Below are positions 1 to 32,826 of a stretch of DNA of 32,826 nt, piece by piece (positions within the stretch are counted from its first letter, which is position 1; every line of letters begins with the position of its first letter). The stretch covers positions 98,765 to 131,590 of the forward strand of contig JAGDWD010000010.1 of NCBI GenBank assembly GCA_023255955.1. Reading direction: 5' to 3'. The position numbers and the translations under genes are program-made. Origin of the DNA: Desulfurococcales archaeon (GTDB lineage: Archaea; Thermoproteota; Thermoprotei_A; Sulfolobales; NBVN01). A model generated the notes under the pieces. That model was given only the letters and a program-made list of their open reading frames with translations. It did no database searches and had not been told where the DNA came from.

Positions 1-161
1 TCCGGGACATCGACGTACCTCCTCCCACGTACTATGTACTCAAAGAACCTCGGAGCCTCCGATATCCTTACCTCAACCCCGACCATCTTCCCGTTTTCTG
101 TCCTAAGTACTACCTCACCTTCACCTTCAACCCTCGTGAGTAGACCTTGAAGCATGCGCAT
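1..161 (-). CDS. hydA: [NiFe] hydrogenase large (alpha) subunit, N-terminal fragment
   Basis: The first 53 codons of the catalytic large subunit are visible; the rest lies left of the window. The translation carries the RVEGEG motif near residue 10, typical of the N-terminus of [NiFe] hydrogenase large subunits. The NiFe-binding cysteines would lie further in and cannot be checked. The start is ATG at 159-161, overlapping the hydD stop by one base (TGATG), so translation is probably coupled; a second ATG two codons on is also possible. It is the last gene of a hydB-hydG-hydD-hydA operon, the order known for Pyrococcus sulfhydrogenase. Identity rests on the N-terminal motif together with the operon context. 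Confidence 0.85.
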   Translation of the reverse strand, partial: MRMLQGLLTRVEGEGEVVLRTENGKMVGVEVRISEAPRFFEYIVRGRRYVDVP

Positions 162-931
162 CACTCCCTAACCCGAATCTTAGTTAGAGCTGAGAAACTG
201 AAGTACTTCAAGAAAGCTTCGAGGTCCCCCCTACCCATACCTACCTTCTCCAGAACCTCAGAGAACCTAGCTAACCTCTCACCATCCACTACGGTCGTGT
301 TAAGACCGTAGCAACCGTAGCAGCCACGCCCGAATCTAGGACATATCGCGCCACAGCCCCCTAAGGTTACGGGTCCTAAGCAGGGCACCCCTCTTGAGAC
401 CATAACACACAGCACACCAACCCTCTTACACTCTGAGCAGACGCTCTCAGCTATGGGTACCTCACTACCTCCTAGAATCACCTTAACTAGGAGCCTAGCT
501 AGGGCATCCCCGTTAACTGGGCACCCAGATAGATTGAAATCTACTTTGACTACTCTATCTAAGCTCTTAACATCTGGTAGAGCTGATATGAAGTCAGGGT
601 TAGGGTACGAGGCTAGTATGACCTTCCTAAGATCCTCACCGACCCTCCCTGCTTGAATCCCCCCGAAGGTAGCGCAGGTACCGATGGCTATCAAGGTCCT
701 AGCTCTGCTCCTCACCTCCTTAACTAACTCCTCCTGATGTTGAGTGACTACAGAACCCTCTACTAGAGCTACATCAATGTCCTCAAGTGTGTTTAGATCC
801 TGGAACTCAGTAGCGTGGACTATGGAGACGCTCCTCAGGAGTTCCGGATACGATGCTATAGTGTATAGGAACTCGTTTATACAGCCCGAGCACGATGTGA
901 GCTTAACTATAGCTACTGCCGCCCTCCTCAT
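161..931 (-). CDS. hydD: [NiFe] hydrogenase small (delta) subunit, three Fe-S clusters
   Basis: This is the electron-transfer small subunit of a cytoplasmic group 3 [NiFe] hydrogenase. C14 and C17 (CSGC), C86 (GTCATFGG) and C137 (GCPVNG) match the ligands of the proximal 4Fe-4S cluster. A C-terminal group (C165, C168, C175, C184, C193, C197, C204, C207) can hold the medial and distal clusters. There is no Tat signal, so the enzyme should be soluble. At 256 aa it is of normal length. It overlaps hydG by 4 bases (ATGA) and hydA by one, which indicates a tightly coupled operon. Its role is to pass electrons between the NiFe site and the flavin/Fe-S subunits HydG and HydB. Confidence 0.93.
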   Translation of the reverse strand: MRRAAVAIVKLTSCSGCINEFLYTIASYPELLRSVSIVHATEFQDLNTLEDIDVALVEGSVVTQHQEELVKEVRSRARTLIAIGTCATFGGIQAGRVGEDLRKVILASYPNPDFISALPDVKSLDRVVKVDFNLSGCPVNGDALARLLVKVILGGSEVPIAESVCSECKRVGVLCVMVSRGVPCLGPVTLGGCGAICPRFGRGCYGCYGLNTTVVDGERLARFSEVLEKVGMGRGDLEAFLKYFSFSALTKIRVRE

Positions 932-1755
932 AGCCCACCCACCGCTAGGTAGTCCTTAACTTCCTGGTAGCTGAAGACAGGGCCGTCCTTACACACGAAT
1001 AAGTGTCCTAGCTGGCATGTTCCGCACACACCTATACCGCACCTACACCTCCTCTCTAGAGAGAGGAATATCCTGTCCTCTCTGAGACCCCTCTTAACTA
1101 GTTTGGAGGCAGCTACCTTCATCATCACCTCAGGTCCACACACGTAAGCCACAGTAGCTTCGGGGTCCAGACTCACTCTATCTATGAGGTCTGTCACGAA
1201 CCCTACGTAATCACTCCACCCTATGTACGGCATGTCAATCGAGAACAGCATCGTGGAGTTAGGTATGGCTCTATACTCACCATACTCGTACTTATAGAGC
1301 ATATCGACAGGCCTCCTAGCCCCGTAGAGCAGCATCAACCTACCGTAGCGGTCTCTGTACCTAGAGATATGTTTGAGTATGGGCCTCAGGGGGGCTAGCC
1401 CTATACCTCCCCCAACAACTAGGACGTCAAGACCTTCGAACTCCTTTAACGGCCAGCCACGTCCGTACGGGCCTCTTATCCCTATGGGGCTGCCCACATT
1501 TAATGCTGTCTGTATATAGGAGGTAACAGCACCGACAGTCCTGACAGTGTGCTCAGCTATGGCTGAAGCACCCTCATACCTGAAGTTAGATATCGAGATC
1601 ACGACCTCACCGAAACCCTTAACGTAGAGTACGTTGAACTGCCCTGGCTGAGGTTCTGCAAGGTCCTCTACCCTGATGTGGTATGTCCTGACGAGGGGAG
1701 CTTCCTCAACTACTCGGACAACCCTGCCTACTTTGGGGATGAGCCTAGCTCCCAT
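928..1755 (-). CDS. hydG: Hydrogenase/sulfhydrogenase FAD-NAD(P) (gamma) subunit
   Basis: This is a ferredoxin-reductase-type flavoprotein that exchanges electrons with NAD(P)H. An FAD-binding barrel occupies about residues 8-105 (RGPYGRGW at 94-101). A nucleotide-binding domain follows, with GGGIGLAPL at 115-123 and CGPE at 206-209. C239, C244, C247 and C255 near the end match the 2Fe-2S site of the dihydroorotate dehydrogenase electron-transfer subunit (PyrK) family. The position between hydB and hydD, with overlaps at both ends (11 and 4 bases), fits sulfhydrogenase gamma. PyrK itself is less likely because no pyrimidine genes are nearby. The start is taken 11 bases inside the end of hydB. 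Confidence 0.92.
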   Translation of the reverse strand: MGARLIPKVGRVVRVVEEAPLVRTYHIRVEDLAEPQPGQFNVLYVKGFGEVVISISNFRYEGASAIAEHTVRTVGAVTSYIQTALNVGSPIGIRGPYGRGWPLKEFEGLDVLVVGGGIGLAPLRPILKHISRYRDRYGRLMLLYGARRPVDMLYKYEYGEYRAIPNSTMLFSIDMPYIGWSDYVGFVTDLIDRVSLDPEATVAYVCGPEVMMKVAASKLVKRGLREDRIFLSLERRCRCGIGVCGTCQLGHLFVCKDGPVFSYQEVKDYLAVGGL

Positions 1756-2833
1756 ACCTACTCACCACCTTGGAGACAACTTCCCTAAGGTCTATCCCGA
1801 CCGGGCACCACGTAATGCACCGACCACACCCAACGCAACCTACTAACCCTACCTGCTTAGGGTAGAAGAGGAACTTATGGAGTACGAAGTGCCTGTACCT
1901 CATGTAGAGTTCTGGACGGTAATGCGTTCCAGCTACCTGACCATAAGTGTGGGAGAGGCAGCCGAACCACTGCCTAACTCTTTTAGCCCTCCCTGAGGGC
2001 TCTATCTGATCTACAAACTCTGTGCAGAAGCAGGTTGGGCAGACCATGTTGCAGTTAGTACAGCCAACACACCTTGAGGAGACCTCCTTCCAGAAGGATG
2101 TGTCGCTGACACTCCTCTCTAATGACTTAGAGATCTCCGAGGGTGGTGGTAGGTAGCGTGTTAGCTCCCCAGCTCTTGCTATAGCTCTCTCGTACTCAGC
2201 TACATCCTCCTCCGATACCTCAGTGAGCTCCAGCTTCTCAAGTATCCTCAATCCCTTCTCAGAGCCATACTTAAATATGATCCCGTTGCTGAGCCTAGCA
2301 TAAGCTATATCGAAACCTGTGCTAGCAGACGGTCCCGTACCGATAGAACCACAGAAACATGTTGCTCCAGGTACTGTACATTCCTCAACAACTACTAGCT
2401 CTATTTTAGACCTCCTACTCCAGTAACTATCATCATTCTTAAGTATCCTATCAAGAACCTCCATAGAGACTAGATCACACGGCTTTATACCGAAGAGAGC
2501 CGCAGAGTACGTATCATACCTAGCAATATCTACCGCATAATCCTCGAGAACAGTGAAAACCTCCTGAACAGGTAGGTGTAGCCAGTACTTTGGGGAGGCA
2601 TGTGAGTGCCTAAAGAAACCTGAGGAACCCCTAGAAAGCCTGTAAGCCCCCGGTGCTTGAGAATCCTCCAAACCTAAGGGTAGGGATTCCAGGGACTCTA
2701 CAGGGCCGAAACCTACAGCATCTCCCGATACTCTATAGCCCACAACCACACTAACATAGTTCTTGACGGCATCGAAGAGAGCTCGAAGATCACCTAATCC
2801 TCCCTTGAAGTACTTAGTAAGTTGCGCCGCCAA
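1745..2833 (-). CDS. hydB: Hydrogenase/sulfhydrogenase Fe-S (beta) subunit
   Basis: This iron-sulfur subunit belongs to the HydB / anaerobic sulfite reductase A (AsrA) family. Two 4Fe-4S ferredoxin motifs lie near the C-terminus: C255-C258-C261-C265P and C333-C336-C339-C343P. More cysteines (C119, C152, C159, C161, C268, C270, C292) match the extra conserved cysteines of the family. In Pyrococcus sulfhydrogenase this subunit works with HydG as the sulfur/polysulfide-reducing and NADPH-linked half. It is the first gene of the operon. The start is TTG at 2831-2833 with a GGAG ribosome-binding sequence about 4 bases upstream; no better ATG is available. Its TATA box is at 2864-2873. Confidence 0.9.
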   Translation of the reverse strand: MAAQLTKYFKGGLGDLRALFDAVKNYVSVVVGYRVSGDAVGFGPVESLESLPLGLEDSQAPGAYRLSRGSSGFFRHSHASPKYWLHLPVQEVFTVLEDYAVDIARYDTYSAALFGIKPCDLVSMEVLDRILKNDDSYWSRRSKIELVVVEECTVPGATCFCGSIGTGPSASTGFDIAYARLSNGIIFKYGSEKGLRILEKLELTEVSEEDVAEYERAIARAGELTRYLPPPSEISKSLERSVSDTSFWKEVSSRCVGCTNCNMVCPTCFCTEFVDQIEPSGRAKRVRQWFGCLSHTYGQVAGTHYRPELYMRYRHFVLHKFLFYPKQVGLVGCVGCGRCITWCPVGIDLREVVSKVVSRYGS

Positions 2834-2863
2834 AGTCTCCTACCAAGTTTTCTTATAAGCCTT

Positions 2864-2873
2864 CTTTTATATA
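2864..2873 (-). promoter_or_regulatory. Probable TATA box of the hyd operon
   Basis: Read on the minus strand this is TATATAAAAG, a strong archaeal TATA box. It is centred about 36 bases upstream of the hydB TTG. Transcription about 26 bases downstream of it would give a leader of roughly 10 bases that still includes the GGAG ribosome-binding sequence. Confidence 0.6.
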
Positions 2874-3180
2874 ATATATCTGTAATTACAATTTTATAAC
2901 TTGTATACCCAACCCATACATCGAGAACGTTGAAATACCTTACTGAGTAACAAATACCTATCCCTACTGGAGGGAAGAGATTACGGGTTTCTGAAAATAT
3001 ACTTAGACGTAAGCCGTATTGAGACGAAATAATTTAGGTTATACTATAATTTATTTTAGACCAGCTAGAATATTTTGCGTATTCTCTAAAGATCTAAGGT
3101 CTGCTATGTAGGGTATTATGTAATGAACTATAGAGATTCGTTCAAGCTCCTTAAATTTAATTAACTTTAACACACAAAAA

Positions 3181-3189
3181 ATTAAATAT
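3181..3189 (+). promoter_or_regulatory. Probable TATA box of dctPQM
   Basis: ATTAAATAT follows an A-run and is centred about 29 bases before the likely dctP ATG at 3214 (or 23 before the ATG at 3208). This spacing predicts a leaderless or nearly leaderless message. Confidence 0.5.
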
Positions 3190-3213
3190 CCCAGCACTAC
3201 AGCTGAGATGGTG

Positions 3214-4381
3214 ATGACCTCTAAGAAGATCGGTATTACTAGCTATAGTAGTGGTGGTCTTAGTAGCTGTATCTTTCGTGGCAGGAGTCTTTTTAGGTCA
3301 ATCTACAGTAACAGTAGCTCCAGGAGTAGCTGGGACTGTCACAGTAACCCAGACAGTAACACCGGTAGCTACTACCAGTAGGTTCAGGCTGATTACGTTC
3401 TATACTGCTGGAGACCCCGTTACGAAGCTGCTAAGTACTTTGCTGAGTTAGTGAAGAGTATTGTCTGGAGGTAGGATAGTCATAGAGGTCTACTACGCTG
3501 GGGAGTTAGGTATAGCCGTTACGGACATAGTTGACGCAGTATCTCGCGGAACTGTTGAGGTAGGTATGTTCTATACTAGCTACCTAGCATCTCAGGACCC
3601 TGTCTTTGCCTTAGCTGGTGGTAAGCCAGGACCTCTCTCCAATCCGTACGACGTACTCCACTACGCTACCAAGGTCTTTGACCTAGTCAACGCAACCTTC
3701 AGCAAGTTCGGTGTTGTGGCTATAGGTCCTATGGTCTTCGGAGACGTTGAGATACTTGTAAGCAGGGTACCGGTTAGGAGCTTAAAGGACATTGAGGGCA
3801 GGATCTTCAGGTCCTCTGGTCTAGCTGCGGTGTTCTGGTCTAGGATGGGGCTTCAGACAATGATGTTGCCAGCTGAGGAGCTCTACACAGCTCTACAACT
3901 AGGTACTATAGACGGCCTCGAATGGACTGACTACACAGCAAACTACAGGATGGGCTTCCACGAGGTAGCTAAATATGTTGTCAAGCTTACCCCAGGCTAT
4001 AACTTACATAGTGAGGCAACAGTACACGCGTACCTCATAGTTAACCCACAAACCTGGAGGAACCTCCCCGATGATTTGAAGCAGATAATACGAGCTGCCT
4101 GCGCGGCTACATACTACTGGACAGCTTACCATGTACCGGAGCTGAACAGGGAGTATAAGCAGAAATGGATAGATGCTGGAGCTACTATCGTCAGACTACC
4201 TCAGGAGGATCTAGACAAGATCCTCGAAACAGCGATACAGCTACATATAGAGTACGCAGGTAAGAGCCCCGAGGCCAGGAACTACGTCAACAGGTTAGTA
4301 AGAATATGGAGGGAGCTAGGCTACGAGTCGTGGGCTGAGAAGCTAAGTAAAGCCCTCGAGGCAGCTGGTCTGAAGACTTAG
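3214..4381 (+). pseudogene. dctP: TRAP transporter substrate-binding protein DctP, interrupted by three frameshifts
   Basis: This is the extracytoplasmic solute receptor of a TRAP (tripartite) transporter, likely for a carboxylate or 2-oxo acid. The long piece 3461-4381 is intact: SGGRIVIEVYYAGELG, then the family arginine region (GRIFRSSG) and the DGLEWTDY segment. Upstream, the protein is recoverable only by changing frame. MTSKKI from ATG 3214 joins a hydrophobic anchor (VLLAIVVVVLVAV) by skipping one base near 3226-3233. A Thr/Val-rich linker and FRLITFYTAGDP follow. At the CCCC run 3415-3418 the frame slips back one, giving RYEAAKYFAELVK. One extra base near 3461-3462 then returns to the long frame. 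Net length is about 388 aa, normal for an anchored archaeal DctP. The gene is either recently broken or mis-sequenced; the family call is secure. Confidence 0.85.
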
Positions 4382-4383
4382 GG

Positions 4384-4869
4384 GTGGGGTTCGTGGGGCT
4401 ACTCCACAAGTTGAACTCTAAGCTCTTTTTATATGTATCTCTCCTGGTACTACCCCTAGTAGCCTCAGTTGTTTACGGGGTCGTGAGCAGGTATTTCCTT
4501 GGTAGAGCTGACGCTAGAGCTTTCTTCTTTTCGGTATGGCTCTACGGATCCCTATCTATACTAGCTGGGGGTCACTTACTGGCTACTGAGGGCCACGTAT
4601 CTATAGATATAGTCTACAAGAAGCTTAACGATAAAGCTAGGAAGCTCCTTGAAATACTCTCGTTAGTAGTTGTAGTAATAGCCACCGCTATCATAGCCAT
4701 CCCTGGAGTGCAGACAGCCTGGAGGTCTACGATTATTAACGAGGTGGACTCAAGCCTCGGGATAATTTTCGCACCCCCGATATGGTGGTTTAGGTGGGTA
4801 GCTGTAGCTGGAATCATATTAGTCCTCACACAGGCACTGGAGTTACTCTACAAAAAGGTTAAACATTAG
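4384..4869 (+). CDS. dctQ: TRAP transporter small permease DctQ
   Basis: This 161-aa membrane protein has four hydrophobic segments (about 15-35, 48-66, 90-112 and 133-155) and sits between dctP and dctM. That is the order and size of the DctQ small permease, which supports the large permease DctM. It contains the loop SILAGGHLLATEGHVSIDIVY, similar to the conserved DctQ segment between helices 2 and 3. The start is GTG, two bases after the dctP stop. It is the only gene of the three without a frame break. Confidence 0.85.
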   Translation: MGFVGLLHKLNSKLFLYVSLLVLPLVASVVYGVVSRYFLGRADARAFFFSVWLYGSLSILAGGHLLATEGHVSIDIVYKKLNDKARKLLEILSLVVVVIATAIIAIPGVQTAWRSTIINEVDSSLGIIFAPPIWWFRWVAVAGIILVLTQALELLYKKVKH

Positions 4870-4878
4870 GTGGTGGTT

Positions 4879-6180
4879 ATGGCCCAGATAACGCCGTTCA
4901 TAATGTTCGTAGCTCTCTTCATACTACTCCTCCTGAAGGTACCGGTAGCCTTCGCGCTATTCTTGGTGGCAGTAGCTTTCAGCTACGTCTTCTGGGGTTT
5001 CGGAGGACTCTATGTCTGCTTCCAGGGTGTGGTCCTTAATGAATAATTGGGCTCTAGTATCCCTACCACTATTCGTGTTTATGGGTGCTTTGCTAGAGCG
5101 TAGTGGGGTTACTGAGGAGCTGTTCTTAGTGTTTCGTAAGTGGTTGGGGAGCTACAGGGGCTCCCTAGCGATAATCTCGATCTTGCTGGGCTATGTGATA
5201 GGGGCTATGTCAGGGGTCGTAGCTGCTGCCGTAGCTGCTCTAGCTCTCCTAATATACCCTATGATGAGGAAGGAAGGCTATGACGAGGGGTTGGCTGCGG
5301 GCTCTATACTAGCTGCTAGTACATTACCACAGCTAGTACCACCAAGCTTCAACATGATAGTTTACGGAACTGCTACAGGTGTTTCAGTAGGTTCTCTCTT
5401 TGCTGGGGGGCTTGGGCTAGGTACTCTAATGACGGTTCTCTTCATAGCTTATGTAGCCGCGTGGAGCCACATATATAAGGATAGGGTTCCTATCTACAAA
5501 GAGAAAGTACCGTTCAAAGAGAAAGTAGCTTCCCTGAAGTACCTAGTAGGACCTCTAACCATAATACTCTCAGTTTTGGGCTCTATATTCACCGGTATGG
5601 CCACCCCTACGGAGGCCTCCGGAATAGGTGCGGCAGTAACCTTGATCTACGTAGCTATTAGAGGTAGGCCAGGAAGATATTACTCGAGGCAGTTACGACA
5701 ACAGCCCGCATCACATCTATGGCTGTCTGGATAATGGCTGGTGGATCAGCTTTCAGCTCGGTATTCAGTGGTCTGGGAGGTAAAGCAGCTGTAACTAGTT
5801 TCCTAATGTCCCTACCTGCTGCTAAGCTAACGGTCTTAGTGCTCTCTATAGCCTTAATATTCGTGCTGGGAATGTTCGTGGACCCCGTATCCATAATAGT
5901 GATCATGGCTCCAGTACTGACACCAGCTGTCGTAGCCTTAGGATATGACCCGGTCTGGTGGGGAGTGATATTCTGTGCTACTCTGCTCACATCCTACATA
6001 ACACCACCAGTCGGGATGGCTCTCTACTACTTAATGGGGGTGGTTAAGGACGTGAAGACGGAGGTCATATTTAAAGCTGTCTGGGCTTTCGTACTACTTC
6101 AAATAGCTGCTATACTGATATCAGTAGCAGTACCGGACACGATAATGCTCTTTGTTAGATTACTGACCCGCTATAGATAA
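4879..6180 (+). pseudogene. dctM: TRAP transporter large permease DctM, interrupted by two frameshifts
   Basis: DctM is the Na+-coupled transport subunit of TRAP systems. Three overlapping frames together give about 433 aa, the usual DctM length. From ATG 4879 the first frame gives MAQITPFIMFVALF and helix 1, ending at GFGGLY. The second starts near 5012-5015 (SASRVWSLMNNWALVSLPL), reached by skipping one base. It carries the long middle part with GATGVSVG-type and TPTEASGIGAA motifs. Near 5667-5677 the frame slips back one and continues ILLEAVTTTARI to 6180, including PVSIIVIMAPV and SYITPPVGMALYYL. Because the two shifts cancel, total length is a multiple of three. There are no internal stops other than those caused by the shifts, so breakage is recent or an artefact. 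Confidence 0.85.
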
Positions 6181-6305
6181 GCACGTTCAAAACTAAGTCC
6201 ATGGTTTTTAGCTTCCATGAGATAGCGAAAATAGATTGTGGAGCATATTATGTTAACGTGAATGTACCCTCCTCACTGACGTAAGTAGTACTAGCACTAG
6301 CGCTA

Positions 6306-6854
6306 CTAAGGACTTCGTTTCCCTAGAACCTCATCAAACACAGACTCAAACTCCTTGTAGGCTTCACCGGTGTAGAGCACTACCAGGATCTTCCTAAGAC
6401 TCCTGTAGCTGTACTTCTTAAGCACCTCAGCCATGATCGACGCTGCCCTCCTGATTGGGTACCCGAACACACCTGTAGATATTGCCGGCAACGCTATCGA
6501 TTCCAGACCTAGCTCCTCAGCTTTAGCTAGGCTATTCCTAACGGCTGAGGCTAGCTTAGCGTCCCCCTCGGGATCCCCGTAGACAGGCCCTACAGCATGT
6601 ATTACGTACCTAGCCTTGAGGTTACCGGCACTAGTTACAGCTACCCCACCTACCGGTACTGGACCGTATCTCCTAACCCACTCCCTACTCTCCAGCTGAA
6701 TCACCTCACCACCCTTTCTCACAATAGCTCTGGCCACCCCACCCCCGTGTTCGAGGTACTGATTAGCTGCGTTAACTATGGCGTCAGCCTCAACATCCGT
6801 TATATCACCTTGAAGTAGTACCACCTCAACATTGCTAACCTTATACACCTTCAC
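6306..6854 (-). CDS. Macro-domain ADP-ribose-binding hydrolase
   Basis: This single macro domain of 182 aa is close to Archaeoglobus Af1521 and bacterial YmdB-type proteins. GDIT (16-19), IVNAAN (26-31), GGGVA (37-41) and STGVFGYP (126-133) form the ADP-ribose pocket. Family members bind ADP-ribose and hydrolyse O-acetyl-ADP-ribose or mono-ADP-ribosyl groups. The asparagine in NAAN and the GVFGYP loop are intact, so it is probably active. It is cytoplasmic, with no signal or membrane segment. The next minus-strand gene, the flippase, ends 75 bases away on the other side of its start, so co-transcription is possible but not shown. Confidence 0.92.
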   Translation of the reverse strand: MKVYKVSNVEVVLLQGDITDVEADAIVNAANQYLEHGGGVARAIVRKGGEVIQLESREWVRRYGPVPVGGVAVTSAGNLKARYVIHAVGPVYGDPEGDAKLASAVRNSLAKAEELGLESIALPAISTGVFGYPIRRAASIMAEVLKKYSYRSLRKILVVLYTGEAYKEFESVFDEVLGKRSP

Positions 6855-6929
6855 GATATAACACCAAAGTACTAGCTAAACACGGGGTAATATCCGCTAC
6901 CCTAGTAACAGCCGGAGCCGGCCCTGAGG

Positions 6930-8459
6930 CTAGTAGAGGGAGGAGACCAGCTTTAGGTAGGCTTCCCCTATGGATTTAAGTACCTTACCTACATATGTGA
7001 GCTTACCTAGGAGCTCCACCATGTTCTCTATAGTGCTTCTATCAGCTGAGAGTGGTAGGGTTACCAGGTACGCCCCAACATAGACTGTCCCAGCTAGGAG
7101 TAGCTCTAGGAGCGGGTTGGCCCTGACGGTGTAGGTAGCTAGAAAAGCTACGGCACACCCAGCTACTGCCGGGGCAGCAGCTTTAAGTGTGTCACCTATG
7201 GATACGCCCAGAGAGTAAACCCTCCTAGCTATTACGCGGGTAGCTATGGAGGAAGCTATGCCCCCAGCAGCATACGCTAAGGCAGCTCCCAGAGCTCCGA
7301 GTACCGGTACTAGAACCAGGGCCGAGGATATAGCTGTTACCGAGCCTATCACACCTACTATACCGTTCCACTTAGTCGACCCGACCACTACGAAGAAGCT
7401 ACCGAGAACACCCCCTGTTAGAGCTGCCCCGAAGGCTGTGCCCACTGCGTAAGCTAGACCGTAGGTGGGGGCATCTGCGTATTCAGGGCCGTAGAGTAGG
7501 TGGATCAATGGCCGTAACACCGTGAGATATCCGAGCACTGTAGCTGTAAGTATGTAGGAGGAGTACGTAGTAACCTGGGCAGTCTTTCTCTTCAGTTCGT
7601 TGTTGTTATTTATGAGTATGGGGAGCGATGTGAGGGCTACTGTAGAGATAGATGTTGTTATCGCGTTAATTGGTGTGAGGGCTGCTACCCCGACATTGTA
7701 GTTGCTTATGTCGTAGTTGGATGCATAGCGGGCTAGGACAGTGCTCACTGTCGGCCCAACTACGAGACCTACTAGGCTGGCTAGGTATATCGGCATAGCT
7801 AGAGACAACATCCTCTTCAGCGAGCTTCCTGAGAATGTCGGCTTCCTGAAAAGCTTTACGAAGAGCGTGAAGTAGAAAATACCTAGCACTACGTAAGCTA
7901 TCGAGTAAGACACAACCGCCCCGTAAACCCCGAACCCAGTAAGTATCAGAGCTACCGCTAAGGGACCTCTCAGTAGGTACTGAGCCACCGTGATGGAGCC
8001 AGCTACACGGTACATACCTAGACCGGTAAACGCTGAGCTAGCACTGCCTAGGAGAGCCATCGACATGACGTACAGTGAGAGTGACCGAATGTAGCTAGCT
8101 ATGTAGGGCCTCACCAGTATAGCAGCAAAGAAGTCCGCGCAGAAGTATATCACGAGGGAGCCGACAACACTCAAACCCAGCTTAACTAGGACGCCTGTCC
8201 AGACATAGACACCTCTCTCGTTATTAGGGATAGCGGCATATCTAGTTATAATACTTCCTAGGCCTAGATCCAGCAAGCTGGTGATTAGGGTAGGGTAGGT
8301 AAGGGATATAGCTATCAACCCATAGCTCTCCGGACCTAGTAGTCGGGCAATTACGATACTGAAGACCACACCTAGGAGGTAGGCAAGTATTTGGCTGGCA
8401 CTAAGTGTTAGGGTCCCCGAAGCCATCCTCACCTCGACATCGTCGTTCACGGTGAGCAC
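6930..8459 (-). CDS. Polysaccharide/oligosaccharide flippase (MATE/MVF superfamily, Wzx-like)
   Basis: This 509-aa integral membrane protein has about 14 hydrophobic segments. The N-terminal pattern ASQILAYLLGVVFSIVIARL-LGPESYGLIA is the hallmark of the RfbX/Wzx and PST families. These proteins move lipid-linked saccharides across the membrane, here probably precursors for S-layer or surface glycans. The start is uncertain: GTG at 8459 gives MLTVNDDVEV, while an ATG 12 codons on sits after a GGTGAGG purine stretch and would remove only soluble residues. No glycosyltransferases are next to it, so the substrate cannot be inferred. Confidence 0.88.
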   Translation of the reverse strand: MLTVNDDVEVRMASGTLTLSASQILAYLLGVVFSIVIARLLGPESYGLIAISLTYPTLITSLLDLGLGSIITRYAAIPNNERGVYVWTGVLVKLGLSVVGSLVIYFCADFFAAILVRPYIASYIRSLSLYVMSMALLGSASSAFTGLGMYRVAGSITVAQYLLRGPLAVALILTGFGVYGAVVSYSIAYVVLGIFYFTLFVKLFRKPTFSGSSLKRMLSLAMPIYLASLVGLVVGPTVSTVLARYASNYDISNYNVGVAALTPINAITTSISTVALTSLPILINNNNELKRKTAQVTTYSSYILTATVLGYLTVLRPLIHLLYGPEYADAPTYGLAYAVGTAFGAALTGGVLGSFFVVVGSTKWNGIVGVIGSVTAISSALVLVPVLGALGAALAYAAGGIASSIATRVIARRVYSLGVSIGDTLKAAAPAVAGCAVAFLATYTVRANPLLELLLAGTVYVGAYLVTLPLSADRSTIENMVELLGKLTYVGKVLKSIGEAYLKLVSSLY

Positions 8460-8526
8460 CTTATGCTTAGAGTAGTTACCCAGCTACCTAAAGAAGGTAG
8501 AGAAACTAAAAAATCGTGTGGTAATT

Positions 8527-10020
8527 TCAGCTACTCCCGGAAATGTAACTTTCCAGGTTCTCAACTGCGAGATCTGCTTGTATGAGACCGGACCCCATGG
8601 CATCGTCACCCCACGTTACTGTCTCATACATCCCGGTCACCGGGTTGTAGACAGTGACACTGTACCACGTTATCTTCAGTGTTGAAGCCTCAAGTAATTC
8701 CTCAGCGAGTTCCTGGTTTAAGTCAATCTCACCATCCATCATATCTGCCTGCAGTACGAGAGCTAGCACACCACTTACGTGTGGTGTAGCCATAGATGTC
8801 CCTCCAAGGTAGTAGTACTGCCCTGGAACACCCCTAGCCCAGTAAGGCGGGTGGGCAGCTCCGTACGCGGTGTAAGGCCCGACAACCCAGCTACCCGGTG
8901 CTAACACATCCAAGTCCTGCCCAGGTAGTTCCCTGCTACTGAAGGTGGTGACGTACACCTGCCCCTCAAGGTCCTCAGGGACATCGGCTGCCCTCCACCA
9001 GCCACTTACAGACCACTCACCTACCCAGCCGGCAGCACCTACAGATATCACTGGCCCATAAGCTCCCGGATACGTCATTCCTCCATCTCCCTGATTACCT
9101 GCTGCGGCAACTATGAACACACCCTGATATATGGCGTAGTCTATTGCTGCCTTCACTAGGGGGGAAAGCCTTGAAGCTCCTAAGCTCATCGAGATTATTA
9201 CCGGATTGATGATGTCGGTAGGGGGCAGGACGTTCCCACCACTCTCCTTCTCCTCCTTAAAGAGGTTGGCTACGTAGTAAATACCTGCCGCTACATCGGT
9301 TGAGAAGCCTTGCCCTCTATTACCTAGGACCTTCACCGGGATTATCCTAGCTCCGGGGGCGACACCATCTACCCTGTAGAAGCCGTAGACACTGAAGCCT
9401 ATTATCGTGCTAACCACGTGCGTTCCATGTCCATCAGTGTCAGCTTCCCACGCGTTCCTGTTGAGAACCTCCCCAGTCTGCTGGTAAGCTGTAGCCATAG
9501 CACCCAGAAACGCGGCACCGAACTCAGAAGCTATCCTATCCTCAGGGAAGTAGTTCCTCCACTGAGGCTCTAAACCAGTATCTAGTACAGCTATGTAGAC
9601 ACCGGAACCATCTAGGCCGTACTCCTCGTGAACCTTCGGTACGTTGATCATATCCAGGTTCCAAGTGAGGACGGAGCCGTGTAGCCCGCAGATCTGCGGT
9701 AATTCCTTACCTAACGCTTCAACTAGTACAGCACTATCTGCTGAGACCCCAGGTATGGACTTGAGATTCCCGACTACACCCAGCGGGATATAGGCAGCGA
9801 ATCCCCGCAACTCCGGAAACACGTAGATTACCTTACCATAAGCCCTAACTATCTCCAGTGCCTTACCGAACGCGTCGTTACTCTCAGCAACAACCTCAAC
9901 CACTATTTTACTACCAGAACCTTTGGAAGCATATAGAGGTGTAGATAGAACCGATAGGAGTACTAGTACTGCGAGACCTAGAATTATCAGTGGCTTAGCA
10001 GCTCCACCCATATGACACAC
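8527..10020 (-). CDS. Secreted subtilisin-like serine protease (S8)
   Basis: This is an extracellular protease. A signal peptide covers about residues 9-31. A propeptide-like region (35-105) resembles inhibitor I9. The catalytic domain has D147 (VLDTGLEP), H198 (DGHGTH), N309 of the oxyanion hole (AAGNQGDGG) and S409 (GGTSMATPHVSGV), so the catalytic set is complete. The start is GTG at 10020 or, more conventionally, ATG at 10011 (residue 4). The TATA-like element at 10052-10061 fits either start. There is no C-terminal membrane anchor, so the enzyme is probably released or bound to the S-layer. It stands alone between the flippase and a DUF59-like gene. Confidence 0.94.
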   Translation of the reverse strand: MCHMGGAAKPLIILGLAVLVLLSVLSTPLYASKGSGSKIVVEVVAESNDAFGKALEIVRAYGKVIYVFPELRGFAAYIPLGVVGNLKSIPGVSADSAVLVEALGKELPQICGLHGSVLTWNLDMINVPKVHEEYGLDGSGVYIAVLDTGLEPQWRNYFPEDRIASEFGAAFLGAMATAYQQTGEVLNRNAWEADTDGHGTHVVSTIIGFSVYGFYRVDGVAPGARIIPVKVLGNRGQGFSTDVAAGIYYVANLFKEEKESGGNVLPPTDIINPVIISMSLGASRLSPLVKAAIDYAIYQGVFIVAAAGNQGDGGMTYPGAYGPVISVGAAGWVGEWSVSGWWRAADVPEDLEGQVYVTTFSSRELPGQDLDVLAPGSWVVGPYTAYGAAHPPYWARGVPGQYYYLGGTSMATPHVSGVLALVLQADMMDGEIDLNQELAEELLEASTLKITWYSVTVYNPVTGMYETVTWGDDAMGSGLIQADLAVENLESYISGSS

Positions 10021-10051
10021 TCAGTATATATCTGGTAGAACAGGTAAATAG

Positions 10052-10061
10052 GTTTATATTT
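10052..10061 (-). promoter_or_regulatory. Probable TATA box of the subtilisin gene
   Basis: On the minus strand this reads AAATATAAAC. It lies about 37-45 bases before the two candidate start codons, the spacing expected for a short-leader archaeal message. Confidence 0.5.
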
Positions 10062-10142
10062 AGAATTGTTAAATGCTCTGCTAACACAGTAACTCAGTCA
10101 TTCAGTAATCACGTGGGGTCGGTTCTCGACAGTTTTTCTCGA

Positions 10143-10454
10143 TTACGTTAAAGGAGACTTCGTCACGGCATCCACTACGTAAACCTCGCTGAAGAGTGAG
10201 CTACTAATCAGGGCATCACGTATTTTCCTGGCTATGGTAGCCCATAGTGTGTGGTTTATGAACTTACAGAAGAGGCAGGAAGGATCGCTACCCCTGAAAT
10301 CCAGGTAGACAACTATTTTCTTCCCGTCACTAGAGATCTTAAACCTACTAACAACACCTGAGGAAAGAACGTCGACGTCGAATCCTGGGACAGTAACCTT
10401 GCTCAGTATTTCCTCAACAAGCCTCAGCTTTTCCATTAAGGAATCATCGCTCAC
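10143..10454 (-). CDS. MIP18/DUF59-like small protein
   Basis: This 103-aa soluble protein has the order and spacing of MIP18 (DUF59) family proteins, which help deliver Fe-S clusters. A helix comes first (EKLRLVEEILSKV), then a VPGFDVDVLSSGVVS segment like the family's DPE.....GLV, a strand pair, DPSCLFCKF with the cysteine where family members have PxCP, a helix (IARKIRDAL), and a final strand VYVVDA. Two cysteines five residues apart from the acidic residue pair could bind metal or a cluster. Overall similarity is recognisable but weak, so the assignment is tentative. Confidence 0.5.
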   Translation of the reverse strand: MSDDSLMEKLRLVEEILSKVTVPGFDVDVLSSGVVSRFKISSDGKKIVVYLDFRGSDPSCLFCKFINHTLWATIARKIRDALISSSLFSEVYVVDAVTKSPLT

Positions 10455-10583
10455 CTTCTCACATCATGTAGATAAGGACTGTAACACAAATATACCTAGA
10501 ACATCTAGCAAACAAAGTTGAATGACGGCGGTAGTGAGTGTCGAGATGTGGGTGTAGTCCCTCTAAATGATTTCCTCCCTAGA

Positions 10584-10607
10584 AGCTCACACGCCCAGCT
10601 CACACGC
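10584..10607. repeat. Two direct copies of AGCTCACACGC upstream of the aldolase
   Basis: Identical 11-base copies lie at 10584-10594 and 10597-10607, two bases apart, one turn-and-a-bit of helix between their starts (13 bases). They sit 110-133 bases before the aldolase ATG in an otherwise unexplained 262-base gap. They could be a paired regulator site; nothing else in the gap looks like a gene. Confidence 0.5.
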
Positions 10608-10716
10608 AATACCCCGGAAACACCCGGTACCGTGATATGTTTCTAACTTACGGTTCCTACCTTAACTATCGAGTGCGTTTTCGGTAAAGCTAATTAATTG
10701 AATCGAGGCTTTATCT

Positions 10717-11625
10717 ATGGTGGGTTTCCGGATGCTTAAGCTTGAGGGGATGTTCGTACCTCATGTAACACCCTTCAAAGACGATGACGAGTTAGATACT
10801 GAAGCTCTGAGGGATCTAGTTAGATACTTCATAGGGTCCGGCCTCCACGGACTCGTACCTCTGGGTAGTAATGGTGAGTTCCCTAATCTGAGCTTTGAGG
10901 AGAGGCTCGAGGTACTTAAGGTAGTGGTTGACGAGGTTAATGGGAAAGTACCTGTAATAGCGGGGACAGGTGCCCCAGCCACCATCGAGGTCATTAGATT
11001 CGCTAGAGAGGTTGTGGATCTAGGTGTTGACGGGTTTCTCGTAGCACCACCCTTCTACTTCACACCGAGTGATCGGGAAGTCTTCGACTACTATTCTAGG
11101 ATAGCTAGTAAGGTTGACGCACCGATATTGCTCTACTCAGTCCCGAAGTTCGTGGGCTACCACCTCAGCCTCGACGTAGTCGAGAAGCTAGTGTTCGAGC
11201 ACTCTAATATTGTCGGGATAAAGGATTCGGGTGGCTTAGTATCAAGGTTTTCAGAGCTAGTCAGGAGAGTGGGTACGAGGATAAAGATCCTAGCAGGTAC
11301 CGGAGACATGATCCTACCAGCCCTCACCCTAGGAGCTCAGGGAGCTATTGTAGCTATAGCTAACGTAGCGCCGAAGCAGTGTGTAGAGCTTTACGAGGCC
11401 TTCAGGAGCGGTAACCTAGAGAAAGCTAGAGAGCTACAGATACGTCTCAACTACCTAAACGAGGTCATAGTCAGGAAATACAATCAGTTAAGCGCCATAA
11501 AGACAGCCATGAGCTTGCTAGGCCTGAGAGTAGGGAGACCACGGCACCCGTACGCACCATTAGGGGAGAAAGAAACCGGTGAGATCTCCAGGGTACTGAG
11601 AGAGTTAGGCCTCGCAAAGGGCTGA
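10717..11625 (+). CDS. DapA-superfamily aldolase (dihydrodipicolinate synthase/2-keto-acid aldolase type)
   Basis: This 302-aa TIM-barrel class I aldolase has its Schiff-base lysine at K169 (GIKDSGG) and the conserved tyrosine at Y140 (LLYSVP). The pyruvate-binding loop is GSNGE (50-54), where true dihydrodipicolinate synthases usually have GTTGE. GSNGEFP is typical of 4-hydroxy-2-oxoglutarate-aldolase-like and related 2-keto-acid aldolases, so a role in keto-sugar or keto-acid breakdown is more likely than lysine synthesis. No lysine or sugar pathway genes are adjacent. Starts at 10717 (MVGFRM) or 10732 (MLKLEGMFVPHVTPF) are both possible; the AT-rich element near 10690 favours 10717 as a leaderless start. 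Confidence 0.88.
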   Translation: MVGFRMLKLEGMFVPHVTPFKDDDELDTEALRDLVRYFIGSGLHGLVPLGSNGEFPNLSFEERLEVLKVVVDEVNGKVPVIAGTGAPATIEVIRFAREVVDLGVDGFLVAPPFYFTPSDREVFDYYSRIASKVDAPILLYSVPKFVGYHLSLDVVEKLVFEHSNIVGIKDSGGLVSRFSELVRRVGTRIKILAGTGDMILPALTLGAQGAIVAIANVAPKQCVELYEAFRSGNLEKARELQIRLNYLNEVIVRKYNQLSAIKTAMSLLGLRVGRPRHPYAPLGEKETGEISRVLRELGLAKG

Positions 11626-11752
11626 AAAGTTCATTAGGTATGCTCTAGGGGGTGATGGGAGCCCCGCGCCGTTGAGCTCGACAGCCACCTGAAGTAATGG
11701 AAATGACCCTCTAGGGACAAACGGTAGACTCAGTCTGGATATTCTCCCACTA

Positions 11753-13336
11753 CTAGGTGAGGGGCTCCTCAGAAATGATGAGTTTACCGTCTCTCATCCT
11801 AGTCTTTATACTCAGTAGCCAGGAGTTGCTCTCCTCGGGGTAGTCAAGTCTGTAGTGAGCACCCCGGCTTTCTTTTCTCCTCAGTGCTGAGGTAGCTATA
11901 GCTAGTGAAGTAAGTGCGGTGCTCTCAGCCTCCCTAAGCTTGGTGAGGTCCCTAACGTTTCCAATCTTAACCGTTCTCAACGTGTCTAGTACTTGATAGA
12001 GAGTCTCCACTGCCTCCTCAAGCCCGTCACCATCTCTCAGAACACCCACCTTACTCCACATAAGCTCCCTGATCCTGCTCCTGATGTCTGCTGGGTCAGG
12101 CCCGCCCTCCCCTGAGCTATACATGTCTGTGATTTCCTCAATATTGCGGGGCTCAGCAACCCCACCACGATCGAATTCCTTCCTGACGTAGTTCAGTAGG
12201 TCAGCTGCGACCAACTTCGAGAAGGTGACGCACGCTGTTAGAGCATTCCCTCCAAGTCTATTAGCTCCGTGTACACCACCAATAAGCTCACCGACAACGT
12301 AGAGCCCAGGTAGCTCCGTTCTCAGGTCCTTCCCTACTTCGACACCACCCATCGTGTAGTGTGCTACCGGCATGACCCTCATCGGGATAGGTAGGCCGAG
12401 CCTCTTCACAGCATTTACCGCCCTAGACTCCTCCTCACTTACTTCGGGGTAGAGTAGTAGAGCTCCGTCAACCCCCCGCCCTTCCCTTACTTCCAGCATC
12501 ATAGCCCTAGAGAGAGCATCTCGGTAAAGTACGTAGGCCTTACCGAGGCTTTCCAGGCCGTACTTCACGATAATATCCTCTCCCAGCTTGTTCACGAGCT
12601 TACCGTTCCTAAATGGTGGCGCCATGATGCTCGGCCTACCCGGCTCTGCTATACCTAGCGGGTGGAACTGCACGAACTCCATGTCGACTAGGGGGAGGCC
12701 TAACCTGAGTGCTAACCCGTGACCCTCACAAGCAAGTTGGGATGGATTGTCAGATCTGGAGTAGGCGTTAGCAGCTCCACCTGTTGCTAGTACGACTGCT
12801 TTAGCCCCTACTGAGACCAGGGAATTCCTAGATGTGAATAGAGCTAAGTACCCTCCATTCTCGAGCCTAGCTATATCTATTAGGCTAGACCACTCTAAGA
12901 ACTCTACTCCCCTACCTAGTAGATAGTGAGATAGTTTAGTGACTATTTCCCTCCCAGGGAAGAGGACGTCGTCGCTAACCACCTGAAGACCTGTTCGGGT
13001 CTCTGCGAACCTAATGCCAGCTCTCTCCAACGAGAGTATGGAGTCCCGGCACTCACTCGCTAAGAGCTCAACTAAGTACCTTCTATTTATGTGCCTCCCA
13101 CCCTCTAAGGTATCCTTCACATAGCTTTCTCTACCATAGCTACTACCAGGACACCTAAATGCTCCTTGAGAATAGAAGGTCGAGCTCCCATAGCCGTCGG
13201 AAACCTTAGTAGCTACAGCTATCTTATAGTCCGAGAGATCCCTAAGGAAGTACGCTGTACTTAGACCAGCTAGGCCTGCTCCTACTATAAGTACATCGAA
13301 ATCCTTAAACACTGAAGGTTTCACCAAGTCACCCAC
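11753..13336 (-). CDS. FAD-dependent oxidoreductase, L-aspartate oxidase/fumarate reductase flavoprotein family
   Basis: This is a 527-aa flavoprotein. A Rossmann motif (GAGLAG, 19-24) is followed by a capping domain with QFHPLG and HYTMGG, a second FAD motif (GANRLGGNAL), and a helical C-terminal domain ending with SRGAHYRLDYP. The segment SSTFYSQGAF lacks the histidine that covalently holds FAD in SdhA/FrdA, as in NadB. It most resembles L-aspartate oxidase, the first step of NAD synthesis, although no nadA or nadC is adjacent; a soluble fumarate reductase is the main alternative. The start is GTG at 13336, with an AT-rich element (13353-13363) just upstream suggesting a leaderless message. 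Confidence 0.82.
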   Translation of the reverse strand: MGDLVKPSVFKDFDVLIVGAGLAGLSTAYFLRDLSDYKIAVATKVSDGYGSSTFYSQGAFRCPGSSYGRESYVKDTLEGGRHINRRYLVELLASECRDSILSLERAGIRFAETRTGLQVVSDDVLFPGREIVTKLSHYLLGRGVEFLEWSSLIDIARLENGGYLALFTSRNSLVSVGAKAVVLATGGAANAYSRSDNPSQLACEGHGLALRLGLPLVDMEFVQFHPLGIAEPGRPSIMAPPFRNGKLVNKLGEDIIVKYGLESLGKAYVLYRDALSRAMMLEVREGRGVDGALLLYPEVSEEESRAVNAVKRLGLPIPMRVMPVAHYTMGGVEVGKDLRTELPGLYVVGELIGGVHGANRLGGNALTACVTFSKLVAADLLNYVRKEFDRGGVAEPRNIEEITDMYSSGEGGPDPADIRSRIRELMWSKVGVLRDGDGLEEAVETLYQVLDTLRTVKIGNVRDLTKLREAESTALTSLAIATSALRRKESRGAHYRLDYPEESNSWLLSIKTRMRDGKLIISEEPLT

Positions 13337-13386
13337 GAACTAGCGAATCCCACTAAAAAATATTGGGGGTCTCGAGCTAAGTATGT

Positions 13387-13950
13387 TTACAGACCTAACT
13401 CAGTAGCTATTCCCGATAGGGCAGCTAGCCCTAGGTTGAAGAACTCCTCGAGAGTGAGCCCCAGCTTCTCAACTTCCCGTACCCGGTTTCTATCCACCCC
13501 CCTAGCGAAGTCCTTAGACTTGAACTTCCTCGTGAGGGTCTCAACTCTTACTTCAGCAATCTTCTTACTCGGCATTACGAGGGCTGTAGCTACGATCAGT
13601 CCTGCTAGATGGTCTGAAGCTCTTAAAGCGTGTGAGAGCCTCACTGCCGCTTCTGAGCTGGGTTTGTATCCGTTATGTTCGTTATGGGAAGCTATAGCTT
13701 CTACAGCGTCTCTTGGGAGCACACCGCTCAGTATCTCCAGAGCACCTAGACCGTGCCTGTTCATGTCCCTCCCTACGTAGTCGTAGTCTATGTCGTGAAG
13801 GAGCCCGATAAGTTCCCAGAGGTCAGGATCCTCACCAAGCCTCTGTGCTAGAGCTCGCATAATAACCCCAACAGCTAGACAGTGCTTAACCATCTTCTCG
13901 TCCTTGAGGTATGTTGAGAGAAGCCTGAGTGCTTTGTCCCTGGAGACCAC
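13387..13950 (-). CDS. HD-domain metal-dependent phosphohydrolase
   Basis: This 187-aa protein has the HD superfamily metal ligands H23 (KHCLAVG), H52-D53 (LLHDIDYD), H89 (ASHNEHNG) and D113 (ASDHLAG). Such small archaeal HD proteins hydrolyse phosphate esters or nucleotides; the substrate here is unknown. The start is GTG at 13950. The preceding surface-protein gene stops 16 bases upstream, so the two may share a transcript. Confidence 0.88.
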   Translation of the reverse strand: MVSRDKALRLLSTYLKDEKMVKHCLAVGVIMRALAQRLGEDPDLWELIGLLHDIDYDYVGRDMNRHGLGALEILSGVLPRDAVEAIASHNEHNGYKPSSEAAVRLSHALRASDHLAGLIVATALVMPSKKIAEVRVETLTRKFKSKDFARGVDRNRVREVEKLGLTLEEFFNLGLAALSGIATELGL

Positions 13951-13966
13951 TATCTCACCAAAATAC

Positions 13967-14743
13967 CTAGCTGAATCTGGTTATAAGACCTACAACCCCC
14001 CTCCTACCACGAAGAGCATGCAGTACCAGTAAGACTATGAGGAACCCCACCGCAGCTACTAGGTAGAGGATGTAGAGCCATGACCGCTCAGTACTAGGTG
14101 TGCTTACCTGGCTTGTCTGAGGAGTTTGAGTTGGGGGGCTGGATACGGTCTTTACTGTTGTGAGGCCATCACCCACTACTTGAGTAGTTACCACCGTGGT
14201 TGTTGTCTGGGTAGTAGTTAGTTGTTTCTCTACTTCGGTAACCTGAGGGATTACTACGTACTCGAGATGTAATCTACTTACGTTGTACCAAACGAAGACA
14301 GCTATCTCAGTGTTGTTGAGGGAGATCTCGTGAGGGTAGGGTGAGAATGCTGAGGGCACTGTATAGCTTAAGTTCATAACCACACTGAGCTCCACTGCTT
14401 TACCGAAGTAGGAAAAGCTTAGGTACCTCCCGAGGTCCTCTGCTTCACTTACATAGCTGACTCTGACGCAGGTAGTAGGTTGTGTTACCAGTATAGCTAC
14501 CGACCTATTTTCGATTACCACGTATATGCCTTCAGGGTAGGTACGGATCAGCGATAGAGGGTTACCTAAGGTAGGTATCTCGACATAGGGGTCGCTGGGG
14601 CAGAGATATACCTCCACAAAGAGAAAAGACCCGACCACCTCCACCTTAATTTGCTGAATATCTGTGCTTACTGCTGTGGAGGATGTTAGAACGTGGGCAA
14701 ATAGGAGAGCCGCGACCAGTACTATTAAATGCTTCCTAAACAT
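13967..14743 (-). CDS. Membrane-anchored extracellular protein of unknown function
   Basis: A signal peptide (MFRKHLIVLVAALLFAHV) is followed by an extracellular beta-rich domain of about 150 residues with several NxS/T sites. A Thr/Ser/Pro/Gln-rich stalk comes next, then one C-terminal membrane helix (SWLYILYLVAAVGFLIVLLV) and a basic tail, the layout of an archaeal cell-surface protein held at the membrane under the S-layer. I chose ATG at 14743, not the longer frame from 14794, because GGGAGG lies about 4 bases before it and the signal peptide then begins at residue 1. The extracellular domain is not recognised. It is followed closely by the HD gene. Confidence 0.72.
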   Translation of the reverse strand: MFRKHLIVLVAALLFAHVLTSSTAVSTDIQQIKVEVVGSFLFVEVYLCPSDPYVEIPTLGNPLSLIRTYPEGIYVVIENRSVAILVTQPTTCVRVSYVSEAEDLGRYLSFSYFGKAVELSVVMNLSYTVPSAFSPYPHEISLNNTEIAVFVWYNVSRLHLEYVVIPQVTEVEKQLTTTQTTTTVVTTQVVGDGLTTVKTVSSPPTQTPQTSQVSTPSTERSWLYILYLVAAVGFLIVLLVLHALRGRRGVVGLITRFS

Positions 14744-14866
14744 ATCCTCCCTACCTGAAGGATACGAAAAGGAATTTAAGTACCTCTCCTTCAACAGCTA
14801 CTCACTGTAGGGTCTTAACTTTATGTTATCTACCTCATCCACATAGGAAGAACCGCTCCCCATGGC

Positions 14867-15748
14867 TTATGCCGAGGCTAGGCGTTCAGATTCTGTAGCA
14901 ATAACTAATACCGCGGTGACTATGAGGACGCTCCCGGAGATTTTTAGGAGTGTGATAGGTTCTGAGAAGATTATGTGTGAGAGTATGGTGGCTGTGAGAG
15001 GTTCTGCTGTAGATAGTACGGTAGCTCTACTCGCTCCGACGTTCTTCATACCCACCATGTAGAGGAAGTATGCGATAGCTGTTACAAATACTGCTAGGTA
15101 GGTAGCTATGGCTAGGATCTCCCTGCTTGTGGGGAGGGCAGGGCCTCTCATGAGAGAGTGGAACATGTATATAGGTGGGAAGGCCCAGGCAGCTGTCCCT
15201 ATGGCAACCATGTCCGGACTAGCACCACGTAGTAGTGCGGCCTTACTCGAAACTATGTAGAGAGCGAAGAATATGGAGGAAGCTACTGCTAGAGCGAGCC
15301 CTAGAGGATCGTAGCCTAGATCTCCGAAGCTTACGAGGGTAGCACCTAGAACAGAAAGTGCGAGGGCTGTGTAGGTTCTGGCCGTTATATTCTCTCTAAG
15401 GAAGAACTTAGACAGAAAAACAACTAGAACCGGGTGGGTATATAGGAGCAGGGAGGCTGTAGAAACACCAACATACTTAACGGCGTAGTAGTATGTGAGG
15501 TGGAAGGGGCCCATCACAGCGACACCTATGACGGCGACAATGACGTGACTACTTAGGCTAGCTCTCCTCACCATGGAGAGAGCTACGTAGATGGGGACCA
15601 TAAGCGCGAGCCTAAGTGAGAGTATCTCCTCCGGTGTAGCTCCAAAGCCGTAGCTTAACCTAGCACCAATCCCGGTAGTACCCCATAGGCAGGCAGCTAA
15701 GACAACTAGGAGAGGCCCTAACCTACCACCACTCAGAGAGATCCTCAT
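14867..15748 (-). CDS. EamA/DMT-family transporter
   Basis: This 293-aa protein has ten hydrophobic segments arranged as two EamA repeats of about 140 residues each. The first begins LGPLLVVLAACLWGTTGIGAR and the second LGLALAVASSIFFALYIVSS. Motifs such as LLYTHPVLVVFLSKFFL and STAEPLTATILSHIIFSEP are those of drug/metabolite exporters. Substrates of this family range over amino acids, nucleotide sugars and organic ions and cannot be predicted here. ATG at 15748. Confidence 0.9.
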   Translation of the reverse strand: MRISLSGGRLGPLLVVLAACLWGTTGIGARLSYGFGATPEEILSLRLALMVPIYVALSMVRRASLSSHVIVAVIGVAVMGPFHLTYYYAVKYVGVSTASLLLYTHPVLVVFLSKFFLRENITARTYTALALSVLGATLVSFGDLGYDPLGLALAVASSIFFALYIVSSKAALLRGASPDMVAIGTAAWAFPPIYMFHSLMRGPALPTSREILAIATYLAVFVTAIAYFLYMVGMKNVGASRATVLSTAEPLTATILSHIIFSEPITLLKISGSVLIVTAVLVIATESERLASA

Positions 15749-15880
15749 CTATGACCTAGACTTTAGTTTAGCAAGCCAATAAAATAGCATGTAACCCATC
15801 AACCGGTTATCTCCTATACTATTAAGGAGTCTTAAGGCCCCTCATAATGTCATCTACTTTAATGAGGTACTGACCTTTTA

Positions 15881-16126
15881 CTACCTCAGTGATGTAATGG
15901 TTAGAGCAAGTATGAAACCGATAACGAATGCTTTGTGAACCCAGAATATGAGCTCCACCTTGTCCTTGCTAACGTTATTACCTTCCTTTATGTAACTACT
16001 AACGAGCTTCAGTAGTTTCTGTATCTGAGTATATAACTTCCCGCTGAGCCTATCCGGTATTGACTCTAGTGAGTATATGAGACTTGAGACCTCACTCAGC
16101 GGGTATATGCTTATATTTCTACCCAT
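15881..16126 (-). CDS. Small protein with a C-terminal membrane helix, unknown
   Basis: This is an 81-aa protein that I do not recognise. A soluble, largely helical part with alternating hydrophobic and polar residues is followed by one membrane segment near the C-terminus (AFVIGFILALTI). The frame is open up to 16171, but its own TATA box lies at 16157-16166, inside that extension. The start is therefore placed at ATG 16124-16126, giving a leader of about 12 bases. It is divergent from the HtrA gene. Confidence 0.6.
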   Translation of the reverse strand: MGRNISIYPLSEVSSLIYSLESIPDRLSGKLYTQIQKLLKLVSSYIKEGNNVSKDKVELIFWVHKAFVIGFILALTITSLR

Positions 16127-16150
16127 TTTTTCGTACCATGTATATACTTT

Positions 16151-16172
16151 AGTGCTGGAATATATAAGCACT
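16151..16172 (-). promoter_or_regulatory. TATA box enclosed by an inverted repeat (candidate operator)
   Basis: AGTGCT (16151-16156) and AGCACT (16167-16172) are perfect complements and bracket the AT-rich element at 16157-16166, which on the minus strand reads TATATATTCC. The element lies about 30-42 bases before the 81-aa gene. A regulator bound to this palindrome would cover the TATA box. Confidence 0.55.
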
Positions 16173-16226
16173 AATACTTGGCTTAGGATTATTTTTACTT
16201 GCTTATACTTTGACTGGGAACCCTAA

Positions 16227-16246
16227 GTAAGAAAGTGTAAGAAAGT
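16227..16246 (+). repeat. Tandem 10-base duplication GTAAGAAAGT before the htrA promoter
   Basis: Two perfect, abutting copies lie at 16227-16236 and 16237-16246. They run directly into the probable TATA element of the HtrA gene (about 16245-16254, 30-39 bases before its ATG). The position covers where BRE and upstream activator sites sit, so a doubled regulator or TFB site is possible. Confidence 0.6.
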
Positions 16247-16283
16247 AATATAATGCCCTGCTCGAAAATATCTTGGTGCTAGA

Positions 16284-17219
16284 ATGATTAGTCTAGCCGA
16301 ATTGAGTGGGGCCATATCGAAGCTAGTTGAGAATGTCAAGGACTCTGTGATTACTATAGTTACTGAGGTACCCCACCCAGCTATGTTATTTGGAGAGAGG
16401 CCTGTAACCGGATACGGCTCCGGCTTCGTTTTCTCGCCGGGCTACGCCATAACGAACGCCCATGTTGTTAGAAGTGCTGCGAAGATAGTGGTAATATACT
16501 CCGACGGGTCCCATGAGGAGGCTGAGGTACTGGCAGTGGACCCGACTAAGGACCTGGCCCTGATAGAGGTCGGGGGAGCTACTAAGCCCATAGCTATGGG
16601 TGACTCCGACCTGGTTAGGGTTGGGGATATAGTCCTCGCTATCGGGTCCCCCCTCGGGCTTCCAGGCCCGTCCGTGACTATGGGGGTGGTGAGCGCTTTG
16701 GGGAGGACTATAGCTGGGGAGGAGATAATACTTGAGGACCTGATACAAACTGACGCAGCTATTAACCCAGGAAATAGTGGTGGCCCCCTCGTAAACGCTC
16801 AGGGAGAGGCTATAGGTGTCACCACAGCTATAGTACCGTACGCGCAGGGGATAGGGTTCGCGATCCCCATAAACACTGTGAGGAGGTTCCTAGATATGTT
16901 GAGGAGGTATGGGAGGCCGATAAGGGCCTGGATAGGGGTTTACGTAGCTAACCTAAGTAAGACAGCTGCTAGGTTAATGAGCCTACCCGTAAGTGAGGGG
17001 GTAGTGGTAGTTAAGGTCGTTCCGGGGACCCCCGCACACCGAGCTAGGATTAGGGAGGGTGACGTGATTGTCCGAGCAGGTTCTAGGGAGGTTAAGAGGA
17101 TAAGGGACCTTAGGGAAGCCATCGAGGACAACATAGATAAGGGGGTGATAGACCTCGAGGTCGTTAGAGACGGGAGGAGGCTCTCGATCCAGGTCCCTAT
17201 AATGATTCAGGAACTATGA
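16284..17219 (+). CDS. HtrA/DegP-like serine protease, cytoplasmic type
   Basis: This is a trypsin-fold protease with a PDZ domain, 311 aa. The catalytic triad is intact: H60 (TNAHVV), D90 (TKDLALI) and S165 (GNSGGPL). A single PDZ domain covers about residues 212-308 (GVVVVKVVPGTPAHRA, then IREGDVIVRAG). No signal peptide or membrane anchor precedes the protease domain, so it should act in the cytoplasm, unlike bacterial DegP. The family handles damaged or misfolded proteins. A gene of unknown function starts 3 bases after it and is probably co-expressed. ATG at 16284 preceded by GGTG. Confidence 0.93.
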   Translation: MISLAELSGAISKLVENVKDSVITIVTEVPHPAMLFGERPVTGYGSGFVFSPGYAITNAHVVRSAAKIVVIYSDGSHEEAEVLAVDPTKDLALIEVGGATKPIAMGDSDLVRVGDIVLAIGSPLGLPGPSVTMGVVSALGRTIAGEEIILEDLIQTDAAINPGNSGGPLVNAQGEAIGVTTAIVPYAQGIGFAIPINTVRRFLDMLRRYGRPIRAWIGVYVANLSKTAARLMSLPVSEGVVVVKVVPGTPAHRARIREGDVIVRAGSREVKRIRDLREAIEDNIDKGVIDLEVVRDGRRLSIQVPIMIQEL

Positions 17220-17222
17220 GAG

Positions 17223-17618
17223 GTGCAGTACTTGGAGGACTCCCTCCTCCAGGTAGTCAGACTAGATGAAATAGCTCTAAAATACAGAGTTAGCTGCGAG
17301 ATTTGCGGTAGTCAGGTAGCGATGATGTTTGACGGTCTTGAGGTGAGGATTATTGAGGAGGGAGGTGGTTACGTAGCTATGGTACAGCTACCGCTACCGG
17401 GGGAATACCTCGACGAGTACCTGGAGAGGGAATATATGAGGAGGTACTGCCTCTTTCTCAGCTTCGTTAGGGCTGGGGCACTAACCGGTATTAGGTACGA
17501 GCTGAGGGAGGAGATCCCGTCACTTATAGCTAGGATAGAACTCGGGAATCTAGGTAGTGCTGCGAGGTTTGTTGAGAGGGTAGCTCAGGCATATGAGGAG
17601 GTAAGAAATAGGTGTTGA
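17223..17618 (+). CDS. Unknown 131-aa protein next to htrA
   Basis: I do not recognise this family. It is a soluble alpha/beta protein of 131 aa. A CEIC pair (residues 26-29) lies near the N-terminus. Strands flank a glycine turn (EEGGGYVAMVQLPL), an acidic and tyrosine-rich helix (EYLDEYLEREYMRRY) follows, and there is a C-terminal helix. The GTG start lies 3 bases after the htrA stop with a GAGG sequence overlapping that stop, so translation is likely coupled. A role as cofactor or substrate adaptor of the protease is only a suggestion from position. Confidence 0.7.
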   Translation: MQYLEDSLLQVVRLDEIALKYRVSCEICGSQVAMMFDGLEVRIIEEGGGYVAMVQLPLPGEYLDEYLEREYMRRYCLFLSFVRAGALTGIRYELREEIPSLIARIELGNLGSAARFVERVAQAYEEVRNRC

Positions 17619-17627
17619 GCTAGCTAC

Positions 17628-18557
17628 CTACAGCCCGAAGATCTTGATTACATCCTTAGATGCGTAGCCCCAGGGCATTGACTGCGTGTTGTAGGCTCCG
17701 TGAGCTCTCCCATCTCTGTCTATGACTATCATACCTGCTGTATCAGCACCAAATCTAGCTGTGAACTCCTTCATCACCTCCTCAGACACCACCGCAGGGT
17801 CCCCACCTCCGCACATTCTATCAACTACCCTCAGGCTCAGGCTGAACATTATTATGTACTCACCTATACCGGTCGCTGAGGCAGCTCCACAGCTCGTAGC
17901 GTACAGCCCCGCACCGTAGATCGGTGAGTCCCCGACACGCCCAGGCATCTTCAGGAACACCCCGCCAGTACTCGTAGCAGCAGCTACCTCGTGCTCGGAG
18001 TCTACAGCAACAGCACCCACAGTGTCCCCGAGGCCGAAGAGCTTTAGCCAGAGCTGCTGCGACTTGGAGTAGAATTTCTGGGGGATCTCACCAGCTAAGA
18101 TCTTCTGCTTAGCCTCCTCATACATCTTCCTAACCCTCTCCGCTACGCCGGGATGCTTCGGGAGCCCGAGCCTCTCAGCTAGTCTATCAGCAGCCTCCCC
18201 GACCACCAGGACATGGTCCGTATTCTCGAGGACGTATCTTGCCAGCACAATGGGGTTCTTAGGGTACTTCACGAAAGCTACGGCACCCGCCCTACCGAGC
18301 TTGCTGTAAGCTACACCAGCATCCATACTCACAGAGCCTGTGAGATCTACTGTGCTACCGGTCCCAGCATTTAAGATCCCAGAGTCTTCGAGGACCTTAA
18401 CCGCCTCAACAACCATGTCTAGAGCAGACCCTGTCCTCGCAGCCCTCATCCCAGCATCCAGCGCAGCAGATACTACCTCTGAGACAGCCTTAGAGGATTC
18501 AGGGTCCCTAGGTTTCCTACCAGCCCCCGCGTGAACAGCTATAGCCGGAACAGGCAC
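17628..18557 (-). CDS. Isoaspartyl peptidase/L-asparaginase (Ntn hydrolase)
   Basis: This plant-type asparaginase / beta-aspartyl peptidase is made as a 309-aa precursor that cleaves itself before the nucleophile T179 (GDTVGAVAVD). N-terminal AIAVHAGAG, AGTGSTV (65-70) and SVSMDAG, and the later TSTGG and GDSPIYGAG motifs, all match the family. It hydrolyses isoaspartyl dipeptides and L-asparagine; isoaspartate repair is useful at high temperature. It converges on the htrA gene pair, ending 10 bases from it. Confidence 0.94.
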   Translation of the reverse strand: MPVPAIAVHAGAGRKPRDPESSKAVSEVVSAALDAGMRAARTGSALDMVVEAVKVLEDSGILNAGTGSTVDLTGSVSMDAGVAYSKLGRAGAVAFVKYPKNPIVLARYVLENTDHVLVVGEAADRLAERLGLPKHPGVAERVRKMYEEAKQKILAGEIPQKFYSKSQQLWLKLFGLGDTVGAVAVDSEHEVAAATSTGGVFLKMPGRVGDSPIYGAGLYATSCGAASATGIGEYIIMFSLSLRVVDRMCGGGDPAVVSEEVMKEFTARFGADTAGMIVIDRDGRAHGAYNTQSMPWGYASKDVIKIFGL

Positions 18558-18650
18558 CCGGCTCTCACCGTAGCTACTATCAAGCCTAGGTTAAAGTATT
18601 GGTATCTCAGCCTAGGACTACGTTAATATCTTGTTCCACACTACCTCCTG

Positions 18651-18947
18651 ATGGAAGCTGGTATGTCCTGCGATCATAAGTCTGAGTCAGAGAGGCTAGC
18701 TAGTGTACTGAGGTCGTATGGATTTGAGAAGGTGAGGGTCGAAGGCTACGGGAGCTACCACATCGTGGTAGTTGAGGTATGTGATGATTTCTACGTGTTT
18801 ACCTCGGTTTCCTGCTCCGACTCAACCTACTACTACGAGCTCGCTGTGGGGGACGAGAACTTCATTATAGCCCTAGAGAAGGTTCCGTGCTTAGATAGGG
18901 CTGTAGAGGTGATTAAGAAGGTCTATGAGCTGGCTGTGCCCCGCTAG
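18651..18947 (+). CDS. Unknown 98-aa protein
   Basis: I do not recognise this small soluble protein. An N-terminal helix (SESERLASVLRSYGF) is followed by three or four strands (KVRVEGY, HIVVVEVCDDFYVFTSVSC, YYYELAVGD, FIIALEK) and a C-terminal helix. Cysteines at 7, 43, 54 and 80 could form a metal site or disulfides. ATG at 18651, with a possible second start at residue 5. It is transcribed alone between two divergent or unrelated neighbours and is followed at once by the hairpin at 18952-18996. Confidence 0.65.
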   Translation: MEAGMSCDHKSESERLASVLRSYGFEKVRVEGYGSYHIVVVEVCDDFYVFTSVSCSDSTYYYELAVGDENFIIALEKVPCLDRAVEVIKKVYELAVPR

Positions 18948-18951
18948 ACTG

Positions 18952-18996
18952 ATCACCCCGCATCTTCACAGCCCTCAGAGGGCTCCTTGGGGTGAT
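18952..18996 (+). terminator. Long two-part hairpin after the 98-aa gene
   Basis: The outer arms ATCACCCC (18952-18959) and GGGGTGAT (18989-18996) pair perfectly. The inner arms AGCCC (18970-18974) and GGGCT (18980-18984) close on a TCAGA loop. The unpaired sides are unequal, 10 and 4 bases. It begins 5 bases after the stop codon at 18945-18947. No T-run follows, so it is not a classic terminator; an mRNA 3'-end structure or small structured RNA is equally possible. Confidence 0.5.
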
Positions 18997-19134
18997 GTGT
19001 GGTAGCGGGGCCGTGGTACCTTCTTTAGTGAGCTAATAAGTCCTCCTAGCTATCAGTCCCTGGTGTAGTGAATAGAGGGGAGTGAGGAGCTAGGGTACTG
19101 GGTTGGGAGGCTATCGAGAGGTTGCCGTCTCTGC

Positions 19135-20085
19135 ATGGCTGGGGCTAAGTCGGTCCTCTTCGTTACCGGTCTATGTCCTGAGGGTTGCTACTACTGCCCT
19201 ATATCTCCCCAGAGGAAGGGTAGGGACGTTACGTTCGTTAATGAGGTACCCGTATCAGATGTTAGGGACATAGTGGACGAGATTGCTGCCTCTATGTCTG
19301 AGGGGGTTGGGGTGACTGGTGGTGAGCCTATGCTGGTTTTGGATAGGGTTGTGACCGCCATAAGGGTTCTGAAGGAGGTCTTCGGTAAGGACTTCCACAT
19401 ACATCTCTACACCTCCGGCACCGGGGTTTCTAGGAGCTCCTTGGAGAGACTTGTCAGTGCCGGGCTGGACGAGCTCAGGGTCCATGTATTATCAAAGCTC
19501 TCGCTAGATGCCGTTAAAACAGCTCTCGAGTTCCCTGTGGACGTAGTTGCTGAGAACCCGGTGATCCCAGGTAGCTCGAAGTGGTTAGTGGAGCTTATTA
19601 CTGAGCTGGATAGGTTGGGGGTTAGGTACGTGAACCTCAACGAGCTGGAGGTCAGTGAGTTGAACGCGGACTCCCTAGCTATGAGGGGGTTCAAGACCTC
19701 ACCTAACGGTAGGTCAGTAGCAGGTTCTAGGGAGACAGCACTCACCGTCCTCATGTGGGTTGAGGATGAGGGACTGGAAATCTCTGTCCATTACTGCCCA
19801 GCTATCTACAAGGACAGGCACCAGTATCCGAAGAGACTTAATAGAAGGGCTACCGCAACTAAGAGGGTGTTCGAGGAGGTGGAGGGAGGTCTAGTTAGGT
19901 GGGTTGAGCTAGGACACTCAGGACTAGCGCGGAGTCTTTACCTAGCTGACATGGCTATAAAACTTGGGGAAGTGTTCGCCATCCACCCGAGGATCGGTAG
20001 GGAGCTGAGATCCGGTAAAGTAGTTGAAGCCCTCCCACTCAGCCCTAGGAAAGTGCTGAACGAATATGAGGTGAGTGAGGAATGA
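19135..20085 (+). CDS. Radical SAM enzyme with N-terminal extension out of frame
   Basis: C14-x3-C18-x2-C21 (LCPEGCYYCP) is the radical SAM 4Fe-4S motif, and GVTGGEP (57-63) contacts SAM. Further cysteines such as HYCPAIY near residue 220 may hold another site. Reaction unknown. The ATG at 19135 is probably internal: the same frame is open upstream to 19072 and encodes LGYWVGRLSRGCRLC directly before it, which adds a CxxC pair that I associate with archaeal members of this group. That stretch has no start of its own; dropping one G from the GGGG run 19077-19080 would join it to a GTG at 19068. It is coupled to the next gene by a 4-base ATGA overlap. Confidence 0.85.
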   Translation: MAGAKSVLFVTGLCPEGCYYCPISPQRKGRDVTFVNEVPVSDVRDIVDEIAASMSEGVGVTGGEPMLVLDRVVTAIRVLKEVFGKDFHIHLYTSGTGVSRSSLERLVSAGLDELRVHVLSKLSLDAVKTALEFPVDVVAENPVIPGSSKWLVELITELDRLGVRYVNLNELEVSELNADSLAMRGFKTSPNGRSVAGSRETALTVLMWVEDEGLEISVHYCPAIYKDRHQYPKRLNRRATATKRVFEEVEGGLVRWVELGHSGLARSLYLADMAIKLGEVFAIHPRIGRELRSGKVVEALPLSPRKVLNEYEVSEE

Positions 20086-20528
20086 TGAGACTGGAAGTGA
20101 GGGATCTAAACAAGCTCCTCAAGTACTTCGCCGACCTAGGCTACACCATAGTTGAAGGCCCTCACGCAGTCCTCCACGACGGATCTGAGGTAGGCTCGTG
20201 GACCCTCCTCAAGGGGTCTGAAGTGGTTGGTGAGTTAATAGCTCACTACATAGACAGCCACTACTACGCCCTCATGAAGACGGAGGGAGCTTCGGATAGG
20301 GAGGTGATGGAGGCGCTCCTACACGTCCACAGCGCGGAGCTCTGGAGGGTCCCGGTGGAGGAGGTAGTGCTGATAGCCTCCGAGGACCTCTCCAGGGAGA
20401 TAGTAAAGTACGAGGACAGTATACCGTCAGAAGAAGCTGAGGAAGCCTTAGCTCACTACAAGCTGAGAGAGACAAAAATAATCGATAGATTCCTCAGAAG
20501 GCTACTGGAGCCCACAGAAGAACAATAA
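20082..20528 (+). CDS. Unknown 148-aa protein coupled to the radical SAM gene
   Basis: I do not recognise this family. The protein is acidic and soluble. An N-terminal helix and strand (LLKYFADLGYTIVEGPHAVL) are followed by a small sheet and long helices rich in Glu. Histidines occur in HDGS, AHYIDSHYY and HVHSAEL. Its start overlaps the radical SAM stop (ATGA), which strongly suggests both are made together and perhaps form a complex or act on the same substrate. The TATA-like element for the following tRNA overlaps its last codons. Confidence 0.75.
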   Translation: MMRLEVRDLNKLLKYFADLGYTIVEGPHAVLHDGSEVGSWTLLKGSEVVGELIAHYIDSHYYALMKTEGASDREVMEALLHVHSAELWRVPVEEVVLIASEDLSREIVKYEDSIPSEEAEEALAHYKLRETKIIDRFLRRLLEPTEEQ

Positions 20529-20531
20529 AAG
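20524..20531 (+). promoter_or_regulatory. Probable TATA box of tRNA-Arg
   Basis: AATAAAAG lies 21-28 bases before the tRNA 5' end and overlaps the stop codon of the 148-aa gene, so the tRNA appears to have its own promoter. Confidence 0.5.
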
Positions 20532-20551
20532 CTCCACCAGGAAGTCAGTAG

Positions 20552-20626
20552 GGGCCCGTGGCCCAGCCAGGATAGGGCGCCGGCCTGCGGAGCCGGAGGT
20601 CCCGGGTTCAAATCCCGGCGGGCCCG
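20552..20626 (+). tRNA. tRNA-Arg (anticodon GCG)
   Basis: A complete 75-base cloverleaf can be drawn by eye. Acceptor GGGCCCG pairs with CGGGCCC plus discriminator G. The D stem is GCCC/GGGC. The anticodon stem is CCGGC/GCCGG with loop CTGCGGA, anticodon GCG at 20587-20589. The variable loop is 5 bases, and the T stem is CCGGG/CCCGG with loop TTCAAAT. There is no intron and CCA is not encoded. GCG reads CGC/CGT arginine codons, which are rare in these genes compared with AGG/AGA. Confidence 0.95.
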
Positions 20627-20746
20627 CTAGTTCCTTAATCACTTAATGAAACTACTCCGCGTAATTGACCTCCCCAAGTGTGATGGAAATTACTAGTCAG
20701 TGTTGCCGTAAAGAGTTTTCGATAGCTAGATCTACCTTAGCAAGCG

Positions 20747-20755
20747 TTTTTAAAG
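20747..20755 (+). promoter_or_regulatory. Probable TATA box of the restriction-modification operon
   Basis: TTTTTAAAG predicts a transcript start near 20778. That is about 24 bases before a 36-codon ORF at 20802 but over 110 bases before the large methyltransferase ORF, unusual where most leaders are short. Confidence 0.45.
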
Positions 20756-20801
20756 TTCCCCAACTGCAGATCCTTTTCGAACATCTCTAGTCGTTAACAG
20801 G

Positions 20802-20912
20802 ATGAGAATTATGTGTCGTGCTATGCGTATTGGAGGATCCGATCCTTTGGATTGGACTACTAGGCGTATTGTTAAGGGTATGTTAATAAGTGATGCCGGC
20901 AATTTGTATTGA
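20802..20912 (+). CDS. Small ORF leading into the restriction-modification gene
   Basis: This ATG-initiated ORF of 36 codons contains the peptide DPLDWTTRRIVKGMLISD and ends inside the start of the large methyltransferase ORF (20890). It is the first start codon after the predicted promoter. It may be a leader peptide, a small control protein, or the true N-terminus of the methyltransferase: adding or removing one base between 20890 and 20910 would fuse the two frames. I cannot choose among these. Confidence 0.35.
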   Translation: MRIMCRAMRIGGSDPLDWTTRRIVKGMLISDAGNLY

Positions 20913-23232
20913 GACGGAGTGTGGGTTAGTTATGCCTGAAGTCTCAGAATACGTTGTTAACGTTAAGCTCGCTGAGATTCTCAGTGAGGAATTCAGCATT
21001 GACTGTAGAGCTGAGAGAGTAGTTAGTCGTAGAAGACCGGACGTGAGGTGTTACTATAGAGGGTTTAGAATAGGTGTGGAGGCTTCATACGATAGAGTTG
21101 ATGCTGAGGAGGATGCTGAGCAGAGAATTGAGAAAGATCTTGCGGACATAGCTATAGCTTTGTGGATTAAGACTCGCTATAGTGATACTCCTGAGCAGGA
21201 ACTCTATGAGAGCATTAAGAGGTCAAGATTTGATGTAAAGATCTTCATTCCAATAGAACCTACTGGATTACTTAAATACATTGAAAGTAGGTCTGGACTA
21301 ACAGCTGAGCCCGCCACTCAATGGCTTACCGATATCGATATTCCCACACTCGGAGCTCTAATAAAGGACAGCATAGAGTTCGTAATTAAGGAAGAGGAGG
21401 TTGAAGCTAGAATTAAGGAGCTACAGAACAAAATAAACGACTTCATCAGAGTACTGTCAAGTCTTGAAAGCGCGCGTTTAGTGCGGGAGAATATATACAA
21501 CATACTCTACAAACTTTACGGCCTCTCGGTTACTGAAGCTAGAGAACCTGAGATAGTCTTCGGCCATGCTGGTCTCTCCATACTTCTATCAGCGATATTC
21601 TATGAACACGTAAGGTTTAAGCACGGGCTCCCACCGCTCTCGGAGTACGTTGGTAGATATGGTGCTATAGAAGGTCTTAGAAGGGCTCTCGAGGATTTAC
21701 TTAAGATAGACTATAGGGCAGCTCTCGAGTTAGCTATAGAGATACTAAACACTTTGCCGGGTGAAATGAGTAGAAGTGTGGAGAGTCTTATAGATCTCGC
21801 ACACGTAATTGCCTCAAATACCGCTCTACTAAGGAAGGACTTCGCTGGTAGGGTGTACCATAAGATAACTGGTGATATAGCTGTTAGGAAGGGGTTCGCA
21901 ACATTCTATACTGAGGTTCCGGCAGCGTATCTACTAGCATACCTAGCTACGTTAAGCTTGCTGGGATTAGATAGGAGGGATATTCCCAGCCTAACTAGGG
22001 AGGAAGTTCTCAACGTTATCGAGAGAATTAAGGAGGTTAAGGTAGGGGATTTCGCTTGCGGTAGTGGGACCCTCCTCACAGCATCTTACAGTGCTTTAAT
22101 GCGTATAGCATCGGAGCTTAACTACTACCACTACCTCGACTTAGATCTCGATGAAGTTGGGAGGGTGATTGTTGAGAACAACATCTACGGTATTGACGCG
22201 CTTAGATATGCTTCTCAGATAACGGCAGTAAACCTAGCACTAATAGCTCCGGGCACTATATCGAAGGAGAATATATTCACGATATGTTTGGGTGTTACAT
22301 CTAGTAGGATCCCACTACTCGGAAGTCTGGAGCTGATTAATGATAGTAGGAAGGTGGGCGGGCTCCTAGCCTTCATCGAGAAAGAATTTCGGGAAACCGT
22401 GAAGAGAACCACAGTTGAGGGTGTGGAGGGTAAGTTCTCGATACCTGAAACCTTCGACTTGATCATCATGAACCCACCATTTACGAGAGCTACTGGTAGA
22501 ACCGAAGGTTTTACTGGGAGTAGAGGACTCTTCGGATTCATAGCAGATGAAAATTCGCGGAAAATTCTTATTGATGCCTACGAGAAAGTTAAGGAGAGAG
22601 TACGTGAAGACTTGAGGAGCATTGCTGAAGATAGTTCCCAAATACTTCCAGCACATATTCAGAGAATACTGAAGGGGGAGGAGGGGTTAAAGCAGTACCT
22701 AGCTATTGGACAGGCAGGTGAGGCCCTCCTCTTTCTCTACTTAGCGTACAGATACGTTAAAGACGGTGGAGTCATAGCTTTCGTTCTACCGAGAACCCTC
22801 CTTGCCGGGGTATCGTGGTTCCTAGCTAGAGTCCTACTAGCAACGAAGTTCCACCTAAAGTACGTAGTAGTTAGTAACGACCCTGAGAGAGGCTACAACT
22901 TCTCGGAGAGTACGTTATTAAGTGAGACACTGATAGTTGCTGAGAGAACAGACACTCATAGTGATGATGAGGAAACAGTATTCGTAAACCTCGTAAGGAA
23001 GCCTTCATCCGCTTTAGAAGCTTCTACCTTCGCTAGTGAGGTCATTAGATCTACCCGTAGAAACACACCGTATGTAGAGCTACTAGGCAGGGTTAGAGCT
23101 ACGATAACAAGGATCCGCAGAAAGGAGCTTCTAGAACACGTAAATAACTGGCACGTATTTGTAGCTACCCCGGATAGCCGTCTTCTGGATGTATATAGAG
23201 AGCTCACTAAGGGGTATGTGGTGGGATTATGA
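20890..23232 (+). CDS. Restriction-modification enzyme, N6-adenine methyltransferase part (Eco57I/type IIG-like)
   Basis: This 780-aa protein has a possible nuclease domain, a helical linker and an adenine methyltransferase. Residues 48-66 read RRPD...GVEAS: P50-D51 then E64-x-S66, like PD-(D/E)xK nucleases but with Ser where the catalytic Lys is expected. Methyltransferase motif X lies at 328-345 (GDIAVRKGFATFYTEVP), motif I (SAM binding) at 386-393 (GDFACGSG) and motif IV (catalytic) at 523-531 (DLIIMNPPF). The target-recognition part continues in the next ORF, overlapped by ATGA. Start at GTG 20890 or ATG 20893; ATG 20932 is also possible. It probably acts as a phage/plasmid defence enzyme, or as a solitary methylase if the nuclease is dead. 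Confidence 0.82.
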   Translation: MMPAICIETECGLVMPEVSEYVVNVKLAEILSEEFSIDCRAERVVSRRRPDVRCYYRGFRIGVEASYDRVDAEEDAEQRIEKDLADIAIALWIKTRYSDTPEQELYESIKRSRFDVKIFIPIEPTGLLKYIESRSGLTAEPATQWLTDIDIPTLGALIKDSIEFVIKEEEVEARIKELQNKINDFIRVLSSLESARLVRENIYNILYKLYGLSVTEAREPEIVFGHAGLSILLSAIFYEHVRFKHGLPPLSEYVGRYGAIEGLRRALEDLLKIDYRAALELAIEILNTLPGEMSRSVESLIDLAHVIASNTALLRKDFAGRVYHKITGDIAVRKGFATFYTEVPAAYLLAYLATLSLLGLDRRDIPSLTREEVLNVIERIKEVKVGDFACGSGTLLTASYSALMRIASELNYYHYLDLDLDEVGRVIVENNIYGIDALRYASQITAVNLALIAPGTISKENIFTICLGVTSSRIPLLGSLELINDSRKVGGLLAFIEKEFRETVKRTTVEGVEGKFSIPETFDLIIMNPPFTRATGRTEGFTGSRGLFGFIADENSRKILIDAYEKVKERVREDLRSIAEDSSQILPAHIQRILKGEEGLKQYLAIGQAGEALLFLYLAYRYVKDGGVIAFVLPRTLLAGVSWFLARVLLATKFHLKYVVVSNDPERGYNFSESTLLSETLIVAERTDTHSDDEETVFVNLVRKPSSALEASTFASEVIRSTRRNTPYVELLGRVRATITRIRRKELLEHVNNWHVFVATPDSRLLDVYRELTKGYVVGL

Positions 23233-23966
23233 AGAGGATTATAGCTGTACCCATCGCAAGGCTTATAGACGTTGTTGAGAGTGTCGGTATAGATTCACCA
23301 CGATTCCACGATCATTTTAGTAGGAGTGTTGGTAGAACTCCTTACCCGGTCGTCTATAGTGGTGAGGAGGCTGTCAGAACCAGGATGCTTGTTAAGCCTA
23401 ACTGCTATGTCGTCCCTAAGGATAGTAAGGGTGTAGATCTATTCAAGAAGTATAGTTCGAGAGTCCTCGTTCCAGATAGGATATGGTGGGATACTGCTCA
23501 CGTTATAGCTATATATGCCTCGGAGCCTGTCATCTCAAACATCTTCTACGCAGTTAGGCTTAAGTGTAATTCTCCAGAAGCTGAGAAGGTCCTCGTCTTA
23601 TGGCTTAACACTACGTGGGGAATTCTCTCTGTTTTAATGAACAGGGCAGAGACGCGGGGACGGTGGACGAGGTTGAAGGTAGCTCATTGGATGCTCTTAC
23701 CGGTATTAGATGTATGCTCCCTCAATAAAGAAACATTGAGACGTTTAGCTGAAGTCTTCGATAGATACGCTAGTAACGATCCCGGAAGAATACCTAGTCA
23801 ATACGACCCAGAAAAACCGAGTCCTGTTAGGCTCGGTATTGACGTGGAGTTCATTAAAGCTTACAACCCATCTATAAACGAGGACTCCATTAAAGAAGAG
23901 CTGAAGAACCTTTACAAGCACATGGATATAGCACTAAAATCGTGGGTAGGATTAGAGGTTCTTTAA
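23229..23966 (+). CDS. Target-recognition part of the restriction-modification enzyme
   Basis: This 245-aa ORF has features of the C-terminal region of Eco57I-like single-chain enzymes: a GIDSPRFHDHF segment followed by TPYPVVY, then LVPDRIWWDTAHVIAIYA and LWLNTTWGILSVLMNRAETR, the pattern that ends the target-recognition domain. Known relatives, as I recall them, carry this fused to the methyltransferase. Here it starts with ATG overlapping the upstream stop (ATGA), so it may be a genuinely split subunit made by coupled translation. One missing base near 23224-23228 would give a single chain of about 1,026 aa. It should supply DNA sequence specificity. Confidence 0.72.
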   Translation: MKRIIAVPIARLIDVVESVGIDSPRFHDHFSRSVGRTPYPVVYSGEEAVRTRMLVKPNCYVVPKDSKGVDLFKKYSSRVLVPDRIWWDTAHVIAIYASEPVISNIFYAVRLKCNSPEAEKVLVLWLNTTWGILSVLMNRAETRGRWTRLKVAHWMLLPVLDVCSLNKETLRRLAEVFDRYASNDPGRIPSQYDPEKPSPVRLGIDVEFIKAYNPSINEDSIKEELKNLYKHMDIALKSWVGLEVL

Positions 23967-24228
23967 ATTAGTGATAGCTTCTTATTCATGTTGGAAATAA
24001 GAACTTTATTCTCCCACACCGTCGCGTTGGCTGTAGATGTCTGCCTCTAAGTTACCTTGATATTGAAGACTCTAGATGAGAGGAACTACCTAGAATCTGG
24101 CCCTACATAGCCCAGATAATGTCTATCACCTATGTAACTACTAGGAGAGGGCCCCACCTAGAACCCTATGCTCAGGGCCTTAAGGTTCTCTCCCAATAAG
24201 CTAGGGGCTAAACTTTTGCTACATAGGG

Positions 24229-24427
24229 ATGCCGGATATGAGCGTGTTCCTACCCGAGGGGGTGTACGAGGTAGTGGAGGCTGAGAGACGTAACATGAGA
24301 GTGTCGACGTACATAAACCAGGCGTTTTGTGAGTAAGACGAGATACTCGGGAGATAGGAGAGTAATGGCCTACACACTGCTAACTGTCCTGGATAGGTTG
24401 GGGCAGATACTCGCGGAGCGGGAGTGA
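24229..24427 (+). pseudogene. Ribbon-helix-helix (CopG-like) regulator with one frameshift
   Basis: The first frame gives MPDMSVFLPEGVYEVVEAER and VSTYINQAF: a short strand and two helices, the RHH DNA-binding fold found in antitoxins and small repressors. It then meets a stop at 24334. Removing one T from the TTTT run 24325-24328 moves to a frame that continues through VSKTRYSGDRRVMAYTLLTVLDRLGQILAERE (here split only for reading) to 24427, total 65 aa. It could be an antitoxin or a control gene of the restriction system 260 bases upstream; no toxin is visible next to it. The intervening 262 bases hold the inverted repeat TACATAG/CTATGTA (24104-24110, 24130-24136) and nothing else I recognise. 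Confidence 0.6.
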
Positions 24428-24435
24428 TAAAAAAG

Positions 24436-25842
24436 TCATTTAAATATCTTCGTGAATAGGGGGTATAGTATTGCTGCTAACGCTACTCCCAGATACCAGC
24501 TCAGGCTTGTTGGGAACACTAATGGTCCTACGTTCGTTACATCTCCTACTACATAGCTGAATAAGTATATGCCTGCTATTGACGAGATGTACGTCAGTAT
24601 AGCAGCGTAGTTGAAGCCGTTTCTATACCAGTAACTACCTGAATCGTTGCTGTATAATTTCTCGATATCGTAGTTCCCTCGCTTAACCAGGTAGTAATCT
24701 GCGAGCATTATACCAGCTATCGGGCCGAGTAGAAGCCCGTAATTAGCAGTAAACAGTGTTACGTAGTTAACAACATCAGGGCCTTTCTCGACAGCCCACC
24801 ACGGTGCGAGGATGAACCCTATTAAGGCCGCTAACGCTAACTTGTACACGTCTTTACCTACTCTTAAACTATACACAATCACGTTCATTAGAGCTGGGAT
24901 ATTTGCTGTGATGTCCGTGCTGAATGGAGCTGCGAACGCGAATATTTGCCCTAAGATCACTGCGATGAAGCCCGGAGCCGTGTACAGTATTATCTCCTGT
25001 GGAGTACTGTAGCCGGTGTACAGAGCCATGTAGTATCCTAGCAGGGACGCTACTATGGAGGTAACTACGATTCCTAGCATAGACCCTATAGTTAGAGCTC
25101 TTAATCCACGTTTACCTGCGTATAACCCCCTCGAGAGGTCGCTTATGTTGAGACATATCGTGGCCCAGAAGTTTGTTTGAACAACTAGGTATAGGATGAA
25201 TTCCTTGGAGAGGAATCCAACCCCGCTTGGGACAGTTACGTTCACTGCTCCGTGCCTACCTAGGTAGGTAGTTAGCCAGATGAAGTAGAGTAGTAGTAAC
25301 GGCCCCGAAACGTTTACGAACCTAGCGATCGTCCTCAACCCTCTCGCCACAATTGCTACAGCTAGTACCACGTACACCGCGAGAGCTAGTACTACGTACC
25401 TGAACGAGCTCTGTACTATTATAGATGGATCTCCACCACCGTAGCCTACTGTGTACAGAGCTATCATTACGATAGCTAAGCTGGCACTGTAAGCCTCTAT
25501 CCCGTACCAACCCGCACCGACAATCCCCCTCAGGATGACAGGTATGTGCGAGCCCCTCACACCCCAGCTCGCTCTCAATTGTATAGGGTACGGAATGCCG
25601 TACTTTACCCCTGGAATGCCGTTTAAGATCATTAAAACGACGGTCGCTAGATTACCTAGGAGCGCCCCGACAGCTACCTCCAGCAGGTTGAGCCTTAGGT
25701 TGTAGCCGATCGTTCCTAGGAGGAACAGTGGTATACATACGTTTAAGCTGAACATCATCCATGAGAAGGTCACCGTACCATATAGACGCTTATCCTTTGG
25801 TATCGGTTCTAGGTATTGCCTCCCGCTCAAAGCCCACCTCAA
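24436..25842 (-). CDS. NCS1-family nucleobase/hydantoin permease
   Basis: This 468-aa protein has twelve membrane segments and the NCS1 pattern: an N-terminal GTVTFSWMMFSLNVCIPLF, then YGIPYPIQLRASWGVRGSHIP in the first gated region, WYGIEAYSASL, PLLLLYFIWLTTYLG and GPIAGIMLADYYLVKRGNYD. Relatives such as Mhp1 import hydantoins, uracil, cytosine or allantoin with Na+ or H+. No nucleobase catabolic gene is adjacent, so the substrate is open. TTG at 25842 is the start; an ATG lies only further in. It is divergent from the YkgJ-like gene with 86 bases between starts. Confidence 0.9.
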   Translation of the reverse strand: MRWALSGRQYLEPIPKDKRLYGTVTFSWMMFSLNVCIPLFLLGTIGYNLRLNLLEVAVGALLGNLATVVLMILNGIPGVKYGIPYPIQLRASWGVRGSHIPVILRGIVGAGWYGIEAYSASLAIVMIALYTVGYGGGDPSIIVQSSFRYVVLALAVYVVLAVAIVARGLRTIARFVNVSGPLLLLYFIWLTTYLGRHGAVNVTVPSGVGFLSKEFILYLVVQTNFWATICLNISDLSRGLYAGKRGLRALTIGSMLGIVVTSIVASLLGYYMALYTGYSTPQEIILYTAPGFIAVILGQIFAFAAPFSTDITANIPALMNVIVYSLRVGKDVYKLALAALIGFILAPWWAVEKGPDVVNYVTLFTANYGLLLGPIAGIMLADYYLVKRGNYDIEKLYSNDSGSYWYRNGFNYAAILTYISSIAGIYLFSYVVGDVTNVGPLVFPTSLSWYLGVALAAILYPLFTKIFK

Positions 25843-25928
25843 GACAGAGCAAAGCTTTTAAGCTTTATCGAGGTCTCCTTAGGAACTCGCTTTTTACTTA
25901 GCTACCTTCTTTATGTCGGTAGTATGGG

Positions 25929-26380
25929 TTGGCCTCCGCTGACTCACTGTGGGGTGACGACCTTAGGGAGTTCTGTAGGAGGTGTCTTAGGTGTTGCTAC
26001 GGTACCGAGATGGTACTGCTCAGGGAGGATATCGAGAGGCTTAGGAGGCTTGGCTTTAGGGGGTTCTACGAGATCAGGGGAGGGTTCTACAGGCTTAGAA
26101 ACATCAGTGGGCGCTGCTTCTTCCTAGATACCGTAGGTAGAGGCTGTAAGGTATATCGAGATAGACCGTCCGGTTGCAGGATCTACCCCTAGTCTACGAC
26201 GAGGAGTTAGGGGTGGTACTAGACTCCGAGTGCCCTATAGCCAGTAGGCTTCCGAGGGAGTGGATTGAAGCAGCCTTGGAGAACCTCAGGGAGTTCCTTA
26301 AGGCTTTGGAGAGGGAGTACAACTACAGGGTGAACTGGAAGCTCTTCAATGACTTAGCATCCCGATTGATAGGTAGCTAG
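25929..26380 (+). pseudogene. YkgJ-family Cys-cluster protein, frameshifted at CCCC before a stop
   Basis: The first frame carries CRRCLRCCYG, then a helix DIERLRRLGF, and later GRCFFLDTVGRGCKVYRDRPSGCRIYP, the eight-cysteine pattern of the YkgJ (CxxCxxCC) family, which is thought to bind zinc or Fe-S. It stops with TAG at 26190, directly after a CCC codon. If the ribosome or sequence moves back one base in the CCCC run 26186-26189, the reading continues as LVYDEELGVVLDSECPIASR to 26380, the usual C-terminal half, total about 150 aa. The start is TTG 25929; an ATG at 25924 is in another frame. Function in archaea is unknown. Confidence 0.72.
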
Positions 26381-26507
26381 GGCACTCTAGGTCCGGGGTA
26401 GAGGAAATACTTCTGTTTTGTGTAAGGTTTATTGATTTGGTATCTAGTGTATCATGTCCATGCCCGGCATGTGAGTAGATCAAGCCCGAATGAGTGTGTG
26501 AGTCAGC

Positions 26508-26538
26508 AGATCTCTCAATCAATTATACATTGAGATCT
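26508..26538 (-). terminator. Imperfect hairpin after the 145-aa gene
   Basis: AGATCTC...AAT (26508-26519) can pair with ATTGAGATCT (26529-26538) if two bases bulge. It lies 20 bases beyond the end of the minus-strand gene that stops at 26558, so it may mark a 3' end. Evidence is only the sequence symmetry. Confidence 0.35.
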
Positions 26539-26557
26539 AGCGGAGTTAGTGTATGAA

Positions 26558-26995
26558 CTACTTTGACGTGACCTTAAAGTATAGTGCTTCAGATCGAGAC
26601 TTCTCCAAGTAGTTTACTTCAGAGATAATGGTATGCTCTACGTCGAGTATCCTAGCTAGCTCTTCAAACACTAGGCGAGCATAATCCTTTGAGGCCTCTA
26701 AATCACCTAAATCTAGAAGTGACCTGCGCCCACCAGAAGCAACAATCTTAACTAACGTTTCATTCTCCCCTTCCAAAACAATCGTCGTAGCAACTAGGTA
26801 GTTACCTGCTCTAAGAAAGTACTTCTCACCTACAGCAACAGCAACTCTAGGCTTAGTCTCTACTACCTCTAAGTACACGTTCGACGCTGGGGAAACGGAC
26901 TCTAAGGCCTTAACGACCTGAGTAAAGGGCGCCTTGAAGCTAACTAAAACACCGTGCGCTAAACACCTTATCAACCTCACCCCCAAAATACTCAC
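26558..26995 (-). CDS. Unknown 145-aa protein
   Basis: I do not recognise this soluble protein. Strands (VLVSFKAPFTQVV, VYLEVVETKPRVAVAVG, NYLVATTIVLEG) suggest a small sheet that precedes a helical C-terminal half with GDLEASKDYARLVFEELARIL and SEVNYLEKSRSEALYFKV. The overall layout resembles a lipid- or ligand-binding alpha/beta protein but no motif proves it. The start is at 26995. It shares an AT-rich divergent region with the gene at 27089. Confidence 0.6.
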   Translation of the reverse strand: MSILGVRLIRCLAHGVLVSFKAPFTQVVKALESVSPASNVYLEVVETKPRVAVAVGEKYFLRAGNYLVATTIVLEGENETLVKIVASGGRRSLLDLGDLEASKDYARLVFEELARILDVEHTIISEVNYLEKSRSEALYFKVTSK

Positions 26996-27052
26996 CCTTA
27001 CTAGCTTCTTATTTACAGCATTCTAGAACTCCTAGGTGTAGAATTTAAATAA

Positions 27053-27064
27053 GTTATAGTTTTA
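27053..27064 (+). promoter_or_regulatory. Probable TATA box for the gene starting at 27089
   Basis: GTTATAGTTTTA is centred about 30 bases before the ATG at 27089, as expected for a leaderless message. It supports starting this interrupted gene at 27089 and not at the internal TTG 27303. Confidence 0.45.
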
Positions 27065-27088
27065 ACTTGCGGATTTGGGGTTACGCTA

Positions 27089-27808
27089 ATGCAGCTACAT
27101 GAAGTAGTGGTGTTTGCTATTATAGTTACCTTAATTCTTTATAGGTATTAATATAGTCATTCCTATATTAGAGAATAAACTACGAAGTAAAATTCCAGTA
27201 CGAATACGAAATATTTTCTCGTACTGTATTCCAATAACATCGTATGTACTAGATGAGTTAGGTAATTTAAGAGAGGTTCCTCCCAACCTAATTTCAGGAA
27301 AGTTGGGAAAGCTTTCCCTAAGAATTCAGAAAAGTGAGTTGGAAATTGCGAGGATGATGCTAAGCAGTATGAGGTCAAAAAGGTCTTCACCACCCTTACT
27401 ATATGAAATTATTTTCGTTGTCTTCGCTGTAGTAATGTTCATCACGGCTCTAACATCGCGTAAAGCAGAGGCAGGTGCTATAGGTACTCTCCTAGCTTCC
27501 GTGGTTCTCGCGGTCACCACCATAATTAACCCTAGACAGCGAGGTAGTACTCCAATAGCACTATGTATAAAGGATACGTCAGGTAAGTTGAGGAGGATAC
27601 CTCTAGATTCAATCCCAGATGAGCTGAGGAAGCAGCTTCAGGAGAGAATCCCGTGGTTCCTGGAGATACTGGAGGAAGTGAGGAGGATACAGAGTGAAAA
27701 GAAATCGGAAAACTCCATCTGTACAGAAATATTGCTCTCGGTGCTATAGTAGTATTTACTGCATCTCTAATAATACTTCTCCTATTTCACTACTACTACA
27801 ATCCCTAA
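27089..27808 (+). pseudogene. Unknown four-helix membrane protein, interrupted by two compensating frameshifts
   Basis: No single frame covers this gene, but three pieces join into a credible 239-aa protein. MQLHEVVVFAIIVTLIL from ATG 27089 gives the first membrane helix. Skipping one base in the TTT run near 27138-27140 continues with IGINIVIPILENKLRSKIPV, a soluble segment, two helices (LYEIIFVVFAVVMFITAL and AIGTLLASVVLAVTTI), then a charged region ending RRIQSE. Sliding back one base in AAAA 27697-27700 continues KEIGKLHLYRNIAL and a last helix (VVFTASLIILLLF) to the stop at 27806-27808. The shifts cancel. I do not recognise the family; the AT-rich promoter fits ATG 27089. The internal TTG at 27303 would be a false start. 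Confidence 0.55.
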
Positions 27809-27896
27809 CTACTAGCTTTTTAAGTTAAACACAGTTAAGACTGTTAACTACAACTAGTTCTGGCTAAGGGCTGAAGCAACCGAGTACGTAATGTTA

Positions 27897-28146
27897 TCAC
27901 TCCGCTCCGAACACAGTAATGCTTGTAATGCTTTCCACTATGCTTACGTCTTTACTTTCTCTTTCGGTTAGGTATGTATATGCGGACCTCAAGACGTCTT
28001 CAATGAAGATCTTTAAAGAAATAATTTCTACTAAACTTCTACTAGGGCAGTACATTATGGTGGTCACGGCTATCGAAGTAGTTTTCGTAGTTCTCAACTA
28101 ATCTTCTTAAAGACCTAACAACCTCCTTAAGGATATCTCTACTCAA
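27897..28146 (-). pseudogene. Unknown 82-aa helical protein with one frameshift
   Basis: A TTG start at 28146 gives SRDILKEVVRSLRRLVENYE, an amphipathic helix, up to a TAG just after a CCC codon (28047-28045). Dropping one C enters the lower frame as SRSLVEIISLKIFIEDVLRS and runs to 27897 with total length 82 aa. The overlapping plus-strand ORF at 27919-28101 encodes no recognisable pattern and is less likely. Function unknown; helix-rich small protein. Confidence 0.4.
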
Positions 28147-28239
28147 GTTGAGCTATCATAATCAGCAATGCGGGATCTCCTCACTACTCCGCGCGCGAAA
28201 CTCTCATCACCACTAACTAAGCCTAGCGTAACTTAAAAC

Positions 28240-28565
28240 CTATGTAGTTAGGTGCTTACCTCCTCTGGCTAGAGCTACGACCTTATTAGATAGCTCTACA
28301 ATCCTCCTTACCCTACTTAGAAAGTTGTGGAAATTCTAGGGGTACTAGTTCCTTAAGTTTCCTCTCCTTCGATACTGATCTACCTAGTTCAGCTAGGAGC
28401 TCCTCATCAGGGTCCTAAAGCTCCTTCTCGCTACTTAGAGCTAACTCAAGTAGCTCCGGGTCATCTAATGGAACCCACTCACCTAGATAGTGATTAAAGT
28501 CCGGAGCCTTAATAGTACCTATTTATAGTAGCTACCTCCGTCAGATATTCATCTAGGCTCGTTAA
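28240..28565 (-). pseudogene. Degraded minus-strand gene of unknown function
   Basis: Joined frames give a continuous acidic protein: SLDEYLTEVATI, GTIKAPDFNHYLGEWVPL, DDPELLELALSSEKEL, an in-frame TAG at 28417-28415, DPDEELLAELGRSVSKERKL, then HNFLSRVRRIVELSNKVVAL to a stop at 28242-28240. The frame changes fall at short runs (28522-28524 and 28331-28333), each an apparent one-base excess. With two shifts, a true nonsense codon and no start codon, this looks like a real remnant and not only a sequencing slip. Family not recognised. Confidence 0.45.
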
Positions 28566-28702
28566 TTAAGTTAGTTAGCAGACTTTACGCTAGATAAGCC
28601 GTTTCTATCCTCCTACCTGATGTGCTAGCTCCGCACCGCACTGTAGGTTATGGATGGCTTGGTAACTTATGTTAATCTGGTAACAGCCTGCTTTTCCGCG
28701 TG

Positions 28703-28710
28703 TTTTTAAG
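28703..28710 (+). promoter_or_regulatory. Probable TATA box of mgtE
   Basis: TTTTTAAG lies 30-37 bases before the mgtE ATG, predicting a nearly leaderless message; I see no Mg-sensing riboswitch in the short space left. Confidence 0.5.
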
Positions 28711-28739
28711 TTATCAGTGTCTTACTTCGGGGTTGAGTA

Positions 28740-30137
28740 ATGAGGGTTTCAGTATCTATTGAAGAAGTTGTGAACGCTATTACTGGGTGTATTGATAGGG
28801 GTGATATCAGCTGTGCTGTCAATATATTCAAGTCTTTAAGCCCTCCGGATGCTCTAGATGTTTTAGTGAGGCTCGGTAGTGACTACAGGAGGGAGATTCT
28901 CCTAGTCTCGGACCTGGACAACATCGCGGACGTCATGGCCCGCATGCCGGATGAGATACTGTTTGAGATAGCCTCCATTAGAGGTGTGGACGATATAGCT
29001 AAGGTGCTGTCCAAGCTTCACGTCGACGACATAGCTGACGTACTAATTAAAATCCCGCCGAAGATTAGGACCGAGGTTCTCAGGGCATTACCCCAGGAGC
29101 TCTCCGCTGAGGTCGTGAAGGTAATGAAGTACCCTCCGGAGAGTGTTGGCGGGATAATGACTACGCAGGTACCTGTATTTGATGAGGACCTCACAGTCGG
29201 TGAAGCAGTAAACATCTACGTCAATAAAATGAAGTTAGGTCTCTACGACAAGCATAACTACATATACGTAGTCAACAAAGAGAAGAGGCTGGCTGGGCGC
29301 ATCGATGTTAGGACCTTACTTACGAAGCCTAGAGATCTTAAGTTAAGAGACTGCGTGGAGAAGGTAAGCATCCATGTAGACCCGCTGAAGGATCGGGAGG
29401 AGGCCGCTAGGATAACCATATCCTACGACCTAATCGAGGTACCGGTAGTAGACTCCAACGGGGTTTTCTTAGGGATAGTATCGCTTGACGACCTCCTCGA
29501 CGTGGTCGTCAGCGAGCACACTGAGGACCTACTGAAGTACGGTGGTTTCCTGGATGTCATTCGCAGTAGCTACATGGCTATCAGCCCACTAAAACTCGCG
29601 ATTAGGAGGATCCCCATGATAGTCTACCTCTACTTAATAAACCTCGTCACAGGCGGTATCATCGCCTCCTTCGAGGAGGTTATCCAGAGAGTAGCCATAC
29701 TAGCAGCCTTCATGCCTATACTAGCAGATAACTCCGGTAACATAGGTTCTCAAGCCTCAGCACTAATACTGAGAAGCCTTGTCACTGGTGAGGTGAAGCT
29801 CTCGAGGAGCGATGTAGCTAAAATCCTAGTCAAGGAGTTCCTGACGACCAGCTTCATGATCCTCTTCCTAGCGCCCGTAGCTTTCGGTATAGGTCTAACC
29901 ATACCCCTACTAACCCTAAAGGACACGTACGTAGCTCTCAGAGTAGCTGTAACAGTAGTAATAGCACTCACAGTCTCATGCTACGTAGCAGACTTAGTCG
30001 GGGCGTTACTACCTATAATACTAGCGAAGCTGAAGATAGACCCAGCAGCAGCATCCGCACCAGTCATAACTAGCATCGCGGACATACTGACAGTCCTAAC
30101 GTACTTCACAGTAGCTACCCTAATGCTGGGGATTTAG
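28740..30137 (+). CDS. mgtE: MgtE-type Mg2+ channel/transporter
   Basis: This 465-aa homodimeric Mg2+ channel subunit has the complete family layout. An N domain of MgtE repeats fills about residues 30-130. The CBS pair runs about 135-262 (SVGGIMTTQVPVF, VSIHVDPLKD, LIEVPVVDSNG). A connecting helix and five membrane helices (290-465) follow. PILADNSGNIGSQASAL (326-342) is the pore motif. The pore-lining acidic residue after KIDPAAASAPVITSIADIL, around D434/D448, is present. The N and CBS domains close the channel when cytosolic Mg2+ is high. It is transcribed alone. Confidence 0.95.
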   Translation: MRVSVSIEEVVNAITGCIDRGDISCAVNIFKSLSPPDALDVLVRLGSDYRREILLVSDLDNIADVMARMPDEILFEIASIRGVDDIAKVLSKLHVDDIADVLIKIPPKIRTEVLRALPQELSAEVVKVMKYPPESVGGIMTTQVPVFDEDLTVGEAVNIYVNKMKLGLYDKHNYIYVVNKEKRLAGRIDVRTLLTKPRDLKLRDCVEKVSIHVDPLKDREEAARITISYDLIEVPVVDSNGVFLGIVSLDDLLDVVVSEHTEDLLKYGGFLDVIRSSYMAISPLKLAIRRIPMIVYLYLINLVTGGIIASFEEVIQRVAILAAFMPILADNSGNIGSQASALILRSLVTGEVKLSRSDVAKILVKEFLTTSFMILFLAPVAFGIGLTIPLLTLKDTYVALRVAVTVVIALTVSCYVADLVGALLPIILAKLKIDPAAASAPVITSIADILTVLTYFTVATLMLGI

Positions 30138-30166
30138 GGGCCTGGCTCAGCAACACCGATACTGAC

Positions 30167-30766
30167 CTACTTCGAGTACTCTAAGGTCAGGAGGAGTACC
30201 CCCATATTGATGATTATTATCCCGTACGCCTCAAGTAGAGCTACTGAAGGCCATCCCCTAAGTAGCTCCACTAGTAGAGCCCCTAGAGGACCTAGAACGC
30301 TCAGTACAGTCATTGAGACGCTGAGTACTTTCCTCCTAGTTACGTATGAAGCTACGGAAAAACCGAGGAAGCTGAGCCAAACCTGAATAAAGAACCAGGT
30401 AGATACGAACGTATGTGGCCTAGTGGAGGATGGGAAAACCCCTATGAGCGATAAAAATATACCAGCAACAAAGAGTAGGGAAGAGGAGAACACCTCTAAC
30501 TTAGCTCTAGCTACGTACAGTAGGTAGAGGGAGAAGCAGCATGCGAGAAGTCCGGAAACCATCAGGCCTACATTATAGACCCACGGTAATCTAGCCTTGG
30601 GAGCACCTAGATCACTGAAAGCATGCTCCCACAAGTTAAACCACGGATTGATACTAGCTGAGGCAACTATAGTGAGCCAAGCAGTTACCGAAGCTAATAT
30701 TCCTGTGAGTCTCCAGAGCAGTAGGAGAGTCCGACCTAGGGAGGGATAGTACCTCACGTTGCCCAC
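30167..30766 (-). CDS. DUF998 membrane protein
   Basis: This 199-aa protein has six predicted membrane segments and the DUF998 signature: NPWFNLWEHAFSDLGA after helix 1, then GVFPSSTRPHTFVSTWFF in the middle. Function is unknown; members are small integral membrane proteins common in archaea. GTG at 30766 follows GTAGGAGT, a good ribosome-binding sequence. A TATA-like ACTTTAAAG lies about 35 bases upstream. Confidence 0.82.
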   Translation of the reverse strand: MGNVRYYPSLGRTLLLLWRLTGILASVTAWLTIVASASINPWFNLWEHAFSDLGAPKARLPWVYNVGLMVSGLLACCFSLYLLYVARAKLEVFSSSLLFVAGIFLSLIGVFPSSTRPHTFVSTWFFIQVWLSFLGFSVASYVTRRKVLSVSMTVLSVLGPLGALLVELLRGWPSVALLEAYGIIIINMGVLLLTLEYSK

Positions 30767-30908
30767 CGCGCACTCCTACCTACTATTATACCCCTCTTTA
30801 AAGTTAGGGAGCCGGAAATCTTCTATTAGCTTCGGTTGTTTTGATGTGTTATCAACGTATGTTAGAAGGGGTGGGAAACGACCTAAAATGAGTTAAACTA
30901 CCTCTCCC

Positions 30909-31328
30909 TTACTGAGTAGCTACCTTCAGGAGGTTTAGCTGAGCTAGTACCTTAGATGTATGCCTCACAAGCCAGGTGTTTCTATATGTCGAGCTGCCTG
31001 TTGTTATTAGCTCCGCGGCTACTTTCCTCTGCGTATCGTCTAGGAATACTAGGCCCGCTAGGAAGATCTTCTCCTCCTCAGTTAGCGGCTTACCTAGCTC
31101 ACCAGGTAGCTTAATGAGTGCTTGGCCTAAGGTGCTTAGACCCCAGTTATCGTCGCCTACATTGACTACGAGGGGGTTCCACCTAAGTAGCACATCACGA
31201 ACCCAGGAACCTCTAGGCCTAAGACTAGGGTAAAGCTTGCTCAACTCAGTCCCTATCTCCCTCCTACTCCTAGGCCCTGCTGTTAGAATCCTAGCAACAT
31301 CTCTACACCTAACATCAAGCAAAACCAT
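30909..31328 (-). CDS. Winged-helix-like protein, possible regulator
   Basis: This 139-aa soluble protein begins with a helix-turn-helix-like segment (VARILTAGPRSRREIGTELSKLYP) and a wing-like region (NPLVVNVGDDNWGLSTLGQALI), the usual order of a winged-helix domain. A helical C-terminal half follows (EEEKIFLAGLVFLDDTQRKVAAEL). It could be a transcription factor, but no close family is recognised. A clear TATA box at 31360-31368 precedes ATG 31328. Confidence 0.55.
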   Translation of the reverse strand: MVLLDVRCRDVARILTAGPRSRREIGTELSKLYPSLRPRGSWVRDVLLRWNPLVVNVGDDNWGLSTLGQALIKLPGELGKPLTEEEKIFLAGLVFLDDTQRKVAAELITTGSSTYRNTWLVRHTSKVLAQLNLLKVATQ

Positions 31329-31359
31329 GTGTAGGACCGAGTTTATGGTCTCTACAAAG

Positions 31360-31368
31360 TTTATATAC
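31360..31368 (-). promoter_or_regulatory. TATA box of the winged-helix gene
   Basis: On the minus strand this is GTATATAAA, centred about 36 bases before the ATG at 31326-31328. Confidence 0.55.
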
Positions 31369-31440
31369 TGTACCGGACACAGACCCTAAATCTGAGGATC
31401 ATCAAAATAATCCTCACCTCGATATCCACCTACAACTAAC

Positions 31441-32442
31441 TTAGGTAACTCCACGAAGCATTCCTAGTGCTCCGAGGAAGTTCAGTATCTCACGTATAGC
31501 TTCATCCGGTGCTTCCTCGTGTGGTAGGTGACCTACTCCAGGTACTACTCGTAGGGATGTATAGGTATGGTTAGCTAAGGCAGCGTGAAGCTCTAGAGAC
31601 GAGTGTAGCGGTACTATCTCATCATACTCACCGTGGACTATGAGTACCGGGATCCTAATCCTATCCAGCTCTCTACTGATATCCGGGAAATTCCCGTACT
31701 TCATGACCCAGAAGAGACCTCTATCCCAGTTTCTAGCTTTAAGTGGGTACTTGTACCCAGCAACTACCTCCTCTGTTAGGAGAGTTTTATTGTACCAGGC
31801 CCTGTAGAGTACTTGCTCGAGACTACCAACATACTGCCTAACAAGTAGCGGGCCGAAACGGTCTGATAGCGGGAAGTTGAGTAGGAGGTCCCAATACCAA
31901 GGCCTGCTCCAACCCCTCCAAGCCGGTGCTATAAGTACTAGACACTCAACTAGCTCCGGGTACTTCAGGGTAAATAGTAGGGCCAGCCCACCACCAGCTG
32001 AGTGACCAATCAGGACTGCCTTAGATACGTTTAGGGCCCTCATAAGCCTCCGCAACATCTCTACAGCCCCGCTACTAGTGTATGGGTTGTATGGGGGCCT
32101 GTGCGGATCAACTCTCTCGGTTAGCCCAAAACCCGGTCTATCGTAGGCTACTACCCTACCGTAACTAGAGAGATTCTCGATTAAGTACCTCCAGGAGAAG
32201 ACACTCGCACCGAAGCCGTGGAGTAGTATGTAGGTAATATTCCCGGACCCTCCATCGACGTAGTAGACCTTGAAGCCGTCAAGCTCTAAGAACGCGCCCC
32301 CAGGCTTAGCTAGAACCTCTACGGGCTCCCCCACCTCAGGTATCGGTACTAGAGCTAGGAGTAGTACTAGAAGTGCTACTACTGAAGCCACCCATACTTT
32401 CCTATAAGACCGCTTGCCGAGCGGAGTCTTAGAGTCCGGCAC
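31441..32442 (-). CDS. Membrane-anchored alpha/beta hydrolase
   Basis: This 333-aa alpha/beta hydrolase is held by an N-terminal membrane helix (VWVASVVALLVLLLALVPI, residues 16-34), so the enzyme domain is probably outside the membrane. Oxyanion-hole HGFG lies at 75-78. The catalytic set is S148 (GHSAGG), D274 (GEYDEIVP) and H305 (GVGHLPHEE). Lipase/esterase, epoxide hydrolase and C-C hydrolase are all possible. The GTG start at 32442 lies 45 bases from the end of the TnpB gene, so the insertion sequence sits next to its promoter. Confidence 0.88.
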   Translation of the reverse strand: MPDSKTPLGKRSYRKVWVASVVALLVLLLALVPIPEVGEPVEVLAKPGGAFLELDGFKVYYVDGGSGNITYILLHGFGASVFSWRYLIENLSSYGRVVAYDRPGFGLTERVDPHRPPYNPYTSSGAVEMLRRLMRALNVSKAVLIGHSAGGGLALLFTLKYPELVECLVLIAPAWRGWSRPWYWDLLLNFPLSDRFGPLLVRQYVGSLEQVLYRAWYNKTLLTEEVVAGYKYPLKARNWDRGLFWVMKYGNFPDISRELDRIRIPVLIVHGEYDEIVPLHSSLELHAALANHTYTSLRVVPGVGHLPHEEAPDEAIREILNFLGALGMLRGVT

Positions 32443-32477
32443 AGCTTGAACACCGCTGGAAGTAGAGCCTCTGACCT

Positions 32478-32521
32478 CCTCCCCGCTCTAAAGGGTGGGG
32501 GTTCCTGTTAGTGCGGGGAGG
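32478..32521 (-). repeat. Hairpin at the tnpB stop, candidate omega-RNA/right-end structure
   Basis: CCTCCCCGC (32478-32486) and GCGGGGAGG (32513-32521) are perfect 9-base complements enclosing 26 bases and the tnpB stop codon. In IS605-type elements the right end carries such folded DNA/RNA for transposase recognition and TnpB guide RNA. The guide would continue leftward, about 32440-32475. Confidence 0.55.
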
Positions 32522-32826
32522 TTTGGGGCTACATTCCCGGGTTTAGCCCCGGGCTGGGTCTCCAGCCCTTTACCCCTATCCCGTGTGGGACTCGGGGTTA
32601 TGTGGAGTATGTTGTAGGCTCCTACTAGGTCGGTGTTGAATGCCTTGTTTAGAGTGGTGCACTTGAATAGTCCTCTCTTGACTCTGACTCCGCATTTACG
32701 TCCGTGGATTGGGCAGGTTTGGGAGGTGTATGCTTCGTTGAAGTATATGACTGTTATTCCATACTCCTCTACTACCTCACCGATCCTCCTGAGGAGGTAG
32801 CTGTATGTCCAGACGTGGACGTTGTT
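32488..32826 (-). CDS. tnpB: TnpB (IS605 OrfB) RNA-guided nuclease, C-terminal fragment
   Basis: The last 112 residues are seen; the N-terminus is off the right edge. The zinc-finger and third RuvC block is clear: EAYTSQTCPIHGRKCG, then GLFKC, and NTDLVGAYNIL with the RuvC aspartate. The second pair is unusual (CPIHGRKCG before one cysteine further on, LFKCTTL, without the usual CxxC partner), so the finger is changed from the common C-x2-C...C-x2-C. A 35-40 residue tail of low complexity follows (rich in P, T, G). TnpB proteins are guide-RNA-directed DNA nucleases that help the element persist. Confidence 0.85.
   Translation of the reverse strand, partial: NNVHVWTYSYLLRRIGEVVEEYGITVIYFNEAYTSQTCPIHGRKCGVRVKRGLFKCTTLNKAFNTDLVGAYNILHITPSPTRDRGKGLETQPGAKPGNVAPNLPALTGTPTL

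Follow-up and report, generated by a model that had tools for sequence, protein, structure and literature searches.

Intact operons encoding the three components of a TRAP transporter are found in several relatives of the archaeon studied here, labelled G000. Its own copy lies at positions 3208-6180 of the window, the 32,826-nt stretch of DNA that was analysed (G000:C4:98765-131590). The genes dctP, dctQ and dctM are adjacent and all three products are recognised by Pfam (PF03480, PF04290 and PF06808). The operon encodes a classic three-part transporter of the DctP, DctQ, DctM type, whose substrate, judging from the family, is probably a small organic acid. Neither DctP nor DctM, however, is carried whole in any single frame: there is no full-length open frame for a DctP with its signal peptide or for a complete DctM. 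This raises the question of whether the breaks are lesions in the organism's DNA, sites of recoding or faults of the assembly.

Frame changes in the TRAP operon

Frame changes were placed with a purpose-written frameshift-aware protein-to-DNA aligner. Intact references were taken from six operons for DctP (G002, G001, G016, G019, L058 and L061) and from four of these for DctM (G002, G001, L058 and L061). G002 (Thermoproteota archaeon GXS.bins.2) and G001 (Sulfolobales archaeon SKW299, as recorded) are congeners of G000. L058 (DQUR01000207.1) is binned as Thermococcus paralvinellae, possibly as a stray contig, and L061 (LEKQ01000010.1) is from bacterium GBS-1; their dctPQM genes are intact and very like those of this archaeon, which points either to mis-binning or to a transfer of genes between the archaeal and bacterial domains. 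In the comparison with relatives that the initial annotation had recommended, dctP, dctQ and dctM are unbroken in all six homologous operons; here dctP and dctM are disrupted (Table 1).

Table 1. Genes and frame changes of the TRAP operon (window positions)
Feature	Positions	Strand	Remarks
dctP (TRAP substrate-binding protein), broken	3208..4381	+	PF03480, E 1.7e-31
Claimed first dctP frame change	3226..3233	+	Placed from start-codon position only; not detected by the aligner
dctP frame change, -1	3413..3420	+	Adjoins CCCC run; 6/6 references (G019 places it at 3429)
dctP frame change, +1	3457..3463	+	6/6 references
dctQ, intact, 161 aa	4384..4869	+	PF04290, E 9.5e-17; aligns straight through
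dctM, broken	4879..6180	+	Fragments 4879-5044, 5012-5734, 5719-6180
dctM frame change, ~-2 nt vs relatives	5026..5032	+	4/4 references
dctM frame change, ~-4 nt vs relatives	5663..5676	+	4/4 references; aligned as -1 plus codon gap

The initial annotation had described three frame changes in dctP and two in dctM, all of a single base, and an intact dctQ. Homology supports the dctP changes near 3415-3420 and 3460-3463. The one at 3226-3233 was deduced from the signal-peptide frame, which contains stops at 3212-3217 and lacks a usual start upstream of GTG 3251; ATG 3208 and ATG 3214 are in a different frame. Both dctM changes were recovered, the first about 15 nt downstream of the 5011-5016 originally proposed, but their size relative to the relatives shows that they are not both single-base events. 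They do cancel as had been claimed, since together they keep the frame, and the aligner needed zero frame changes in DctQ. The longest open part of dctP (3461-4381, 306 aa) is without the signal peptide and some 95 N-terminal residues, and PF06808 is matched in the second and third dctM fragments. Inside the operon, a search for repeats gave just short, chance-like ones.

Between the breaks the genes appear well preserved. There are no in-frame stop codons in the 2.4 kb of dctP and dctM frames, and no excess amino-acid divergence was found in either protein, as identities to outgroups match those of the intact congeners: DctM is 52% identical to that of G022, a member of another genus of the same family (50% and 48% for the congeners), and DctP is 44% identical to that of G016 (44% and 43%). 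In the G022 operon dctQ and dctM are open and dctP carries -1 and -2 changes (L007:1260-1510, G022:C2 ~80058-80310), the -1 change lying within about ten codons of that in the window dctP. No motif shared by the DNA around the two breaks is evident.

Genome background and other damaged genes

The excess of frame changes had initially been judged against 9 kb of other genes, too small a control, which we replaced with a census of 698.5 kb of the 1639-kb genome (43%) against a single reference, the G002 proteins, covering 626 genes and 570 kb of alignment. The filtered census was used, as antisense ORFs raised the counts of a crude tblastn census and of an unfiltered frameshift census. Given 13-20 other frame changes in ~568 kb, the 2967 bp of the operon would be expected to hold 0.07-0.10; the probability of at least four is ~1e-6 to 5e-6 per stretch and ~2e-4 to 9e-4 over all stretches. 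The clustering is therefore beyond chance. In the reciprocal search, of G002 with G000 proteins, 11 events were found against 32 in G000 at the same threshold. Apparent changes at three places were set aside. Those at C4 121989 (window ~23225, where ORFs 20890-23232 and 23229-23966 on the plus strand correspond to one 1016-aa G002 ORF) and C1 147705 (hydrogenase-like, 39% identity) are probable gene splits or fusions, and the apparent shifts at C9 8170-8314, where visual inspection suggested a TnpB-like gene, probably stem from the reference ORF and not from G000.

Nine of the 626 genes were judged clearly broken, dctP and dctM included. The other seven, named from their Pfam domains, are an SNF symporter, an isochorismatase-family hydrolase, an ABC permease (BPD_transp_1), an NhaC-type antiporter, two SBP_bac_5 proteins and an AstE/AspA deacylase; in the sampled 43% these are uptake or catabolic genes. 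A repeat element of 294 bp interrupts the SNF symporter gene, and a 238-bp stretch containing a partial copy of this element interrupts the AstE-like gene. In the ABC permease remnant (C3:9924-10645, L036) the N-terminal half and an internal segment are missing and what is left is fused to an ATPase-like fragment, the whole representing an ABC transporter in advanced decay. One of the SBP_bac_5 peptide-binding proteins is 86% identical to its G002 counterpart until residue ~308, where a frame change occurs, and stops at about residue 408 out of 922; the isochorismatase gene has a frame change plus a gap. Base-calling error could not produce the structural lesions in these five genes. Of the five genes with unmistakable lesions four also carry small frame changes, as do two of the 619 others (Fisher p ~1e-8 in a hand-made table). 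Membrane or exported proteins account for eight of the nine broken genes and 31% of coding length (p 6e-4), a contrast based on rough hydropathy and softened by the probable misclassing of AstE. The clustering and this co-occurrence of small changes with large lesions rule out uniform sequencing error, as the initial annotation had argued from density.

The repeat element is ~297 bp long, starts with a hairpin-like GTCCCTAGATG...CATCTAGGGAC and ends in ACAGCCC. About a dozen near-full copies are present in the 698 kb sampled, for example at G000 C1:75344-75642 (L198:15344-15642), C3:87306-87601, C3:93601-93897 and C6:14521-14817, and there is a weak 44-bp match at window 11646-11689. One copy lies downstream of the TnpB-like gene on C9, and the element may be a derivative of a TnpB element. 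G002 has diverged partial matches, the sampled part of G022 has none, and no Rfam family was matched.

Clustering is explained if the operon is no longer under selection and is decaying, and would also be explained by a locally bad stretch of assembly. An assembly or base-calling error in a poorly covered or strain-mixed stretch, leaving the true genes intact, is the main rival, to which we give about one chance in three. The indels come without stop codons or excess divergence, and G000 is a 1.64-Mb draft in 13 contigs (97% complete, 2% contamination) in which homopolymers of at least four lie within 8 nt of five of 15 frame-change sites genome-wide, against 13% expected. The structural lesions are moreover confined to other genes, with zero in the TRAP operon. 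On the other side, just one of the five TRAP sites has such a homopolymer within 30 nt, namely the CCCC run at 3415, the dctM changes are of -2 and ~-4 nt, and both dctQ and the 1.5 kb onward from 3463 are clean of frame changes. Also against a technical origin, the broken genes found in the sampled 43% include no obviously informational one.

Recoding and split translation as unlikely alternatives

Regulated frameshifting, also raised initially, fares poorly. Programmed frameshifting or other recoding giving full-length DctP and DctM would agree with the conservation of protein sequence within each frame and with the broken dctP of G022. None of the five sites, however, has a slippery heptamer (X_XXY_YYZ), and in the four stretches folded the downstream RNA is not unusually stable (z -1.95, 1.68, -1.10 and 0.41, the lowest being at the unconfirmed first site). 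Shifts of both signs would be needed in one gene, and shifts would be required across two genes. Nor is the shift site conserved: the six related operons are open, and G022 breaks in different DNA. We consider this reading highly improbable. A variant in which dctP of this archaeal family is expressed by recoding without known signals is prompted by the fact that in G000 and G022, from different genera, the -1 breaks are separated by no more than about ten codons and each precedes a second change, the gene being conserved otherwise; it appears even less credible.

DctM might alternatively be split but working, its three fragments being separately translated by coupling and then assembling. The second and third ORFs do start with ATG (5012 and 5719) and overlap the preceding ORF. 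The methionine at 5719 is, however, also present in congeners and hence expected, the same rescue is impossible for DctP, and no relative has such a split, so that this too has very little to recommend it.

Probable recent inactivation and known systems

The reading that we favour, with some reserve, is that a dispensable TRAP system has recently and genuinely been inactivated amid a wider loss of uptake genes. The initial suggestion of recent inactivation thus holds as the best account, the frames between the breaks showing neither stops nor loss of similarity, although local assembly error remains its rival. Several small insertions and deletions would have inactivated the operon: DctP would lose its signal peptide and first part and DctM would be cut into three fragments, so that no working transporter is expected. 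Once a first mutation had removed function, more indels could gather in the same operon, dctQ being spared by chance. Loss of the TRAP system would then be one among several uptake and catabolic losses in the lineage, some by insertion of the ~300-bp element and others by deletion. The frame changes, the intact relatives and the other broken genes are observed; that the indels are truly in the organism's DNA, the order in which they arose and the loss of transport are points that we infer.

As in a pseudogene, the frames are disrupted where orthologues are intact. The signs of relaxed selection, stop codons and excess divergence, are absent; a very recent inactivation would not be expected to show them. 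At indel:substitution ratios between 1:2 and 1:20, the probability that 2.4 kb contain no stop falls from 0.69 to 0.02. Their absence implies that the event is either very recent or an artefact, and it is for this reason that our preference for inactivation is no stronger.

The window dctP is the sole PF03480 gene found in G000. Three further DctM-family permeases have long open frames (C4:51757-53211, 721 aa; C7:74332-75762, 699 aa; C1:76771-78078, 650 aa) and, from their length, are probably fused, TAXI-type proteins; these would remain if the DctP-type system were lost. If real, the inactivation would have removed the only DctP-type TRAP system, caught before stop codons appeared, from an archaeon in which other DctM-family permeases persist, and would form part of a wider erosion of nutrient-uptake genes aided by a repeated mini-element. 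This would help metabolic reconstruction of the lineage and would otherwise be ordinary genome evolution. Domain hits alone should not lead to G000 being considered competent for DctP-type TRAP uptake.

Nothing relevant on archaeal TRAP pseudogenes was found in a search of the literature. The window operon has the P-Q-M order of DctP-type TRAP operons (PF03480, PF04290, PF06808) and intact homologues in congeners but, unlike these, its dctP and dctM are not open. The one -1 programmed shift reported in an archaeal cellular gene is that of fucA1 of Saccharolobus solfataricus (PMC8211752). Like the window genes, fucA1 is divided between frames with its protein sequence conserved; its single -1 shift is accompanied by a slippery heptamer and a stem-loop, and the window operon has neither. 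A further comparison is with unitary pseudogenes and the singleton fs-genes; such singletons are expected to reflect either errors of sequencing or pseudogene indels (PMC3711429). Four of the five window breaks are likewise confirmed by homology, at sites not common to relatives, and differ in that several occur within one operon, as yet without stop codons.
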